64,000 nucleotides of DNA from Chitinophaga pinensis (GTDB lineage: Bacteria; Bacteroidota; Bacteroidia; UKL13-3), in NCBI GenBank assembly GCA_945860865.1, contig CAMARW010000004.1:124001-188000 (forward strand). The letters are read 5' to 3'. Below the pieces are notes generated by a model, which ran no database searches, had not been told where the DNA came from, and saw only the letters and a list, made by a program, of their open reading frames with translations. Below are positions 1 through 64,000 of this stretch, piece by piece. The position numbers and the translations under genes are program-made. Positions within the stretch are counted from its first letter, which is position 1, and each line of letters opens with the position of its first letter.

Positions 1-258
1 ACTGAAAAAGCCGTGAAGGACCAATTTATGGACGATTTAAGGAACTTAACTAGGAGTCAAGGCCGTATTTTAATAAAGCTTATTTACCGCGAAACAGGCA
101 AAACAACTTACGATTTATTACAAACATACAGGGGCAATTTTACTGCCATTTATTGGCAAGGATTGGCAAAAGTCTTTGATGCAAACCTCAAAGAAGAGTT
201 CAATCCCGTTGAGGATTGGCAGATAGAGCAAATTATAAAAGAGTTGGGTTTTGAATAG
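1..258 (+). CDS. DUF4294 family protein, 3' part only
   Basis: The reading frame is open from the first base of the window, so the gene begins upstream; about 85 codons remain before the TAG at 256-258. The residues match the conserved C-terminal part of Bacteroidota DUF4294 proteins: a TRSQGRILIKLIYRETGKTT stretch, then YDLLQTYRGNFTAIYWQGLA and an acidic end. The family has no established biochemical role. The GTG at 13 is only an internal codon. The next gene has its own promoter, so the two are probably not co-transcribed. Family call fairly sure; function unknown. Confidence 0.75.
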   Translation, partial: TEKAVKDQFMDDLRNLTRSQGRILIKLIYRETGKTTYDLLQTYRGNFTAIYWQGLAKVFDANLKEEFNPVEDWQIEQIIKELGFE

Positions 259-304
259 TAAATAAGTCTATTCTTACTTGCTATTCACACCTTGTTGATA
301 TCCG

Positions 305-337
305 TTTGGTTCAAACTTGTTTAATATTTTACCTTTG
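305..337 (+). promoter_or_regulatory. Bacteroidota-type promoter of the GT2 gene
   Basis: TTTG at 305-308 and TACCTTTG at 330-337 are separated by 21 bases and match the Bacteroidota sigma factor consensus (TTTG, 17-23 bases, TAnnTTTG). Using the spacing seen at rnpB, transcription would start near 342, just before the ATG at 344. This argues against the TTG at 317 as the start codon. Confidence 0.6.
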
Positions 338-343
338 CCAATT

Positions 344-1474
344 ATGTTGGAAATGAGTAATAGTTGGATATTGATTCTAGTGATTCTTTTTGCGCTAATG
401 GCGTTAGCTCAAATACTTTATTATTTGATTGTTTTTAGTCGTTTAGCTTTTTATAAAGCAAAACCAATTAATCAAAAAGGACAAATGCCCCCGGTTTCTG
501 TGATTATTGCAGCCCGAAACGAGTATAAAAATTTAGAGAAAAATCTAAAACTCTTTTTAGAACAAGATTACCCCAATTTTGAGGTAATTGTAGTAAATGA
601 TTGCAGCTGGGATGATAGTCAGAAACTGCTAGAATATTACCAAGAACAATACAGTAATCTAAAGGTTTGCCAGCTTATTGAGCAGGAAAAATACCCAACC
701 GGTAAGAAATTTGCGCTAACCATTGGTATTAAAGCAGCTTCTAATGAGCAATTGTTCTTTACAGATGCTGATTGTGTGCCTGCTAGCAATCAATGGTTGC
801 GTTTAATGCAAGCGCAATTTGAAAATCAAACAGAAATAGTCTTGGGTTATTCGCCCTATCTTAAGCGCAATTCTTTGCTTAATTTATTTATTAGATACGA
901 ATCTGCCTTTACAGCTATGGCTTATTTTTCTGTAGCCATTGGCAATCGTGCTTTTATGGGTGTAGGAAGAAATATGGCTTATACCAAATCTTTATTTTTT
1001 AAGCATAAAGGTTTTGCTAAACACCAACATATATTAAGCGGTGATGATGATTTGTTTGTGAACCAAGCCGCTACAAGCAACAATGTGAACATTCAATTAG
1101 ATCCGCAAAGTTTTGTTTTTACCGAACCTAAAAGAACTTTTGATGCTTGGCAACGGCAGAAAACTAGGCACAATAGCACAGGTAAATTTTATAAGCGTAA
1201 AGACCAGGTTTTTCTAGGTGCTTATTATGCTTCTTTGTTATTGTTTTATGTGTTGTTTCCTTTGCTTCTGTTTACTGCTTTTGATTATCGCATTGTTTTG
1301 GGCATTTACGGACTTCGTTTTTTGGTTCAAACCGTTATATTATATGGCGTTTACAAGCGATTAAAAATGATGCAACTTATTTGGTTTACGCCCTTGCTCG
1401 ACGTTTTATATTTGTTTTACATCTACGTTTTTGGCAGCATTGGTTTGTTGTTAAAGCATAAAAAAAATTGGTAA
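344..1474 (+). CDS. Membrane-anchored family 2 glycosyltransferase
   Basis: About 376 residues. An N-terminal membrane segment (ILILVILFALMALAQILYYL) is followed by a GT-A domain. PVSVIIAARNE opens the nucleotide-binding fold, FTDADC carries the DxD-type metal site, GDDD lies further on, and WQRQKTRH resembles the Q-x-x-R-H/W acceptor-loop motif of processive GT2 enzymes. Two or three hydrophobic segments close the protein. It should transfer a sugar from a nucleotide-sugar at the cytoplasmic membrane; substrate unknown. The frame extends up to a TTG at 317, but that codon lies inside the promoter, so ATG 344 (or 353) is preferred. rsmG begins on the base after its stop, implying one transcript. 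Confidence 0.85.
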   Translation: MLEMSNSWILILVILFALMALAQILYYLIVFSRLAFYKAKPINQKGQMPPVSVIIAARNEYKNLEKNLKLFLEQDYPNFEVIVVNDCSWDDSQKLLEYYQEQYSNLKVCQLIEQEKYPTGKKFALTIGIKAASNEQLFFTDADCVPASNQWLRLMQAQFENQTEIVLGYSPYLKRNSLLNLFIRYESAFTAMAYFSVAIGNRAFMGVGRNMAYTKSLFFKHKGFAKHQHILSGDDDLFVNQAATSNNVNIQLDPQSFVFTEPKRTFDAWQRQKTRHNSTGKFYKRKDQVFLGAYYASLLLFYVLFPLLLFTAFDYRIVLGIYGLRFLVQTVILYGVYKRLKMMQLIWFTPLLDVLYLFYIYVFGSIGLLLKHKKNW

Positions 1475-2110
1475 TTGGAAATAATAGAGAAATACTTTTC
1501 GGACTTAACTGCCATCCAAAAGGAACAATTTACGCAACTTAAATCTTTGTACGAAGATTGGAATAACCAAATCAATGTAATCTCTCGCAAGGATATCGAA
1601 TCTTTGTACGAGAAACATATCTTACATAGCTTGGCCATTGCTAAATTTATTAGTTTTAAAAAGGGCACGCGGGTTTTAGATATTGGCACTGGCGGTGGTT
1701 TTCCTGGTGTTCCATTGGCCATTATGTTTCCAGAATCTACCTTTACTATGGTAGATTCTATTGCTAAAAAAATTAAGGTGGCAGAGGGTGTTTCAGAAGC
1801 AATTAACTTGCAAAATACCGACTTTGCCATTGGTAGGGTAGAGCAATTAAAAGAAGATTTTCATTTTATTACAGCCCGTGCTGTGGCTCCAGCCGATCAA
1901 TTATACCGTTGGACCCAACATTATGTGAATGCCAAAGAAGAATTTAATGCCAAAATTAATGGGTATATTTTCTTAAAAGGTGGCGATTTGCGCGAAGAAT
2001 ATAAAGCGCTGAAACAAATCAATAAAAAATTGGTAATAGAAGAAATCCCACTCAAAGATTATTTTGAGGAGGAGTTCTTCGAAACTAAAAAATTGGTTTA
2101 TATCTTCTAA
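1475..2110 (+). CDS. rsmG: 16S rRNA (guanine527-N7)-methyltransferase RsmG
   Basis: 211 residues, normal for RsmG (GidB), which methylates N7 of G527 in 16S rRNA using S-adenosylmethionine. The SAM-binding motif VLDIGTGGGFPGVPLA is near residues 68-83, followed by the acidic strand TFTMVDSIAKK and FITARAVAP, the family's RA-A motif near residue 132. The start is a TTG immediately after the stop of the glycosyltransferase; no ATG precedes the catalytic core, so a TTG start with translational coupling is the simplest reading. The next gene is convergent three bases downstream. Confidence 0.95.
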   Translation: MEIIEKYFSDLTAIQKEQFTQLKSLYEDWNNQINVISRKDIESLYEKHILHSLAIAKFISFKKGTRVLDIGTGGGFPGVPLAIMFPESTFTMVDSIAKKIKVAEGVSEAINLQNTDFAIGRVEQLKEDFHFITARAVAPADQLYRWTQHYVNAKEEFNAKINGYIFLKGGDLREEYKALKQINKKLVIEEIPLKDYFEEEFFETKKLVYIF

Positions 2111-2113
2111 GCT

Positions 2114-5100
2114 TTACTTACTTAAATTTATAATTTTCTCAACCTGTTTTAAACCTATTGAATTGCTTATTTCTAACAAGTAAATTCCTTTGGCATACAT
2201 ACCTAAATCAATACTTTGTGTAGCTCCTTGCAATTTTCCGGTTTGAACCAATTGTCCGTTCTGACTGTATAGGCTGTAACTTAAATTGCTTTCTAAGTTG
2301 GTAATGAGCAATTGGTTTTCGGCAAAATGGTAAGCCAATTCTATCAATTTGTTTTTAGCTTTATGGCCTTCAAAATAGATTATTTTACTGAGGCTTTCGC
2401 TGCCATTAAAGTCTTTTTGCTTTAATCGGTAGTAGCGTTTTTCTTGCCATGCATTTTCATCCGTAAACCGGTAGGCAAAAGTTTGCTCGCTGTTTCCTCT
2501 TCCTTTTACAAATCCAATAGCGTTAAAGTTTATGCCATCTTCGCTTTTTTCAACTTCAAACCCGGCATTGTTTTTTTCGCTGCCCACAAGCCAATTTAAT
2601 TGAGTTTGTTCTTTGTTTAAAATGGTACCTGTAAATTGTAATAATTGAACAGGTAAGGCTGCGTTTGTAGGACCTAATATTTCAAAATCATCTAAAGCCA
2701 TACCTGCATCAGTAGCGCCGTTATCCGATTTAAATACAAACCTAAACGAAACTTTTGGGTTACCCGCTAAGAAAGAGATATTATATTGTTTTTGATTAAA
2801 TGCGGTATTGATGGCATTAAAATAGGCTTGGTTTCTAGGAAAAGAGGTGTTAGAAGCGGTGTTAGCAAAATCATACCAATTGGTTTGAACCGTTGTGCCT
2901 AAGCTTGTCCAACTGTTACCTAAATTAGTGCTGTATTCTACTTGGTAGCCATCATATCCAATTTCAAATCTGTTTTTTACCCTAAACCTAAGCGTATAGG
3001 TTCCGGTGGCAGTGCAATTATAATTTGGTGTGTACAAAATAGCTTGCGTGTTGTTGGCGTAATTGCCAACTAAACCGCTTACCCATGCGTTGCTGCCGCT
3101 GTTAACACCATTTTTGCCTGGTGTGGTAGAATTTCCGCGCACAAAGGCTGTTCCGGTAATAAGGTCGGCGCCAAAATCTGTTGGGTTGGTTTCAAAATTG
3201 CCGCCATTGCCAACTAAATAGGGAACTGCTCTATAAGGTAAAATTTGGATGTATGAATTGTACGTTTTGGTTTGTGCGCCTCCATTTATTTGCAATGTAA
3301 CGGTGTAAAAACCGGGTGCAAAATATTGTTTACTTGGATTTTGAGCCGTGCTAAAAGTGCCATCGCCAAAATTCCAGTTATACGATAGCGCTCCTACCGA
3401 GGTATTAGTAAATTGTAGTATGGCGCTTATGTATGATACTTTTTTGTCTACAAAAAAATCGGCAGCGGGTGGCATAAAAACATTGCTGGTATACATACCT
3501 CTTCCGTGTGTGGCTGCTACAACCTGTTTATCAAATGCACGCATTTTAAGCATGTCTGTTCTTACATTGGCAAAGCCGCTGTTGCTGGGCTGCCAATCCG
3601 TAGTTGTGCCTCTAATGCTGTCTGTGGTCCAAACGCCTAATTCCGTTGCCAACATCATTTGCCAATTTTTGTTTGGGTTAAATAGCGCCCAACGAATGGG
3701 CATATCAGGCAAATTACCTTCTATGCTGGCCCAACTGGTTCCTCCATTTTTAGTTTCCCAAACACTGTTAACGCCGTAATTGCTGTAAGTAACTACAATA
3801 TGGTTTTCATTACCTTGTTCAACCTCAATACATGAAACGCTAGTTGATGGCATACCAGCTCCATTGTTAATGTGGGTGTCTACTCCTGCTAAAATATGGG
3901 CATTATCAACACGCACAATTCTGCCGTTGTTGAGTCCAAAATATACTCTGTTATTGGTATTGGGCGAAACCTTTACATGGGTAACTCGGCCATTATTAAA
4001 AGCGGCAACGGTATCAAATATCAAAGAATTACCTGTTTGTGGATTATCCCACCTAACAAAAAAGCCGTTGTTGCCTGCTAAGTACATTTTGTTGTTGGTA
4101 TCGTCATAGTCGCTCGGACTAATAAAACTCCCAATATTTTGCGAGGTATTGAGGGCACTAGAAAAGCTTGTACCGCCATTAGAGGAACGATAATAACTAG
4201 TATAAACATAGGAAGTAAACCAAAATTGCGGTTGGTCTTGGTCTATGTGGCAAAATGCTCCATCGCCACCTGTTACTTCAATGGAACTGCCAATATTGGG
4301 CGAGTTTAAAGCATGAGAGCCATTATCCTGGGTTCCTCCTAAATATTGGTTCGAACCAGCGTTTGGATGGATATCACACGCATAAAATTGGGTGGAATTG
4401 TAGTTTAATTCTTTGCTTGTTATGGTTGGTCCACTTTGGGTAAAGTTGGTACTAACATACATACCGCCATCATTGGTAAAGTAACAAACATTAGAGTTGC
4501 CCGGTGCAAAGCAAACATAATGTTGATCGGCATGCACTTCTTGGTAACCAAAACCCCCGTACCAATGCGATAACTGTTGCCAAGTGCTGCCCCCGTTGCT
4601 GGTTTTAAATAAATCTACACCACCTACTACCACTACATTTACATTATTTGGGTCTACGGCTAGGCTCAAATCGTACCAACCTTGGCCCCTGCTAAAGTCT
4701 CTAATATTGGCGGCTTGCGAAACGCCCGGATCAGCATCTATAGGGTAGGTAGCGGTTGTGTCAAAACTTAAACCTGCATTGGTAGATTTAATAATCCTTA
4801 CAATGCGGCCGCCGCTTTCAACCAATGAATAGATCACGTTGGTATCGTTATCTGCCACGGCAATTTCCATTTCGTCTTTTGTAAAATAACTCGGTAGGGT
4901 TAAAGGTGTGGTCCAAGTAACACCCGCGTTAAAAGATTTATGCATGGTTCCGCCATTGCTAGTTCCAGAGCTCATGGTTACATACATGGTACCATTTCTC
5001 ATTACTTCTAAATCGTAGGCAATATTGCCGCCTGCACCAGATATGCTTGAACCCAAAACCCTAGTAAAGGTATTTCCTCCATTTGCCGAACGGTATAAAC

Positions 5101-5812
5101 CGGCTTTGGTTAGCACCAAAACGGTATCGCCGTTTCCAATGGAAACTATTTTCTGACAAAAATGAAAATCAGCATTGTTTGTGCTAGAAAGTTGATTCCA
5201 AGTATTTCCACCATTGTTGCTTTTCCATACGCCTAAACCCCTAACGGCATCTAAATTGTTATTGCCCTCACCGGTGCAGAAATACATAATTTGTCCGTTG
5301 TTTGGAGCTTGGTCTATGTGTGTTATCGCTAGGTTTTGAAAAAAATCATTGAAGGGTGTCCAATTTGGGGCTGTTTGAGTAATGTCTGTTGTTTTCCATA
5401 ATCCTCCAGCAACTGCTCCCGCCCAAACGGTTTTGCGGGTGGGGTCGTTTTTATCTACCAACAAGGTTCTGGTTCTGCCTCCGCAATTGTTCGGACCACG
5501 TTCTACCCAACTAACGCCGGGTATAGCTGCTTTGCCCAAGCCACTTTGCTGTTGCAACAAACTTTGTTGGTATTGCCATGCTTTAAGCAAACGCTCTCTA
5601 GGCACTTCGTTTAATTGTGGATCTTTGGTAAGTTCAAATTCTTGCTCCCAAGCTAAGTCCATTCGGTCTTTTCTAGGTACTTTACTTTTTGTATTAAAGC
5701 TAATACCGTGTTTGTTAAAATCTACAATTTCTATCTTAGAGTAGGCAATTATAAAAAAGCATAATACAGATAAAAGTGCAATTGAATTTATAAAACGGCA
5801 AGGTTTATGCAT
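2114..5812 (-). CDS. Large secreted Asp-box propeller/PKD protein with T9SS sorting domain
   Basis: 1,232 residues. A signal-anchor-like N-terminus (IALLSVLCFFIIAYS) precedes about 700 residues of sortilin/BNR-like repeats with Asp-box signatures such as SNNGGNTW, SFNAGVTW, SNGGSTW and KNGGTSW. The opening WVERGPNNCGGRTRTL and GEGNNN motifs are typical of Bacteroidota sialidase-like propellers. A PKD domain follows (YNWNFGDGTFSTAQNPS), then a jelly-roll segment ending ALDDFEI, an FN3-like module (FEVEKSEDGINF) shared with the 28102-35805 protein, and a T9SS type A C-terminal domain (GMYAKGIYLLEIS). Such proteins are exported by the Sec then Por pathway and held on or released from the cell surface. 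Catalysis is not evident; a binding role is as likely. Confidence 0.85.
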   Translation of the reverse strand: MHKPCRFINSIALLSVLCFFIIAYSKIEIVDFNKHGISFNTKSKVPRKDRMDLAWEQEFELTKDPQLNEVPRERLLKAWQYQQSLLQQQSGLGKAAIPGVSWVERGPNNCGGRTRTLLVDKNDPTRKTVWAGAVAGGLWKTTDITQTAPNWTPFNDFFQNLAITHIDQAPNNGQIMYFCTGEGNNNLDAVRGLGVWKSNNGGNTWNQLSSTNNADFHFCQKIVSIGNGDTVLVLTKAGLYRSANGGNTFTRVLGSSISGAGGNIAYDLEVMRNGTMYVTMSSGTSNGGTMHKSFNAGVTWTTPLTLPSYFTKDEMEIAVADNDTNVIYSLVESGGRIVRIIKSTNAGLSFDTTATYPIDADPGVSQAANIRDFSRGQGWYDLSLAVDPNNVNVVVVGGVDLFKTSNGGSTWQQLSHWYGGFGYQEVHADQHYVCFAPGNSNVCYFTNDGGMYVSTNFTQSGPTITSKELNYNSTQFYACDIHPNAGSNQYLGGTQDNGSHALNSPNIGSSIEVTGGDGAFCHIDQDQPQFWFTSYVYTSYYRSSNGGTSFSSALNTSQNIGSFISPSDYDDTNNKMYLAGNNGFFVRWDNPQTGNSLIFDTVAAFNNGRVTHVKVSPNTNNRVYFGLNNGRIVRVDNAHILAGVDTHINNGAGMPSTSVSCIEVEQGNENHIVVTYSNYGVNSVWETKNGGTSWASIEGNLPDMPIRWALFNPNKNWQMMLATELGVWTTDSIRGTTTDWQPSNSGFANVRTDMLKMRAFDKQVVAATHGRGMYTSNVFMPPAADFFVDKKVSYISAILQFTNTSVGALSYNWNFGDGTFSTAQNPSKQYFAPGFYTVTLQINGGAQTKTYNSYIQILPYRAVPYLVGNGGNFETNPTDFGADLITGTAFVRGNSTTPGKNGVNSGSNAWVSGLVGNYANNTQAILYTPNYNCTATGTYTLRFRVKNRFEIGYDGYQVEYSTNLGNSWTSLGTTVQTNWYDFANTASNTSFPRNQAYFNAINTAFNQKQYNISFLAGNPKVSFRFVFKSDNGATDAGMALDDFEILGPTNAALPVQLLQFTGTILNKEQTQLNWLVGSEKNNAGFEVEKSEDGINFNAIGFVKGRGNSEQTFAYRFTDENAWQEKRYYRLKQKDFNGSESLSKIIYFEGHKAKNKLIELAYHFAENQLLITNLESNLSYSLYSQNGQLVQTGKLQGATQSIDLGMYAKGIYLLEISNSIGLKQVEKIINLSK

Positions 5813-5919
5813 GGATATTTGATTAATTAATAGTCAAATATAAAAAAATAAATAATAAACCCGAATTTAGCCAAACGGGTAAAACAAATATGACTATCTA
5901 AAACTAAATATTACCTATA

Positions 5920-6750
5920 CTAACCTTGATTTAAGTTTGTAATGGCATTTTGCGTGAACCAGCCATCAATATTTCTAAAAACTTGGTGTTTGGCAGATAC
6001 ACCATCTTTGTGTAATCCAATTCCGTCTTCGTATGGTTCAATTGAAATTAACTTATTAAAAGGAATTTTTACCTTTTTTTCTGGCGAACCAAAGTAAACA
6101 TGTTTTGTTGTTAGGGCAAGAATGCCAGTTCCTATGTATTTCATTTCAGAAATTTGAACGGGTTTACCTTTAAAGGCGCTTGCTCTATAATACATGCCTT
6201 TAGTTACTTTTAAACTAACGCCATGACTTGCTCCTTGGTATTCTGTTCTGGTGCGCTGTTCATAATATTCAACCTGCGCGAAGACCCAAATTAATGTTTC
6301 AGATTTTTGAAATAAAAAGGGGAGTGGTGAATCTGTTCGTATATTTAGTTGTGGTATTCTACCTTCCGTAATTTCCCTAAGAATTGCCGCCATACCCAAT
6401 TTTTGGTATGAACCATTTTTATCTAAACTATCCTGACCCAATTGCATAAGATCACAAAATCTTGTAATTTTTTCTTCTTCTGCTATAGTAAGGCCATCTT
6501 CCAATAATTGAGCAACTGATTGGTCAAAGGCAATTGTTACAAGGTTATGATGGTGCTCATCGTTTAAAAAACTAGCTTGCCTAATTTGCAAAAGATTATC
6601 AGCAAGATTGCTTAAGTTACCTTCACTTAAAATACTCGATTTAATTAAGTTAACATAACTTAATTGACCTTCATTAAATTTAAGCTCACATTCTTGATGT
6701 TTCTTTTTAAAGAAACCTGCTTTTTCTCCGCAATAAATGCATTTTCCCAT
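5920..6750 (-). CDS. Zinc-ribbon protein with C-terminal PH-like domain, function unknown
   Basis: 276 residues, no signal peptide, so probably cytoplasmic. The first 21 residues hold C4-x2-C7 and H18-x2-C21, a possible small zinc site. The middle (residues 30-125) is helical and charged. Residues 150-265 look like a bacterial PH/GRAM-type fold: GTGILALTTKHVYFGS followed by KKVKIPFNKLISIEPYEDGI is the usual pattern of that domain. I do not recognise a named family. It is flanked by secreted-protein genes on the same strand, but gaps of 107 and 303 bases suggest separate transcripts. The 303-base gap upstream (6751-7053) holds the hairpin at 6896-6945. Confidence 0.6.
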   Translation of the reverse strand: MGKCIYCGEKAGFFKKKHQECELKFNEGQLSYVNLIKSSILSEGNLSNLADNLLQIRQASFLNDEHHHNLVTIAFDQSVAQLLEDGLTIAEEEKITRFCDLMQLGQDSLDKNGSYQKLGMAAILREITEGRIPQLNIRTDSPLPFLFQKSETLIWVFAQVEYYEQRTRTEYQGASHGVSLKVTKGMYYRASAFKGKPVQISEMKYIGTGILALTTKHVYFGSPEKKVKIPFNKLISIEPYEDGIGLHKDGVSAKHQVFRNIDGWFTQNAITNLNQG

Positions 6751-6895
6751 AATTTGCTTTTAATTGTGAAACAACAACAATTTCACATCCCTAAACAAGG
6801 ATAATCTTTTTTACCGGAAAAATATAATGCCTTTTGAAGGTTTTTATCACTTTGGCCTATCAAATGGTTTATCCAACCCTTGGGCACAAAACTAG

Positions 6896-6945
6896 AGGTG
6901 CTGCCAAATTAAAGTATAAATTATACATCTAATTTGGCAGCACCT
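6896..6945. terminator. Long perfect hairpin between minus-strand genes
   Basis: AGGTGCTGCCAAATTA at 6896-6911 is exactly complementary to 6930-6945 (16 base pairs, no mismatch). The 18-base loop holds a second inverted repeat, GTATAA-A-TTATAC. It lies downstream of the PID-CTERM gene on the minus strand and probably ends or stabilises that transcript. The T-run after it on the minus strand (CTAGTTTTG) is weak, so a role other than termination is possible. Confidence 0.55.
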
Positions 6946-7027
6946 AGACTCTAACCTGTTTTTGTTTTTTCAGGAGGCCGTATTTTGTTAAACCATTTTA
7001 ACTGCTTCAATGGCTTTTCATTTAAAT

Positions 7028-7045
7028 CTTGTTTTATAAAACAAG
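7028..7045. repeat. Palindrome downstream of PID-CTERM gene, duplicated at 10371-10386
   Basis: CTTGTTTTATAAAACAAG is a perfect 18-base palindrome just after the PID-CTERM stop codon (minus strand). A 16-base version, CTTGTTTTAAAACAAG, sits at 10371-10386 after the truncated second copy, with similar flanks (TTAAATCTTG and TTCAATxGCTTT). The duplicated block therefore covered the gene's 3' untranslated region. Confidence 0.6.
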
Positions 7046-7053
7046 TCCTGCAT

Positions 7054-7233
7054 TTACTTTTTACCTGCTTTTCTAGCTAAGCCGTAAGCTAGCCCAGCAG
7101 CAAGCACCAAACTTACTCCGCCATCAATGGGTGTATCCTCTACATCATCATCAAAGCCAGGTTGGGCAGATAAATTATTGGCAGTGAATAGCAAGGCTAT
7201 TCCTAAAATGATTGATAAAATGTATTTTTTCAT
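7054..7233 (-). CDS. PID-CTERM sorting-signal microprotein
   Basis: 59 residues: ATG at 7231-7233, stop at 7054-7056. A signal peptide (KKYILSIILGIALLFTANNL, cut after SAQ) leaves a short acidic mature part (PGFDDDVED). Next come TPIDGG, a hydrophobic stretch (VSLVLAAGLAYGLA) and a basic end RKAGKK. A PIDGG motif, short transmembrane segment and basic tail define the PID-CTERM sorting signal of Bacteroidota. By analogy with other tripartite signals it is expected to be processed at the membrane. Here almost nothing remains besides the signal peptide and the sorting tail, so the cargo would be about ten residues. A 5'-truncated copy lies at 10395-10505. Confidence 0.75.
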   Translation of the reverse strand: MKKYILSIILGIALLFTANNLSAQPGFDDDVEDTPIDGGVSLVLAAGLAYGLARKAGKK

Positions 7234-7274
7234 AATCTATAATTTCTTAATTCTCGCCTCTCGCTTCTTAAAAC

Positions 7275-10010
7275 TTATTTAATAAACTTGATAGTTTGCG
7301 CACTCTTGCCATTTTTAACTTGGATGAAGTAAACGCCATTGCTTAAGTTTTCAATGTTTAAGGCATGGGTTCTTTTTGCATTAAAATCTAAATTACCTGC
7401 ATTTACCTCTGCTCCCAATTGGTTGAAGATGCTGAAGCTATAATTGTCCTCTTGGGTATTTGTTAAGCTTAAGTTTAATACATTGTTGGCTGGATTAGGG
7501 AATACCATGAAGTTGTTGTTTGATGACAACTCGTTGTTTAAACCCGTTGCTGATTGAGAAAAGATCAATTCAAACCTGTTTTCACCAAAAGAATTTGAGT
7601 CTGCCGTAACGGTAAATGTTAAATTATTGATTGATTTCAAATCATACACTTTATTGATGAACTTGTCTTTGAGTTTTACTTCTGCATTAGCAAAAGAGTT
7701 TTGGTTGCTAAATTTCAATTCATACGTACCACCATTAAATACACCGTTTAATCCCAATGGAACAACTGTTTCCTCTTTTATTTCCTTCATGTTATTCATG
7801 GCCAATTTGGTTCCATCGGCTAAGTATGAATAGAAGTTAATTTCAGGATTTACCAATTTAATGAAGTCATTTACATCATACGCATTGCTATTGTTGGCAT
7901 CAAACAGAACTGTTAAACCATCATAAGCTCTATCACCTATGAAAATATCGATATTCAAAACATCAGGTAAACTCTTTTTAAAATGACTTGGCGGAGTTGA
8001 AGTAACTTTAGATGCTTCTGTAAATGTAATACTTGGATTGGCTGCAGTGGTTTGTACAAATACAGCCTGACCAGAATTAATGATATTACTATTGCCAGAT
8101 CCAGTTCCTGAAGAACCATCGTGGTATACATAAGAACCTCTTCCGGCATTGTTTACATTCCATGTGGCAAAAGTGGTTGATACGTTTGATTTAGTTACAT
8201 TAGCCCAGTTCACTGCACAAGCATAAGGGTTACCAATTAATGACCAACCAACAGTTGAATTATTTGCGCCACTGCCTGCTGCTGCATTTAATGCTGGTAT
8301 CCCAGCAGGAGAGGAGCTCACTGAACCGGCTCCAAACACTACATTGCCTGTAACAATTGAACCAGTTGCGCTTAATATTAGGGCAGCAGAATCTTGTGCC
8401 GATGTATTCAAATTGATCGTTCTATTACCTCTAACCAACATTCTATAACCGGTACCAATGGTTAAATTAGTAGCATTGGTATTTGAAATAGCAGCCCAAG
8501 CTTCTGTTCCTGAATTATAAGTAAACAAAGAAGCCGTTCCCGAATTAGATTGGTCGAAACCATTTTGTGCGGTGGTTGAACCTGTGATATGCGTAGCTTG
8601 CTGCCAATTATTTGAAATAAAGTTGGAGGTATTTACAGGGGAAGACAAGAACCTAAATGCTCTTCTTTTAGGGATAAATCTTTCTACAGTTACATTGGTA
8701 GCATTGCTTAAGGTGCCCGCAATGGTTCCTATAGAAGCCGTTCCGGTAGCGTCTGATTTTAGGGTAACTAATTTACCACCAAAATCTACGATGCCGCCCG
8801 AAACAATGCTTAAAGTATTGCCAGCTGCAATAGTTAATGTGCCTGTTCCGCTTAGTAGAAGTGATTTGCCTGATTGTAAGCTCAGATTTACATCTAATAT
8901 TGGGGAACCGCTTGAAATAGTAGTAAAATTGTAATTGCTACCATTAGGCACTACTCCACAACTCCAATTAGAAGCAACATTCCAAGAGTTACTTGTTGCT
9001 CCTATCCAATTGGTTATTGATTGTGAAGTCATTATTCTATTGTCTGAGCCAGAAGCTGCCACAGCTACAAATAAACCATTACCGTATGTTATGGAATTCC
9101 AAGAATTATTATCGGCTGCTGATGTACGGCTTGTCCAAGTTATGCCATCGGTGCTGGTCATTACTCTGTTTCCTGTTCCACTATTAGCCACAGCTATAAA
9201 CAATCCATTTCCATATGTTATGGAATTCCAGGTATTATCGGCTGCTGATGTACGGCTTGTCCAAGTAATGCCATCGGTGCTGGTCATTACTCTGTTTCCT
9301 GTTCCACTAATAGCCACAGCTATAAACAATCCATTTCCATATGTTATGGAATTCCAGGCATTATCGGCTGCTGATGTACGGCTTGTCCAAGTAATACCAT
9401 CTGGGCTGGTCATTACTCTGTTTCCTGTTCCACTATTAGCTACAGCCACAAATAAACCATTACCGTAGGTTACGGAGCGCCAAGAATTATCGGCTGCTGA
9501 TGTACGGCTTGTCCAAGTAATACCATCTGGGCTGGTCATTACCCTATTGCCTGTGCCAGATTGTGCTACAGCTACAAACAATCCATTTCCATATGTTATG
9601 GAAACCCAAACATTATCGGCTGCTGAAGTTTGGCTTGTCCAATTAATACCATCTGGGCTGGTCATTACCCTATTGTTTGAGCTAGAAGCTAAAACAACAA
9701 ACAATCCATTTCCATATGTTACTGAAAGCCAATTATTATTAACTGCTGATGTTCGGCTTGTCCAAGTAGTTCCATCAGGGCTGGTAATTACCCTACCAGA
9801 ATCTGCAACAGCCACAAATAAATTATTTCCATAAGTGATAGATTTCCAATTGTAATCCAATGTAGAAGATGTAGGAGATATAGGAGTGTGGCTTGTCCAA
9901 GTGGTGCCAGTAGCGCATTGTGCCTGTGCAACTTGCAATGAAAAGAAACTCAATAACAAGGTAAGTAAAAAAAACTTTAGTGTTTTGTTTTGTAGTTGTA
10001 TTTTTCTCAT
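7275..10010 (-). CDS. T9SS-secreted protein with seven 42-residue propeller repeats
   Basis: 911 residues. The signal peptide ends QVAQAQ near residue 31. Residues 35-330 hold seven copies of a unit reading W-x-S-[IV]-TYGN-[NG]-LF-x-A/V ... [IV]-MTS-PDG-xxW-TS. The MTSPDGITW part resembles an Asp box, and seven copies suit a seven-bladed beta-propeller. A shared NWIGATSNSWNVASNWSCG module follows, then beta-rich surface sequence (ERFIPKRRAFRFLSSPV) and a T9SS type A tail (FPNPANNVLNLSL ... NLSNGVYFIQVKNGK). Exported to the cell surface; ligand unknown. It lies between the intact and truncated PID-CTERM genes. The signal peptide and tail make export very likely. Confidence 0.88.
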   Translation of the reverse strand: MRKIQLQNKTLKFFLLTLLLSFFSLQVAQAQCATGTTWTSHTPISPTSSTLDYNWKSITYGNNLFVAVADSGRVITSPDGTTWTSRTSAVNNNWLSVTYGNGLFVVLASSSNNRVMTSPDGINWTSQTSAADNVWVSITYGNGLFVAVAQSGTGNRVMTSPDGITWTSRTSAADNSWRSVTYGNGLFVAVANSGTGNRVMTSPDGITWTSRTSAADNAWNSITYGNGLFIAVAISGTGNRVMTSTDGITWTSRTSAADNTWNSITYGNGLFIAVANSGTGNRVMTSTDGITWTSRTSAADNNSWNSITYGNGLFVAVAASGSDNRIMTSQSITNWIGATSNSWNVASNWSCGVVPNGSNYNFTTISSGSPILDVNLSLQSGKSLLLSGTGTLTIAAGNTLSIVSGGIVDFGGKLVTLKSDATGTASIGTIAGTLSNATNVTVERFIPKRRAFRFLSSPVNTSNFISNNWQQATHITGSTTAQNGFDQSNSGTASLFTYNSGTEAWAAISNTNATNLTIGTGYRMLVRGNRTINLNTSAQDSAALILSATGSIVTGNVVFGAGSVSSSPAGIPALNAAAGSGANNSTVGWSLIGNPYACAVNWANVTKSNVSTTFATWNVNNAGRGSYVYHDGSSGTGSGNSNIINSGQAVFVQTTAANPSITFTEASKVTSTPPSHFKKSLPDVLNIDIFIGDRAYDGLTVLFDANNSNAYDVNDFIKLVNPEINFYSYLADGTKLAMNNMKEIKEETVVPLGLNGVFNGGTYELKFSNQNSFANAEVKLKDKFINKVYDLKSINNLTFTVTADSNSFGENRFELIFSQSATGLNNELSSNNNFMVFPNPANNVLNLSLTNTQEDNYSFSIFNQLGAEVNAGNLDFNAKRTHALNIENLSNGVYFIQVKNGKSAQTIKFIK
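9040..9890 (-). repeat. 126-bp in-frame tandem repeats within the propeller gene
   Basis: Copies recur every 126 bases: CCATCGGTGCTGGTCATTAC begins at 9145 and again at 9271. The units around 9100-9480 differ at only a few positions, while outer units are more diverged. Near-identity at the DNA level points to recent expansion or homogenisation by recombination of the blades. Confidence 0.85.
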
Positions 10011-10394
10011 CTTAAAATTATTTAAAAATGGCCTCTATGTTAGTTTAAACTTAAATAGTTTAGTACTTCTTTAAGCAATTGAAAACATTCAAATATGAGA
10101 TTTCTGCTTCAATAGTTTTAGATAAATTGTAGAATAAAAAATCACAAAAAAAGAAATTTTGACTGCATTAAAAGTTCGCCTTAATCGTAATATGGCTTTA
10201 GGATAAAATTTAAAAAGTGCCTTATTTAAGGCAAATCAATTATGATTAACTCCAATAAATTTAAATACAAAAACCCCATCGTTTCCAATGAGGTTTTTGT
10301 ATTTGAAGAATTTATCAAAAGCCTACTATAGCAAAACCCGTATACTCGTTCAATAGCTTTCTAATTAAATCTTGTTTTAAAACAAGCTCAACCG
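10011..10394. other. Intergenic region between propeller gene and PID-CTERM relic
   Basis: This 384-base gap holds the upstream region of the propeller gene (10011 onward, AT-rich, no clear TAnnTTTG box seen), the strong hairpin at 10263-10304 and the palindrome at 10371-10386. No convincing coding sequence was found on either strand. Confidence 0.6.
10263..10304. terminator. Hairpin terminator, usable on both strands
   Basis: AAATACAAAAACCCCAT (10263-10279) pairs with ATGAGGTTTTTGTATTT (10288-10304): 17 positions, one mismatch, flanked by A and T runs on both sides. On the minus strand it lies between the PID-CTERM relic and the propeller gene, where it would stop read-through into the latter. 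Confidence 0.75.
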
Positions 10395-10505
10395 TTACTT
10401 TTTTCCAACTTTTCTAGCTAAACCATAAGCCAGTCCAGCAGCAAGCACCAAACTTACCCCGCCGTCAATAGGTGTATCTTCCACATCATCATCAAAACCA
10501 GGTTG
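10395..10505 (-). pseudogene. 5'-truncated second copy of the PID-CTERM gene
   Basis: On the minus strand the frame encodes QPGFDDDVED-TPIDGG-VSLVLAAGLAYGLA-RKVGKK then a stop. It equals residues 24-59 of the 7054-7233 protein with one Ala-to-Val change. Homology stops abruptly at the Gln codon. The bases before it contain an in-frame TAA and no ATG or signal peptide, and run into the promoter region of the divergent M1 peptidase gene. The conserved downstream palindrome shows that the 3' flank was copied too. Silent changes spread along the copy show it is not an assembly artefact. It cannot be exported as it stands. Confidence 0.75.
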
Positions 10506-10556
10506 CCATCTTCGGCTTGATGGTTAATTTAAGTTTTTTATTTAATTTGCCCTACA

Positions 10557-13500
10557 ATGAAAAAAATACTAGTCGCCATATTAATAGGTATGTTTTTTAA
10601 TACTTGGGCCCAAGATTTTGCCTATCAAAGTAAGGATAATCCTTTTTACTGGAAAAATAAAACGCCTTTTGCCGGGTATTGGCAGCAAGATGTACAATAT
10701 ACTATTCAGGCAATTTTAGATGATAAAACCGATGTTTTATCGGCCAGCCAAACCTTAATTTATACTAATAACTCGCCTGATACGCTCTTATTTTTATATT
10801 TCCATGTGTATCAAAATGCTTTCTTAAAAGGTGGCTACTTAGAACAGCTCAATTTGGCAAATGGGTTCAAACAGAAGTTTGGTAAATATGAGTTAGCGGG
10901 CAAAGGTACAGAGATTGGAAAGGTTAACGTGAATGGTAAAAATGCTAAGCATACCATAGATTTTTCTATTATGAAAGTGTTTTTGGCTGAACCAATATTG
11001 CCTAATAGTCAAGCCACTATTGAATTAGATTTTAAAACCTATTTTGATAATGGGGGTAATCAACGCAGGCGCATGAAGATGTTTACTGATAATGCCGGTA
11101 ATAAGCAATATGATGTGGTACATTGGTACCCGCGCATTTGTGTGTATGATAGGAAGTTTGGGTGGGAAACCGACCAACATTTGGGTAAAGAATTTTATGG
11201 CGATTTTGGCGAATACCTGGTATCTTTAACCCTGCCCAATCACTATATTATGGATGGAACGGGTGAGCTTCAAAATGAATCTGAAGTTTTGCCTAAAGAG
11301 CTGCGCAATAAGTTAGACCTAAAGAATTTTAAAAGCAAGCCTTGGGAAGAAAAAGCGAGTGTGCTTATTGAACCCAATGGAACTTTTAAAACTTGGAAAT
11401 ACAGGTCGGTAAATACTCACGATTTTGCTTGGGTTTGCGATCCAACTTTTAGGTTAGACGAGGTGGTTCTGCCCATGCCTGGTAATCCGAGAGGGGAGGT
11501 GCGTTGCATTGCTCTGGTGCAAGAACCGCATGCCAGTGGTTGGTTAGATGCAGCTTCATTTAATGCTAAAATAATTGAAACGTACAGCAAATATTTTGGA
11601 ACCTATGCCTATCCAAAAATGATTGTGGCCGATGCGCGAGAGGGAATGGAGTACCCAATGATTACGCTAGATAACGGACGTAGTCCGGGTTATTACGGAT
11701 TATTCTCACACGAAATTGCACACAATTGGTTTTTTGGAATGGTGGGCACCAATGAAACATACAGAGCCAGTTTAGATGAAGGCTTTACGCAGTTTTTAAC
11801 GCATTGGGCCATGAGCAGGTTAACGCGTGAAGTAAAACAAGTGAAAACCAAATCGCCTTGGGTTAACAAGTATTATAAGCCAATGCCAATATTGGATCAA
11901 ACCGTAATAATGGGTTATTTAAGAGATGCCATAAATAATAACGATATGCCTTTAAATACACATAGCGATGATTTTAATGGCGCATTAAACCATGGTGGTG
12001 GTTACGGACATGTTTATTATAAAACAGCCACTATGTTGTACAACCTGCAATATGTGCTGGGCGATGAGCTTTTTTTGAAAGCCATGCAACATTATTTTAA
12101 TCAGTGGAAAATGGCGCATCCTTATACCGAGGATTTTAGGAACAGCATAACGCAATACACCAAGGTAGATTTGAATTGGTTTTTTGACCAGTGGCTAGAA
12201 ACTACCAAAAACATTGATTATGGCATTAAAAAGGTGAAATATAAAAACGATACTTTGCAAATAGAATTGATGCGAAAGGGTTCTATGCAAATGCCGGTAG
12301 ATATTTTAATTGTAGCCGAAGATTCTTCGCACACTAAAATAACTGTTCCTAATAAATATTTTGCGAAATCAGATTTTGGCAAAGTCGCACCCGTTTGGCA
12401 TGGTTGGGGATTATTAAATCCAACTTATACGCTTAGTTTGCCCTACACTAAAAAAGTGGCCAATGTTATCATTGATCCAAGCAAGCGCTTGGCTGATATA
12501 AACATGCTAGATAATAGTTTAAAATGCCCTGTTCTATTTACTTTCGATCATCAAATCAATAACCCTTTAGATAGACATCATTACTTGTTAAAATGGCGAC
12601 CAGATGTGTGGTTCAACAACTATGATGGACTTAAATTAGGCTTGCATGCAAACGGCCAATACATGAAACAAAAACATGTTTTTAGCGCCACTGTTTGGTA
12701 TAATTCTGGCTGGCTGAACCAACGCAACGTAAATCTTTACAATGCCGAAACCGAAATTTTGCCCATACATTATACGGCCAATTATAAACACAGATTTGCT
12801 AAGTTTACAGATGTATTTGCCCAAAGCGCTTTATTAGATGGTTTGAACCGAAATACCCTAGGAGTTGCTTGGCAAAAGGGCGCGAACGGATTTAAAATTT
12901 TTGCCAAAAGCTTGCATAGAAACCAAAGATATTATTTACCTGCCTATCAAAATGCAGCAGTTTCTGTGGGCAATTTAATGCCAAACCTTAGCTCACACCA
13001 TCAGTTTAATAATACCCTAAACCTTGGCTATGAGCGTTTATTTGGTTATGCAAAAGGCAATGCCAAATTGCAGCTAAATGTAAAGACAGCCTTGTTGGGT
13101 TCAGACTTTAATTATTCTGGTGCAGATTTGCAATTGATTCAGAGTCACCCAATAGCTAAATTGGAGTTGCGCTCTAGGTTTTATGCCGCTGTTTTAACAG
13201 GAGATATTGCGCCCGAATCGCAATTGTATTTAGCAGGCGCCAACCCAGAAGAAATGTTCGAAAACAAATACCACCGTAGCGCCGGAATGCTTCCGGCCGA
13301 ATGGTTTAGTTATGGCCAAATAGCTAATAGTTACCATGCAGCAGGCGGTTTAAATTTAAGAGGCTATGCTGGCTATTTGGTGCCAATTATGGATGGGTTT
13401 AGTCAAACTTATTTGTACCGTGGTAATGCAGGCGCATCTTGCAATTTAGAATTAGATTATGATAAACTTATTCCGTTAAGGTTAGGTAAGCTTAGCAATT

Positions 13501-13787
13501 ACTTTAGCCTAGATGCTTACCTGTTTTTAGATGCCGGAATACTGGGTTCACAAACAAGTGTAAACAATGAATTTACCTTGCCGCAAAGTGGCAGAAAACT
13601 CCATACAGGTTTAATGGCCTCGGCCGGACATGGTTTGGTTTTAACCATTAAAAAGTGGGGCGTTTTAGATGAGGTAAAACCTTTGCAAATTAGGTTTGAT
13701 ACACCATTTTTCTTAAGTAATGCCCCTTTTGCTAGTCCAGAAAACCTACAAATGCGTTGGGTTATAGGAATTGGTAGAAGCTTTTAG
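10557..13787 (+). CDS. M1 zinc metallopeptidase fused to a BamA/Omp85-like outer-membrane barrel
   Basis: 1,076 residues with signal peptide KKILVAILIGMFFNTWAQ. Residues 25-550 are an M1 (gluzincin) aminopeptidase: HEIAHNWFFG supplies the zinc-binding HExxH near residue 385, DEGF about 20 residues later supplies the third ligand, and GMEYPM stands where aminopeptidases usually carry GAMEN. Residues from about 660 are beta-rich with alternating aromatic and polar residues. They contain GGLNLRGYAGY near 935, resembling the Omp85 (V)RG(F/Y) motif, then AYLFLDAGIL, and end RWVIGIGRSF with a terminal Phe, as in BamA-type barrels. Inference: a peptidase tethered to an outer-membrane barrel, comparable in layout to PlpD-type patatins. 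M1 part certain; barrel inferred from motifs. Confidence 0.85.
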   Translation: MKKILVAILIGMFFNTWAQDFAYQSKDNPFYWKNKTPFAGYWQQDVQYTIQAILDDKTDVLSASQTLIYTNNSPDTLLFLYFHVYQNAFLKGGYLEQLNLANGFKQKFGKYELAGKGTEIGKVNVNGKNAKHTIDFSIMKVFLAEPILPNSQATIELDFKTYFDNGGNQRRRMKMFTDNAGNKQYDVVHWYPRICVYDRKFGWETDQHLGKEFYGDFGEYLVSLTLPNHYIMDGTGELQNESEVLPKELRNKLDLKNFKSKPWEEKASVLIEPNGTFKTWKYRSVNTHDFAWVCDPTFRLDEVVLPMPGNPRGEVRCIALVQEPHASGWLDAASFNAKIIETYSKYFGTYAYPKMIVADAREGMEYPMITLDNGRSPGYYGLFSHEIAHNWFFGMVGTNETYRASLDEGFTQFLTHWAMSRLTREVKQVKTKSPWVNKYYKPMPILDQTVIMGYLRDAINNNDMPLNTHSDDFNGALNHGGGYGHVYYKTATMLYNLQYVLGDELFLKAMQHYFNQWKMAHPYTEDFRNSITQYTKVDLNWFFDQWLETTKNIDYGIKKVKYKNDTLQIELMRKGSMQMPVDILIVAEDSSHTKITVPNKYFAKSDFGKVAPVWHGWGLLNPTYTLSLPYTKKVANVIIDPSKRLADINMLDNSLKCPVLFTFDHQINNPLDRHHYLLKWRPDVWFNNYDGLKLGLHANGQYMKQKHVFSATVWYNSGWLNQRNVNLYNAETEILPIHYTANYKHRFAKFTDVFAQSALLDGLNRNTLGVAWQKGANGFKIFAKSLHRNQRYYLPAYQNAAVSVGNLMPNLSSHHQFNNTLNLGYERLFGYAKGNAKLQLNVKTALLGSDFNYSGADLQLIQSHPIAKLELRSRFYAAVLTGDIAPESQLYLAGANPEEMFENKYHRSAGMLPAEWFSYGQIANSYHAAGGLNLRGYAGYLVPIMDGFSQTYLYRGNAGASCNLELDYDKLIPLRLGKLSNYFSLDAYLFLDAGILGSQTSVNNEFTLPQSGRKLHTGLMASAGHGLVLTIKKWGVLDEVKPLQIRFDTPFFLSNAPFASPENLQMRWVIGIGRSF

Positions 13788-14404
13788 CGTTTTTTAAAAC
13801 TACAAAAGATAAACTGCTGTATGGCCAAGCTGGGCGTACAGTGGTTTATTTCTGTGCAAAATAGTCTTTCAAAATAGGTGTTAAAGGTCTGAACCAAATC
13901 CTTTTCATCGTATTGTTTAATGGTAATACCACTACATTTTTGTGGCCCGTTTAAAGAAAATGTTCCAATACTTGCCAAAGCGTTTGCGCTGGTGGCTTCA
14001 AACATAATTTCCAGGTATTGATTAATTTCTTTCTGGGTGGTTAAGAAGTGAAATACGGCCCTATCATACCAAAAATCGTAGCTCTCTGTTGGTTTAAATG
14101 CTGTAATATCCGACACAATCCAAGTTGCTTTTTGGGCCAAATGGCCCAGTCGTTTTTGCGCTCTAATAATGGCTTCTTCAGATATATCAAGAACTGTAAT
14201 ATGTTCAAAACCTAGGTTTATTAAATGGTCAACCAACAAGCTGTCACCTCCACCAATATCAATGATGTTGGCTTGTTTCGAAATTTTTAAGTCTTCAAAT
14301 TGTTTCAGGGCGGCTTCCGCGTTTGGTTCAAACCAGCTTAGGTTTTCTAGTGCTTTGTTTTGGTAAATATTTTCCCAATGATTTTTGTGATCAAATTGCT
14401 CCAT
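13784..14404 (-). CDS. Class I SAM-dependent methyltransferase
   Basis: 206 residues from the ATG at 14402-14404, before MEQFDHKNHWENIYQNK. The frame extends 27 residues further but without family similarity. The SAM site is ANIIDIGGGDSLLVDHL, followed by ITVLDIS, the post-II segment WIVSDITAF and the DFWYDRAVFHFL motif. The opening HWENIY...LSWFEP matches a group of small-molecule methyltransferases whose substrates are mostly unassigned. Its last four bases overlap the M1 peptidase stop on the other strand (TAA versus TAG sharing TTTAG). The Crp/Fnr regulator gene lies 131 bases upstream in the same direction. Confidence 0.8.
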   Translation of the reverse strand: MEQFDHKNHWENIYQNKALENLSWFEPNAEAALKQFEDLKISKQANIIDIGGGDSLLVDHLINLGFEHITVLDISEEAIIRAQKRLGHLAQKATWIVSDITAFKPTESYDFWYDRAVFHFLTTQKEINQYLEIMFEATSANALASIGTFSLNGPQKCSGITIKQYDEKDLVQTFNTYFERLFCTEINHCTPSLAIQQFIFCSFKKR

Positions 14405-14535
14405 AATTATTGCTGCTGTTTTTTTTAAAACAAAAACATTTTTTGTCTTAATCAGCACTGCAAAGTTCATGGGCTTGCGGGGCAAAACATTTTACATATG
14501 TTAAATAATGTAGCTTAAGAAAATTTGTTTTAGTT

Positions 14536-15093
14536 TTACTTTTCGGCTCTAATTCTGCTTAAAGAAACTTGGGTAATTCCTAGGTAGGAAGCAATATGTT
14601 TAAGCGGTATTTTTTGCACAAAATTGGTTGTCTCTAAAAGTTCTTGGTATCTTTCTTTGGCAGTTTTAAACTGCAAACTTTCTAGCCTTTTTACGGTGTT
14701 TACATATTCTTTTTCAAACAATAAGCGGAACAAACGCTCTATTTCATGATGGGCATTGTATAGCTCAAATAACTTTTGTGCATCTATGCCAATAAGAATA
14801 GTTTGGTCTATAGCTTGTATGCCTTTGGCGGTGGGTTTGCCTGTAAATAAACTTTCTGCCCGCACAATTAAATCGTTTTTAAAGGCAAAGTGCTCTGTAA
14901 TATCATTGCCATCTTTGTAATAGAAAATGCGAGCGCAACCTTCTTTTACAAAATAAATGGTTTTACACCTGCTACCAATAGCCTGAATAGACTCATTTTT
15001 GACATAAGTTTTTTCATGCATTAACAGCCCAAGTTCAGTTGTAGCGGCTTTACTTAGCGGCTGAACACTGTAAAAAAAATGATAGATATCCAT
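14536..15093 (-). CDS. Crp/Fnr family transcriptional regulator
   Basis: 185 residues, usual for the short Bacteroidota members. The N-terminal cyclic-nucleotide-binding-like beta-roll runs to about residue 115 (YFVKEGCARIFYYKDGNDIT). A linking helix follows, then a C-terminal helix-turn-helix (IPLKHIASYLGITQVSLSRI). It lacks the cysteine set of an Fnr iron-sulfur sensor, and the ligand cannot be read from sequence. The methyltransferase downstream on the same strand may be a target. Confidence 0.85.
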   Translation of the reverse strand: MDIYHFFYSVQPLSKAATTELGLLMHEKTYVKNESIQAIGSRCKTIYFVKEGCARIFYYKDGNDITEHFAFKNDLIVRAESLFTGKPTAKGIQAIDQTILIGIDAQKLFELYNAHHEIERLFRLLFEKEYVNTVKRLESLQFKTAKERYQELLETTNFVQKIPLKHIASYLGITQVSLSRIRAEK

Positions 15094-15147
15094 GATTAAT
15101 TATTTGACAATAGTATGCCAAATAATTAATAATTAGGATATTTGCTT

Positions 15148-18100
15148 TTATAATTTGTTAAACTTTATACTGGCTGCACCCAAATTAGTTTTAACCAAAA
15201 CCAAGTAGCTTCCAGCTTGTAAATGGCTTATGCCAAAGGTTATTTCATTCTGATTTTTTTCGAACTTTGTTTCTATTAACCTGCCCTGCAAATCAAATAA
15301 ATGAATACTTAATAAATCATTGCTTGCCTCCATTTTAAGGGTTACTTTATCTGATGCCGGGTTTGGAAACAAGCTTAACTGCAAGTTTTGGTTCAAGCCG
15401 TTTAAACCAATAGGTGCGCCAATTATAATTTCTTTGGTTTTGTCTGAACCAATACACCCATTTTGACTGGTTTCTGTAACGGTAATTTTGCCGGTTCCTT
15501 TGCTACCCCAAAGTACCGTAATACTGGCAGTTCCAGCTCCGGCACTAATGCTGCCTCCATTTACAATCCAGTTAAAGCTTGAACCAGCTAAGCCATTTAC
15601 AGAATAGTTGTTGCTTTCGCCGCTTTTTACTTCGTTTATTCCGTTTATTTCGGTGGTGTTTGGCTTATTATAAACAGCTATATTTAATACACTTTTTGGC
15701 GATTCGCAGCCAAATCTGCTTACACTGGCTTCATAAATTCCGCCTTGAGCCACATTATTTATAAATAAAACGGGATTTTGCTTGGTAGAACTAAATCCAA
15801 TTGGGCCAGTCCAATTAAACTCGCCATTACTTACATTATTGGCAAAGAATCTTAAACTATCTCCGGTGCAAACTTTTGTGGCAGGTAAACTGCTGAGTGA
15901 GGGTGCTAGCGGATATTCATTAATAGATACATCAGTTTTACTCTCTTCGCCACTGCATCCTTGTACAATGGCTTTTACGGTATAGGTTCCCGACATGTTT
16001 TTATTGGTGTTTGCCAATAATGGATTTTGTAGGTTTGAGCTAAAATTGGGTCCGCTCCACTGGTAACTTGCTCCAGTAATAGTGCTGGCTCTTAAGATTA
16101 TATTGCCGCCAACACAAGCCGGACCTGTATTTGAAGCCACAGGTGCACCAGGCAATGGGTTAACTAATACACTGATGGTAGATGGAATAGAATAACATCC
16201 GTTTACAAATGCTTTCACAGAATAAGTGCCAGATTGTGCTGCGTTTACGCCTATGATACTAGGATTTTGTGCGTTTAATTTAGTTCCAAATGGCGTTTCC
16301 CATAAATAACTTGCTCCACTTATCGCGCTTGCCGTAAGGTTTAAATTGGCTGCTGCGCAAATCGGACTATTACTGCTAGCTGTTGGAGATGCAGGTAAAT
16401 TACGAACCACAACACTTAATGTTGCCGGGGCAGATTTACAACCGCTATCTGTAACTATTACACTGTATAATCCGGCATCATTTGCAATGGCGCTGTTAAC
16501 TTTGCTCATTCTGTCGTTACTGTTAAAGTTGTTTGGACCTTGCCATGAATAGCTTGCACTTGAACCTACACCACTACCCTGGGCATTGAGTTGAATGGTA
16601 TCGCCAACACAAACAGGAGAATTGCTCGAAGCACTAGGTGCATTGGGAATAGATCTAACTATGGCTTCTGTTTGGCTGGTAGGCGATGTTCCACATCCGG
16701 GAACAATCACGTATACAGAATAAAATCCAGCTTTTGTTTTTGACATATTATTTAAACTTGGATTTTGTAAATTGGAACTAAACCCGTTTGGTCCGGTCCA
16801 ATAATAATTGGCGCCCGTTAAGGTTGCCGCAATTAGTTTTAAACTGTCTCCGGTGCAAAGCGGACTATTATTCCCAATACTTGGGGCAGGAGGTAAGGTA
16901 TTTATAACAAGATTTACAGTGGCTGCACTAGAAGTTCCGCAAGCGGCCGTTGTGGCTGTAACACTATAAATGCCGGCATTAGAATCGTTTACATTATTTA
17001 TTATTGGATTGGCGAGTGAAGAACTAAAATTTTTAGGCCCAGTCCAGGTAAATTGTGCACCAGAAACTCCACTTGCGCTTAATTGTAAATTTTGACCCGG
17101 ACATAATGGGCCGTTGCTGCTGGCAGATGGGGTAGGAGTATTTGCAGTTATGGCAACTAGGGTATTGGCTGCTATGGAAGGACATCCATTAACGGTTGCT
17201 ATAACACTGTATGTGCCCCCATCTATTAAACTTAATCCTGCTCGAGTGGGATTTTGTGTGCTGGCTGTATATCCGTTTGGACCACTCCAATTGTAAGTGG
17301 CATTGGCAATTAAACTAGCTGTTAAACTTAGTGTTTGTCCAACGCAAAGCGGACCATTATTACCAGCGTTTGGTGCCGTTGGAATATTGTTTACCACTAC
17401 ATTGGTTGAAGATGGTAGACTGCTGCAACCATTTTGGGTAAGAATAACAGTGTAATTTCCGCTAAACGAATTTAATACAGCAGTTCTAACAGGGTTTTGT
17501 TGGGTAGACGAAAAATTGTTTGGGCCAGTCCAGTTATAGGCAGCAGTAGCTGGACCACTAGCGCTTAAGTTTAAATTTTGTCCCACACATAGCGGTCCAT
17601 TACTAGTAATACTTGGTGAAACAGGGATATTGTTAACCACAATAAGTGTGGTAAATGGTCCCATATTAGTGCAACCAGGTGCAGAAATGATTACTTGATA
17701 GGTTCCAGAATCTAGTTTAGTTACACCGCTTTTAGTTGGCGTTCTGGAGCTGGCGGTAAATCCATTAGGTCCCGACCAAGTATAGCTCGCATTGTTAATA
17801 TCTGTAGCTTGCAAACTTAGGTTCTGTCCAACACAAAGTGGTCCATTTCCATTAGCAGAATAACTGCTTATAACACTTGCATAAGTAGTTGCAACCGAAG
17901 AAGAACATTGACCAATTACTGTAGTAACAGAATATAGTCCAGATGCGCCAACGCCTGCCCCTGCAATACTTGGGTTTCTTTGGGTAGAACTAAATCCATT
18001 GGGCCCGGTCCATATATAGCTAGCATTTGGAACACTATCTGCTTGCAGTTGAAGGGTTCCTCCGGCGCAAACCGGACTATTATTATAGGCATTTGTTGGT

Positions 18101-19107
18101 GCGGGTGTTTGGTAAATTTCCTTTGTTATTTCATCTGCACAACCACTCATCCAGCCATACAAAGTATCATATAGGCGAACTGGGTAAGTTACATTGTGAT
18201 TATAGGTTCTAACACCATTTATGGCAAAAAAGTTACCCGTAGAATCGCCATAATTCCACTGACAACTAAATTGAGGGATATTAAAAAATGCCCTAGTATT
18301 ATAAAATCTATTGAATAAAACTGCACTCGATGTATTGGTAAAAGTTATTGGATTTCCAACGCTAATGCAGGTTTGGCTTGGCGTAAAATTAGCGGATAGG
18401 TTATATGAAACAAAAGGCTGCATAATAAAATCTGCATTAAAAACCGGTCCACCAATGTTAACATTATAAGAACGAATAAATGCGGTGCCAATTCTTACAG
18501 AACTTAACCATTCTGAACGTCCATTTGGCGGAGAGGCTGTCCATGAATTTGCTACAACAGCAACATTGGTGGCCGATGAGGTTTCAATTGTTAATACGTA
18601 TCCATTTGGATTGGCTGTGGATATTGCTGTAGGGAAAATTGCTCTTTTGCGCAAAGCTGTTAACATTCCACCGCCAAAAGTTGAATCAACATTAACAGTT
18701 ACACTAGCAAGAGGAGTTCCAAGTGGCAAAGAATCTATACCTGCCAAATAAACCCTACAAGTAAGTGTAACAACTGTGCTATTCATGGCAGTTTGCCAAG
18801 CAAAAAATTCGAAACCATGAATGGTTATGTTTTGCGGAGAAGGATACCATTGGGCAAAAGCATTTCCGCTGGTTGCATTATTTAAAGAAACAGTATTTAA
18901 AGCAGTGGTTTTATTGTAGGTGTAGTTTACCGTATCTGTACCACATTGTTTTGATTTGTTTAAACTGATATTTCTGCTGAAAACTGGGTTTCGAGCGGGT
19001 AAATTATCGTAAATTGGTGCAGAAAAACTTTGTAAAGTTTGACCATGTACTATAACACTCAATGCTAAAAATAAAAAGCTAATATAGATTGTAATTTTTG
19101 TTTTCAT
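15148..19107 (-). CDS. T9SS-secreted protein with ten Ig-like/PKD-like repeats
   Basis: 1,319 residues from the ATG at 19105-19107, which directly precedes the signal peptide KTKITIYISFLFLALSVIVHG; an ATG four codons upstream is also possible. After a lectin-like N-terminal region (residues 40-220), about ten domains of 80 residues repeat the pattern NGPLCVGQ-N-L-x-L-x-A ... Y-x-W-x-GPNGF-x-S ... G-x-Y-x-V ... GC. Each has paired cysteines. This is the Ig-like repeat common in Bacteroidota adhesins. The tail (LFPNPASDKVTLKM ... LQAGSYLVLVK) is a T9SS type A sorting domain. Likely an adhesin or matrix protein; ligand unknown. Confidence 0.88.
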   Translation of the reverse strand: MKTKITIYISFLFLALSVIVHGQTLQSFSAPIYDNLPARNPVFSRNISLNKSKQCGTDTVNYTYNKTTALNTVSLNNATSGNAFAQWYPSPQNITIHGFEFFAWQTAMNSTVVTLTCRVYLAGIDSLPLGTPLASVTVNVDSTFGGGMLTALRKRAIFPTAISTANPNGYVLTIETSSATNVAVVANSWTASPPNGRSEWLSSVRIGTAFIRSYNVNIGGPVFNADFIMQPFVSYNLSANFTPSQTCISVGNPITFTNTSSAVLFNRFYNTRAFFNIPQFSCQWNYGDSTGNFFAINGVRTYNHNVTYPVRLYDTLYGWMSGCADEITKEIYQTPAPTNAYNNSPVCAGGTLQLQADSVPNASYIWTGPNGFSSTQRNPSIAGAGVGASGLYSVTTVIGQCSSSVATTYASVISSYSANGNGPLCVGQNLSLQATDINNASYTWSGPNGFTASSRTPTKSGVTKLDSGTYQVIISAPGCTNMGPFTTLIVVNNIPVSPSITSNGPLCVGQNLNLSASGPATAAYNWTGPNNFSSTQQNPVRTAVLNSFSGNYTVILTQNGCSSLPSSTNVVVNNIPTAPNAGNNGPLCVGQTLSLTASLIANATYNWSGPNGYTASTQNPTRAGLSLIDGGTYSVIATVNGCPSIAANTLVAITANTPTPSASSNGPLCPGQNLQLSASGVSGAQFTWTGPKNFSSSLANPIINNVNDSNAGIYSVTATTAACGTSSAATVNLVINTLPPAPSIGNNSPLCTGDSLKLIAATLTGANYYWTGPNGFSSNLQNPSLNNMSKTKAGFYSVYVIVPGCGTSPTSQTEAIVRSIPNAPSASSNSPVCVGDTIQLNAQGSGVGSSASYSWQGPNNFNSNDRMSKVNSAIANDAGLYSVIVTDSGCKSAPATLSVVVRNLPASPTASSNSPICAAANLNLTASAISGASYLWETPFGTKLNAQNPSIIGVNAAQSGTYSVKAFVNGCYSIPSTISVLVNPLPGAPVASNTGPACVGGNIILRASTITGASYQWSGPNFSSNLQNPLLANTNKNMSGTYTVKAIVQGCSGEESKTDVSINEYPLAPSLSSLPATKVCTGDSLRFFANNVSNGEFNWTGPIGFSSTKQNPVLFINNVAQGGIYEASVSRFGCESPKSVLNIAVYNKPNTTEINGINEVKSGESNNYSVNGLAGSSFNWIVNGGSISAGAGTASITVLWGSKGTGKITVTETSQNGCIGSDKTKEIIIGAPIGLNGLNQNLQLSLFPNPASDKVTLKMEASNDLLSIHLFDLQGRLIETKFEKNQNEITFGISHLQAGSYLVLVKTNLGAASIKFNKL

Positions 19108-19219
19108 ATAAATTATCATTTACTCAAATTTAACAGATAAATAATTGCAAATCATAATTTTATTTTAATTTAATAGACTTGATTTGGGAGTGAAACAAAG
19201 AAAAATGGCATTATTTATT

Positions 19220-19227
19220 TAACTTTG
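19220..19227 (+). promoter_or_regulatory. TAnnTTTG box, leaderless geometry
   Basis: TAACTTTG ends at 19227 and the ATG starts at 19232, five bases later. This is the same distance as from the rnpB box to the rnpB 5' end, so the mRNA probably begins at the start codon. No good TTG element is seen at the usual distance upstream. Confidence 0.5.
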
Positions 19228-19231
19228 AATA

Positions 19232-19606
19232 ATGAAATTAGGGATTGGATTTTTAATGCTTTTATTGTTTTCATGCCAAGTAACTGAAACTTGCGAACGC
19301 ACAGAAGTGGCCCGCATTGATAAAGTTACTAGCCCCAAAATTATAGACTTAGGCGAGACCGCATTCATTAACTTCAATTTTGGCATAGGCAATGGCTGTG
19401 GTAGTTTTAAAGAAATTAAATCGGTTCAAACTGGAAACTATCTTAACATAGAGGTTATAAACGCTTTTAAAGGTTGCACCTGCACAGAATTATACCAATT
19501 GGGTTCAGAAGTGTTTAGTTTTAAGCCCACGCAAAAAGGCACTTATTATATTCAATATTTGCTCAACGAAAATTCGCTTACCACCGATACTTTACTTGTG
19601 AAATAA
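19232..19606 (+). CDS. Small predicted lipoprotein, function unknown
   Basis: 124 residues. The short signal peptide MKLGIGFLMLLLFSC ends in a lipobox with the lipidated Cys at 15. The mature part is a small beta-rich domain with six further cysteines (TCER, GNGCGSF, KGCTCTEL), which could form disulfides in the periplasm. No family recognised with certainty. The pepD gene follows with its own promoter. Confidence 0.65.
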   Translation: MKLGIGFLMLLLFSCQVTETCERTEVARIDKVTSPKIIDLGETAFINFNFGIGNGCGSFKEIKSVQTGNYLNIEVINAFKGCTCTELYQLGSEVFSFKPTQKGTYYIQYLLNENSLTTDTLLVK

Positions 19607-19613
19607 GCATAGC

Positions 19614-19641
19614 TTGGTTTATATTGCACCAAATATTTTTG
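19614..19641 (+). promoter_or_regulatory. Promoter of pepD
   Basis: TTG at 19614-19616 and TATTTTTG at 19634-19641 are 17 bases apart. The box ends one base before the pepD ATG at 19643, so the transcript can have no leader, or starts inside the start codon. Confidence 0.55.
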
Positions 19642-19642
19642 T

Positions 19643-21103
19643 ATGAACCAAGTCGTATCGCAATTAGAACCAAAAGCCCTTTGGCATCATTTTTCTGAAC
19701 TCAACGCTGTTCCTCGTCCGTCTAAAAAGGAAGAACGGGTAATTCAATTTATGCTTCAATTTGGGGCCAGCTTGGGTTTGCCCACACTGCAAGATGAAGT
19801 GGGTAATGTGATTATAAAAAAGCCTGCTACGGTGGGCATGGAAAACCGCCAAACCATTGTGATGCAAAGTCATTTAGATATGGTGCACCAAAAGAATGCC
19901 GATACGCAATTTGATTTTAACACCCAAGGCATAGACATGTTTGTGGATGGCGATTGGGTGAAAGCAAAAGGAACCACATTAGGTGCAGATAACGGTATTG
20001 GCGTGGCCACAATTATGGCTTTGTTGGCTGCAAAGGATATTCCGCATCCTGCCATTGAAGCCTTGTTTACCATTGATGAAGAAACGGGTATGACAGGCGC
20101 ATTGGGACTAAAAGGCGGATTGCTTTCGGGTAAAATTTTGCTGAACCTAGACACTGAGGATGACCACGAATTAACCATTGGATGTGCAGGTGGGATAGAT
20201 GTTAGTGGGGCAGTTTCCTACGCAGAGTCTCCTGTGGCAGAAAATAGTGTTGGCTTACAGATAAAAATTAGCGGATTAACAGGTGGTCACTCGGGCATGG
20301 ATATTATCCTTGGAAGAGCCAATGCCAATAAGCTGATGAACCGTTTGCTGTTAAAATTATCACAGGTGCATTGCGTTCAAATTGAATCGATAGATGGCGG
20401 CGGATTAAGAAACGCCATTCCAAGAGAATCTATTGCTACCCTAGCGGCTACTCCTAGCGAAATTCAAAAAATTGACGATACCATTCAATCTTATTTAGAA
20501 ATATATAAACAAGAGTATCGCTTAACAGATCTCCAACTTCAGGTGAGTGTAGAAAAAGTAGTTTGTCCAAATTTGGTTTTAGATCACCATTTTCAAACTA
20601 AGCTTCTGCAGGTTATTCAGGTAATACCCAATGGTATTTTTAGGATGACCCCAGGGATAGATGGTTTGGTTCAAACCTCTAATAACGTGGCTCGCGTATT
20701 GGTGAAAAACGGCAACGTAAATATTCAATGTTTAACCAGAAGCAGCTTAGATTCTGAGAAGTTTGAATTGGCATCAGTTATTCAATCTGCTTTTGAATTA
20801 TTAGGTGCCGGCACCGAACTAAAAGGTAGCTACCCCGGCTGGACACCCATGCCAGATGCCGAAATTGTTACCTTAATGAGTGGCATATACGAAGAGGTGT
20901 TTGCCAGTAAACCATTAGTAAATGCTTGTCATGCTGGTTTAGAATGCGGTATTTTAGGAACCCATTACCCTGGCATGCAAATGATTTCTTTTGGTCCAAA
21001 CATACGCGGAGCGCATTCGCCCGATGAAAAAGTGCAAATTAGTTCGGTTCAAAAATTTTGGAAATACTTACTTAAAACCTTAGAGCAAATTCCGCATCAG
21101 TAA
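19643..21103 (+). CDS. pepD: Cytosol non-specific dipeptidase (aminoacyl-histidine dipeptidase, M20)
   Basis: 486 residues, the usual PepD length. It cleaves dipeptides, including Xaa-His, using two zinc ions in the cytoplasm. Metal and catalytic motifs are in place: SHLDMVHQKN near residue 75, GADNGIG near 115 (bridging Asp), TIDEETGMTGA near 146 (catalytic Glu pair), LNLDTED near 173, and the late GAHSPDEKVQ with the final His ligand. The lid domain includes TGGHSGMDI. The N-terminus aligns with E. coli PepD from the first Met, which supports this start even though the promoter box is only one base away. Confidence 0.95.
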   Translation: MNQVVSQLEPKALWHHFSELNAVPRPSKKEERVIQFMLQFGASLGLPTLQDEVGNVIIKKPATVGMENRQTIVMQSHLDMVHQKNADTQFDFNTQGIDMFVDGDWVKAKGTTLGADNGIGVATIMALLAAKDIPHPAIEALFTIDEETGMTGALGLKGGLLSGKILLNLDTEDDHELTIGCAGGIDVSGAVSYAESPVAENSVGLQIKISGLTGGHSGMDIILGRANANKLMNRLLLKLSQVHCVQIESIDGGGLRNAIPRESIATLAATPSEIQKIDDTIQSYLEIYKQEYRLTDLQLQVSVEKVVCPNLVLDHHFQTKLLQVIQVIPNGIFRMTPGIDGLVQTSNNVARVLVKNGNVNIQCLTRSSLDSEKFELASVIQSAFELLGAGTELKGSYPGWTPMPDAEIVTLMSGIYEEVFASKPLVNACHAGLECGILGTHYPGMQMISFGPNIRGAHSPDEKVQISSVQKFWKYLLKTLEQIPHQ

Positions 21104-21122
21104 TGATGTTTGTTTGAACCCA

Positions 21123-23588
21123 ATGGAAGACCAATTTGCCACCTTTATAAACGTAATTTTACCGCTGCATTTGCAGCAGGTATACACGTATAGGGTGCCT
21201 AAAGAATGGGAGCAAGAGATTGCCATTGGAAAACGCGTGGCCATTCAGTTTGGGGCTAAAAAAGTTTATGCAGCGCTTATCTATCAAATTCACCACCAAC
21301 CACCTAAAAATTACGAAGCCAAATATATTTTTAGCGTAATAGATGACGCGCCCATTATAGAGCCCAAGCATTTTTTGTTTTGGGATTGGGTAAGTAAATA
21401 CTATTTGTGCGGGTTAGGTGAATTAATGCAAGCTGCATTGCCTGCCGCATTTAAGCTTGAGAGCGAAACCTCTGTGGTGGCCAATCCTTCTTTTCTTATG
21501 CAAGAAACCGTATTAGATGATAAAGAATATTTGGTTTACGAAGCTTTAGAAATTAGACACGAATTAAGCCTAGCAGATATTGCTGAAATTATTCAGCTAA
21601 AAAATGTTTTTCCCTTGCTAAAAAGCATGGTTAAAAAAGGAATTATTATTTTAAAAGAAGAGCTCGAAGAGCGCTACAAAGAACGTAAGTTAACTTGCGT
21701 AAAACTGGCCACAGAATATGAGCCAGAGCCAGCATTAGAAAAGCTATTTAATGCTTTAAGTAAAAACGAAAAGCAGTTAAACTATATCTTGGCTTACCTG
21801 CATTTAAAACAGGGTAATAAAACCTTAGATATAGATAAGGCTTTGCTTATAAAAACCTGCAATGGCACGGCAGCACCCTTGGCTACATTAATTAAAAAAG
21901 GTGTTTTTGAAACCTATCAAATAAGTGTAGATAGGCTGCAAATTGCAGCTACTCCTGTAGAAACTTTTGACTTAAATGCCGCACAAGAAATTGCCCTGAA
22001 CCAAATTAAAAAATCATGGGAAACCAAGGATATTGTTTTGTTACAAGGCGTAACGGGAAGTGGCAAAACGCATGTGTATGTGAGGCTCATCCAAGAACAA
22101 TTGGCCTTGGGCAAACAAGTGTTGTTTTTATTGCCAGAAATTGCCCTTACCTCACAAATTATAAAGCGCATTAGAAAGTTTTTTGGTGAGGCTTGTATCT
22201 CTTACCACAGTAAGTATAACGACCAAGAGCGGGTAGAAATTTGGCAAAAGGTAAAAGACGGAAAATACCAAGTAATTATTGGTGCCAGAAGTGCTATTTT
22301 TCTTCCATTTACTTCTTTGGGGTTAGTTATTGTAGATGAAGAACATGAGGGAAGTTACAAGCAACAAGACCCAGCGCCCCGCTACCATGCCAGAGATGCG
22401 AGCTTGGTTTTGGCCCATTTACATGGCTGTAAAACCATCTTAGGTTCTGCCACACCTAGTTTAGAAGTATATTACCAAGCCCTACAAGGTAAGTATGGCA
22501 AAGTTATGTTAGATGCCCGTTTTCACGATATAGCCATGCCCCTTATTGAAACGGCAAATATTGCCGAAGAAAAACGGGTAAAATCTATGGTGAGCGAAGA
22601 TATTGGCAAACAATTACACGAAGCCATAAGTGCCGCCCTGAACCGAAACGAACAGGTAATTTTGTTTCAAAACCGGAGGGGATATGCGCCGTTTTTATCT
22701 TGTAATACCTGCGAGTGGACACCCAAATGCAAGAACTGCGATATTAGTTTAACCTACCATAAATACATCGATTCGCTTAAATGTCATTACTGCGGTTTTA
22801 CGCAGCAACAGCCCAATTCTTGCCATGCTTGTGGCTCTAAACAACTTAGTTTAAAAGGAGTGGGTACAGAAAAAGTAGAAGACGAATTAAAAGTACTATA
22901 CCCATTAGCCCGCGTAGCTCGATTAGATTTGGATGCCGCAAAAACCAAACATGGTCACGAAGAAATTATACGCAGTTTTGAAGAAAAGCAATTCGAGATT
23001 TTAGTAGGTACGCAGATGTTGAGCAAAGGTTTAGATTTTGAGCATGTAAGTTTGGTGGGAGTTATAAATGCAGATTCATTGCTTTCTTTTCCAGATTTTA
23101 GAGCGCACGAAAGGGCTTTACAATTGCTAATGCAAGTTAGCGGTAGGGCAGGTAGAAAGCACAATAGGGGTAGGGTAGTGATACAAACGTCTATGCCCAA
23201 CCATTTTGTTTTGCAGGCATTGCAGGAAAATAAGTATGATGCCTTGCTGGAGCGAGATTTAGAGGAACGTCAGAAATTTGCTTACCCGCCTTTTTATCGT
23301 TTAATAAAACTGGTGCTTAAACACCGCGATTACAAAACGGTAGACCAAGCTGCCAATAAGCTAAAACAGCTCTTGCAAGGCGAAATTAATGCCATAATAC
23401 TTGGCCCAGAAAGTCCGCATGTAAGCCGTATTCGCAATTTATATATCAAAGAAATTCTGATAAAAATAAACAAGGCCAATCCAGATTTAGATGGGTTAAA
23501 AAGAAATATCCGCAGTAAAATGAATTTACTGGGCGACGATAAAGTTTTTCGCAGCATAATTGTTTATGCAGATGTAGATCCGGGGTAA
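21123..23588 (+). CDS. priA: Primosomal protein N' (replication restart helicase PriA)
   Basis: 821 residues from the ATG at 21123; a TTG three codons earlier is less likely. PriA recognises stalled forks and reloads the replisome. The N-terminal DNA-binding domain covers about residues 1-200. The helicase has Walker A GVTGSGKTHVY near 310, DEEHEGSYKQQD (motif II) near 405, GSATPS, and the late GTQMLSKGLDFE and QVSGRAGR motifs. Two zinc clusters are complete (CNTCEW-x-x-KCKNC and CHYCG-x8-CHACG). It starts 19 bases after pepD on the same strand and may be co-transcribed. Confidence 0.96.
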   Translation: MEDQFATFINVILPLHLQQVYTYRVPKEWEQEIAIGKRVAIQFGAKKVYAALIYQIHHQPPKNYEAKYIFSVIDDAPIIEPKHFLFWDWVSKYYLCGLGELMQAALPAAFKLESETSVVANPSFLMQETVLDDKEYLVYEALEIRHELSLADIAEIIQLKNVFPLLKSMVKKGIIILKEELEERYKERKLTCVKLATEYEPEPALEKLFNALSKNEKQLNYILAYLHLKQGNKTLDIDKALLIKTCNGTAAPLATLIKKGVFETYQISVDRLQIAATPVETFDLNAAQEIALNQIKKSWETKDIVLLQGVTGSGKTHVYVRLIQEQLALGKQVLFLLPEIALTSQIIKRIRKFFGEACISYHSKYNDQERVEIWQKVKDGKYQVIIGARSAIFLPFTSLGLVIVDEEHEGSYKQQDPAPRYHARDASLVLAHLHGCKTILGSATPSLEVYYQALQGKYGKVMLDARFHDIAMPLIETANIAEEKRVKSMVSEDIGKQLHEAISAALNRNEQVILFQNRRGYAPFLSCNTCEWTPKCKNCDISLTYHKYIDSLKCHYCGFTQQQPNSCHACGSKQLSLKGVGTEKVEDELKVLYPLARVARLDLDAAKTKHGHEEIIRSFEEKQFEILVGTQMLSKGLDFEHVSLVGVINADSLLSFPDFRAHERALQLLMQVSGRAGRKHNRGRVVIQTSMPNHFVLQALQENKYDALLERDLEERQKFAYPPFYRLIKLVLKHRDYKTVDQAANKLKQLLQGEINAIILGPESPHVSRIRNLYIKEILIKINKANPDLDGLKRNIRSKMNLLGDDKVFRSIIVYADVDPG

Positions 23589-23620
23589 GAGTTTAAAGTA
23601 GCCTAAACTCCAAACCTTTA

Positions 23621-26170
23621 TCATAGCCGCATGTTTATCCAAACTCCTGGTCCTTGATAAACTTGGTTAATAAAGTAAAAATTGCAACCTACACCCAACT
23701 TGTTTATAATTTCTGTGAGACCATAACCAAACTCTATGTAGTTGCCATGTTCTTTTGTTTGTAGGGCATTTACATGTAAACTTTCTTTGAAACTAAATAG
23801 GGCAAAGACGGGTATTTGTTTGATGAATAGTTTTTTAAAATCAAGTATCACTTGCAGACTTTCGTATTTTTTTTGAGTGCTAAAGGCATAGAATGGCAGC
23901 TGTTTAAATTTTAAGCCCGAAGCATCTGTATAAAACCAACTTTGATTGGCTTCAAAATGGTGGTAATCGTTAAAATAAATTGGCTGGGTATTGAAGAAAA
24001 ATCCTTGGTTAAACTGATACCTCAGTTGCAGCCAATGCCAAACATAAACATCCTGTTTAATTTGATAACTTAGCTTTTGAAACTGCGTATTTTTGCCACG
24101 TCCTTCTAAAAATGCTACGCTTATAATAGGCCATTCATTATCGGTATAAATTTTCCTATTATAGCGCATTTTAAAGCCTTGTTTAAATCGGTAGCTTGCA
24201 CCAACACGCCACTGGTAACTTTGGTATGAACCTAAATTTACGCCCATAGCAGGTATGTTTGTGGAGAAGCTTGGGCTTGTAAAGCGGTCAATATTTTCAA
24301 GCGAAAACCTATTGTAATAAGCTGCACTTAGCTCTAATTGTAATCCGTTTACAAGTTCTTGTTTAACAGAAACCCCAAGCTGCTCTTGCATAAACCACTT
24401 TGAGTAATTGTTCCCAAAGGCCAACAATTGAATGGCATCTACCCAAGGGTGTATGCCATTGGGATTATAATCCAAGATTTTACTGGAAGCAGAAATCGCT
24501 AAAAAGCCCATTTTTTGGGGCCAATAGCGGTAAGTAAATTGAATACCCATTTGCGGTATTTTTCTTTCTAGTGGAATTTTAAAATCGCTCTGCCATACCC
24601 AATTATTGGGCTTGGTATTTCCACATCTCGTTAAAAATTGAAGTCCAACCCCCTCTACCGCGTTTAGGCTTGGAAAAGCCAATAGGCCGCTGTGCTTAAA
24701 ATACCTTTGCTTGCTAAGTAAAAGGCTATCGCCTCCTAGCAGAAACATGCCTAGGGTGTATCTTTTTTTCGATGGCTTGCTTGCTACCGATTTATTATCT
24801 TGGTTTAAATTCTCTTCAAAACTTCGTTTTTCATGGTCTAATAAAGGCACGCTTCTTTCTTGCTCCCAAAACGCAGAATCTCTGAAGTAAGCTAAAGAAT
24901 CTATGCTAATTTCTGTGCTATCGTTTACACTGTTTTGTTCATTGTCTTGCAGGGTACTTTCCTTTTTCATGCGCGCGGCCAATTGCAGCATTTCGCGTTT
25001 GTTTAAGTTTTCTTTTTGGAGTAATTCGGCAATTTTTTCTTGATTTTTTGTGCTGCTTTTAGACTTTTTTATTTCGGTTCGAACCAACTCTTCTTTTACA
25101 GGAATAGAGGCCGGCGAGTTTTTCTTTACCCAAGAATGATCGAGGTTTGGATTCAATTTTATTTGGTAATCTTTGATAGAAACAAAATACCTGTATGAGC
25201 CTTTTACGCCCAAATAATCGCCTTCGGCGGTAAAATCATAACTTATAGGAAGCCAAACAAAAGGGTAATTGGGCACAGACTGAAACCTGGTTTTGGTAAT
25301 TATTTGCATACCTTGTTCTTGCCGCGTGAGCCACAAACTATGGATGCACCACAATCCATCTATGATATAAATATCTCCCTTAAAAACATCATTGCCTTTG
25401 CGTTTAGGTTCAACCCTAATTTTATTTATTTCTACACCGTTTTCGTAAAAACTGCCGCTTAGGGTAAAGTTATAAACGCTAAAAGCTTGCGGAGATAAAG
25501 GTGAAACAATTTCGTTGTTTTTGTTGCTATACCAGCTGCCTCTTACCATACGCATTGGTTTGGGAGCGCCGCTGTTGGGCATGGTGGAGGATATGGAAAG
25601 TACTTTTTCTTTATAGGTAGCAGGTTGTAAAAATTGCAATTCGTTTATGCTTTCTGTTAAATAAGATTTGCCTACAGCAAGGCCAATAGATTTAATGGCT
25701 GGCTTTAAAATTCTGGGCGATTCGTCTATTTTGCCCGTTCCTTTTACGTAAACTTTGGCTTGGTAAGTAAGCACCTGACGGTAATAGTAGGGAGCGGCAC
25801 CAATGGCTTTACGCATAATGGTATGGGCTAAGTTTTCGTTTTTACTGCTTACGGTATGCTCCTTAAAAGTATACACTTGCTCGCTTAAAATAGGTTCGAG
25901 CTGAACCCACTCATTTTCAATTTTTACAGGCAAGATGAGGGTTTGGTAATCTACACTTTTAAAAACCAGTTGGTATGAGCCGCTGGTCAATGGAAGGGTA
26001 AAAGTGCCATCTAGGGCTGTATGTGTGCCTGTTTGCGTGCCTTGTATATAAATGCTAACGTAGGATAAAGCAAGACCCTGTTTATTTTTGAGGGTTCCTT
26101 TTATGCCTTGGGCAAAAGATTGGTTCAGAAAAAAAAGGAAAATAAAACCGAATTTTAGGAGGTTTTGCAT
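23621..26170 (-). CDS. DUF5686 family outer-membrane protein with carboxypeptidase-like domain
   Basis: 849 residues. Signal peptide NLLKFGFIFLFFLNQSFAQ, then a carboxypeptidase-regulatory-like Ig fold (GIKGTLKNKQGLALSYVSIY ... DGTFTLPL) at residues 22-90, as in TonB-linked proteins. The rest is DUF5686: NENLAHTIMRKAIGAAPYY opens it, followed by a long beta-rich part expected to form an outer-membrane barrel. A charged low-complexity stretch (KSKSSTKNQEKIAELLQKEN) lies near residue 380. The family is common in Bacteroidota and its exact role is unknown. Convergent with priA (32-base gap). Confidence 0.85.
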   Translation of the reverse strand: MQNLLKFGFIFLFFLNQSFAQGIKGTLKNKQGLALSYVSIYIQGTQTGTHTALDGTFTLPLTSGSYQLVFKSVDYQTLILPVKIENEWVQLEPILSEQVYTFKEHTVSSKNENLAHTIMRKAIGAAPYYYRQVLTYQAKVYVKGTGKIDESPRILKPAIKSIGLAVGKSYLTESINELQFLQPATYKEKVLSISSTMPNSGAPKPMRMVRGSWYSNKNNEIVSPLSPQAFSVYNFTLSGSFYENGVEINKIRVEPKRKGNDVFKGDIYIIDGLWCIHSLWLTRQEQGMQIITKTRFQSVPNYPFVWLPISYDFTAEGDYLGVKGSYRYFVSIKDYQIKLNPNLDHSWVKKNSPASIPVKEELVRTEIKKSKSSTKNQEKIAELLQKENLNKREMLQLAARMKKESTLQDNEQNSVNDSTEISIDSLAYFRDSAFWEQERSVPLLDHEKRSFEENLNQDNKSVASKPSKKRYTLGMFLLGGDSLLLSKQRYFKHSGLLAFPSLNAVEGVGLQFLTRCGNTKPNNWVWQSDFKIPLERKIPQMGIQFTYRYWPQKMGFLAISASSKILDYNPNGIHPWVDAIQLLAFGNNYSKWFMQEQLGVSVKQELVNGLQLELSAAYYNRFSLENIDRFTSPSFSTNIPAMGVNLGSYQSYQWRVGASYRFKQGFKMRYNRKIYTDNEWPIISVAFLEGRGKNTQFQKLSYQIKQDVYVWHWLQLRYQFNQGFFFNTQPIYFNDYHHFEANQSWFYTDASGLKFKQLPFYAFSTQKKYESLQVILDFKKLFIKQIPVFALFSFKESLHVNALQTKEHGNYIEFGYGLTEIINKLGVGCNFYFINQVYQGPGVWINMRL

Positions 26171-26255
26171 TGCAGCTAAGATGCGAAAACTTTTTTATTT
26201 TCAAAAGAGGCATATTTTCCTATTTTCGTAGCACTAAAAAGTAATTATAAAATAC

Positions 26256-26816
26256 ATGGCAAATACGGGTGATTTATTTAAAGGTTGTTTCATTAGACAT
26301 AACAACGAATTATGCCAGGTTTTGGAATACCAACACCGCACACCAGGCAATTTAAGAGCGTTTTACCAAGTGGTTGTGCGCAATGTAAAATCGGGTAAAC
26401 AAATGGAACACCGGTTTCGTGCAGGCGAATCGGTAGAAATGGTTCGTGTGGAGTTTAAAGAAATGCAATTCTTGTATAAAGACGGTACAAGTTTGGTTAT
26501 TATGGATCCAGAAACTTTTGATCAGATATACATTGAAGAATCTTTATTAGGCGATTCTGTGAAGTTCTTGAAAGAGGAAATGATTTTGAAAGTATCTTTT
26601 GAAGGCGATTTATGCTTAAGTGCAGAAATGCCAACTTTTGTTGTTTTAACCATAGATTACGCAGAACCAGGTGTAAAAGGTGATACCGCAACCAACACGC
26701 TTAAACCAGCTCGTTTAGATAATGGTGCCGAAGTAATGGTGCCTCTATTTGTAAACCCAGGCGATAAAGTAAAAGTAGATACCAGAACTGGCGATTACGT
26801 GGAGAGAGTGAAGTAG
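26256..26816 (+). CDS. efp: Translation elongation factor P
   Basis: 186 residues, standard three-domain EF-P; it relieves ribosomes stalled on proline runs. Domain I carries the loop QHRTPGNLRAFY. Aligned with E. coli PGKG, the position of modified Lys34 is Asn32 here, so the classical lysylation by EpmAB or rhamnosylation of Arg at the tip cannot apply. Domains II and III look normal, with the late signature FVNPGDKVKVDTRTGDYVER. The following inverted repeat (26821-26912) separates it from convergent trhO. Confidence 0.95.
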   Translation: MANTGDLFKGCFIRHNNELCQVLEYQHRTPGNLRAFYQVVVRNVKSGKQMEHRFRAGESVEMVRVEFKEMQFLYKDGTSLVIMDPETFDQIYIEESLLGDSVKFLKEEMILKVSFEGDLCLSAEMPTFVVLTIDYAEPGVKGDTATNTLKPARLDNGAEVMVPLFVNPGDKVKVDTRTGDYVERVK

Positions 26817-26820
26817 GCGG

Positions 26821-26912
26821 TTAACAATTACGAATTACGGATTACGAATTACGAATGAAAAACAATTTCTGTCTTCATTTTTAATTCGTAATCCGTAATT
26901 CGTAATTGTTAA
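26821..26912. repeat. 31-bp inverted repeat of ATTACGA words between convergent genes
   Basis: Bases 26821-26851 are exactly complementary to 26882-26912, with a 30-base loop. The arms are built from repeats of ATTACGA/ATTACGG. The right arm includes the trhO stop codon (26909-26911). The hairpin sits between efp and trhO, which converge, and probably acts as a two-way transcription barrier. Confidence 0.8.
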
Positions 26913-27826
26913 ACTCCCGGTTTGGCGTAAAAGCCTGTTCCGTTGTATATGCGTTTGTTGGGAGATTGCATGCAATCTTTGTTGCAGCAGCCTTCCATTT
27001 CATTTGAGCATGCTTCGCACATGGTAAATTGCTCGTTGCAATCTACATTAGCGCAATTTAAACTGCGCGGCACTTTAACCCCGCACTTTTTACATTCAGA
27101 AATTACCTCCGGATTTACCTCATTAATAGGTACCGTTACGCGTCCATCAAATACGTATAAAACGCCATCAAAGTCTTTGCCGCCGGTTTCTTTGGCATAA
27201 CCAATAATGCCATCATATAATTGGTATACATCATTAAAACCTTGTTCTATTAAATAAGCCGAAGCCTTCTCGCATTTGATGCCGCCAGTACAATAGGTAA
27301 CAATTTTTTTGTCTTTATATTTTTCTAACTCTTTTACCTTCTCCGGAAATTCTCTAAAAGTTTCCATGTCAAAAGTGATGGCGTTTTTAAACTTGCCCAT
27401 TCGCGTTTCGTAATTAGAACGCACATCTACCACTATAACATCACCTTGTTGCTGCATTTCTTGAAAGGCTTTGCCATGCAGGTGTTTCCCAGAAAGGCGA
27501 ATAGGATTTACATTTTTTAAGCCTGAGTGCACAATTTCGTTTTTTAAACGCACATGTATTTTACTAAACGGAATATGGTCGAATTCGTCTACTTTAAAGC
27601 TAATGCCTTCAAAGCGTGGATCCGATTTTAAATCGTCCATATATACATTCATTTGTTGAGGAGTGCCAGCAATAGTGCCGTTTATACCTTCACGTGCAAT
27701 ATAAATTCTACCTTTAATGCCCAGCTTTTTGCAATAAGCTAAGTGGTGACCCACATATTCTTCTGCATCAAAAATGGGGGTATAAAAATAATAAGCCAAT
27801 ACCCAATAAACTGATTTCTTTTTCAT
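26909..27826 (-). CDS. trhO: tRNA uridine(34) hydroxylase TrhO (rhodanese family)
   Basis: 305 residues from the ATG at 27824-27826 (MKKKSVYWVLAYYFY). An ATG 13 codons earlier lies inside the promoter and is rejected. TrhO (YceA) hydroxylates U34 of certain tRNAs using O2. An N-terminal acylphosphatase-like domain (GIKGRIYIAREGINGTIAG) is followed by a rhodanese domain with the active loop TYCTGGIKCEKA. The C-terminal end is cysteine-rich (CKKCGVK-VPRSLNCANVDCN ... CEACSNEMEGCC), consistent with a zinc-binding tail seen in many members. Confidence 0.93.
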   Translation of the reverse strand: MKKKSVYWVLAYYFYTPIFDAEEYVGHHLAYCKKLGIKGRIYIAREGINGTIAGTPQQMNVYMDDLKSDPRFEGISFKVDEFDHIPFSKIHVRLKNEIVHSGLKNVNPIRLSGKHLHGKAFQEMQQQGDVIVVDVRSNYETRMGKFKNAITFDMETFREFPEKVKELEKYKDKKIVTYCTGGIKCEKASAYLIEQGFNDVYQLYDGIIGYAKETGGKDFDGVLYVFDGRVTVPINEVNPEVISECKKCGVKVPRSLNCANVDCNEQFTMCEACSNEMEGCCNKDCMQSPNKRIYNGTGFYAKPGV

Positions 27827-27835
27827 AATCAACTG

Positions 27836-27866
27836 CAAATTTAGCCATATTTTAAATCTGCTCAAA
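27836..27866 (-). promoter_or_regulatory. Promoter of trhO
   Basis: Read on the minus strand: TTTG (27866-27863), 19 bases, TAAATTTG (27843-27836), a perfect match to the Bacteroidota consensus. The predicted transcript start is about five bases before the ATG at 27826. Confidence 0.75.
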
Positions 27867-27880
27867 CAAAATGCTATTTA

Positions 27881-28018
27881 TTTCGTAAAACTAATTTTAT
27901 ACACAAAGTAAAACTTAACAGCATTAAAGACTTTGATAGGGGGCATTTAGTACCTGCATCAGACATGGGTAGGTATCAAGAACCTCTTCAAAATTATTCA
28001 GTGCATAGGAACCACTAA
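27881..28018 (+). pseudogene. Possible relic of a DNA/RNA non-specific endonuclease
   Basis: In one plus-strand frame, 27929-27967 reads DFDRGHLVPASDM. DRGHLxPAxDM is the catalytic signature of the NUC1/NucA nuclease family, with the His as general base. The frame is open upstream through the trhO promoter without a good start, and it stops 17 codons later at 28016 without the Asn of the metal site (SNxxPQ region). If not chance, this is a small remnant of a decayed gene. A second stretch to 28088 (AALVADAANMKEN, another frame) may be more debris. Confidence 0.35.
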
Positions 28019-28101
28019 AGCAGGCCAAAGTTGCAAAAGAACCACCAGCAGCTTTAGTAGCAGATGCAGCTAACATGAAAGAAAACTAAATCGCTAGTGG
28101 T

Positions 28102-31100
28102 TTAATTTTTTAACAACTTAAACCGCCTTACTTCTTCCTTATTTTTTATACTTATGATATAGAATCCAGGTGCAAGTAAATTTAAACCATCAAGTTTATA
28201 ATAGTTAGAAAAAGGAATAATTTTCTGACAAATCATTTGCCCGTTTATGTCGCACAAATTTATTTCTATTGTTTCCTCAATGGCATTGCTCGATTCAATC
28301 ATTAAATAGTTTGCAAACGGGTTAGGATATACATTTATGTTGTTTGAACCAAACGTTTCTGCCTGTAAAAGAATGCTTTTTGAAAAGGAGAAACTTCCAT
28401 CTTTATCTATTAACCTTAAGCGGTAAAAGTATCTTGAGTTTGCTGTTGTTTCATTGTCTAAATAGCTATAATACTGGCTTTTTTCGCTATTACCTGATGC
28501 TTTTACTTGGCCAATCAACTTAAAATTTAAGCCATCCTCTGATTTTTCTATTTCAAAACTTTCACTATTTTTTTCGGAGGCTGTTTGCCAATATAAATGA
28601 TTTACATTGTCTTTAATATTACCTGCAAAAGAGATTAAACGGATAGGTAAAATACCTCCGCTGGCTACACCAAATTGACCAAAGCTTGTAGCTGTTCCCA
28701 AAGATTGAAAATAAGGGTTTGCGCCACCTGCGGTGTTGGCGGTATTACCCACCCACTGAGTTCCTGTGTACCTACCAGCATAACTAACACTTCTATTAAA
28801 ACCAATTAATTCATCTGCAATATTCCATATAAACGTTAAATTTACATTGCTACCACCAGGCACAAATTCTTTTACATGCCAGGTTTTATCAACAACATTG
28901 GCCGTATAAAAAGGACCAATTGGCGAGCCTGATGCAGCATATTGATTAAATACTTTTGGCGTTACCCTGGCGGCAAAATGATCGCTTACACTCAAATTTC
29001 GTATGGTACATGGTGTATAACTTTGCGGGTTCGAACCAATAGGAAAAGTAACAATGCCAGATCTGCCAGAGGTCCCAATATTCTGAATAACCAGATTGCC
29101 AGTATCATTGGTAACTATAAATTTATTAGCAGAATTTGCACCCAATATATTGGCGGTGCTTCCCAAAATGGTTAAGTTAAACTGATTTAATCGAATGGTG
29201 CCATCTACAAAGGTTAATTGATTGCTAACAGTTGCAGGGCCGCTCAATTGAACACCTGCCGCATTGTTTATAGTTAGATTGTGGTAGCCAATAGCTGGAA
29301 TAACTTGTAGTGTATTTCCTGAAAAAGAAAGCGTTCCAAGTGTATTTGCTAGGGTTCCATTTAGGTCTACCGGACCATAAATATCTAATTTGGATGCAGC
29401 ATTATTTAAGGTTACCTGCGCTCCTAAGGCAATACTTAACTTAAAACAAGTTGGGGTACTATCGCTAATCACAGGCAAATTACTTACGTTGTTTATAATA
29501 GCATTTGTGTTAGGAGTTGGTACCAAAGCACAACTCCAGTTGGCAGGGTTGCTCCATTGACTGCTTACTGCACCTGTCCAATTATTGTTGCTTATTACAA
29601 TTAAACGAACAGCAATGCTAGTATCAAAATCATTACAAATACCGCTTACCACACACCTGTATTGATTATTATGCAAGTTAGAGTTGGGCGCAATAAGCAC
29701 AAGCGAGTCTTTATCTGAACCTCTATAAATGGCATCATCTTGTAGGTTCAGCCATAGGGTGCTTTGTTTTACTTGCCACTGGTATTTAAGTGCAGAGCCC
29801 AATGCCTTTATGCCAAAAAAAGCATTTCCTCCGCTGCAAGTTAGGGTGTCGTTTAGGGCTTGTTTAGTTATAAAAGCCTGACCAGTGCTAATTGTAAACT
29901 CGTTAGATCCAATATCAGATGGAATAAGCCTAGGTTGTTTATTATAATCCTGTTGAATGGTAACAAAAGATCCAGCGTTATTAATTCGGCAGGAGTTACT
30001 TTTTAAATTTCCATTATTTTTATTTTCAAAAAACGAATCGGCAAGTAGCTCTATGTTTGTATTGCTTATATTGTATAATGGGTTTCCAGTTGCAGCATTC
30101 CAAGCATTTAAACTTCTAACGGTGCCAATAGGAAATTCTACCAACGCACTTGTTGATTTAGCAACCAGCAGATTATTATTATGGAGCGTATTTAGGCTTA
30201 AATTACTGCTTAAAGCATAATGCAACCCAGCACCCAATCTCTCGTTATAAAAAATGTTATTTATAAACTCAATTGCAGCGGTAGTGCTACTCGTATTTCT
30301 GTAAAAGGCAGAACTATTATTTGGGTTATAGTTAACTCCTCCAATGTAAATATTGTTGTAGTAAAATTGATTATTGCCACCAGAACTTGCGACTTCTATT
30401 CCTCTAACTATAGGTTGTGTTGCAGATATATTTTGTGCAAGGCTAATTTGGTTGTTGTGATAGATGCCGCTTCCATTAGAACCAATAAATATTCCTCTTA
30501 AAACGCCACTATTATTTGATAAACCCGTATGAGTAGCTTGTAAGTTGTAGATTCTGTTCCTTTGAACCTGACTATTTTTAAGAGCGCTCATAATGGCAAT
30601 TCCCGTTACTGTAGAACCATTTAAACTGCTCTGATTATGAAGGTTGAAAATGAGGTTGTTTTCAATGTTATTGTCTGCTCTAGCACTCGAAACCCTAATG
30701 CCCACACATGAAAAATCTAAAGCAATAGTATTAGAAGCTCGAGTAAATAAATGACTAATTTCATTGTCTTGAATGTTAAAAACTCCATTTTCCAAACTTA
30801 GGCCAACAGAAAATCCTGCGCCATTGTTAAAAATATTCCTAATTTGATTATCTATTATGTTTACAGCACTAGAACTGTTATACCTAATACCATAAAAACT
30901 TTGGCCAACCGCAATACTATCTGATAAGCCCACACTGGTATTAGCCACGCCAATAGTATTGTTTTTGATAAGAAGTTTTCCGCCAATGCCATAAATACCT
31001 GTAAAGGATCCTGCACTTCCGTTAAGTAATATATTGCCAATGTTATTGTATTCTATTCGTGTATTTTGAAGGTTACCTCCATTCACAAGAATGGCGGTGT

Positions 31101-34100
31101 AAAAATTACTATTTTTAAACGGATTTCCGGCCCTTGTTTCCGAGCTGCCCCCAATAGAGTTATGGGTTATTAAGGTGTTGTTTAATCCGTTAAAAACATA
31201 AATGCCATATAAGCCTATATTGTGCGTAATGTTATGTAAATTATATATTTTATTATGCCCAATAATAGCACTATTGCCCGAACCAACTATGATTGCATAG
31301 TGGGTTGTATTTTTGGCTACTCTTTGTATAAAATGATTTCCCTTAGCAGATTCTAAAGAATCTCCAATACTTAAATTTTTACCTGCGTTTGCAACATATA
31401 ATCCATAGGTATTATAGTCTAAAATCATGTTTCCTATAACTTTACTGTTAGTAATATTGCCTGCAGCCGAGTTAATAACAATGGGTGTATTAGGAGCATT
31501 TGTGCTATCATTTAAAGGCGGACGAACTATATTGTTTTGAATAATAATATGCTCAGATGGCAATACAATAGAGCTTGTTCCTAGGTTAATGGTTCCTATG
31601 CCAGAGTTGGCCGAATTTCCTTCGATTATGCAATTTCTGATTGTATCGTTATTTCCGCTTCTAATTCTAATGCTTGGCGCGGTAGAAGCATTTGGGGTGC
31701 TGCCAATGGTATTTCTAAAGATTAAGTTTCTTGTGGTTCCGCCATCTATGGTAACGCCCGAGGCACCATCTAAACACACCAATCCTAATGCTCCCGTATT
31801 TACGGCACCAGTAATAACTCTTGCATTATTATCTGGTTTAATTAACAAGGAAAATCCGCCCAAACCGGAATTGGTTAAAGCTACCGTGCCAGTTTCTGTG
31901 GTGTTTGAAACAATGGTAGCCACCGTGTTTCCGCTTAAAACACCATTATTAATAGCTGCAAATAATCCAGTGGCTCCCGTAAGTGTAGTGTAGGTTTGGC
32001 CTGAACCAACTGTTAATGCGGCAGGCAAGCCGTTTACAATATTATATGTATAGGCATTGCTAGGGGCTAAAACCATGCTGTTTACGTTGACGTGATTGCC
32101 GCCAACAAATGGATTAAAAAACACATTACTTGGATTAGCAGAGTCTTGTGCAACTATATAATATTGATATCGCTGTCCCAATGCCACTGGAAGTCCTGTT
32201 AAGCCATAATCCAATGTAAAACTCCAAACGCCTGCGTTGCTATTTCCAGAAATTAAGTTGCCTTGCATACTTTGCCAAGCGCTTGTAGTGGGTAATAATC
32301 TGCGATAATAAATACGTGGTCTCCAACTGGTGCTTGTATTTACCCCTTTATCAGCATCTTTTATAGTTACGTTAAATGTTCGGTTGCTTGTACTGGTTGT
32401 ATTGCTTAAAGGCAAGTAATCTATGGAGGGCGCAAAAATATCTACTTTATTATAATTGCCTGCATCGGCTCCAATATCATTGGGTGTATTGCTTTGGCGT
32501 GGGTCTCCTTCAAAATCTGTCTCAATTTCAGCAATTTCCATCCCGCTTCCTTCTGCTGCACTATTGCTTTGTAGTTTCAATGATAGATTGCTGCTGTTGC
32601 CATTTGGGTTCAAAAAGTTTGGATTGCCTATTCCCGAATTAAAATCCATAAAGGTATTTGAACGCCAGGCCTGAATATTGGTATAATCATTTGTATTTAA
32701 CCTTCCAAAATTACCACCACTGTTTGGTGCATAATATATATTATGGTCTAGGGTTAATCCATTAATATTAAATTGTGCAAAACTAATGGCATAATGTTTT
32801 GCCGAACTAGGCAGACTATTAGTTCTATTATTATAAAAAATATTGTTTATGATATTGCGTGTTCCAGAGGCAATATCAAAATTTAAAAAGGCAAAACTGT
32901 TTAAATTATTTGGGCCATTATTAGCTCCGCCTATGTAAATAGAATTATGGTAGTACGAATTGGAATTTGTGTTGTTGTAATCGAATATGCCAATAAATGA
33001 ATGGTTCCCAACAATATTGTTTCCATTGCTATCTATTCCCAATCGAATCATGTTGTTGGCAGCCAAACAATATTTGTTGCTATTTTGAATGCCATAAATA
33101 GTTGCTCCATTAATGGCCGCAGAACCAAGGGTATGCACAAAGTTATTTGATAATAAATTTGTGCCACTCGACGAATTGATATACCTAATTCCAAATACAT
33201 TATTCATAGATGGATTACTGGCATTGCTTGCATATATGTTTGAGATGGTATTGTAATTGCAAACTTGGTCGGGACCACTACTGGCATGCCAAATTCCAAC
33301 GGCTGGTGAGTTATATCCTATTTGGGAAATTACGCTTCTCGAAAATAACTTAAAGATATTATTATTGCTTACATTAAAACTTCCTGTTGAGTTAATATAA
33401 ATGCCACAAACATTGGCATTACTGTCTGTATTATCTGCATGCAAATTGGCAATGGTATTACCCAATATACTTGTTTGTGATACTACAGTTGGACCAACAA
33501 TGCCATGCGTATAAGCTTTGCTTTGGTTGTGAATACTGTTTGCTTGAGTGCTGCTTCCAATGGTATTATCGGTAATTAACATTGCTGGTACAGCACTTGC
33601 AACCCTGATGCCTGCAAACTGAATGTTTCCTAAACCAGTGGTTCCAATATTAAATCCTGAAATGGTATTGTAGCTAATTTGCGTTTCTTCGTAGGCACTT
33701 CCACCTCCTAAATAAATAGCTGAAAAATCGATGATTCCCGTGCTATTATTAATGCTAATCTTTAAATTGTTTTGGTCTGAACCTAATTGGTTTCCACTTA
33801 CATTAAACGCTCCATTGATGAGGTGAATGAGGGAATTAATTCCTGAGCTTCCCAACCAGTTTAATTGAATGTTTTGAATGTAATTTCCCAAAATAACATT
33901 GGTATTGCTGGCAGATAGGTTCAGCCTTATAAAATTAACATAACCTGTGCCAGTATATTGGGTTGATGTGCCGCCGCATTGGGCCGCAGAACCTCCAATA
34001 TAGTTTCCAATAAGGGTATAATTTGAACCTGTAAAAAGGTTTATAGCACCTGCATAGCTTGCGCTTATGTTTCGGGTGCTGGTTTGGAAAAAGGAATTAT

Positions 34101-35805
34101 TTGAAATAAACCAAGCATTGCTGCCAGTGGCTATTTGTATGCCGTAACTAGGGTTTGAACTATTGTGATAATTATATATATTGTTATTATAAATAGAGTT
34201 AAATAAGTTGGGAGCGTTGGCATTACCCCCAGAATAAATGCCGTAAATGGGGGTGTTTATGCTATCTTTAATGGTATTGTTAAAGATGGCGTTTTGATTA
34301 TTTCCTTCGCTAAAGCTGCTCCCTAAAAAGCTTATTACGCCTGCATTGGTGGCTTGAGACCTGCCCAATAATCTACAATAGCTTATGTTGTTAAAACTAG
34401 AGCCATTCATAAAATTTACAGCACTTCCCACGCTGTTGCTATTGTAAATTTGAATGAACTCTGCTGGCCCTTGACCGTTTACTTGTCCATCTATGCTTAA
34501 ATAGTTTGTTTGGCTAAACGTAAAAGTACTGCTGGCATTAGAGGTAAAAATAATGGGATTAGTAACCGTTGCATGTGGTCTGATGGTTATGGTATTGCTG
34601 GTATTGGTTAATAAATTTCCGAATACCAAAGGATAGGTTTCTATACTTGATGAATAGCTTGGCATCAATTCTAGAATTAATGCTCCATTAACGCCCTTAT
34701 TTCTTATGTCGTTACAGGCATTTCCAATACTTGTGTAATCACACAAAGTGGGGCAAATTGTTTTTGAACCGCTCAAAAGCCCAGCTGCTGTGCTAATATT
34801 CCCTTGGGTGTAGTTGCTGGGTAAGCTGCCTTCGTTGCAGGCAAAAACCCTAAAGTAATAAGTGTTTCCGGGCACTAAGCCTGTGAAATTTTGTTGGTAA
34901 GCCAAACCTGTTCCAGGGGTATTTGTTGATGGAATGCTGCTAATTAAATTGTAATTGATATCATCCGTACTCATGTAAACCAAAAAGTAGGTTTCAGAAT
35001 TGCTGCTATCATTCCAGTTTAAGGTAATTTGAGTGCCCGTAATATTGGTATAGCTCAACGTAGCTGGAGCACTAGGTGCCGAAAATTTAGGTTCAAACGA
35101 GTAGGATTGTCCGTTGTTGGGTTTGGTGTTTAACGTTGTTGTTTCGATAATTGTGCTGGTATCTGAAGTGTTGCTAGCGGTGGAAGTAAGGCATAGAAAG
35201 TTTTTAACTCCAGTTCCAACATTGCTTATGCCAATAGATGCGCTTGGCGCATTTAGCGCGCCTGTTTCTGCTTGGTAAATAAATTCAATTTTACCATCTG
35301 CTTCTGATAGCCTTGATTGAAAAGAAATACCCGGACTAGCAGCAGCAGCTCCCCATCTGGCATTTTTCCATTCCATAACAAAGGTTCTGTTGGGGGCATT
35401 TCCCAGTGTTAAATAACGTAAATCTGTTACATTATTAAAATTTAAATTATCCCATAAAGGAGCTATTATTGGTCGGGGAGAAGCAGTGCCTGCGCCCGTA
35501 CTTAAATTATTGTTTGCATTAGCAACATTGCTAATAGCATTTCCTAAGCATAAAAAACCATTAGTAGAAACCGACAACGAGGTGTAGGCCTCGCTATTAT
35601 AAATAAAGGTAAATCCGATGGGTATATTATTGGCATAACCATCATTCAAATTCCCAGAAAGTGGTATTGTTTGTCCGCCTACTAGTGTTGTGTATGTTGA
35701 ACTTCCTGGATTAAACACATAGTTACTTACACTCTGCGCCAATGCATATTTAAAGGGTAGAAAAATAAAAGCTATAAGGTAAATTAGAAAGCTGATTTTT
35801 TTCAT
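28102..35805 (-). CDS. Giant T9SS-secreted beta-helix protein
   Basis: 2,567 residues from the ATG at 35803-35805 before the signal peptide KKISFLIYLIAFIFLPFKYALAQ; an upstream ATG 17 codons earlier is unlikely. Order: an N-terminal lectin-like domain (to about 250), an FN3 domain (PSAPATLSYTNITGTQITLN), and two long parallel beta-helix regions (about 380-1130 and 1390-1960) rich in Asn with rungs such as NNTI, GNYI and IYNNNIYN. Then come an Ig-like domain with paired Cys (LTCSGGNA ... YRCVVSG), an NNWTGAVSSQWSNPANWSC module shared with the 7275-10010 protein, an FN3-like module (FEIEKSEDGLNF) shared with 2114-5812, and a T9SS tail (VYPNPFANYLMIES). Beta-helices of this kind often bind or cut polysaccharides; no catalytic site is identifiable. 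Confidence 0.88.
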   Translation of the reverse strand: MKKISFLIYLIAFIFLPFKYALAQSVSNYVFNPGSSTYTTLVGGQTIPLSGNLNDGYANNIPIGFTFIYNSEAYTSLSVSTNGFLCLGNAISNVANANNNLSTGAGTASPRPIIAPLWDNLNFNNVTDLRYLTLGNAPNRTFVMEWKNARWGAAAASPGISFQSRLSEADGKIEFIYQAETGALNAPSASIGISNVGTGVKNFLCLTSTASNTSDTSTIIETTTLNTKPNNGQSYSFEPKFSAPSAPATLSYTNITGTQITLNWNDSSNSETYFLVYMSTDDINYNLISSIPSTNTPGTGLAYQQNFTGLVPGNTYYFRVFACNEGSLPSNYTQGNISTAAGLLSGSKTICPTLCDYTSIGNACNDIRNKGVNGALILELMPSYSSSIETYPLVFGNLLTNTSNTITIRPHATVTNPIIFTSNASSTFTFSQTNYLSIDGQVNGQGPAEFIQIYNSNSVGSAVNFMNGSSFNNISYCRLLGRSQATNAGVISFLGSSFSEGNNQNAIFNNTIKDSINTPIYGIYSGGNANAPNLFNSIYNNNIYNYHNSSNPSYGIQIATGSNAWFISNNSFFQTSTRNISASYAGAINLFTGSNYTLIGNYIGGSAAQCGGTSTQYTGTGYVNFIRLNLSASNTNVILGNYIQNIQLNWLGSSGINSLIHLINGAFNVSGNQLGSDQNNLKISINNSTGIIDFSAIYLGGGSAYEETQISYNTISGFNIGTTGLGNIQFAGIRVASAVPAMLITDNTIGSSTQANSIHNQSKAYTHGIVGPTVVSQTSILGNTIANLHADNTDSNANVCGIYINSTGSFNVSNNNIFKLFSRSVISQIGYNSPAVGIWHASSGPDQVCNYNTISNIYASNASNPSMNNVFGIRYINSSSGTNLLSNNFVHTLGSAAINGATIYGIQNSNKYCLAANNMIRLGIDSNGNNIVGNHSFIGIFDYNNTNSNSYYHNSIYIGGANNGPNNLNSFAFLNFDIASGTRNIINNIFYNNRTNSLPSSAKHYAISFAQFNINGLTLDHNIYYAPNSGGNFGRLNTNDYTNIQAWRSNTFMDFNSGIGNPNFLNPNGNSSNLSLKLQSNSAAEGSGMEIAEIETDFEGDPRQSNTPNDIGADAGNYNKVDIFAPSIDYLPLSNTTSTSNRTFNVTIKDADKGVNTSTSWRPRIYYRRLLPTTSAWQSMQGNLISGNSNAGVWSFTLDYGLTGLPVALGQRYQYYIVAQDSANPSNVFFNPFVGGNHVNVNSMVLAPSNAYTYNIVNGLPAALTVGSGQTYTTLTGATGLFAAINNGVLSGNTVATIVSNTTETGTVALTNSGLGGFSLLIKPDNNARVITGAVNTGALGLVCLDGASGVTIDGGTTRNLIFRNTIGSTPNASTAPSIRIRSGNNDTIRNCIIEGNSANSGIGTINLGTSSIVLPSEHIIIQNNIVRPPLNDSTNAPNTPIVINSAAGNITNSKVIGNMILDYNTYGLYVANAGKNLSIGDSLESAKGNHFIQRVAKNTTHYAIIVGSGNSAIIGHNKIYNLHNITHNIGLYGIYVFNGLNNTLITHNSIGGSSETRAGNPFKNSNFYTAILVNGGNLQNTRIEYNNIGNILLNGSAGSFTGIYGIGGKLLIKNNTIGVANTSVGLSDSIAVGQSFYGIRYNSSSAVNIIDNQIRNIFNNGAGFSVGLSLENGVFNIQDNEISHLFTRASNTIALDFSCVGIRVSSARADNNIENNLIFNLHNQSSLNGSTVTGIAIMSALKNSQVQRNRIYNLQATHTGLSNNSGVLRGIFIGSNGSGIYHNNQISLAQNISATQPIVRGIEVASSGGNNQFYYNNIYIGGVNYNPNNSSAFYRNTSSTTAAIEFINNIFYNERLGAGLHYALSSNLSLNTLHNNNLLVAKSTSALVEFPIGTVRSLNAWNAATGNPLYNISNTNIELLADSFFENKNNGNLKSNSCRINNAGSFVTIQQDYNKQPRLIPSDIGSNEFTISTGQAFITKQALNDTLTCSGGNAFFGIKALGSALKYQWQVKQSTLWLNLQDDAIYRGSDKDSLVLIAPNSNLHNNQYRCVVSGICNDFDTSIAVRLIVISNNNWTGAVSSQWSNPANWSCALVPTPNTNAIINNVSNLPVISDSTPTCFKLSIALGAQVTLNNAASKLDIYGPVDLNGTLANTLGTLSFSGNTLQVIPAIGYHNLTINNAAGVQLSGPATVSNQLTFVDGTIRLNQFNLTILGSTANILGANSANKFIVTNDTGNLVIQNIGTSGRSGIVTFPIGSNPQSYTPCTIRNLSVSDHFAARVTPKVFNQYAASGSPIGPFYTANVVDKTWHVKEFVPGGSNVNLTFIWNIADELIGFNRSVSYAGRYTGTQWVGNTANTAGGANPYFQSLGTATSFGQFGVASGGILPIRLISFAGNIKDNVNHLYWQTASEKNSESFEIEKSEDGLNFKLIGQVKASGNSEKSQYYSYLDNETTANSRYFYRLRLIDKDGSFSFSKSILLQAETFGSNNINVYPNPFANYLMIESSNAIEETIEINLCDINGQMICQKIIPFSNYYKLDGLNLLAPGFYIISIKNKEEVRRFKLLKN

Positions 35806-35875
35806 AAATCTCAGTATTTTAGAGTGGTAAGTTAAAAATCTTTTAGCATTTAACAAGTTTTGCTTGTATTTTTTT

Positions 35876-35920
35876 AAAAGAAAAGAGCTTACTCTTTATC
35901 AGAATAAGCTCTTTTCTTTT
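35876..35920 (-). terminator. Rho-independent terminator after the Omp28-like gene
   Basis: AAAAGAAAAGAGCTTA (35876-35891) pairs exactly with TAAGCTCTTTTCTTTT (35905-35920), with a 13-base loop. On the minus strand it ends in TTTTCTTTT and lies 18 bases after the stop of the Omp28-like gene. Confidence 0.85.
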
Positions 35921-35937
35921 TTTAGTATAATAGAAAA

Positions 35938-36858
35938 TTATTTTACTGCTATTTCAATTGCATTTAAAATATTGTTCTGACCTTGGGCAACAAATACAAC
36001 TAGTTTTAAATCCTTTATTACCACTTTACCACCTCCGGGAGGAATAACAGCTCCGTTGTAATCTTCTGGAACATCATAGGTGAAAGTTTTGCTAATTTTA
36101 GCACCTTCTTTTTTCTCTTCTGTAATTACCTCTCCCCATAATCCGGTAACTAAATCTCTTAACACATGGTTTTGCTCATAATTGTTAGGGTCTGGTGCAC
36201 CAGATTGCCTAGACATTATACCATTTTGCAATAGGGCCACATTAATTCTATTTTCTTTGGTTTCTGCTGCAGTATAATATAGATCTACTTTAATGGTTAA
36301 TTTTCTGGTAGCTTCATCAAAAGTTGCTGTGGCGCCAATATTAACTGGAGCATCCATTTCAAAAATTTTGCTAGCAGCTAGTCCCCAAGAACCTCTGCTC
36401 ATGGCATAACCACCTGCAATTTGAGGTGTTACACCCAATTCACTGCATAAAGTTCTGCTTATTGTTCCAGCTGGATAACCCGAAACTTTGGCAAATGAAA
36501 TTAATGAAGCGCCGTATTTAGAGGTAAAGTTAGCCCAGCCAGTTTGAGGAGCGGCAAAGCTGCCACCGTGCACTGCCATTATTATAAATTTACCTGGGTT
36601 GGCATCTGCAATGGCTTTTGCACGTACATGCCCATCAGGACAAAAGCCGCAGCGAACGCCGGTAAAATCCTCTAATAAGGCAACGCGCTTCATTTTGGTT
36701 GTTGGAGCTAAAAATGTAACACCTCCGCTGCCACCGCCGCCGGTTGTGTCTTCTTTTTTAACTTCAGGTTGCTCTTTTGGCGTTTCTTTTGTGCAAGAGC
36801 CAATGGCTAATCCGCCAAAAATTAAGGCAGATAAAAATAAGGAGTTAATTTTTTTCAT
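35938..36858 (-). CDS. Omp28-related outer-membrane lipoprotein with CxxC thioredoxin-like motif
   Basis: 306 residues. The lipoprotein signal peptide ends AIGSC near residue 22; a Gly-rich linker (TTGGGGSGG) leads to the domain. VALLEDFTGVRCGFCPDGH matches Omp28-family proteins and carries a thioredoxin-like CGFC pair. The following KYGASLISFAKVSGYPAGTI also fits. The C-terminal half is a beta domain. Omp28 proteins are surface or periplasmic lipoproteins of Bacteroidota; a redox role is plausible but unproven. It has its own terminator at 35876-35920. Confidence 0.82.
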   Translation of the reverse strand: MKKINSLFLSALIFGGLAIGSCTKETPKEQPEVKKEDTTGGGGSGGVTFLAPTTKMKRVALLEDFTGVRCGFCPDGHVRAKAIADANPGKFIIMAVHGGSFAAPQTGWANFTSKYGASLISFAKVSGYPAGTISRTLCSELGVTPQIAGGYAMSRGSWGLAASKIFEMDAPVNIGATATFDEATRKLTIKVDLYYTAAETKENRINVALLQNGIMSRQSGAPDPNNYEQNHVLRDLVTGLWGEVITEEKKEGAKISKTFTYDVPEDYNGAVIPPGGGKVVIKDLKLVVFVAQGQNNILNAIEIAVK

Positions 36859-37092
36859 GTTTAAATGTTAAATTGGTTTATTGTTTATGGTATTTGTTTT
36901 AAAAGATTATTGGTTTTTTGAGTAAAAACTATAGTAGCCAATGTGAGCTATTTTATCTTTTGTTTTCTATGTTTTTAATTTTATTATTTCTTTTTTAAAA
37001 GTAAATATTAATTTTTATAAAACAAATTTTACTGTTTTTTTAGAATGCTTTAAGTAACATTTAGTATTATAATTTTACCAATGAGCCCTGTG

Positions 37093-39288
37093 CTAAAAAA
37101 CTATTTCAACCTCTGGTAATTGTTTTCTAATGCGTTCTTTTTCTTTTTCGCCTAATGGGTTGCCAGCTAAATTTAGTACTTTTAATTTTCTTAAGCGCTG
37201 CAAATTGGGCGGCATAGACCCCAACTGGTTATTCTCTAAATTAAGCTCCTCTAATTTAATTAAACCAATTAAACCTTTGGGTAAATACAGTAATTGGTTA
37301 TTGCTTAAATCTAAGATAACAAGTTTTTTGAGTTGGTTAATTTCCCCCGGAATTTCACTAATTTTATTGCTGCTAAAATTGGCAAATTGCAAGTTCTTTA
37401 ATTGATTTAAACCGTTTAGCTCTTGCAATAAATTATGCGATACATCTATGCGTTTTAAATAATATCCTTGGGCAAAAAATTGAGTTAAATTGGTCAGCTG
37501 GTTTTGTTGTAAAAGCAGGGTTTCTAAATACTTTAATTTGTAAAAACCGCGGGGCAATGTGTTAATCTGGTTTAGGCTTAAATCGAGCTCTTTTAGTTGT
37601 TGCAGGTTCCTAAAATTGGAGGGAATTTTTTTAATTTTATTTTCGCTTAAATTTAATGCCAAAAGCTGCTTCATTTGAGAAATCTGTTTGGGTACTTGAG
37701 GCATTTCCACATTACTCAAATTTAACTTTCTTACCTTGCTTTTATCGCGTATGGCAGAGTCTAATTGGGTATAAGTTTTAAAGCTTTCTTTGCCATAATT
37801 TAATTCATAAACAGATTTAGGCGTGCAATTAAGCATACTAATTACAAATCTATTGTCTTTGTTTTGGATTATTTCTCCCTTATCTGATAGTTCTACACGC
37901 AGGTTTTCTATATCTGCATTTAGTGTATACAAACCGCCATTGCTTATTTTAGCTAAATAAGCCAAGTGTGGGTTTACGCCAAAAGTTTTATCATACCCAC
38001 AAACAATAACGCGTATAGGTTTGGTAATTTTATAGGCTAATTCTATGTCTCGTATACAGGCAAAATTATCGGCTATTAAAATTATCTCTTTGTGGTCTGG
38101 ATTGCGTTCCATGCTGCTTAAAATTGCCTCAATATTATTCTCGGGCCTATCACCACCGCCGCCATTTAAGCGCACCAAATTAAACAAATTTAATATGCCT
38201 GGAATATCTGATGCTTCTGAGGTATATATGCCCCCAGTTTCGCCAATTACTTTTTGGGCAGTAGTTTTACCATCACCATCATTAAACAAACTCAAATACC
38301 TTACGCCAGATTCCTTATAATTATTAATGTGCCAATGTAAAACCTGCGCGCCATAGCCATACATACTGCCCGTCCAATCGTTTACTACCAGGGCATCTGT
38401 CCACTCTGGGTGCCTATCCATTACCTTCCAAACCACCGAATCTGAGAAAGGGTTAAATTTTAAAAACTCATGAATTTGTTTCTTAAACACCATCATTTCT
38501 AGGGGTGTTCGCTTGTTTAACGGAATGTTGTTTTTGATAGATAGGCTTTGGGTTAAATATTGTTGAATGATATGTTTTTGCCTATCTATTGTTTGTCCAT
38601 CCAATAAGTTTCTTACAGAATCGTTGAGCAGTGGATTGTCTCTTACGCTGCTGATTGTTTTTATTAAATCTGCGCTGCTACTTTGCGTGCTTTTTTCTGT
38701 CTGAACCAAACTTTTTTGCGTGCCTAAACTATCTGCTTCCTCAACACCTTCTGCTTCTTCGCTGGCTGTTTTATACCAAATAACAACACCATGAAATAAA
38801 CCATTTACTTGGTCATCATTCTCTACATGGGTTTGTAATATGGTTCTATATTTAAGGTTGGTATCGTTTAAACTTGGGTCTAATTCAAATAGCCTAATGA
38901 GCCTGTTGCATAATAAAGGATATATTTCGCTGTAAACGCCATCTCTAACTGGGTACCTAGAATAAACGATATCCACGCGGTAAGGGTACACTGTATCTTT
39001 TATGTTACGCCATAATTTAGGAGCAATAAATTGCGAACTGCGCAATCCGTTCTTTAAAAAAACGGCATGTTTTCCTTTAGCTACAGCATACTCTGGAACC
39101 AATAATTCTTTGGTTTGTGCTTTTACTTCTGTGCCGTATTTCTTGGGATTCTGGAGCTTTTTAATGTCAAATTTGGACTGGCCCAATGTGTTCTGTGTAG
39201 CTAACACATAAAGGCAAATTAGCAGAACTAAGCCTGGGTTGTTTTTTAAAAATGGTATGGGATGGCCAGATTGCATTTGTATTTGCAC
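37093..39288 (-). CDS. Exported vWA-like plus leucine-rich-repeat protein
   Basis: 731 residues. Signal peptide PGLVLLICLYVLATQNTLGQ. Residues 40-290 are a domain I do not recognise. Residues about 295-480 look like a von Willebrand A fold: VVNDWTGSMYGYG carries a D-x-T/S-x-S MIDAS-type motif, followed by NGGGGDRPENN and EIILIADNFACIRDI. From about 515 there are eight or so leucine-rich repeats of 23 residues, of the type L-x-x-L-x-L-x-x-N-x-L-x-x-L-P, ending KEKERIRKQLPEVEIVF. No T9SS tail, so probably periplasmic. Both domains bind protein partners, so a scaffold or sensor role is plausible. Confidence 0.75.
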   Translation of the reverse strand: MQIQMQSGHPIPFLKNNPGLVLLICLYVLATQNTLGQSKFDIKKLQNPKKYGTEVKAQTKELLVPEYAVAKGKHAVFLKNGLRSSQFIAPKLWRNIKDTVYPYRVDIVYSRYPVRDGVYSEIYPLLCNRLIRLFELDPSLNDTNLKYRTILQTHVENDDQVNGLFHGVVIWYKTASEEAEGVEEADSLGTQKSLVQTEKSTQSSSADLIKTISSVRDNPLLNDSVRNLLDGQTIDRQKHIIQQYLTQSLSIKNNIPLNKRTPLEMMVFKKQIHEFLKFNPFSDSVVWKVMDRHPEWTDALVVNDWTGSMYGYGAQVLHWHINNYKESGVRYLSLFNDGDGKTTAQKVIGETGGIYTSEASDIPGILNLFNLVRLNGGGGDRPENNIEAILSSMERNPDHKEIILIADNFACIRDIELAYKITKPIRVIVCGYDKTFGVNPHLAYLAKISNGGLYTLNADIENLRVELSDKGEIIQNKDNRFVISMLNCTPKSVYELNYGKESFKTYTQLDSAIRDKSKVRKLNLSNVEMPQVPKQISQMKQLLALNLSENKIKKIPSNFRNLQQLKELDLSLNQINTLPRGFYKLKYLETLLLQQNQLTNLTQFFAQGYYLKRIDVSHNLLQELNGLNQLKNLQFANFSSNKISEIPGEINQLKKLVILDLSNNQLLYLPKGLIGLIKLEELNLENNQLGSMPPNLQRLRKLKVLNLAGNPLGEKEKERIRKQLPEVEIVF

Positions 39289-39380
39289 AATGTTAGGGTT
39301 TGTAATTTAGTTTTTCAAACTTCTTTTTTTTTCTAAATTGCGATAATTGTTTAAAATATAAACTGTAATTAAACGCATAT

Positions 39381-41030
39381 ATGTCCAAAAATTTAAGTGA
39401 ACTCTCGGGTAGAAAAGGCCTTCATCAAAATTTATTTGAAGAGTTAGGTGTGCTTGCCAAAGAAACAGGAACGCCAAGTTCCAAAGATTTGGATGCCCTT
39501 GCCGAAGCTTTTTTAATAGGGTCGGCCAATGTGTTTGGTACAACTACTTTTTACGATTTTTTACGTCCAGAAAATAAGGGCAAAAAGGTATATGTATGCA
39601 ATGGAAGTTCATGCTTAACCGCTGGCACGCAGCCTGCGCTAAGTGCCGCTTTGCAAGCGTCTTTTGGTTCAGACCAAATTGGCGAAATGTGCTGCCTTGG
39701 GCGCTGCCACGAGAATGTAGCTTTTCATTACCAAGGACAAAATTATTCTGGTAATGCCATTAATCATATAAATGAGGTTAAAGAGGGCTCGTATCCTATT
39801 CAAGAAAAATACCATGTGGGTTCGTATGGTAAGCAAATTTTAACTGCAAGTCCTGAACCAATTAATACTTTCTATACTATTTGGGAATCTGTGTTGCAAA
39901 ATACGCCTGAAGCAGTTTTAGAAGAACTAAAATTATCTGGCTTAAGGGGCAGGGGTGGTGCAGGTTTCCCCATTGGTTTTAAGTTAGAATCTGCCAAAAA
40001 CACAGCAGGCTCCACCAAGTTTGTAGTTTGTAATGCAGATGAAGGCGACCCAGGCGCATACAGCGATAGGTATTTGCTGGAGGAACAAGTACATTTAGTT
40101 TTACTTGGAATGATGATAGCAGGATACGTTATGGGAGCCAACATGGGTGTGTTGTATATTAGGGCTGAGTATCCAGTGTCAATTCAAAATACCAGAGATG
40201 CCATTGCCCAACTAAGAGCGCATAATCTCATTGGTAAAAATATTCTTAACTCTGGTTTCGATTTCGATTTTAAGGTAATACCAGGTTTGGGTGCCTATAT
40301 CTGTGGCGAAGAAACAGCCTTGCTTAATAGTATTGAAGGGCAAAGGCCTGAGGTACGAGTAAGGCCTCCTTACCCAACTCAGCAGGGTTTATTTAATAAG
40401 CCAACTGTTGTAAATAATGTGGAAACGCTAGCCAATATTCCGTTTATAGTTAAAAATGGTGGATCCGCTTTTGCTGCAATGGGTAAGTACAAATCTAGTG
40501 GTACAAAATTGGTTTCGCTAGATAGCTTTTTTAATAGACCCGGAATTTATGAAGTTGAAATGGGCACACCTCTTTCTGTTGTTGTTAATGAGCTTGGAAA
40601 AGGTTTTAAATCGGAAATAAAAGCCATGCACATTGGTGGTCCGCTGGGTGGTTTGGTGCCGGTTTCTAAAATCAATGATCTGAGTATCGATTTTGAAACC
40701 TTTGCTGCCAACAAGTTTTTATTGGGTCATGCCTCTATTGTTTGCTTACCCCAAAATTATCCTATCATAGATTATATAGAACATTTATTTCAGTTTACCG
40801 CGCATGAGAGCTGCGGAAAATGTTTTCCTTGTCGTTTAGGTTCAACCAGAGGTTACGAATTAGTAAAAGGAGCAAAGGAGGGAAAAACCATGGACACCGT
40901 TTTGTTTAATGATTTAATTGAAACCATGGAGATTGGTTCTTTGTGCGCGCTGGGCGGAGGATTGCCGCTGCCAATTAGAAATGCCCTTACTTATTTTAAA
41001 TCAGAATTAGCTCCGTATTTTAACGCTTAA
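39381..41030 (+). CDS. NAD-dependent formate dehydrogenase, diaphorase subunit (NuoE-NuoF fusion)
   Basis: 549 residues. Residues 1-135 resemble NuoE: a thioredoxin-like [2Fe-2S] domain with C73-x4-C78 and C105-x3-C109. The remainder resembles NuoF: GLRGRGGAGFPIGFKLE (NADH/FMN site), CNADEGDPGAYSDR, AYICGEETALL and the [4Fe-4S] motif SCGKCFPC with a later Cys in SLCALGGG. Together with the next gene this matches fused two-subunit formate dehydrogenases, such as FDH1 of Methylorubrum, in which this subunit passes electrons to NAD+. It ends ten bases before the alpha-subunit ATG, so the two form one operon. It is not part of complex I here, since no other nuo genes are present. Confidence 0.88.
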   Translation: MSKNLSELSGRKGLHQNLFEELGVLAKETGTPSSKDLDALAEAFLIGSANVFGTTTFYDFLRPENKGKKVYVCNGSSCLTAGTQPALSAALQASFGSDQIGEMCCLGRCHENVAFHYQGQNYSGNAINHINEVKEGSYPIQEKYHVGSYGKQILTASPEPINTFYTIWESVLQNTPEAVLEELKLSGLRGRGGAGFPIGFKLESAKNTAGSTKFVVCNADEGDPGAYSDRYLLEEQVHLVLLGMMIAGYVMGANMGVLYIRAEYPVSIQNTRDAIAQLRAHNLIGKNILNSGFDFDFKVIPGLGAYICGEETALLNSIEGQRPEVRVRPPYPTQQGLFNKPTVVNNVETLANIPFIVKNGGSAFAAMGKYKSSGTKLVSLDSFFNRPGIYEVEMGTPLSVVVNELGKGFKSEIKAMHIGGPLGGLVPVSKINDLSIDFETFAANKFLLGHASIVCLPQNYPIIDYIEHLFQFTAHESCGKCFPCRLGSTRGYELVKGAKEGKTMDTVLFNDLIETMEIGSLCALGGGLPLPIRNALTYFKSELAPYFNA

Positions 41031-41040
41031 TAACCAAATA

Positions 41041-43779
41041 ATGAATTCAATTGCTTACATAGATAATGTTGCTTACGAGGTTCTTCAAGGCGAAACAATA
41101 TTAACTTTTATAAATAGGATTAAGGGGAAACAAACTGTTCCTACTTTATGTGATGCACCCAACCTAGATCCTTATGGTGCTTGCCGTGTGTGCAGTGTAG
41201 ATGTTGCGCTGGTGCAAGATGGGCAAGCTAAAGCGCAAGCTTCCTGTCATACGCCTGTTATGCCCAATTCTTATATTTATCCGCACTCGGAGCGAATTCA
41301 AAAGTTACGCAAAAATATTGTAGAATTGGTGCTCACAGATCATCCGCTCGATTGCTTAACCTGTGAAGTAAACAATAATTGTGAGCTTCAAACCGTGGCC
41401 GCGCAAGTTGGGGTTAGAGATGTGCGGTACCCGGAAGGCAAAAATCACCTGGATAGAAAAAAAGATTTGAGTCACCCATACATGACCAGCGATATGAGCA
41501 AGTGTATTAACTGCTCGCGTTGCGTGCGTGCTTGCGATGAGGTGCAAGGTCAGTTTGTATTAAGTATGGCTGGAAGAGGTTTTGATAGCCATATTGTTAA
41601 AGGGCAAGATACTACTTTTAACCTAAGCGATTGTGTAAGCTGCGGTGCTTGTGCACAGGCATGTCCTACTTCTGCTATTAGCGATGTGTTTGAATCGAAG
41701 TCTGTTGCGGTTGACGAAAAAATTAGAACGGTTTGTACATACTGTGGAGTGGGTTGTAACCTTGTAGTATCTGTAAAGGCAGGAAAGGTAAAATCTATTC
41801 AAGCACCTTACGATGCTAAGGTAAACCAAGGGCATACGTGCTTAAAAGGGCGTTTTGCTTTTTCTTTTTATAACCACGGCGATAGAATTAAAACGCCTTT
41901 AATTAGGAAAAATGGGGTTTTGGAGCCCGCCACTTGGGATGAAGCTTATGCTTTTATAGCTAAGGAATTAACCCGAATTAAAACAGATTTTGGGCCAGAT
42001 TATATAGCAGGTATTTCTTCTGCGCGTTGCACCAACGAAGAAAATTACCTCATGCAAAAGTTTATGCGTGCGGTAATTGGAACCAATAATATTGATAGCT
42101 GCGCACGTGTTTGTCATTCGCCCACAGCTTTAGGTATGCAGCGTACTTTTGGTACAGGTGCAGCTACTAACTCGGTTATAGATTTAAAATATACCGATTG
42201 TATGATGGTAATTGGTGCCAACCCAACTGCTGGTCACCCGGTAACAGGCGCAAAAATTAAGCAACAAGCCATGAAGGGCAAAACCTTAATTGTGATTGAC
42301 CCTAGAAGAACTGAATTAGCCAAATATGCCAATTACCACCTGCAACTTCGTCCGGGAACCAATGTGGCTATGCTTAATATGATGTTGTATTATATTATTT
42401 CAGAAAATAAGGTAAATACAGCTTTTGTTTCGGATAGAACTGAAGGTTATGAGGCCTTTAAAGAGCATATCTTGCAACTAAACATAGATGAGCTTGAAAG
42501 TATAACAGGAGTTAATAAGCAGCTTGCAAAAGAGGCGGCATTGGCATATGCCTCGGCTCAAAACGCTATGTCGTTTCATGGCTTGGGAGTTACAGAGCAA
42601 GCGCAAGGAACTTTTACGGTAATGCTTATTGCAGATTTAGCCATGATAACCGGTAATATCGGTAGGAGAGGCGTGGGAGTAAATCCATTGCGAGGCCAAA
42701 ACAATGTGCAAGGTGCAGCAGATATGGGTTGCCAGCCGCATCAAGGAGCGGGGTATTTAGATGTTACCATTCCAGAAAATCACCAAAAATATGAACAGTT
42801 TTATGGTGCTAAATTACCATTACATATTGGGTATAAAATTCCGCAAATGTATGATGCTTCGCTCAATGATAAGCTCAAAGCACTTTGGGTAATTGGAGAG
42901 GATATGGCTCAAACCGACCCTAATACGCAGCATGTGGTGGCGGCATTAAAAAAGTTAGATTTGTTTATTGTGCAAGAGCTTTTCATGACAGAAACGGCTA
43001 ACCTAGCAACAGTGGTTTTGCCAGGCGCTTCATTTCTTGAAAAAAGTGGTACGTTTACCAACGGCGAACGCCGCATACAAAAGGTTAATAAAGTGGTTGA
43101 GCCATTGCCAGGTACTAAAACAGATGGACAAATTGTAGCTGAGTTAATGACTTTTATGGGTTACCCTCAATTGGAGCATGATCCAGATTCTTTATTGAAT
43201 GAAATTTCTCAAATTGTGCCATTTTTTGCTGGAGTAAAATGGAATGATTTGGGCGAAAATGGCAAGCAATGGCCGGTTGATAAAGCTGGAAATGATACTG
43301 AAATTTTGCATACCGATTCGTTTAAACGCGGATTGGGTAAGTTTGTTGGCAATGATTTTAAGGAATCGCCAGAGATTGTTAAAAACGGGAAAGAATATCC
43401 ATACATAATTACAACTAATAGAGAATTAGAGCACTACAACTGTGGTGCAATGACACGAAGAACCAAGAACGTAGAGATTTTAACCGAGGATGTTCTACTT
43501 ATCTGTGCTGAAGATGCCAATAAGCATGGTATTAAAAATGGCGAAATGGTTTGTGTAGAATCTGCCAGAGGCAAGGTAGATATTAAAGCAAAAATAACAG
43601 ACGAAGTAAAACCTGGCGTGCTCAGTAGTACTTTTCATTTTCCAGAAATTATGCTCAATAATATTACCTCAAGTGAGCATGATTCGGAAGCAATGTGCCC
43701 AGAGTATAAAGTAGTTTCTGTGCGTATAAGAAAGAGTAAAGGCGAATATAAAACCAAGCCACAAAAAGAAATGGTATAA
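41041..43779 (+). CDS. Formate dehydrogenase alpha subunit (Mo/W-bis-MGD, Cys type)
   Basis: 912 residues. An N-terminal NuoG-like part holds a [2Fe-2S] site (C37, C48, C51, C69), a His-Cys3 [4Fe-4S] site (H101, C105, C108, C114), and two ferredoxin clusters (C155/158/161/165 and C198/201/204/208). The catalytic FdhF-like part opens with C232-x2-C235-x3-C239 and C267 for another [4Fe-4S]. CARVCHSPT places Cys358 and His359 at the metal site where selenoenzymes have Sec. Cofactor-binding segments VIDPRRTELA and RGQNNVQGAADMG are present. It oxidises formate to CO2. No fdhD or molybdenum-cofactor genes are in the window. A hairpin overlapping the stop codon ends the operon. Confidence 0.92.
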   Translation: MNSIAYIDNVAYEVLQGETILTFINRIKGKQTVPTLCDAPNLDPYGACRVCSVDVALVQDGQAKAQASCHTPVMPNSYIYPHSERIQKLRKNIVELVLTDHPLDCLTCEVNNNCELQTVAAQVGVRDVRYPEGKNHLDRKKDLSHPYMTSDMSKCINCSRCVRACDEVQGQFVLSMAGRGFDSHIVKGQDTTFNLSDCVSCGACAQACPTSAISDVFESKSVAVDEKIRTVCTYCGVGCNLVVSVKAGKVKSIQAPYDAKVNQGHTCLKGRFAFSFYNHGDRIKTPLIRKNGVLEPATWDEAYAFIAKELTRIKTDFGPDYIAGISSARCTNEENYLMQKFMRAVIGTNNIDSCARVCHSPTALGMQRTFGTGAATNSVIDLKYTDCMMVIGANPTAGHPVTGAKIKQQAMKGKTLIVIDPRRTELAKYANYHLQLRPGTNVAMLNMMLYYIISENKVNTAFVSDRTEGYEAFKEHILQLNIDELESITGVNKQLAKEAALAYASAQNAMSFHGLGVTEQAQGTFTVMLIADLAMITGNIGRRGVGVNPLRGQNNVQGAADMGCQPHQGAGYLDVTIPENHQKYEQFYGAKLPLHIGYKIPQMYDASLNDKLKALWVIGEDMAQTDPNTQHVVAALKKLDLFIVQELFMTETANLATVVLPGASFLEKSGTFTNGERRIQKVNKVVEPLPGTKTDGQIVAELMTFMGYPQLEHDPDSLLNEISQIVPFFAGVKWNDLGENGKQWPVDKAGNDTEILHTDSFKRGLGKFVGNDFKESPEIVKNGKEYPYIITTNRELEHYNCGAMTRRTKNVEILTEDVLLICAEDANKHGIKNGEMVCVESARGKVDIKAKITDEVKPGVLSSTFHFPEIMLNNITSSEHDSEAMCPEYKVVSVRIRKSKGEYKTKPQKEMV

Positions 43780-43805
43780 GTGCTTTCGCGCTTATACCAT
43801 TTTTA
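43768..43805 (+). terminator. Terminator overlapping the formate dehydrogenase stop codon
   Basis: AATGGTATAAGTGC pairs with GCGCTTATACCATT across a TTTC loop (one T-G wobble), followed by TTTTAT. The TAA stop at 43777-43779 lies inside the left arm, so the last codons and the terminator share the same bases. Confidence 0.8.
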
Positions 43806-43840
43806 TATTATTACTAATAAGTTTGCTTTAAAATAATTGC

Positions 43841-44794
43841 CTAACCCTCAATAAAATCACCCATTAAAGAGAATTTTTCTATCCTGGTTTGAACCAATTT
43901 GTCTGGATCAACATTAACTAATTTTCCAAGCTCTTCTACAAGGTGTTGTTTAAAGATATCATACGTAGCTGCAATATCCATGTGGGCACCGCCAAGTGGC
44001 TCTGGTATAACTCCATCAATCAATTTATTTTGCAACATATCTTTAGCTGTAAGTTTTAGGGCTTCAGCTGCTTTTTCTTTGTGCTCCCAGCTTCTCCAAA
44101 GAATAGAAGAACAAGATTCAGGAGAGATAACCGAGTACCATGTATTTTCCATCATTAAAACCCTGTCTCCAACGCCAATGCCCAAAGCACCACCCGAGGC
44201 TCCTTCGCCAATGATGATACATACAATAGGCACTTTAAATACGCTCATTTCATACAAGTTTCTGGCAATGGCCTCACCTTGTCCGCGCTCTTCCGCTTCT
44301 AGTCCCGGAGAGGCGCCTGGTGTATCTATTAAACAAACAATGGGTAATTGAAATCTTTCGGCCATTTTCATTAAGCGCAATGCTTTTCTGTAACCTTCTG
44401 GATTAGGCATACCAAAGTTTCTAAATTGTCTTTGCTTGGTGTTTCGGCCTTTTTGCTGACCAATAACCATTACGCTATTTCCGTTAATAGAAGCCAATCC
44501 ACCTACCATGGCTTTGTCATCTTTAACGGTTCTGTCGCCATGTAGTTCTATAAAATGATCGAAACAATGCTCAATATAGTCTAAAGTATAAGGTCTTTCT
44601 GGGTGCCTACTTATTTGAACGCGCTGCCAACCGTTGAGGTTTTTATATACTTCTTTTTTAGTTTCAAGAATTTTCTCTTCCATTTCAAGCATTTGCGCTT
44701 GCATATCTACCTTGCCTTTTTCGTGAACTTTTTTAAGCTCTCCAAGCTGATCTTCAAGGTCTTGAATTGGTTTTTCGAAATCAAAATGTGCCAT
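43841..44794 (-). CDS. accA: Acetyl-CoA carboxylase carboxyltransferase subunit alpha
   Basis: 317 residues, the standard AccA length. With AccD it transfers CO2 from biotin to acetyl-CoA, making malonyl-CoA for fatty acid synthesis. An N-terminal coiled helix ([18 protein letters not shown]) precedes the core signatures [15 protein letters not shown], GDRAxx-type [34 protein letters not shown] and [13 protein letters not shown]. The start is the only plausible ATG. Convergent with the formate dehydrogenase operon, 61 bases apart. Confidence 0.96.
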
Positions 44795-44873
44795 AAATTT
44801 TTATTATTAGCTTATATAAGCGTGGTGCAATTTTAATGAAATTAGAGAATTTACAAAATTTTAAAAATAGTAC

Positions 44874-44903
44874 TTGACAATTTAAGAATTAATTTTATAT
44901 TTG
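44874..44903 (+). promoter_or_regulatory. Promoter of tRNA-Asp
   Basis: TTGACA begins at 44874 and TATATTTG spans 44896-44903, with 19 bases between TTG and the TAnnTTTG box. This is one of the best promoter matches in the window. The predicted start near 44908 leaves a 17-base 5' leader before the mature tRNA. Confidence 0.75.
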
Positions 44904-44924
44904 CACTCCCCAAAAGGAAGAAGA

Positions 44925-45001
44925 GGAGCGGTAGTTCAGCTGGTTAGAATACGTGCCTGTCACGCACGGGGTCGCGGGTTCGAGTCCCGTCCGCTCCGCC
45001 A
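44925..45001 (+). tRNA. tRNA-Asp (GTC)
   Basis: A complete 77-base cloverleaf with the CCA end encoded. Acceptor GGAGCGG (44925-44931) pairs with CCGCTCC (44991-44997). Anticodon stem CGTGC/GCACG encloses the loop CTGTCAC with anticodon GTC (44959-44961). The T-arm is GCGGG-TTCGAGT-CCCGT. Discriminator base G suits tRNA-Asp. A terminator follows at 45010, so it is a single-gene transcript. Confidence 0.97.
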
Positions 45002-45009
45002 GTCTAACA

Positions 45010-45044
45010 AAAACCTTCATTAGAAATAATGAAGGTTTTTTTTT
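45010..45044 (+). terminator. Rho-independent terminator of tRNA-Asp
   Basis: AAAACCTTCATTA (45010-45022), a GAAA loop, and TAATGAAGGTTTT (45027-45039) form a perfect stem followed by a T-run to 45044. Confidence 0.9.
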
Positions 45045-45049
45045 GTCTG

Positions 45050-45122
45050 AACACGATTCGCAGGATTTCGGGATAGACACGATTAAAAAATCCCGGTAAT
45101 CTTGAAATCTAGTAATCGTGTT
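45050..45122. repeat. Word-built inverted repeat (ACACGATT) at the DUF2490 gene end
   Basis: AACACGATT (45050-45058) pairs with AATCGTGTT (45114-45122). Inside, CGGGAT (45069-45074) pairs with ATCCCG (45090-45095), and ACACGATT occurs again at 45077-45084. The right arm touches the stop codon of the minus-strand DUF2490 gene, so it probably ends that transcript. Same style as the repeats at 26821, 47045 and 53474. Confidence 0.6.
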
Positions 45123-45886
45123 TAGAAATTTAAATACACATTCACAATTATACCTTGGTTAAATTGAAAAACGGATTGATTATTTATCTGCCTACCAAAT
45201 TGCAAGGTTTGGTTCAAATAACCCGCTTCAATTCTATATTTTTTATTCCATTGATATCCTAATAATAAGCCTAATCTGTTTTGGTCGAACACATTCGCAT
45301 TTACATTTTTGCCAAACCCAATAAATACTTCGTTATACATAGCCCAATAGGGTGTTTTATCTCCAACGCTTGAACCAACAAATGGCGCCTGCATCCTAAA
45401 CATGTAACGCATTCGGTGAAGTAATGGATAGGAATCTTCTTTTGTTAAATTTGCTGAACTGTACTTTCCTACAAAGCGCTGCTCTAGCATAAACCTGTGC
45501 GAGTAGGAGATCTTGTTTTCGGCATGACTAATCTGTGCCATTTGAAAAATTCGGTGTTCGGTAAAGTCTTTTCCAAAACTATTCAATGGAATTTCACCAT
45601 AATTAAAGGTTTCTATCCAGCCATAACCTGCCCTTAAAAGTAAGCTTTTATTAGCCTGGTAGTTTATTCCAATGCGCAATAAACTTTGTTGCCAATTATT
45701 AATCCAATCATCCCTTCTAAATTGGTATTCGGTATGTAGGCCAATTTTTTCTGTAAGTTTTATGGTTCCAAAATAATTGTACCACCCAATATTCTCTCCT
45801 GTTTTAATTCTATTGTTTTGCGCATGAATAAAATTGCATCTAAAACACATGAGTAAACAAACCAAAAACAAAAATCTTTTAAGCAT
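45122..45886 (-). CDS. DUF2490 family beta-barrel protein
   Basis: 254 residues with signal peptide KRFLFLVCLLMCFRCNFIHAQ. The mature part matches DUF2490: WYNYFGTIKLTEKIGLHTEY, RFMLEQRFVGKY and the repeating alternation of aromatic and polar residues of an outer-membrane barrel. It ends NVYLNF with a terminal Phe, as barrels do. Function of the family is not known. Single gene flanked by repeats. Confidence 0.8.
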   Translation of the reverse strand: MLKRFLFLVCLLMCFRCNFIHAQNNRIKTGENIGWYNYFGTIKLTEKIGLHTEYQFRRDDWINNWQQSLLRIGINYQANKSLLLRAGYGWIETFNYGEIPLNSFGKDFTEHRIFQMAQISHAENKISYSHRFMLEQRFVGKYSSANLTKEDSYPLLHRMRYMFRMQAPFVGSSVGDKTPYWAMYNEVFIGFGKNVNANVFDQNRLGLLLGYQWNKKYRIEAGYLNQTLQFGRQINNQSVFQFNQGIIVNVYLNF

Positions 45887-45928
45887 TATATTCTTAGCAT
45901 AAACAGTTACACAGTACGAATATAAATT

Positions 45929-45938
45929 GGTTCAAACC
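45929..45938 (+). repeat. Dispersed decamer GGTTCAAACC (this copy intergenic; 16 in window)
   Basis: GGTTCAAACC or its complement occurs at 1324, 2240, 2882, 12840, 14325, 20668, 43886, 45929, 47961, 48876, 49091 and 63078. The fully palindromic GGTTCGAACC occurs at 4348, 25076, 29028 and 54844. Only the copy at 45929 is between genes. Chance expectation for a given decamer in 64 kb on both strands is about 0.1. Many near-matches (GGTTCAAAC, GGTTCAAGCC) also occur, for example at 308, 10869, 19422 and 35092. See the finding on this motif. Confidence 0.7.
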
Positions 45939-45989
45939 AAAACCAAAAGGTATTCAAAATTTTAATTATGAATGCCTTTAGCGTTTCAA

Positions 45990-46403
45990 TTACATGTATT
46001 CAATTTTACTTACTATCGGGCAAACCTTGCTCAACATAGCACTCACTCCACAATATTTTTCTAAACTAAGTTGCACTGCTTTTTCCATTTTATCTCTATC
46101 ATCTGTTTTAATAAAATAAGTAAGGCGAATTTCTGTGTACATTTTTGGATGTTCGTCGCCTAAATCGGCCTCAACCTCTATGTTAAAATCAGAAAAGTTT
46201 ACATGCATTTTGTTTAGTAAAGAAACCACATCTATTCCCGTACAACCTGCTAAAGAAGATAGGAGCAGGGGTTTCGGACTAGGACCTTTATTCTCGCCAC
46301 CGATGGCTTCCACGGTATCTAATGTTAAATGGTGACCGTTTATTTCAGAATCAAATTCCATTTTTCCAACAAAGCGCGTGTTGGTTTTGTGTATAGTTAA
46401 CAT
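45990..46403 (-). CDS. OsmC family thiol-dependent peroxidase-like protein
   Basis: 137 residues, normal for OsmC/YhfA-type proteins, which reduce organic peroxides or act on persulfides using two cysteines. LLSSLAGCTGIDV holds the first Cys near residue 54 and KYCGVSAML the second near 117. The substrate-binding GENKGPSPK loop is present. It starts five bases after the rhodanese stop and is the last gene of a three-gene operon with thioredoxin and rhodanese. Confidence 0.85.
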   Translation of the reverse strand: MLTIHKTNTRFVGKMEFDSEINGHHLTLDTVEAIGGENKGPSPKPLLLSSLAGCTGIDVVSLLNKMHVNFSDFNIEVEADLGDEHPKMYTEIRLTYFIKTDDRDKMEKAVQLSLEKYCGVSAMLSKVCPIVSKIEYM

Positions 46404-46408
46404 TCTAT

Positions 46409-46726
46409 TTAAGATTGAATTAAACTTTTAAGCGAATACCAAGAACCTCCATTAAAGGCTTGAAGTCCGTTTTGCTTTAAATAATTTGTAGCCTGCGAGC
46501 TTCTCATGCCACTGGCACAAACACAAATAATGGGCTTATTTAATTTCTTAACCGATTCTAACCTATCAGCTAATTTGTTTAAGGGAATATTCTTTGATCC
46601 TTTTAAATGGCCACTTCCAAACTCTCCCTCACTGCGCACATCAATAATTATTGCGCCTGCAGCTAATTGTTCCTGAATTTCTTCTTTTCCCTTACTAGAG
46701 AATAACGACTTAATAAACTGTAACAT
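46409..46726 (-). CDS. Single-domain rhodanese-like protein
   Basis: 105 residues, one rhodanese domain. AAGAIIIDVRSEGEFGSGHL is the entry motif, and the active loop ICVCASGMRSS carries the catalytic Cys. An N-terminal amphipathic stretch (MLQFIKSLFSSKGKEE) may touch the membrane. It would carry sulfane sulfur as a Cys persulfide. Five bases separate it from each neighbour (trxA and the OsmC gene), so the three are translated from one mRNA. Confidence 0.9.
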   Translation of the reverse strand: MLQFIKSLFSSKGKEEIQEQLAAGAIIIDVRSEGEFGSGHLKGSKNIPLNKLADRLESVKKLNKPIICVCASGMRSSQATNYLKQNGLQAFNGGSWYSLKSLIQS

Positions 46727-46731
46727 AATTT

Positions 46732-47028
46732 CTATTTAAATTGTTGAATAATGGCAGATAATTGATTGGCTTGTACAACACCACTCTGCCTCCAAAGTGT
46801 TTTACCTTCCCTAAATAAGATGAGTGTTGGCACTCCTTGCACTTGGTAATGTGCCGCAGCCTGTGGATTCTTATCCACGTCTACCTTAATAATCTTTACC
46901 ACATCGCCCATCTCCCCAGCAACCTGGTCCAATATAGGCGACATCATCTTACAGGGGCCACACCAAGTGGCCGTAAAATCTACCAATACGGGTGTTTTCC
47001 CGTTAATTAAATCGTTAAAAGCTGACAT
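46732..47028 (-). CDS. trxA: Thioredoxin
   Basis: 98 residues. The active site ATWCGPCKMMSPI is intact, with the DxT before it (VDFTATWCGPC) and the cis-Pro in QGVPTLILF. It reduces disulfides and persulfides in the cytoplasm, having no signal peptide. It heads the operon with the rhodanese and OsmC genes, which suggests a dedicated role in clearing persulfides rather than a housekeeping one, though this is inference. Confidence 0.92.
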   Translation of the reverse strand: MSAFNDLINGKTPVLVDFTATWCGPCKMMSPILDQVAGEMGDVVKIIKVDVDKNPQAAAHYQVQGVPTLILFREGKTLWRQSGVVQANQLSAIIQQFK

Positions 47029-47044
47029 GTTTTTTAAATTAAGA

Positions 47045-47475
47045 ATTATGAATAATCAATTACGGATTACGAATAATCAATTACGAATTACGAATTACGG
47101 GGTGTGAGTTTGTTTCATGTCTAGACTCTGGTTTCCCGTCTCTCGCTTCTCATCTCTAAAAACTACTTCCTAAACATATCACCAAGCAGACCACCCATTA
47201 AGGTGCCGTACAAAGTGCTGTTTATAGGGTTAGAAGTTATGGCACAAGTGCCATCTGCACAACCCACAAAGTAGTAATAAGTATATCCCGCCAAAGCCCC
47301 AAGCCCCGAGAAAATTAAAGTCATTTTGTATTTTTTTATGTAGTTAGTCATTGTTTTTTAATCTTTAGGTCATCAATAATTATAATTTTCTAATCCGTAA
47401 TTCATAATTGATTATTCGTAATTCGTAATCCGTAATCCGTAATTCGTAATCCGTAATTCGTAATTTTTAATTCGT
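47045..47475. repeat. Word repeats in opposite orientation on both sides of the DUF6132 gene
   Basis: 47045-47100 holds repeats of AATTACGA and AATAATCAATTACG. 47385-47475 holds the complementary series (TTGATTATTCGTAATTCG, then several CGTAATCCGTAATTCG units). The two blocks can pair across the 62-codon DUF6132 gene at 47163-47351. The ATTACGA word is the one used in the 26821-26912 hairpin. Confidence 0.65.
47163..47351 (-). CDS. DUF6132 small membrane protein
   Basis: 62 residues, two hydrophobic segments. LIFSGLGALAGYTYYYFVGC and SNPINSTLYGTLMGGLLGD match DUF6132, with the conserved GC-x3-GTC pair of cysteines (VGCADGTCAITSNP) between the segments. Family function is unknown; it often occurs beside rhodanese and thioredoxin genes, as here. 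It lies between the ArsR gene and trxA on the same strand, with word repeats in both gaps. Confidence 0.8.
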   Translation of the reverse strand: MTNYIKKYKMTLIFSGLGALAGYTYYYFVGCADGTCAITSNPINSTLYGTLMGGLLGDMFRK

Positions 47476-47488
47476 AATTGATTATAAA

Positions 47489-47782
47489 TTACATATTGCA
47501 ATCGCATTGCTCTATACATGCTAAAACTGCCGTTAAATTAAGCTCCTTTAAACTATAATAGGCACTCGTACCCTCGCGCCTTACCTTTAACAAACCCTTT
47601 GTTTTCATGTTTGTTAAATGGTGCGAAAGCAAAGATTGCTCGCAACCTGTTTTCTCAATTAACTCGTTTACTGTTAATTCTGCTGTTTCTTGCAACTGCG
47701 CAATCACCGCCAAGCGCGTGGGGTGCGCAATAGTCTTTAAAATATAGGCAGCTTTTTCTAACTTGTTTTTATCTAAGCTCAT
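47489..47782 (-). CDS. ArsR-family regulator, likely thiol or persulfide sensor
   Basis: 97 residues, typical winged helix: KTIAHPTRLAVIAQL, TVNELIEKTGCEQSLLSHHL (recognition helix) and the wing VRREGTSAYYSL. Cysteines are at 47, 89, 93 and 95. A Cys next to the recognition helix plus Cys in the last helix resembles the dithiol arrangement of persulfide sensors such as SqrR and BigR, but metal sensing cannot be excluded. Its own promoter contains a clear operator (47796-47815), implying autoregulation. Genes downstream (DUF6132, thioredoxin, rhodanese, OsmC) suit a sulfur-stress regulon. Confidence 0.88.
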   Translation of the reverse strand: MSLDKNKLEKAAYILKTIAHPTRLAVIAQLQETAELTVNELIEKTGCEQSLLSHHLTNMKTKGLLKVRREGTSAYYSLKELNLTAVLACIEQCDCNM

Positions 47783-47790
47783 TTCGTTTA

Positions 47791-47820
47791 CAAATATATG
47801 AACATACTTTCATATAGCAA
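47791..47820 (-). promoter_or_regulatory. ArsR promoter with embedded operator
   Basis: On the minus strand: TTG (47820-47818), 19 bases, TATATTTG (47798-47791), nine bases before the ATG. The inverted repeat ATATGAA-6-TTCATAT at 47796-47815 fills the spacer and enters the box, so a bound repressor dimer would block the polymerase. This is the usual layout of ArsR autorepression. Confidence 0.7.
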
Positions 47821-47882
47821 GAAATATTTTTAAATTAGTTTACTAAACATTAACAATCCGCTAATTCTATTTATTTTGCAAC

Positions 47883-49010
47883 ATGATTATTGGGTTCGAT
47901 GCCAAAAGAATTTTCTTTAACAAAACCGGATTAGGCAATTATGCCCGCTCTCTATTAATTGGTTTGAACCAACTTAATGAACAAAACAATTATCATTTGT
48001 TTACCCCGGGTTTTCGTATTCACCAAGATTTTTTAGCCAACGTTCCGCAGGTAATTAGGCATGTTCCCAGTAAAATTATAGATAAAAAAGTGCCATCGCT
48101 TTGGCGTTCTTCTGGCATGGTGGCTGATATTAAAAAAGCCAATATCCAAATCTTTCACGGACTAAGCAATGAACTTCCAAAAGGATTGGGTCAAACCGAA
48201 ATAAAAACCGTGGTAAGCATACACGATTTAATCTTTTTAAAATTTCCACATTTATACCCTTGGCTCGATAGACAGATTTATAAAAAGAAGTATGCACAAG
48301 CTATTCATTCTGCCGATTTGGTATTGGCCACCAGCGAAAATACCAAACAAGATATTTTGCATTATTATGAGGTAAATCCGCAGAAAATTGAAGTGCTTTA
48401 TCAAAATTGCGATCCATCTTTTCAACATAAATTGCCTCTAAACGTATTGGATCAAACCAAAAGAAAATATGATTTAAGACGAGATTATATTTTAAGTGTG
48501 GGCACCTTAGAGCAAAGAAAAAACCATTTGCAACTTTTGCAAGCATTTGTTGAAAGCGATTTACACGATACCGATTTGGTGTTGCTTGGCAAAAAAGCAG
48601 ATGCCTACCCGGCCTTGATAAAATTTGTAATGGAACACAATTTACAAGAACGCGTTAAGTTTATTCACGATGCTTCTTTTGATCATTTTCCTGCGTTATA
48701 CCAAGCCTCACTAGGATTAGTTTATGTAAGTAAATATGAAGGTTTTGGCATCCCTATTTTAGAGGCCATGCAAAGCGGCGTGCCTGTTATGGCCGGCACT
48801 TTATCTTCTTTGCCAGAGGTTGCGGGTAAAGCCGCCATTTATGCGCATCCAGATGACTTAAATGAGTTAAAAAACGGTTTGAACCAACTTGTTTACGACC
48901 AAACCAAACGCATTGAAATACTGGCCCAAGCGCAAAAGCAATTGCCTTTGTTTAGCACAGAACGAATGAGTAAGCAATTACTGATGCATTACCAACAACT
49001 CATTTCTTAA
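47883..49010 (+). CDS. Family 4 glycosyltransferase
   Basis: 375 residues, GT-B fold. The N-terminal half has FNKTGLGNYARSLL (acceptor side) and VVSIHDLIFLKFPHLYP. The C-terminal half has YILSVGTLEQRKNHLQLLQAF and the nucleotide-sugar site YVSKYEGFGIPILEAMQSGVP with the E-x7-E pattern. It should add a sugar to an acceptor at the cytoplasmic face; substrates unknown. It is divergent from the ArsR gene, sharing a 100-base upstream region. A weak box (TTATTTTG, ending 47878) lies five bases before the ATG. Confidence 0.9.
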   Translation: MIIGFDAKRIFFNKTGLGNYARSLLIGLNQLNEQNNYHLFTPGFRIHQDFLANVPQVIRHVPSKIIDKKVPSLWRSSGMVADIKKANIQIFHGLSNELPKGLGQTEIKTVVSIHDLIFLKFPHLYPWLDRQIYKKKYAQAIHSADLVLATSENTKQDILHYYEVNPQKIEVLYQNCDPSFQHKLPLNVLDQTKRKYDLRRDYILSVGTLEQRKNHLQLLQAFVESDLHDTDLVLLGKKADAYPALIKFVMEHNLQERVKFIHDASFDHFPALYQASLGLVYVSKYEGFGIPILEAMQSGVPVMAGTLSSLPEVAGKAAIYAHPDDLNELKNGLNQLVYDQTKRIEILAQAQKQLPLFSTERMSKQLLMHYQQLIS

Positions 49011-49031
49011 TCTTATTACCGCATTTTTTTT

Positions 49032-49039
49032 TAAATTTG
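49032..49039 (+). promoter_or_regulatory. TAnnTTTG box, leaderless geometry, before the tRNA nucleotidyltransferase
   Basis: TAAATTTG ends at 49039 and the GTG start codon begins at 49044, five bases later, the same spacing as from the rnpB box to the rnpB 5' end. The mRNA probably starts at the GTG. Confidence 0.55.
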
Positions 49040-49043
49040 TTGC

Positions 49044-50462
49044 GTGAAAATACCTTTAAACGATGCCATTTTTAAGCAACTCATTCAATTGGTTCAAACC
49101 CAAAACCAAGAAGCTTATGTAATTGGTGGATTTGTGCGCGATTATATTCTTGGCAGACCTTCAAAGGATATAGACATTGTGGTGGTGGGAGATGGCATTG
49201 CGTTTGCACAAGCTTTTGCCTCGCTTGTAAAAGGTAAATCTGATATTGCTGTGTTTAAAAACTTTGGTACAGCCATGGTAAAAACCCGCGATTATGAAAT
49301 TGAATTTGTAGGCGCCCGCAAAGAGAGTTATAGCAAAGAAAGTAGAAAACCAGCTGTTATTCCGGGGTCCATTAAAGATGATCAACTGCGAAGAGACTTT
49401 ACTATAAATGCCCTCGCCATTAGCTTAAACAAAGAAAATTTGTTTGAAGTAGTTGACCCATTTGAGGGCTTGCTTGCCATAGAGCAAAAAATGATAGTAA
49501 CGCCCCTAGAACCCGAGATTACCTTTAGTGACGATCCACTTAGGATGATGCGCGCCATTCGCTTTGCCTCACAACTTAACTTTACCATCCACCCCAAAAC
49601 TTTTGCCGCCATCAAACACCATGCAGATAGAATAAACATTGTTTCTATGGAACGCGTGAGCGATGAGTTAAATAAAATAATGCTCAGTCCTAAACCAAGT
49701 ATCGGACTAAACCTACTCTTTGAAAGTGGCTTACTGAAAATAATTTTCCCAGAATTACATGCCATGCATGGTGTAGAGGTTATTAATAACAAGGGTCATA
49801 AAGATAATTTTTACCATACACTTCAAGTGGTAGATAATGTTTGTAAAGAGACTGATAACCTCTGGCTACGTTGGGCTACCTTATTACATGATATTGGGAA
49901 ACCTCTTTCCAAAAGATTTATAGCAGAAGAGGGCGGTTGGACATTCCATGGTCATGAAGACAGAGGCAGCAGGATGGTTTCGCGTATTTTTAGAAAACTC
50001 AAATTACCCCTCAATGAAAAGCTAAAATATACAGAAAAGTTGGTAGCCTTGCATCATCGTCCGAAAGTTCTTGCCGAGGAAGGTATTACAGACTCTGCCA
50101 TTCGCAGATTGATTGTAGATGCCGGAGATGATTTGGAAGATTTGTTTACGCTTTGTAGAGCAGATATGACCAGCAAATTCCCCGAAAAAATTAAACTATA
50201 CCGAGGAAATTTGTTTAAAGTACAAGAACTGGTTAAGGAGCTAGAGGAAAGGGATGCGCTTAGAAATTGGCAGCCTCCAGTAAGCGGAGAAGACATCATG
50301 AAACACTTTAATCTGAGTCCATGCCGAGAAGTAGGCCTCATTAAGGCAGAATTACGCGAAGCCATTCTAGATGGCGATGTACCCAATTCGTATGAAGACG
50401 CCTACAAGAAAATGGTAGAAATAGGAAAACGAATTATGAATGATGAATTAGAAAAAAAATAA
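49044..50462 (+). CDS. cca: CCA tRNA nucleotidyltransferase with HD domain
   Basis: 472 residues. The nucleotidyltransferase head has YVIGGFVRDYILG and KDIDIVVVGDG (catalytic Asp pair), then RRDFTINALAISLN and DPLRMMRAIRFASQLNF, the signature of class II tRNA nucleotidyltransferases and poly(A) polymerases. An HD domain follows (NFYHTLQVVDNV, LLHDIGKPLSK, FHGHEDRGSRM), a frequent addition in Bacteroidota. It adds or repairs the tRNA 3' CCA. The tRNA-Asp here already encodes CCA, so repair may be the main need. The start is GTG. The last ten codons lie in an inverted repeat (50431-50479). Confidence 0.9.
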   Translation: MKIPLNDAIFKQLIQLVQTQNQEAYVIGGFVRDYILGRPSKDIDIVVVGDGIAFAQAFASLVKGKSDIAVFKNFGTAMVKTRDYEIEFVGARKESYSKESRKPAVIPGSIKDDQLRRDFTINALAISLNKENLFEVVDPFEGLLAIEQKMIVTPLEPEITFSDDPLRMMRAIRFASQLNFTIHPKTFAAIKHHADRINIVSMERVSDELNKIMLSPKPSIGLNLLFESGLLKIIFPELHAMHGVEVINNKGHKDNFYHTLQVVDNVCKETDNLWLRWATLLHDIGKPLSKRFIAEEGGWTFHGHEDRGSRMVSRIFRKLKLPLNEKLKYTEKLVALHHRPKVLAEEGITDSAIRRLIVDAGDDLEDLFTLCRADMTSKFPEKIKLYRGNLFKVQELVKELEERDALRNWQPPVSGEDIMKHFNLSPCREVGLIKAELREAILDGDVPNSYEDAYKKMVEIGKRIMNDELEKK

Positions 50463-50479
50463 TTCATAACGCATAATTC
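50431..50479. repeat. Inverted repeat covering the 3' end of cca
   Basis: GAATTATGAATGATGAATTA (50431-50450) pairs at 17 of 20 positions with 50460-50479, around an A-rich loop. The left arm codes for the last residues of the protein and the right arm begins at the stop codon. Probable terminator of the word-repeat type. Confidence 0.6.
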
Positions 50480-50542
50480 ACAACGCATTATTATTTTGCA
50501 ATCCACTAAAATTAATCAATCTTCGCAGCAACAATTAAAAGC

Positions 50543-51124
50543 ATGGCAGTATATAAATTTAAAGTGTATTTTGAAGACTATGACGATATCAATCGAGTGA
50601 TTGAAATTAAGTCGACACAAACTTTTCTCGACCTTCATAAAGGAATTTTGGCTAGCATCAACTTTGACGAAAAACAAATGGCCTCGTTTTTTATGAGCAA
50701 CGATAGCTGGAAGAAAGGGCAGGAAATTACCCTAGAGGATATGAGCGAAAAAGGATCTGACCCTATTCCTGTAATGAAAAATGCTAAATTAAGTCAGTAT
50801 ATCATAGACCCACACCAAAAAATACTATACGTTTATGATTTCATTGAATGCTGGTCGATGCTGATTGAACTAATCAGTATCAGCAAAGAAGAAAATCCTA
50901 AAACAAAGTATCCAGTTTGTATCAAATCAATCGGTTTGGCTCCTAAACAATACGATAAAGTGCAAAAATTTGGCATGGTAGACGACAATGAATTTGACGA
51001 AATCACCAAAAATTATCTTGATCACTCTGATGAAGTACCAGGAGATATTTCTGATGATGATGATGATGAGTTTGGCGCATTTGATGGCGGTGAAGGTGGC
51101 GAAGAAGCGGTGATTGAGGATTAA
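50543..51124 (+). CDS. pRiA4b ORF-3-like (IS1096 passenger TnpR-like) protein
   Basis: 193 residues. Residues 1-120 (YKFKVYFEDYDDINRVIEI ... FLDLHKGILASINFD ... YIIDPHQKILYVYDF) match the plasmid pRiA4b ORF-3-like domain family, also named after an IS1096 passenger gene. Despite the name, nothing here indicates a mobile element: no inverted ends and no transposase. The C-terminal 40 residues are strongly acidic (DDDDDEFGAFDGGEGGEEAV). Function unknown. It is six bases upstream of the exonuclease gene, so the two form an operon. Confidence 0.75.
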   Translation: MAVYKFKVYFEDYDDINRVIEIKSTQTFLDLHKGILASINFDEKQMASFFMSNDSWKKGQEITLEDMSEKGSDPIPVMKNAKLSQYIIDPHQKILYVYDFIECWSMLIELISISKEENPKTKYPVCIKSIGLAPKQYDKVQKFGMVDDNEFDEITKNYLDHSDEVPGDISDDDDDEFGAFDGGEGGEEAVIED

Positions 51125-51130
51125 TTAACC

Positions 51131-51904
51131 ATGCTCAACCTACAACTTAACAAACCCCTGATTGTTTTCGATCTGGAAACAACGGGCATCAGCATTTCTA
51201 ACGACCGTATTGTAGAAATTGCCTGCATAAAGATATTCCCAGATGGGAGAGAAGATACGCTCCATAAAAGAATCAATCCCGACATGCCTATTCCGGCAGA
51301 AGTTACCGCTATTCATGGTATAAGTGATGCAGATGTAGCCAATGAACCCAAATTTGAAGAGGTAGCTAGAGATTTGGCTACTTATATGCAAGGTTGCGAT
51401 TTCGCTGGATTTAACTCCAATAAATTCGATTTCCCAATGTTGGTGGAGGAATTTCTAAGAGCAGGAGTAGATTTTGATGTAGAAAACAGGAAATTTATTG
51501 ATGCCCAGCGTATTTTTCACATGATGGAACCGCGCAACCTAAGCGCGGCCTACCGATTTTATTGCGATAAAAACCTCGAAAATGCGCACAGTGCCGTGGC
51601 AGATACCCGCGCCACTTGGGAAATTATTCAATCTCAAATTACGCGTTACCCACAACTCAAAAACACTATCGACGAATTGGGTAAAGTTTCGGGTCAGAAC
51701 AACCTGGTAGATTTAGCCGGTAGAATGGTTTATAATGCAGAAGGCAAAGAAGTTTTTAACTTTGGAAAAAATAAAAATAAGTTGGTAGAAGAAGTTTTTA
51801 AGAAAGAGCCCGGTTATTACCAATGGATGATGGACAACGACTTTTCCTTAGACACCAAACGCCGACTAACCAAAATTAAGCTGCGCATGAAGTTTGGAGG
51901 GTAA
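51131..51904 (+). CDS. DnaQ-like 3'-5' exonuclease
   Basis: 257 residues with a DEDDh exonuclease domain: IVFDLETTGIS (D, E), AGFNSNKFDFPML (D), and HSAVADTRATWEI (H, D). VEIACIKIFPDG and TAIHGISDADV agree with the epsilon-like family. The C-terminal 90 residues (KEPGYYQWMMDNDFSLDTKR) recall the SAP/DUF3820-like tail in stand-alone exonucleases. It could proofread or trim DNA or RNA ends. Its TAA ends at 51904, and the stop of the opposite-strand gene begins at 51905, with no gap. Confidence 0.9.
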   Translation: MLNLQLNKPLIVFDLETTGISISNDRIVEIACIKIFPDGREDTLHKRINPDMPIPAEVTAIHGISDADVANEPKFEEVARDLATYMQGCDFAGFNSNKFDFPMLVEEFLRAGVDFDVENRKFIDAQRIFHMMEPRNLSAAYRFYCDKNLENAHSAVADTRATWEIIQSQITRYPQLKNTIDELGKVSGQNNLVDLAGRMVYNAEGKEVFNFGKNKNKLVEEVFKKEPGYYQWMMDNDFSLDTKRRLTKIKLRMKFGG

Positions 51905-53437
51905 TTACTTCTCCAACACCTCATACATATCCAATCTTCTGTCTTTCCAATTAAGCACAGTGCCTGTATTTCTGGCGCGTTCTAATGCCGCTAAATCCAA
52001 ATCGGCAATAACTACGGTTTCAATATTGGTGCTGCATTCGCCGGCAATAGCATCTGGCGGAAAGGCAAAATCGCTGGGTGTGTAAATGCCCGATTGCGCA
52101 TAATTAATATCCATGTTATCTACAGATGGAATATTTCCAATGGTACCCGCAGTAGCCACAAAAATTTGATTTTCAACGGCCCTAGCTTGTGCGCAAATCT
52201 TTACACGTAAATGTCCGTGTTTCTCATCTGTACTAAAGGGTACAAATAATATTTTGGCACCTTTAGTACAAGCGATGCGCGCCATTTCTGGAAACTCAAC
52301 ATCATAACAAACATTGATGGCAATTTTGCCACAATCTGTGTTAAATACTTTTACTTCATTGCCTGGTTTTACGCCCCACCATTTGCTCTCGTTGCTAGTT
52401 ATATGAATTTTGTATTGCTTTTCAAAAGTTCCATCACGCTTAAACAAATAAGAAATATTATACAAGTTTTCGCCTTCTACTTGCAAATGGGTTCCTGCAA
52501 TAATGTTAATATTATATTCTAAAGATAAGCGCGAAAACAACTCAATGTATTCTTTTGTATAGTCATCTAGCTTCCTAATACTGTCTTCCGGACTCATACT
52601 TTTATACTCATGTAAAGAGAGCAATTGGGTGGTAAAGAGTTCTGGAAAAAGTACAAAATCTGATTTATAATTAGAAGCTACATCCGTGAAATATTCACAT
52701 TGTTGGGCAAATTCTCTAAAGGCCCTAATTTTTCGCAGTTCATATTGAATACAGCAGATTCGCACCTTTTTCATCAATACATTTCGCTCACGTATCTCTG
52801 GTACATAATCTAAGTTAATCCATTCCAATAAAAGTGCGTATCCTTCACTCTCAGTATCTTCAGGTAAATAATCTTTTATAATGCGTTGTATGGTAAAACC
52901 CTGCGATAACTGAAAAGTAACAACTGGGTCTTTAATCTTTTTATCTACCACACGTTTGATGTATGCCCTGATACCAAAATCTTCCGAAAATCTATGATAA
53001 TTGGGAACTCTTCCGCCAATGAAAATGCATTTTAAGTTTTTTTCTAAGCACAAATTTTTGCGCATTTCATATAACCTTCTACCAATTTTTAAACCTTGGT
53101 ATTCTGGATGTACCATCACCTCAATGCCATATAAAGTATCGCCTTCTTCGTCGTGGTTGGTAATAAAACCATTGTCGCAAATCTCTTTCCAAGAATGGTC
53201 GTCATCATACTCATCCCAACTCACAATTAAACTACTGGCCGAACCAACAATTTTGCCCTCATATTCTACAACCTGCATACCTTCTGGAAAAATCTTAAAT
53301 TGACTTTCTAACATGGGTAATGTCCAAGGATCGTTTTTTGGAAAACAAACTTTGGATAATTCCATGATATCAGATAAATCAGATTTCTCTGCATTTCTCT
53401 CAATTAATTTTGGCTTGCGCGACGGACGGGTTTTCAT
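51905..53437 (-). CDS. GNAT acetyltransferase fused to a carbon-nitrogen hydrolase
   Basis: 510 residues. Residues 1-215 are a GNAT domain (GIEVMVHPEYQGLKIGRRLY is the acetyl-CoA loop). Residues 225-505 are a nitrilase-superfamily amidase with the Glu-Lys-Cys triad: LFPELFTT, FEKQYKIHIT and AINVCYDVEFPE. This two-domain layout is known from bacteria and some eukaryotes; its substrate is not settled. The fusion suggests acetylation and amide hydrolysis on related substrates. Ends flush with the convergent exonuclease gene; an inverted repeat separates it from yebC upstream. Confidence 0.9.
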   Translation of the reverse strand: MKTRPSRKPKLIERNAEKSDLSDIMELSKVCFPKNDPWTLPMLESQFKIFPEGMQVVEYEGKIVGSASSLIVSWDEYDDDHSWKEICDNGFITNHDEEGDTLYGIEVMVHPEYQGLKIGRRLYEMRKNLCLEKNLKCIFIGGRVPNYHRFSEDFGIRAYIKRVVDKKIKDPVVTFQLSQGFTIQRIIKDYLPEDTESEGYALLLEWINLDYVPEIRERNVLMKKVRICCIQYELRKIRAFREFAQQCEYFTDVASNYKSDFVLFPELFTTQLLSLHEYKSMSPEDSIRKLDDYTKEYIELFSRLSLEYNINIIAGTHLQVEGENLYNISYLFKRDGTFEKQYKIHITSNESKWWGVKPGNEVKVFNTDCGKIAINVCYDVEFPEMARIACTKGAKILFVPFSTDEKHGHLRVKICAQARAVENQIFVATAGTIGNIPSVDNMDINYAQSGIYTPSDFAFPPDAIAGECSTNIETVVIADLDLAALERARNTGTVLNWKDRRLDMYEVLEK

Positions 53438-53473
53438 GAATTGGGTTTTAGTCTATTATGGTCGATAGTCGAT

Positions 53474-53573
53474 AGTCCATAGACCATAGTTTTTATCTGG
53501 TTGTAATTGTTTAATCTGCTTTTCTATTTTTTAAATACTAGAGCTATAATTTATAGACTATGGACCATGGACT
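53474..53573. repeat. Word-built inverted repeat (CTATGGA) between yebC and the GNAT-nitrilase gene
   Basis: AGTCCATAGACCATAGT (53474-53490) pairs at 15 of 17 positions with ACTATGGACCATGGACT (53557-53573). Extra copies of the same words flank both arms (GTCGATAGTCGATAG; ACTATGGACT). It follows the yebC stop on the minus strand and is the third word family of this type in the window. Confidence 0.6.
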
Positions 53574-53585
53574 ATGGACTTTTTT

Positions 53586-54302
53586 TTACTTCAAATTATG
53601 CCATACGTTTACTACATCATCATCGTCATCTAAACGGTCTAAGAGTTTACCAAAGTCTTCTTGTTCTTCTTCGGTAAGTTCTATGGAGGTTGTTGGAAGA
53701 CGCTGTAGTTGTGCATTTACAATTTCAATATTACGTTCTTCTAGCGCTTTTTGCATGGCACCAAATTCGGTAAATGGCACAGTAATAATTAAATGCCCTT
53801 CGCCATCATCTTCCATTTCTTCCATGCCAAAGTCTATCATTTCCAATTCAAAATCATCCAGGTTAATGCCTGCTAAGTTTATGCTAAAAATGCCCTTGCG
53901 GTCAAAAATAAAATCTAAACTTCCAGATGTAAGCATGGTACCACCTGTTTTAGTCATGTGGCTGCGCAGGTTAGCAATGGTTCTGGTTGGGTTATCTGTA
54001 GCTGTTTCAATAATAACAGCCACGCCATGCGGACCTTTGCCTTCGTAAGCAATTTCCTCAAAATCTTTATCTAATTTACTGGTTGCCCTTGCAATGGCTG
54101 CGTCTATGTTTGCCTTAGGCATATTTAAAGACTTAGCATTGGCTATAATTACACGCAATCTTGAGTTGCTATTTGGGTCGCCAATACCACCACCCGCTTT
54201 AATTGCAATGGCAATTTCTTTCCCAATTTTTGTAAAAGACTGACTCATCTTGGCATAGCGAGCAAACATCTTATGCTTGCGTTTCTCAAATACTCTACCC
54301 AT
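53586..54302 (-). CDS. YebC/PmpR family protein
   Basis: 238 residues, the standard length. The N-terminal GRVFEKRKHKMFARYAKMSQ and AGGGIGDPNSNSRLR, then NMPKANIDAAIARA and YEGKGPHGVAVIIE, are family signatures. Long regarded as transcription regulators, YebC proteins have more recently been linked to translation of proline-rich stretches. The C-terminus is acidic (DRLDDDDDVVNVWH). Single gene with its own promoter. Confidence 0.95.
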   Translation of the reverse strand: MGRVFEKRKHKMFARYAKMSQSFTKIGKEIAIAIKAGGGIGDPNSNSRLRVIIANAKSLNMPKANIDAAIARATSKLDKDFEEIAYEGKGPHGVAVIIETATDNPTRTIANLRSHMTKTGGTMLTSGSLDFIFDRKGIFSINLAGINLDDFELEMIDFGMEEMEDDGEGHLIITVPFTEFGAMQKALEERNIEIVNAQLQRLPTTSIELTEEEQEDFGKLLDRLDDDDDVVNVWHNLK

Positions 54303-54329
54303 ATTAAATTTATTATTTTATTCTAACGG

Positions 54330-54337
54330 CAAATATA
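54330..54337 (-). promoter_or_regulatory. TAnnTTTG box of yebC
   Basis: TATATTTG on the minus strand, 28 bases upstream of the yebC ATG. No convincing TTG partner seen at the usual spacing. Confidence 0.45.
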
Positions 54338-54406
54338 AGCGCCTTTATCTAAGTTTATAAAGCACTTTTACACGCAATATTGATTTTCTTTTGCGAAATT
54401 GCGCGC

Positions 54407-55207
54407 ATGATTACAAATCAGGTGCATATAGACCAAATGGGAAACCAGGTTATTCTTCCCAATAAGCCACTCAGGATTGTTTCTTTGGTGCCATCTCAAA
54501 CAGAGTTATTATATAGTTTGGGCTTAACAGATGAAGTGGTTGGACAAACACTTTTTTGCATTCACCCCAAAGTTATGCATATAGAAAAGCCTAGAATTGG
54601 CGGCACAAAAAAGCTTGATTTGGATAAAATTAGAGCCCTTCATCCAAATCTAATTATTGGCAACAAAGAAGAAAACACGCGCGAACAAATTGAGGAACTG
54701 CAAAAAGAATTCCCCGTTTGGATGAGCGATATCCATAACTTGGATCAAGCTCTTGATATGATTACTAAAATAGGTGCCTTGGTTCAGAAACCTGCCAAAG
54801 CCCAAGAAATTTCCCTTCAAATTTTATCAGACTTTAAAGGTTTGGTTCGAACCGAAATCCCTCAAAAATGTTTGTATTTAATTTGGAGAGAACCCTGGAT
54901 GGCGGCCGGAAATAATACTTTTATTAATGATTTATTGGAAAGAATGGGTTTCCAAAATGTTTTAAAACATTTGCCCGCCCGATATCCCGCCCTTAGTGCC
55001 AAAGAAATTGAATTAGCTAATCCTAATTGTTTGTTTTTATCATCTGAACCTTATCCGTTCAAAGAAAAACATTTAGCCGAGTTGAAAAATATTTGTCCAC
55101 ATGCGCAAATAAAATTAGTAGACGGAGAATTGTTTAGCTGGTATGGAAGTCGCTTGTTGCACAGTGCTAAATACCTGAAAAACCTACAAGATGACTTATT
55201 GTACTGA
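54407..55207 (+). CDS. BtuF-like helical-backbone metal/cobalamin receptor without signal peptide
   Basis: 266 residues from the ATG at 54407; a TTG nine codons earlier is unlikely. The fold signatures of the periplasmic-binding class III family are present: PLRIVSLVPSQTELLYSLGL, GGTKKLDLDKIRALHPNLII, and late LFSWYGSRLLHSAKYL. This family usually binds cobalamin or iron chelates for an ABC importer. No signal peptide or lipobox is visible from either start, so it may be cytoplasmic, and no transporter genes are adjacent. The actual ligand is uncertain. Confidence 0.8.
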   Translation: MITNQVHIDQMGNQVILPNKPLRIVSLVPSQTELLYSLGLTDEVVGQTLFCIHPKVMHIEKPRIGGTKKLDLDKIRALHPNLIIGNKEENTREQIEELQKEFPVWMSDIHNLDQALDMITKIGALVQKPAKAQEISLQILSDFKGLVRTEIPQKCLYLIWREPWMAAGNNTFINDLLERMGFQNVLKHLPARYPALSAKEIELANPNCLFLSSEPYPFKEKHLAELKNICPHAQIKLVDGELFSWYGSRLLHSAKYLKNLQDDLLY

Positions 55208-55267
55208 TTTTTTGATTTTTAAAACACTTCCCAAAATTTTTGTGGATAGTGATTGTGTTTGTTTAAA

Positions 55268-55275
55268 TACTTTTG
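55268..55275 (+). promoter_or_regulatory. TAnnTTTG box of the topoisomerase gene
   Basis: TACTTTTG at 55268-55275, 22 bases before the ATG at 55297. The in-frame TTG at 55273 overlaps this box and is therefore not the start codon. The TTG partner upstream is weak. Confidence 0.5.
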
Positions 55276-55296
55276 TTAACTAGTGGTAAGGATAAC

Positions 55297-57981
55297 ATGG
55301 AAGAGAATAATTTAGATAATAACCCAGCGCCAGAAAATCTTGATGCAAAGAAAGAATATCACGTAAAAGCGGTAACTGGCTTATACGAAAATTGGTTTTT
55401 AGACTATGCATCTTATGTTATTTTAGAACGCGCTGTGCCAGCAGTTGATGATGGTTTAAAGCCTGTGCAAAGAAGAATTTTGCATTCCATGAAGGAAATG
55501 GACGATGGCAGATTTAATAAGGTGGCCAACGTAATTGGTCAAACCATGCAATACCATCCGCACGGAGATGCAGCCATAGGAGATGCCATGGTTAACTTGG
55601 GTCAAAAGGATCTCCTTATTGAAACCCAAGGAAATTGGGGCGATTTTAGAACAGGTGATTCTGCCGCTGCACCCCGTTATATTGAAGCTCGTTTATCTAA
55701 GTTTGCCCTAGAGGTTGCTTTTAATAAGCAAACTACCAAATGGCAAAATTCATACGATGGCCGCAAAAAAGAGCCTGTAGTTTTGCCTATGAAGTTTCCA
55801 CTTTTATTGGCTCAAGGCGTTGAAGGTATTGCCGTAGGTTTAGCCACCAAAGTAATGCCGCATAATTTTTGTGAACTATTACAAGCCAGTATAGATTACT
55901 TAAAAGGAAAGAAATTTGAACTTTACCCAGATTTTTTAACAGGAGGCCTCGTAGATGTTGCCAATTACAATCAAGGTAAAAAAGGGGGTAAAATAAGGGT
56001 TAGGGCACGTATTGAAGAGTTTGATAAAAAAACACTTTTTGTAAAAGATGTGCCTTATGGTGTTACTACTAACCAACTTATAGATAGCATTATCAAAGCC
56101 AATGATTCTGGAAAAATAAAAATAAAAAAGGTAATTGATAATACCGCTAAAGATGTAGAAGTTGAAATTCAATTGGCACCTGGCGTTTCGCCCGATAAAA
56201 CCATTGATGCGCTTTACGCCTTTACCGATTGTGAGGTAAGTATTTCGCCCAATGCTTGTGTAATTGTTGAAGATAAACCAGTGTTTATAGGTGTGGAAGA
56301 ATTGCTTAAGCTCTCTACCGAAAAAACAAAGGATTTATTGAGGCAAGAACTCGAAATTAAGCGGGCTGAATTAGAAGAACAATGGCATTATTCTAGCATA
56401 GAAAAAATATTTATAGAAAATAGAATATACCGCGATATAGAAGAATGCGAAAGCTTTGAAGAGGTTATTGATACCATTTGGAAAGGCATGAATAAGTTTA
56501 AAAAACTATTCCGCAGAGAATTAACAGAAGATGACATCCTGCGCTTAACAGAAATTAAAATTAAACGCATCTCTAAATACGATTCGTTTAAGGCAGATGA
56601 AATAATGAAAGGTATAGAAGCCTTGCTTGCTCAAGTAAACTTTGATCTTGAAAATTTGCGCGCCTATGCAATTAAATACTTCGAAAATTTATTAAAGAAA
56701 TACGGTAAAGGGAAAGAGCGCAAAACAGAAATCCGCACATTTGATACCATCGATTCTAAAACTGTTGCTATTGCCAACCAAAAGTTATACGTAAATAAAG
56801 CCGAAGGTTTTGTAGGTATCGGATTAAAAAAGGATGAGTATATCTGCGATTGCAGCGATTTGGATGATATCATTGTGTTTAAAAAAGATGGTAAAATGAT
56901 TATCTCTAAAGTGCAAGAAAAAGCATTTATGGGTAAAGATATCATTCATGTTGATGTTTTTAGAAAAAATGATGAACGCAGAATTTACAATGTTATATAC
57001 TTGGATGGTAAATCTAAGGTAAGCTACGCAAAACGTTTTCCGGTTACGGGTATCACCCGCGATAAAGAATATGATTTAACACAAGGTACCAATGGTTCGC
57101 GTATACTTTATTTTACTGCCAACCCAGCCGGAGAAGCAGAGGTGGTAATTATTACTTTGAGTCCGCTAAGTCATGCACGTAAACTAAGCTTTGATTTTAA
57201 TTTTAGCGATTTGGCTATTAAAGGTAGGGGAGTGCAAGGCAATATTGTCAGCAAATACTTGGTTAAAGGTATCAAATTAAAATCGAAAGGGGTTTCTACA
57301 TTGGGCGGAATAAACTTGTGGTACGATGCAGCTATAGGTAGGGTAAATACCCAAGAACATGGAAATTTCTTGGGCAACTTTACCGGTAACGATCTCCTTA
57401 TCGCTTTCTATAAAGATGGCAATTACGAGCTTACCAATACAGAATTAAGTAACCATTACGAGTATGAGCAACTGATACACATCTCTAAATTTAAACCTGA
57501 GCGCCCTATTTCTTTGGTTTATTTTGATGCTAAAGCCAAGGTGTATTATATCAAACGCTTTTTAATTGAAACCCAAACGCTCAATAAAAAGTTTATGTGC
57601 ATTCCGGAAGAAAAGGGCAACTTTATTTTGTTGGCTAGCGACCTTAAAAATCCGGTGGTAATTCTTAGCACGGGCAAGGGCAAAAACCTAAGCGAAGAGC
57701 AAATAAACCTGGCAGAATTTATCGACGTAAAAGGATGGAAAAGCATCGGAAATAAATTTGCTACCAATGAATTAAGCAATCTAGAACTGCTTCCACCAGA
57801 TCCTACAGATGAGATAGATGAGTTGGTTCAAGCCGATGAGCCAGAAACTTTGGTAAATGAAGACTTATTTACCCAAGAACAGGAGCGAATCAAAAAATTA
57901 TTGGAAGACGATCCAGAAAGTGATGAAGTTAAAAAACCTCGTTCTCCTAAAATAGACCCCGAGCAACCAAAGTTATTTTAA
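55297..57981 (+). CDS. parC: DNA topoisomerase IV subunit A
   Basis: 894 residues from ATG 55297. The catalytic core starts YASYVILERAVPAVDDGLKP. AAAPRYIEARLS carries the active-site Tyr128, and the AAAPRY form is that of Bacteroidota ParC rather than GyrA (AAMRYTE). The tower and coiled coil are followed by a C-terminal beta-pinwheel (KGRGVQGNIVSKY is the GyrA-box-like motif) and an acidic tail (DDPESDEVKKPRSP). It decatenates daughter chromosomes with ParE, which is not in this window. Confidence 0.92.
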   Translation: MEENNLDNNPAPENLDAKKEYHVKAVTGLYENWFLDYASYVILERAVPAVDDGLKPVQRRILHSMKEMDDGRFNKVANVIGQTMQYHPHGDAAIGDAMVNLGQKDLLIETQGNWGDFRTGDSAAAPRYIEARLSKFALEVAFNKQTTKWQNSYDGRKKEPVVLPMKFPLLLAQGVEGIAVGLATKVMPHNFCELLQASIDYLKGKKFELYPDFLTGGLVDVANYNQGKKGGKIRVRARIEEFDKKTLFVKDVPYGVTTNQLIDSIIKANDSGKIKIKKVIDNTAKDVEVEIQLAPGVSPDKTIDALYAFTDCEVSISPNACVIVEDKPVFIGVEELLKLSTEKTKDLLRQELEIKRAELEEQWHYSSIEKIFIENRIYRDIEECESFEEVIDTIWKGMNKFKKLFRRELTEDDILRLTEIKIKRISKYDSFKADEIMKGIEALLAQVNFDLENLRAYAIKYFENLLKKYGKGKERKTEIRTFDTIDSKTVAIANQKLYVNKAEGFVGIGLKKDEYICDCSDLDDIIVFKKDGKMIISKVQEKAFMGKDIIHVDVFRKNDERRIYNVIYLDGKSKVSYAKRFPVTGITRDKEYDLTQGTNGSRILYFTANPAGEAEVVIITLSPLSHARKLSFDFNFSDLAIKGRGVQGNIVSKYLVKGIKLKSKGVSTLGGINLWYDAAIGRVNTQEHGNFLGNFTGNDLLIAFYKDGNYELTNTELSNHYEYEQLIHISKFKPERPISLVYFDAKAKVYYIKRFLIETQTLNKKFMCIPEEKGNFILLASDLKNPVVILSTGKGKNLSEEQINLAEFIDVKGWKSIGNKFATNELSNLELLPPDPTDEIDELVQADEPETLVNEDLFTQEQERIKKLLEDDPESDEVKKPRSPKIDPEQPKLF

Positions 57982-58015
57982 CAGCTCCTTACTTTTTATT
58001 ATACACTTAACAAAC

Positions 58016-58023
58016 TACCTTTG
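58016..58023 (+). promoter_or_regulatory. TAnnTTTG box of rnpB
   Basis: TACCTTTG ends at 58023. The predicted RNA begins near 58027-58028, which calibrates the distance from box to transcript start as four to five bases. The TTG element is weak (T-rich at 57993-57997). Confidence 0.6.
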
Positions 58024-58026
58024 TAG

Positions 58027-58413
58027 GGCAAAACAGACTATCGCTAGGTGGAAACACCGAGAGGAAAGTCCGGGCAACTTAAGCAGCATACTTCCTAACG
58101 GGAAGGTCTTTGGTTTAGGCCAAGGAACAGAAAGTGCCACAGAAAATAAACTACCTTTTTTGCTTCGGCAAAAGAGGAAAAGGTGAAAAGGTGGGGTAAG
58201 AGCCCACCGGGTGTTTAGTGATAAACATTGCAGGGTAAACCTTATGCGTTGCAAGGCCAAATAGGCAAGAAATAAAAGGGTGTTCGCTTAGCACCAACAA
58301 TGTAAATTGTTTTTCTTGCGGGTAGGCTGCTACACCCATCAAGCAATTGCTGGGGCAGATAAATGATAGTCGTTTCGCTTTTGCGAAATACAGAACCCGG
58401 CTTATCGTTTTGC
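58027..58413 (+). ncRNA. rnpB: RNase P RNA (bacterial type A)
   Basis: Conserved elements occur in order: GAGGAAAGTCCGGGC near 58060, CCTAACGGGAAGGTC, ACAGAAAGTGCCACAGAAAA, GGTGGGGTAAGAGCCCACCG, and the 3' segment AGAACCCGGCTTATC. GCAAAAC (58028-58034) pairs with GTTTTGC (58407-58413) to close helix P1. It is the catalytic RNA that matures tRNA 5' ends. It follows parC by 45 bases but has its own promoter and terminator. Confidence 0.95.
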
Positions 58414-58415
58414 AT

Positions 58416-58446
58416 AAAAAATCAGGAGCAAAGCTCCTGATTTTTT
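58416..58446 (+). terminator. Terminator of rnpB
   Basis: AAAAAATCAGGAGC (58416-58429), loop AAA, GCTCCTGATTTTTT (58433-58446): perfect 14-bp stem ending in six T. Confidence 0.93.
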
Positions 58447-58487
58447 GCTTCTAGGATCTAGCAAAAAGATTTGTCTCAATACAAGCA

Positions 58488-58600
58488 CACCCGCAGGCAA
58501 AAAACATTCGTGCATTCGTGGCGATGTAATTCGTGCACCCGCAGGCAAAAAACATTCGTGCATTCGTGGCGATGTAATTCGTGCATTCGTGGCAAAACTA
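58488..58600. repeat. Two tandem 48-bp units plus a partial third
   Basis: 58488-58535 and 58536-58583 are identical 48-base units beginning CACCCGCAGGC and containing ATTCGTGCATTCGTGGC. A partial copy (CATTCGTGGC) follows. The unit is itself made of the word ATTCGTG. It fills the gap between the rnpB terminator and ytxJ. Confidence 0.85.
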
Positions 58601-58628
58601 TCCGTGGTAATATTCTTATATTCGTAAA

Positions 58629-58964
58629 ATGAAAATGTTAGAATTAAACACACAAAATCAACTTTCAGAAATAGACAATCTTTCTGCCACCAACCCTATA
58701 ATTATTTTTAAGCACAGCACCCGTTGCAGTATTAGCTCTGCCGCATTAAATAGGTTCGAAAAAATTTATGCCAATGAAAATGCTACAGATTTACCTGTTT
58801 ATTACCTCGATTTAATTAAGCATCGCGATATATCCAATTTAGTGGCCTCCCATTACGGAGTAGAACATCAATCGCCCCAAACACTATTGATTCAAAACGG
58901 AAAATGTACCCACAACGCCAGCCATTTCGAAATTGATTTAGAAGAAATCATGGGGAAATTCTAA
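58629..58964 (+). CDS. ytxJ: YtxJ-like bacillithiol-system thioredoxin-fold protein
   Basis: 111 residues, one thioredoxin-like domain. FKHSTRCSISSAALNRFEK has the single Cys active site of YtxJ (monothiol CSIS, formerly DUF2847), and HQSPQTLLIQNGK the cis-Pro region. YtxJ proteins act as monothiol bacilliredoxin-like factors, removing bacillithiol from proteins, which suggests the organism makes bacillithiol. The box TATATTCG ends at 58624, five bases before the ATG, so the mRNA may be leaderless. Confidence 0.9.
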   Translation: MKMLELNTQNQLSEIDNLSATNPIIIFKHSTRCSISSAALNRFEKIYANENATDLPVYYLDLIKHRDISNLVASHYGVEHQSPQTLLIQNGKCTHNASHFEIDLEEIMGKF

Positions 58965-59151
58965 ATTCTAAAAATATTTTATAGGTAATTTAGATTTAGC
59001 CTATTTGTTTAAGGATATTCAATTGACATAGAATCTTAAGTTTGTTAAGTGCATAATAAACCAAACGAATGGGCTAAAACATCCACTAATTGTTTATTAA
59101 GTTGTAAAAATAATCAGTAGAATTTTAACATCTTTGGTTCGTTATACGCAT

Positions 59152-61644
59152 ATGTCAAAACGAATCAAAATATTTTTAATTAGCTTACTCGTGTTGTTTA
59201 CGATAGCAGCTAGTCTATTCATTTACATTTATCAGCATGTAGATCAGTTGAAAAAGTATGCCTTGCAGGAGGTAAATTATTTTTTGAAATCTGAGTTAGC
59301 GGCAAAACAGATAGATGTGAGCTTCTGGCAAACCTTCCCTAAAGTAAGTTTAGCGCTTCACGAGGTTAGTTTGTCTGATCCGCTCCAAAGCAAAATAAAA
59401 GTATTGAAAGCGCAACATGTGTATTTGGGTTTCGATATATACGATGTGCTCAAAGAGCAATACCGCATCAATTTTATAGAAATAGATAGTGGAACTATTT
59501 ATCTATATACCAATCAAAAAGGGAAAAATAATTTTGATATCGTTAAGGATAGTCCTGAACCAACCGATTCTAAAAAGCCCTTTAGTTTTGAATTAAAAAA
59601 ACTGGTATTAACCAAAATGCAAATAGAATTGGTTAATGAGAAAACCGAATTTGAAATGGATACATACCTAGAAGAAGCTAAATTTGCAGGTAAATTTACA
59701 GATACAAAATTCACAATGTCGCTGCTTTTATCTGGCTTTACCAAGCAACTCAGAACCGCTTCTTTAGAATTAATTCGTAATAAAGCTATTCGTTTAAATA
59801 CCGATGTTGAAGTAGATCAAGAAAAGCAAAAGTTTACCATTAATAAAGGAGATTTTTCTCTAAACAACCTAGCTCTTACACTGCAAGGTTGGTTTCAAAC
59901 AGGAGAGAAACAGAGCGCTATTGATTTAAGTTTTAAGGCAAAAACCATAAGCATTCAAGATTTACTTTCTACTTTACCTCTTACTTTACCCGAATCGTTT
60001 AAGGCCTATCAAAGTAATGGTAATGTTTTCTTTGATGGCATGGTTAAGGGCTTTATATCCGATGCAAAACAACCCAAAATAGAGATTAAGTTTGGGGTAG
60101 ATAAGGGCAGTTTGCTTGAGCCAAACTCTGGATTAAAATTAGAAAATATTTATTTAGCGGGTAGTTTTTTAACTGGAGTTTCGGGTAAATTTTCTGATTC
60201 TAAAATTAATATCCCCAATTTTAGTGCTTCTCTACCAGGTTCGCAAATAAAGGGTTCTGTTAGTCTTGAAAATTTAGATAATCCATTGGTAAATTTAGCT
60301 TTATCTGGCGATGCTAAAATGGATGAGTTGCAAAAGTTTTTTCAGATGGATGATATAAAATCAGTTTCTGGAAGCGCCTCTTTCTCTGTTAAATTAAAGG
60401 GTAAAAAAGCGGGTGATAATTGGAATTGGAAATTTCCGGAAAATGAGGGAATTATTTCAGCTTCCATTCCTAATTTATCTGTAACTTATTTAAAGCAATC
60501 TATTAAAGATATTGCGCTAGAGGCAAAAATTAATGGCGATAATCTGTTGTTAAATAAACTAAATGTTATAATAGATAAATCAGATTTAAGCCTAAGCGGG
60601 AACATACCTCAATTTGTTCATTTTCTTTTGGGTGAAAACAATACAATGTTGGCTAATTTAAAACTACGATCTAATTATTTAAATGCAGCTAACCTTCTAA
60701 TTTATGATGATTCAGACCCGCGAGAGGCAGATGAAAAGCCTATTAGTTATCTGCTTAATATTTCTTTAGAGGCCAATGAATTATTGTTTGAGAAGTTAAA
60801 TACCAAAAACTGTAAGGCAAATGTGGTTATAAAACCAGATTATATCTCTTTTCAAAATGCGAGTATGGAAGCGGCCAAAGGTTTTGTGAAATTAAATGGT
60901 GAATTTGCTAAGGTAAATAATCAGTATGTTTTTACAGGTAATACAGAACTTAATGGTTTAGATATAGGTGAAATACTGGTGGCATTCGATAATTTTGGTC
61001 AGGCTGAATTTAGTTCTAAAAATATTTTTGGAAACATCAGTGGCAGTTCAGAATTTAGAATTTATTGGGATATAAATATGAATTTCATTCCCGAAAAATT
61101 AATTATGTTGGCCGATATGAGTCTCAAAAATGGCTCACTTTTACAATATAAACCGCTACTTTCTTTGTCTAAATTTGTAGATGTAAATGAATTAAATAAC
61201 CTCAAATTCTCTGAGCTAAAAAACACACTTACTATTAAAGACAAAATGTTGTTTATGCCTGCCATGGAAATTAAATCTAATGCATTTAATCTATTGTTAA
61301 GTGGCAAACACAGTTTTAATAATGATTTAGATTATAAGGTTAAGGTTTCTCTTTCTGAAATTTTGGCAAAAAAACGAAAACAAAAACAATCTGAATTTGA
61401 CGAGGAAGACACCAAAACACGTGGTATTAATTTATATTTGAGTATTAAAGGTAATATTGATAATCTTAAATTTGAATTCGATAAACGTGGTGCTAAAGAG
61501 CAATTAAAGCAAGATATTAAAGTTGAAAAGGAAATAATAAAAGAAATTTTAAAGCAAGAATTGGGCGTTAAAAAGGATAGCTCACTCAAAAAAATTGAAA
61601 AGAAAAATGATAACAATGATGAATTGGAATTTGAAGAAAATTAA
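59152..61644 (+). CDS. AsmA-like outer-membrane biogenesis protein
   Basis: 830 residues from the ATG at 59152 (MSKRIKIFLISLLVLFTIAA); the in-frame TTG at 59134 falls in a promoter-like CATCTTTG. One N-terminal membrane helix is followed by a long, beta-strand-rich periplasmic part of the AsmA type (SLSDPLQSKIKVLKAQHVYLG, IDSGTIYLY, repeated SLSGNIP-like strands). AsmA-family proteins form grooves that carry lipids to the outer membrane. The C-terminus is charged and coiled (KQDIKVEKEIIKEILKQE). The next gene overlaps its end. Confidence 0.85.
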   Translation: MSKRIKIFLISLLVLFTIAASLFIYIYQHVDQLKKYALQEVNYFLKSELAAKQIDVSFWQTFPKVSLALHEVSLSDPLQSKIKVLKAQHVYLGFDIYDVLKEQYRINFIEIDSGTIYLYTNQKGKNNFDIVKDSPEPTDSKKPFSFELKKLVLTKMQIELVNEKTEFEMDTYLEEAKFAGKFTDTKFTMSLLLSGFTKQLRTASLELIRNKAIRLNTDVEVDQEKQKFTINKGDFSLNNLALTLQGWFQTGEKQSAIDLSFKAKTISIQDLLSTLPLTLPESFKAYQSNGNVFFDGMVKGFISDAKQPKIEIKFGVDKGSLLEPNSGLKLENIYLAGSFLTGVSGKFSDSKINIPNFSASLPGSQIKGSVSLENLDNPLVNLALSGDAKMDELQKFFQMDDIKSVSGSASFSVKLKGKKAGDNWNWKFPENEGIISASIPNLSVTYLKQSIKDIALEAKINGDNLLLNKLNVIIDKSDLSLSGNIPQFVHFLLGENNTMLANLKLRSNYLNAANLLIYDDSDPREADEKPISYLLNISLEANELLFEKLNTKNCKANVVIKPDYISFQNASMEAAKGFVKLNGEFAKVNNQYVFTGNTELNGLDIGEILVAFDNFGQAEFSSKNIFGNISGSSEFRIYWDINMNFIPEKLIMLADMSLKNGSLLQYKPLLSLSKFVDVNELNNLKFSELKNTLTIKDKMLFMPAMEIKSNAFNLLLSGKHSFNNDLDYKVKVSLSEILAKKRKQKQSEFDEEDTKTRGINLYLSIKGNIDNLKFEFDKRGAKEQLKQDIKVEKEIIKEILKQELGVKKDSSLKKIEKKNDNNDELEFEEN

Positions 61645-62410
61645 ATTTTTTTCTCTCCTCATGCTTATTTTATTGGGCAATCTTTCCATAATTTTTGCGC
61701 AAAATAAATCTAAAAAATCTTATGGTGTAGGGATTAATTTGGGACTTGGTTCTGCTTTTGTTAGTGGCAACACCTACCAAAATTATATGGATACTACCAA
61801 ATCTAATTCAAGTTACCATTTTAATAAAGGGATTCATGCTTGGGCGCTTTTTTCTTTGGGTAAAAAATCAGATTTACAAATAGGCATAGGCTTTCATCAA
61901 ATGGGTTTTGCACGCAAACAATCTAATCTTAACTTTAAAAATTATACTTATCCAGGTATAGGCATCGGAAAAATTGAAGATTTATCCAATACACAAAAAG
62001 AAATAACGTATAACTATCGTTTCAACTATTTACAAATTCCGCTGCAAATAAATACCTATTTGGGGCGCTCTAGAGATTTTAAATGGGTATACCAGTTTTC
62101 TGGGGGAATAACACCTCAAATTTTATTAAAACACAGGCTTGTTGCCAATACAAATCCAGGTTTTACAATAGAAGGAGAAGATCAGTTTAAAATAGATTCG
62201 AGCGGATTTGATGCCAGAAGATTTGCTATAAATATGCAAGTTGGACTAACCATAGAATATCGCGAAAGTAAAAATAAAGTGTATTTCATTCAACCTATGT
62301 TGGGTATTAATCCAATTGGTGTAAGTGCCATTCCAAGAGTGGCTTATCCCGTTTTTGCCTCTTTGGCAGTAGGTGTTTTGTTTGCAAACTTACCCAATGG
62401 AAATAAATAG
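61619..62410 (+). CDS. Outer-membrane beta-barrel protein, PorT-like
   Basis: 263 residues from ATG 61619; earlier ATGs at 61607 and 61616 are possible. Signal peptide KKIKFFSLLMLILLGNLSIIFAQ. The mature part alternates polar and aromatic residues with repeated Gly (YGVGINLGLGSAFVSG, LQIGIGFHQMGFARK, INMQVGLTIEYRES), as in small barrels of the PorT/OmpW-like group. It overlaps the AsmA-like gene by 26 bases, so the two are translationally coupled. Confidence 0.8.
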   Translation: MNWNLKKIKFFSLLMLILLGNLSIIFAQNKSKKSYGVGINLGLGSAFVSGNTYQNYMDTTKSNSSYHFNKGIHAWALFSLGKKSDLQIGIGFHQMGFARKQSNLNFKNYTYPGIGIGKIEDLSNTQKEITYNYRFNYLQIPLQINTYLGRSRDFKWVYQFSGGITPQILLKHRLVANTNPGFTIEGEDQFKIDSSGFDARRFAINMQVGLTIEYRESKNKVYFIQPMLGINPIGVSAIPRVAYPVFASLAVGVLFANLPNGNK

Positions 62411-62852
62411 ATTTACCATTCGGGTTTATGGTATTATGCTGAACCAAAACCAAGAGGTATTATTGGTTCATGAAAAAATGCCTCAGCTTTCTTTTACAAA
62501 ATTTCCGGGCGGTGGTTTAGAGTTTGGAGAAGGAACTCGCGAATGTTTAAAAAGAGAATTTTTGGAAGAAACTGGATTAGAAGTGGAGATAATGGATCAT
62601 GCTTATACCACAGATTTTTTTCAAGCTAGCGCCTTCAAAAATAGTGATCAACTGATGGCTATTTATTATTGGGTTGAACCTAAAAGCGATTTAAATCAAT
62701 TAAGTTTTGAGGAAAAAGAGATTGTTATTAATGGCAAAACCGAAACCTTGCGTTTTTTTTGGGTGCCTGTGGTTGATTTTGATTGGAAACAACTAACTTT
62801 TCCCATTGACCAATTTGTGGCACGAAATTTATTCGATAACAAACAATTGTAA
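62397..62852 (+). CDS. Nudix hydrolase
   Basis: 151 residues from ATG 62397; a GTG eight codons earlier is less likely. The Nudix box is intact: GGGLEFGEGTRECLKREFLE followed by ETGLE fits G-x5-E-x7-R-E-x2-E-E-x-G. The substrate, a nucleoside diphosphate derivative, cannot be told. The start overlaps the stop of the barrel gene by 14 bases, extending the coupled operon. Confidence 0.9.
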   Translation: MEINRFTIRVYGIMLNQNQEVLLVHEKMPQLSFTKFPGGGLEFGEGTRECLKREFLEETGLEVEIMDHAYTTDFFQASAFKNSDQLMAIYYWVEPKSDLNQLSFEEKEIVINGKTETLRFFWVPVVDFDWKQLTFPIDQFVARNLFDNKQL

Positions 62853-62862
62853 ACTGAACAAT

Positions 62863-63408
62863 ATGAAAAAAGTAATTATTGGATTTTTAGCTATAGGTCT
62901 TTTAACCAGCGCTTGTAGCACATTTAATGGAAATAAAGTTATTAAAACTCCTTTTACAGGCGGAAGCTATGAGAGCAATAGACGGTTCTTTAGATCTGTT
63001 GCCAGCGGAGAAAGTGTAAACTTAGAAACGGCAAAAAGCAAAGCAATCCTCACGGCTACCCAACGATTGGCTACATCGGTTCAAACCGAAATAAAAACCG
63101 TAACAGAAAACTACCAAAACGAAAGAAACATAGGCGGCAATTTAGGCGATTTTGGAGAGCGTTTTCAACAATTAACCAGAGAAGTTATGAGCACCAAAAT
63201 AATGGGTGCAAGTATTCATGGCGAAAAAGTTTTTCAACAAAAAGATAAAACGTACCAAGTTTGGATTGCTATGGAATTGCGTAAACGCGAATTATATAAG
63301 CGTTTAAAACAGCAAGCGCAATCAGATAAAAAGCTTTCTGATGCCCAAAGAAAGGTAGTGAGCGAAATGATTGACAAACAAATTGATGATTTAGACGACA
63401 AAGATTAA
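62863..63408 (+). CDS. LPP20-like predicted lipoprotein
   Basis: 181 residues from ATG 62863; an in-frame ATG 19 codons upstream lies in the Nudix gene. Lipobox GLLTSAC places the lipidated Cys near residue 17. The mature part (SGESVNLETAKSKAILTATQ ... VWIAMELRKRELY) resembles LPP20-type lipoproteins. The role is unknown. Ten bases after the Nudix stop on the same strand, so it is likely part of the 59152-63408 operon. Confidence 0.75.
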   Translation: MKKVIIGFLAIGLLTSACSTFNGNKVIKTPFTGGSYESNRRFFRSVASGESVNLETAKSKAILTATQRLATSVQTEIKTVTENYQNERNIGGNLGDFGERFQQLTREVMSTKIMGASIHGEKVFQQKDKTYQVWIAMELRKRELYKRLKQQAQSDKKLSDAQRKVVSEMIDKQIDDLDDKD

Positions 63409-63479
63409 GTGTAAAATAATTGTTAAGGAGTGTGAATTGCCTCTAATTTTAATTTAAATTTACAAATCATAATGAAGCC

Positions 63480-64000
63480 ATGAAAGAGTTAATTAGCAAA
63501 GAGGATGTTTCAAAAGCCCTGAAATTAGAAAAACTTAAGCTCAAAAAGTTGGCTCCGGCCATAATGAAATTGCTTAAGTTAGATGATATAAATGATGCTT
63601 ATGATCAAAGTACGGGGAAAGATGGTATTGCCTTTACCGACGAAATTCTGAAAGAATTTCAGGTACATTATGACCTTAGTGAAGATGATTTAGCAAACAT
63701 ACCCAAAACAGGTCCGTTTATTTTAATTGCTAATCACCCTTACGGTGGAATAGATGGCATTATTTTAACTTCAGTTATCACCAAAATTCGCCCCGATTTT
63801 AAAATGGTGGCCAATTACCTTCTGCAACAAATTCCGCAAGTTTCTGATAATATTATAGCTGTTAATCCTTTCGAAAACATAGGCACCAGAGAAATAAATG
63901 TTTCGGGTGTTAAACAAATTCTTTCACACCTTCAAACTGCGCCATTAGGGATCTTTCCAGCTGGTGAAGTTTCAGCCATTAAGCTAAATAATTTTAAAAT
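63480..64000 (+). CDS. Lysophospholipid acyltransferase-like protein, 5' part only
   Basis: The frame starts at ATG 63480 and runs off the window after 173 codons. After an acidic, helical lead of about 75 residues, LIANHPYGGIDGIIL carries the acyltransferase NHxxGxxD-type motif, and GIFPAGEVSAI is the later substrate-site motif. This layout occurs in Bacteroidota acyltransferases that make or modify lysophospholipids and amino-acid lipids. Whether an N-acyltransferase domain follows cannot be seen. 71 bases after the lipoprotein gene. Confidence 0.8.
   Translation, partial: MKELISKEDVSKALKLEKLKLKKLAPAIMKLLKLDDINDAYDQSTGKDGIAFTDEILKEFQVHYDLSEDDLANIPKTGPFILIANHPYGGIDGIILTSVITKIRPDFKMVANYLLQQIPQVSDNIIAVNPFENIGTREINVSGVKQILSHLQTAPLGIFPAGEVSAIKLNNFK

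Follow-up and report, generated by a model that had tools for sequence, protein, structure and literature searches.

The forward strand of the window, that is, the whole stretch of 64,000 nucleotides analysed, encodes at positions 10557 to 13787 a protein composed of a signal peptide, an M1 peptidase with an intact zinc site, a beta-rich segment and a C-terminal barrel, in this order. The gene and its parts are listed below.

10557..13787, + strand: whole gene, M1 peptidase and Omp85-type barrel fusion, 1076 aa, ATG to stop
10557..10613, + strand: signal peptide, residues 1-19, recognised by eye; in the model a helix at residues 2-13, then low confidence
10620..12215, + strand: N-terminal and catalytic domains of the M1 peptidase, residues 22-553 (Pfam PF01433, Foldseek)
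11643..11654, + strand: GMEY, exopeptidase-type motif, residues 363-366, invariant in 59/59 aligned proteins
11709..11780, + strand: zinc site HEIAH-x18-E, residues 385-408, with H385, E386, H389 and E408 invariant in 59/59
12219..12521, + strand: beta-rich linker segment, residues 555-655, without a helix of at least 4 residues by DSSP of the model
12582..13784, + strand: 16-stranded barrel, very likely Omp85-type, residues 676-1076 (models, structure search, profile-profile comparison)
13206..13427, + strand: long loop between strands 11 and 12, residues 884-957 (DSSP of the model), in the place of the Omp85 loop L6
13356..13367, + strand: LRGY, residues 934-937, counterpart of the Omp85 (V)RG(F/Y) (conservation and hhalign)
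13524..13538, + strand: FLDAG, residues 990-994, on strand 13, counterpart of the Omp85 FxDxG (conservation and alignment)
13755..13784, + strand: last strand RWVIGIGRSF with a terminal Phe (sequence and conservation)

The Pfam search of the query placed Peptidase_M1 (PF01433) at residues 384-546, above the cut-off (E 1.4e-14), and NCBIfam returned PepN-type matches that were weak and far below their cut-offs. We aligned the query with 58 of 80 fetched loci, picked for completeness and diversity, and modelled the whole protein with AlphaFold2 from the resulting 59 rows (mean pLDDT 85.4, pTM 0.82). M1 aminopeptidases made up all of the best 50 Foldseek matches listed for this model, the best with an E-value of 1.9e-21. 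In addition to the four zinc-site residues, G363, M364, E365, Y366, Y483 and Y487 are invariant in the 59 aligned proteins, and HExxH-x18-E is kept in 78/78 long frames among the best 80 loci, two of which (L022 and L025) hold no such frame. In the M1 family the exopeptidase Glu lies within the GxMEN motif and a Tyr is catalytic; their counterparts here are E365 and Y487. The catalytic fold and the zinc site are thus common to this protein and the aminopeptidases PepN, ERAP1 and IRAP, whereas the Asn of their usual GAMEN is replaced by Tyr (GMEY) and the helical C-terminal domain of PepN and ERAP1 is absent, a barrel following instead. Judged by these residues the M1 part looks active and would probably work as an aminopeptidase.

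No Pfam family matched the C-terminal 526 residues of the query. Most relatives nevertheless align as far as residue 1076, hence the tail belongs to the protein. Since the whole-model search had given M1 peptidases alone among its best 50 matches, the barrel was folded and searched separately. The whole-protein model contains 16 strands after residue 675 and the barrel folded alone again has 16 (pLDDT 83.0, pTM 0.82), so that a soluble fold lacking a 16-stranded barrel did not appear in either model. The strand alternation that the initial annotation had noticed in the tail is borne out: hydrophobic and polar residues alternate in the predicted barrel strands with a value of 0.477, against 0.201 ± 0.036 in shuffles, none of 2000 of which reached it; in the strands of the M1 part and linker the alternation is weaker (0.378 against 0.259 ± 0.044, 8/2000 shuffles). 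Foldseek comparison of the barrel alone with the PDB gave 117 matches at E 0.001 or better, headed by BamA (7nre_A, E 1.9e-10); the best 50 of the 117 were all BamA, TamA or Sam50, with modest TM-scores of 0.36-0.50 by query length. When Foldseek's own matches were re-examined with VIA-align, E. coli BamA 8bnz_A came first (Z 20.9, rmsd 4.5 over 297 residues), accompanied by fungal SAM (Z 20.8) and F. johnsoniae BamA 9n2e_A (Z 19.8), and the 50 entries listed were BAM or SAM by title save one, titled 'Structure of a membrane complex'. In both models the last strand is paired along just 4 residues.

Omp85 barrels carry RG(F/Y) in a long loop between strands 11 and 12; strand 12 contributes a conserved acidic partner and strand 13 carries FxDxG. 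In the whole-protein model, a 74-residue segment joins strands 11 and 12 and carries LRGY, E965 lies within strand 958-967 (strand 12), and F990, D992 and G994 lie within strand 983-998 (strand 13). R935, G936, E965, F990, D992 and G994 are invariant in all 59 aligned proteins, the long loop as a whole is well conserved, position 937 is Y in 52, F in 6 and L in 1, and the protein ends with F in 56 cases, with L in 2 and with W in 1. The features from which the fusion was initially proposed, HEIAH at 385-389, LRGY at 934-937, FLDAG at 990-994 and the terminal WVIGIGRSF with Phe last, are therefore all present, and the proposal that an M1 peptidase whose zinc site is intact precedes an Omp85-type barrel agrees with both models and both structure comparisons. 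Exceptions were met among distant relatives: (L/V)RGY is unmatched in L274, F-x-D-x-G is unmatched in L246, and the C-terminus of L280 is not aromatic. Barrel fold and motif placing are shared with BamA, TamA and Sam50; in contrast to these, POTRA domains were not found here, and the link in sequence is seen only by profile-profile comparison, unevenly. Between enzyme and barrel Pfam detected no POTRA domain, which has two helices, and residues 555-655 of the whole model hold no helix of 4 residues or more; by the model this linker may be Ig-like. Across the 59 proteins the divergence of one half parallels that of the other (r 0.77 over 1711 pairs, calculated with no null model), as expected for long joint descent. 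Moreover, a pTM of 0.82, though the larger domain makes up only about 0.6 of the chain, suggests a defined arrangement of M1 part and barrel.

The ancestry of the barrel was less visible to single-profile searches. An HMM search against the Omp85 family, as put forward in the initial annotation, came out negative, PF01103 matching neither the query nor any of the 59 barrel rows, and a HMMER search of the PDB with the barrel retrieved no barrel family; its ywmB match (E 0.15) looks like chance, as do ten Pfam families that matched 1-5 of the 59 members (best E 0.0028) and include no outer-membrane family. For profile-profile comparison we used the fused barrels alone (A2), the same set widened with standalone relatives (A4) and all 82 rows, against a reference set of 10 BamA-like and 5 TamL-like proteins that we assigned ourselves. 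A2 gave 4.0% to BamA and TamL together, 0.2% to BamA alone and 11.0% to TamL alone. Against the joint reference the values were 87.6% (local) and 89.1% (global) for A4 and 76.7% and 93.3% for the 82 rows; against BamA alone they were 3.3% and 0.1% for A4 and 65.3% and 71.8% for the 82 rows, and against TamL alone 21.3% and 0.1%, and 7.4% and 0.1%, respectively. Control barrels of the TonB-receptor and FadL type stayed below 1%, and BamA compared with TamL in the same manner gave 97.7% and 99.2%. hhalign set LRGY on the LRGY of the BamA-like protein of the source genome and F-DAG on its F-EAG. Taken together, fold, motif placing and profile signal make a barrel of the Omp85 type very likely, and membership of Omp85 by descent is probable. 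A second M1-barrel family (L083) gave less than 1% with BamA and TamL by hhalign, its only match being the A4 barrel.

The genome-contig scan yielded at least 590 candidate stretches, at least 576 of them encoding relatives, of which the best 80 were kept; their record titles name Bacteroidota (Flavobacteriales, Chitinophagaceae, Sphingobacteriales and others), and alignment runs end to end in most of them. Among 30 related genomes, 24 show a single alignment that starts within the first 22 residues and ends at residue 1076, four (G010, G012, G019 and G022) hold partial pieces, and in G016 and G017 (68% and 84% complete) the best matches, 33-34% identical, are apparently other M1 proteins. The barrel profile matched 167 of 295 sampled genomes of the class and was without a match in 128; counted by good genomes and by genera, 137/253 and 80/155 were positive. 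One match place was found in 160 of the 167 (manual count), and most places among the matches listed lie in frames of about 1050-1150 aa. In the phylum sample 57/296 genomes were positive, namely the source genome and others from different classes; same-class genomes listed within that sample, the source genome apart, had no barrel match; one genome of another class (G289) encodes a fusion with VRGY (L246). The family is thus common but patchy in Bacteroidota and mostly single-copy. An apparent extra N-terminal domain in a 1522-aa frame of G026 (L244) was discarded, the added part looking like a GC-rich open frame with no coding evidence. Gene neighbourhoods were compared for 49 of the 80 loci, less L025 and L075, whose main frame is not whole. 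Across the remaining 47 the largest cluster occurs in 12 loci without a fixed position, clusters that we read as nadC and yihY occur in 10 loci each, and no functional partner stood out among the 18 largest clusters viewed; these and the other neighbour names are readings of the sequences, not database matches.

These scale and occurrence data leave little room for a chance likeness or a gene-model artefact, that is, a soluble M1 enzyme with a beta-rich tail or two genes wrongly joined: the missing Pfam match of the tail would fit it, yet the end-to-end relatives, the barrel profile in more than half of the sampled class genomes, the 16-stranded models and the amphipathic strands speak against it, and we consider it hardly credible.

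The barrel also exists without the enzyme. Of the 57 genomes positive in the phylum sample, 42 hold a frame of 399-497 aa (manual count), mostly in family f36. In three loci (L168-L170) the standalone barrel gene is flanked by NUDIX- and GreA-like genes on one side and by an acetate-kinase-like gene on the other, all named by eye. When 11 fused and 23 standalone barrels were aligned, the motif residues R, G, E, F and D were kept in 34/34 rows. Furthermore, two genomes of genus g10, G392 and G421 (each 95% complete), hold barrel-only frames of 445 and 444 aa that start with a signal peptide (by eye) and adjoin the genes read as nadC and yihY; in the same genus G027 and G447 carry the fusion at this very nadC-yihY locus, and G361 carries a fusion adjoining yihY. 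No close copy of the M1 part was found elsewhere in G392 or G421, the best being separate frames of 635 and 658 aa at 34% and 33% identity. These two genomes have lost the M1 part in place and kept the barrel. In G022 (L245) the barrel is preceded by another N-terminal stretch, which has no Pfam match, and in G019 the barrel motifs are kept and HExxH is gone. Ten further divergent genomes were checked for such decay; nine have HExxH-x18-E and the tenth (L275) is cut by the contig end, so that decay is seen in G019 only. Since the barrel occurs alone, has outlived its enzyme in place and accompanies a decayed zinc site, it is probably more than a carrier, and its survival alone makes it plausible that it also moves or inserts something. 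The initial idea of a peptidase delivered by its own barrel leaves this persistence of the barrel without M1 unexplained.

We then considered the side of the membrane on which the enzyme would lie. In the whole-protein model, the segments between strands comprise 3, 20, 2, 28, 6, 74, 21 and 15 residues on the loop side and 3, 2, 2, 2, 2, 15 and 11 on the opposite side. With an even number of strands (16) the M1 part exits the barrel on the side of the C-terminus, and by the usual rule both barrel ends would be periplasmic. As the two ends share one side and the long segments are mostly found on the other, the M1 part should be periplasmic unless it is threaded outward, and probably faces the inner side of the outer membrane rather than the outside. 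The stretch of about 20 residues that precedes strand 1 might conceivably run through the barrel; between residue 548 and strand 1 the model shows no helix, hence none from there to fill the lumen. The source genome has six M1 matches, two of which (L085 and L086) bear T9SS sorting domains (TIGR04183), and surface delivery of M1 enzymes therefore seems to use another route; at E 0.01 TIGR04183 had no match in the query, L082, L083 or L084.

The fusion, its conserved zinc site, the predicted fold and motifs, the wide and mostly single-copy occurrence and the barrel without M1 are all computed observations. The reading that we favour, with a probability of roughly two in three, is an aminopeptidase in the periplasm that an Omp85-type barrel anchors to the outer membrane. 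The 16-stranded barrel would span the outer membrane and expose its long loops to the exterior, and the M1 aminopeptidase would occupy the place that POTRA domains hold in BamA, hanging from strand 1 on the periplasmic face. There it may trim peptides or the N-termini of unfolded proteins at the inner face of the outer membrane.

A wider reading, which we regard as unlikely, takes the family as a so far undescribed Omp85 subfamily, phylum-wide, whose barrel is the working part and moves polypeptides (by insertion, export or import), with a periplasmic M1 that replaces the POTRA domains and trims the cargo. If this were true, the barrel would have a life of its own, in which M1 is lost, decayed or swapped for another N-terminal stretch. 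A more specific role in assembly or quality control, in which the barrel is a working insertase or translocase like BamA or TamA and M1 trims or clears its clients, seems unlikely. A zinc peptidase at such a site has a precedent in BepA, which acts on LptD at BAM in E. coli according to PMC8423444. The barrel-only frames of the phylum sample, the two g10 genomes with the barrel alone where their congeners have the fusion and the decayed zinc site beside intact barrel motifs in G019 are in its favour, and the last strand, pairing over so few residues, is what a weak seam might look like. However, neither Pfam nor the model shows a POTRA domain, inspection by eye of the 18 largest neighbour clusters revealed no BAM, TAM or chaperone gene, and M1 exopeptidases require a free N-terminus, which limits their action on barrel clients; moreover, PlpD illustrates that an Omp85 barrel can be put to other uses.

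Surface display, with the barrel, alone or with BAM, carrying M1 outward and anchoring it as an autotransporter that feeds on extracellular peptides, is unlikely as well. An N-terminal enzyme followed by a C-terminal barrel does recall type V autotransporters, and the two T9SS-tailed enzymes indicate that the source organism seems to use surface M1 peptidases. Nevertheless, the T9SS already offers an outward route, the conserved loop between strands 11 and 12 should enter the barrel as in BamA, and the model provides no helix ahead of strand 1 to fill the lumen. The comparison with PlpD, on which delivery to the surface had initially been modelled, points the same way: the view of PlpD as a surface secretor is outdated, passages of Hanson et al. 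2024 (PMC11116518) describing its enzyme domain as exclusively periplasmic, and delivery to the surface in the manner of PlpD is thus not supported.

The proposed anchored periplasmic aminopeptidase nevertheless has its closest counterpart in PlpD and the other PL-Omp85 proteins, with which, as passages of PMC11116518 describe them, it shares an N-terminal hydrolase and a C-terminal 16-stranded Omp85 barrel. In both, by topology, the enzyme lies on the side of the barrel ends. The enzymes differ, a patatin in PlpD and an M1 zinc peptidase here; the query has no patatin-like domain, Pfam giving Peptidase_M1 only. The PL-Omp85 proteins also carry a POTRA domain that links enzyme and barrel, and in the query none was found at that place. 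Heinz and Lithgow 2014 (PMC4104836) described ten subfamilies of Omp85/TpsB, a superfamily that section 10 of the survey defines by its barrel, and the kinds given in its passages include PF00149 'Metallo', patatin, WD40, lipoprotein and 'noNterm'. Section 10 and other passages of the survey do not name an M1 domain. Compared by description, the 'Metallo' proteins are likewise enzyme-bearing and without POTRA, but their enzyme is PF00149 and not M1, and the 'noNterm' proteins, consisting of the barrel alone, resemble our standalone relatives (most of L168-L196). The terms 'peptidase' and 'aminopeptidase' were absent by term search from the F. johnsoniae BAM paper (PMC12611786). An M1-Omp85 fusion was not described in the literature searched, which comprised titles and the starts of abstracts, with subscription journals mostly outside. 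The fusion is therefore a new architecture of the Omp85 kind with respect to this literature. That the Pfam Omp85 profile misses the family may be why the passages of the 2014 survey do not name it.

Outer membranes are built by Omp85 proteins, of which the most familiar bear POTRA domains; in this widespread family a peptidase stands there instead. Barrel-only and dead-enzyme relatives exist in nature, so that what barrel and enzyme each contribute can be tested directly. Together with PlpD, the family suggests that Omp85 barrels scaffold periplasmic enzymes more often than thought.

The M1 part is naturally lost from the M1-barrel protein in two genomes of one genus, where the barrel gene is retained (L247 and L248) and adjoins genes read as nadC and yihY. 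In genome G019 a relative lacks HExxH and keeps both barrel motifs, LRGY and YDAG, intact, and is an apparent pseudo-peptidase. Furthermore, in genome G022 a barrel of the same type follows a stretch of about 200 aa that differs from the M1 part and has no Pfam match.

L247, 217-1551, minus strand: barrel-only gene
L248, 172-1503, minus strand: barrel-only gene
L243 (G019), 219-3305, minus strand: relative without HExxH
L245 (G022), 303-2144, minus strand: barrel with a different N-terminal stretch

The window's own genome encodes a second M1 protein, L083, and an Omp85-matching open frame, L092.

L083 (contig C9), 64-3177, minus strand: M1 protein
L092 (contig C10), 1450-3567, minus strand: Omp85-matching frame

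The C-terminal half of L083 (about 450 aa) also looks beta-rich. In hhalign, its family (17 sequences) matched A4, the barrel alignment widened with standalone relatives, at 94.5% (local) and 97.2% (global), and gave no match to BamA/TamL (under 1%); RGY is absent from the family consensus. Perhaps these proteins represent a second, more derived M1-barrel family. The L092 frame (1139 aa, Omp85 match of 26.4 bits, above cut-off) has a part that looks TolB/WD40-like by eye and in this resembles the WD40-Omp85 kind (Heinz and Lithgow, PMC4104836); a Pfam scan of a 706 aa piece of the frame gave no match of this kind.

The M1-barrel gene is flanked by two genes whose products bear, by eye, T9SS-like C-terminal sorting tails.

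7275-10010, minus strand: large, repeat-rich, secreted-looking protein
15148-19119, minus strand: large, repeat-rich, secreted-looking protein

Since two further M1 peptidases of this genome (L085 and L086) carry T9SS type A sorting domains (TIGR04183), M1 enzymes seem to be spread over several envelope locations in this organism.
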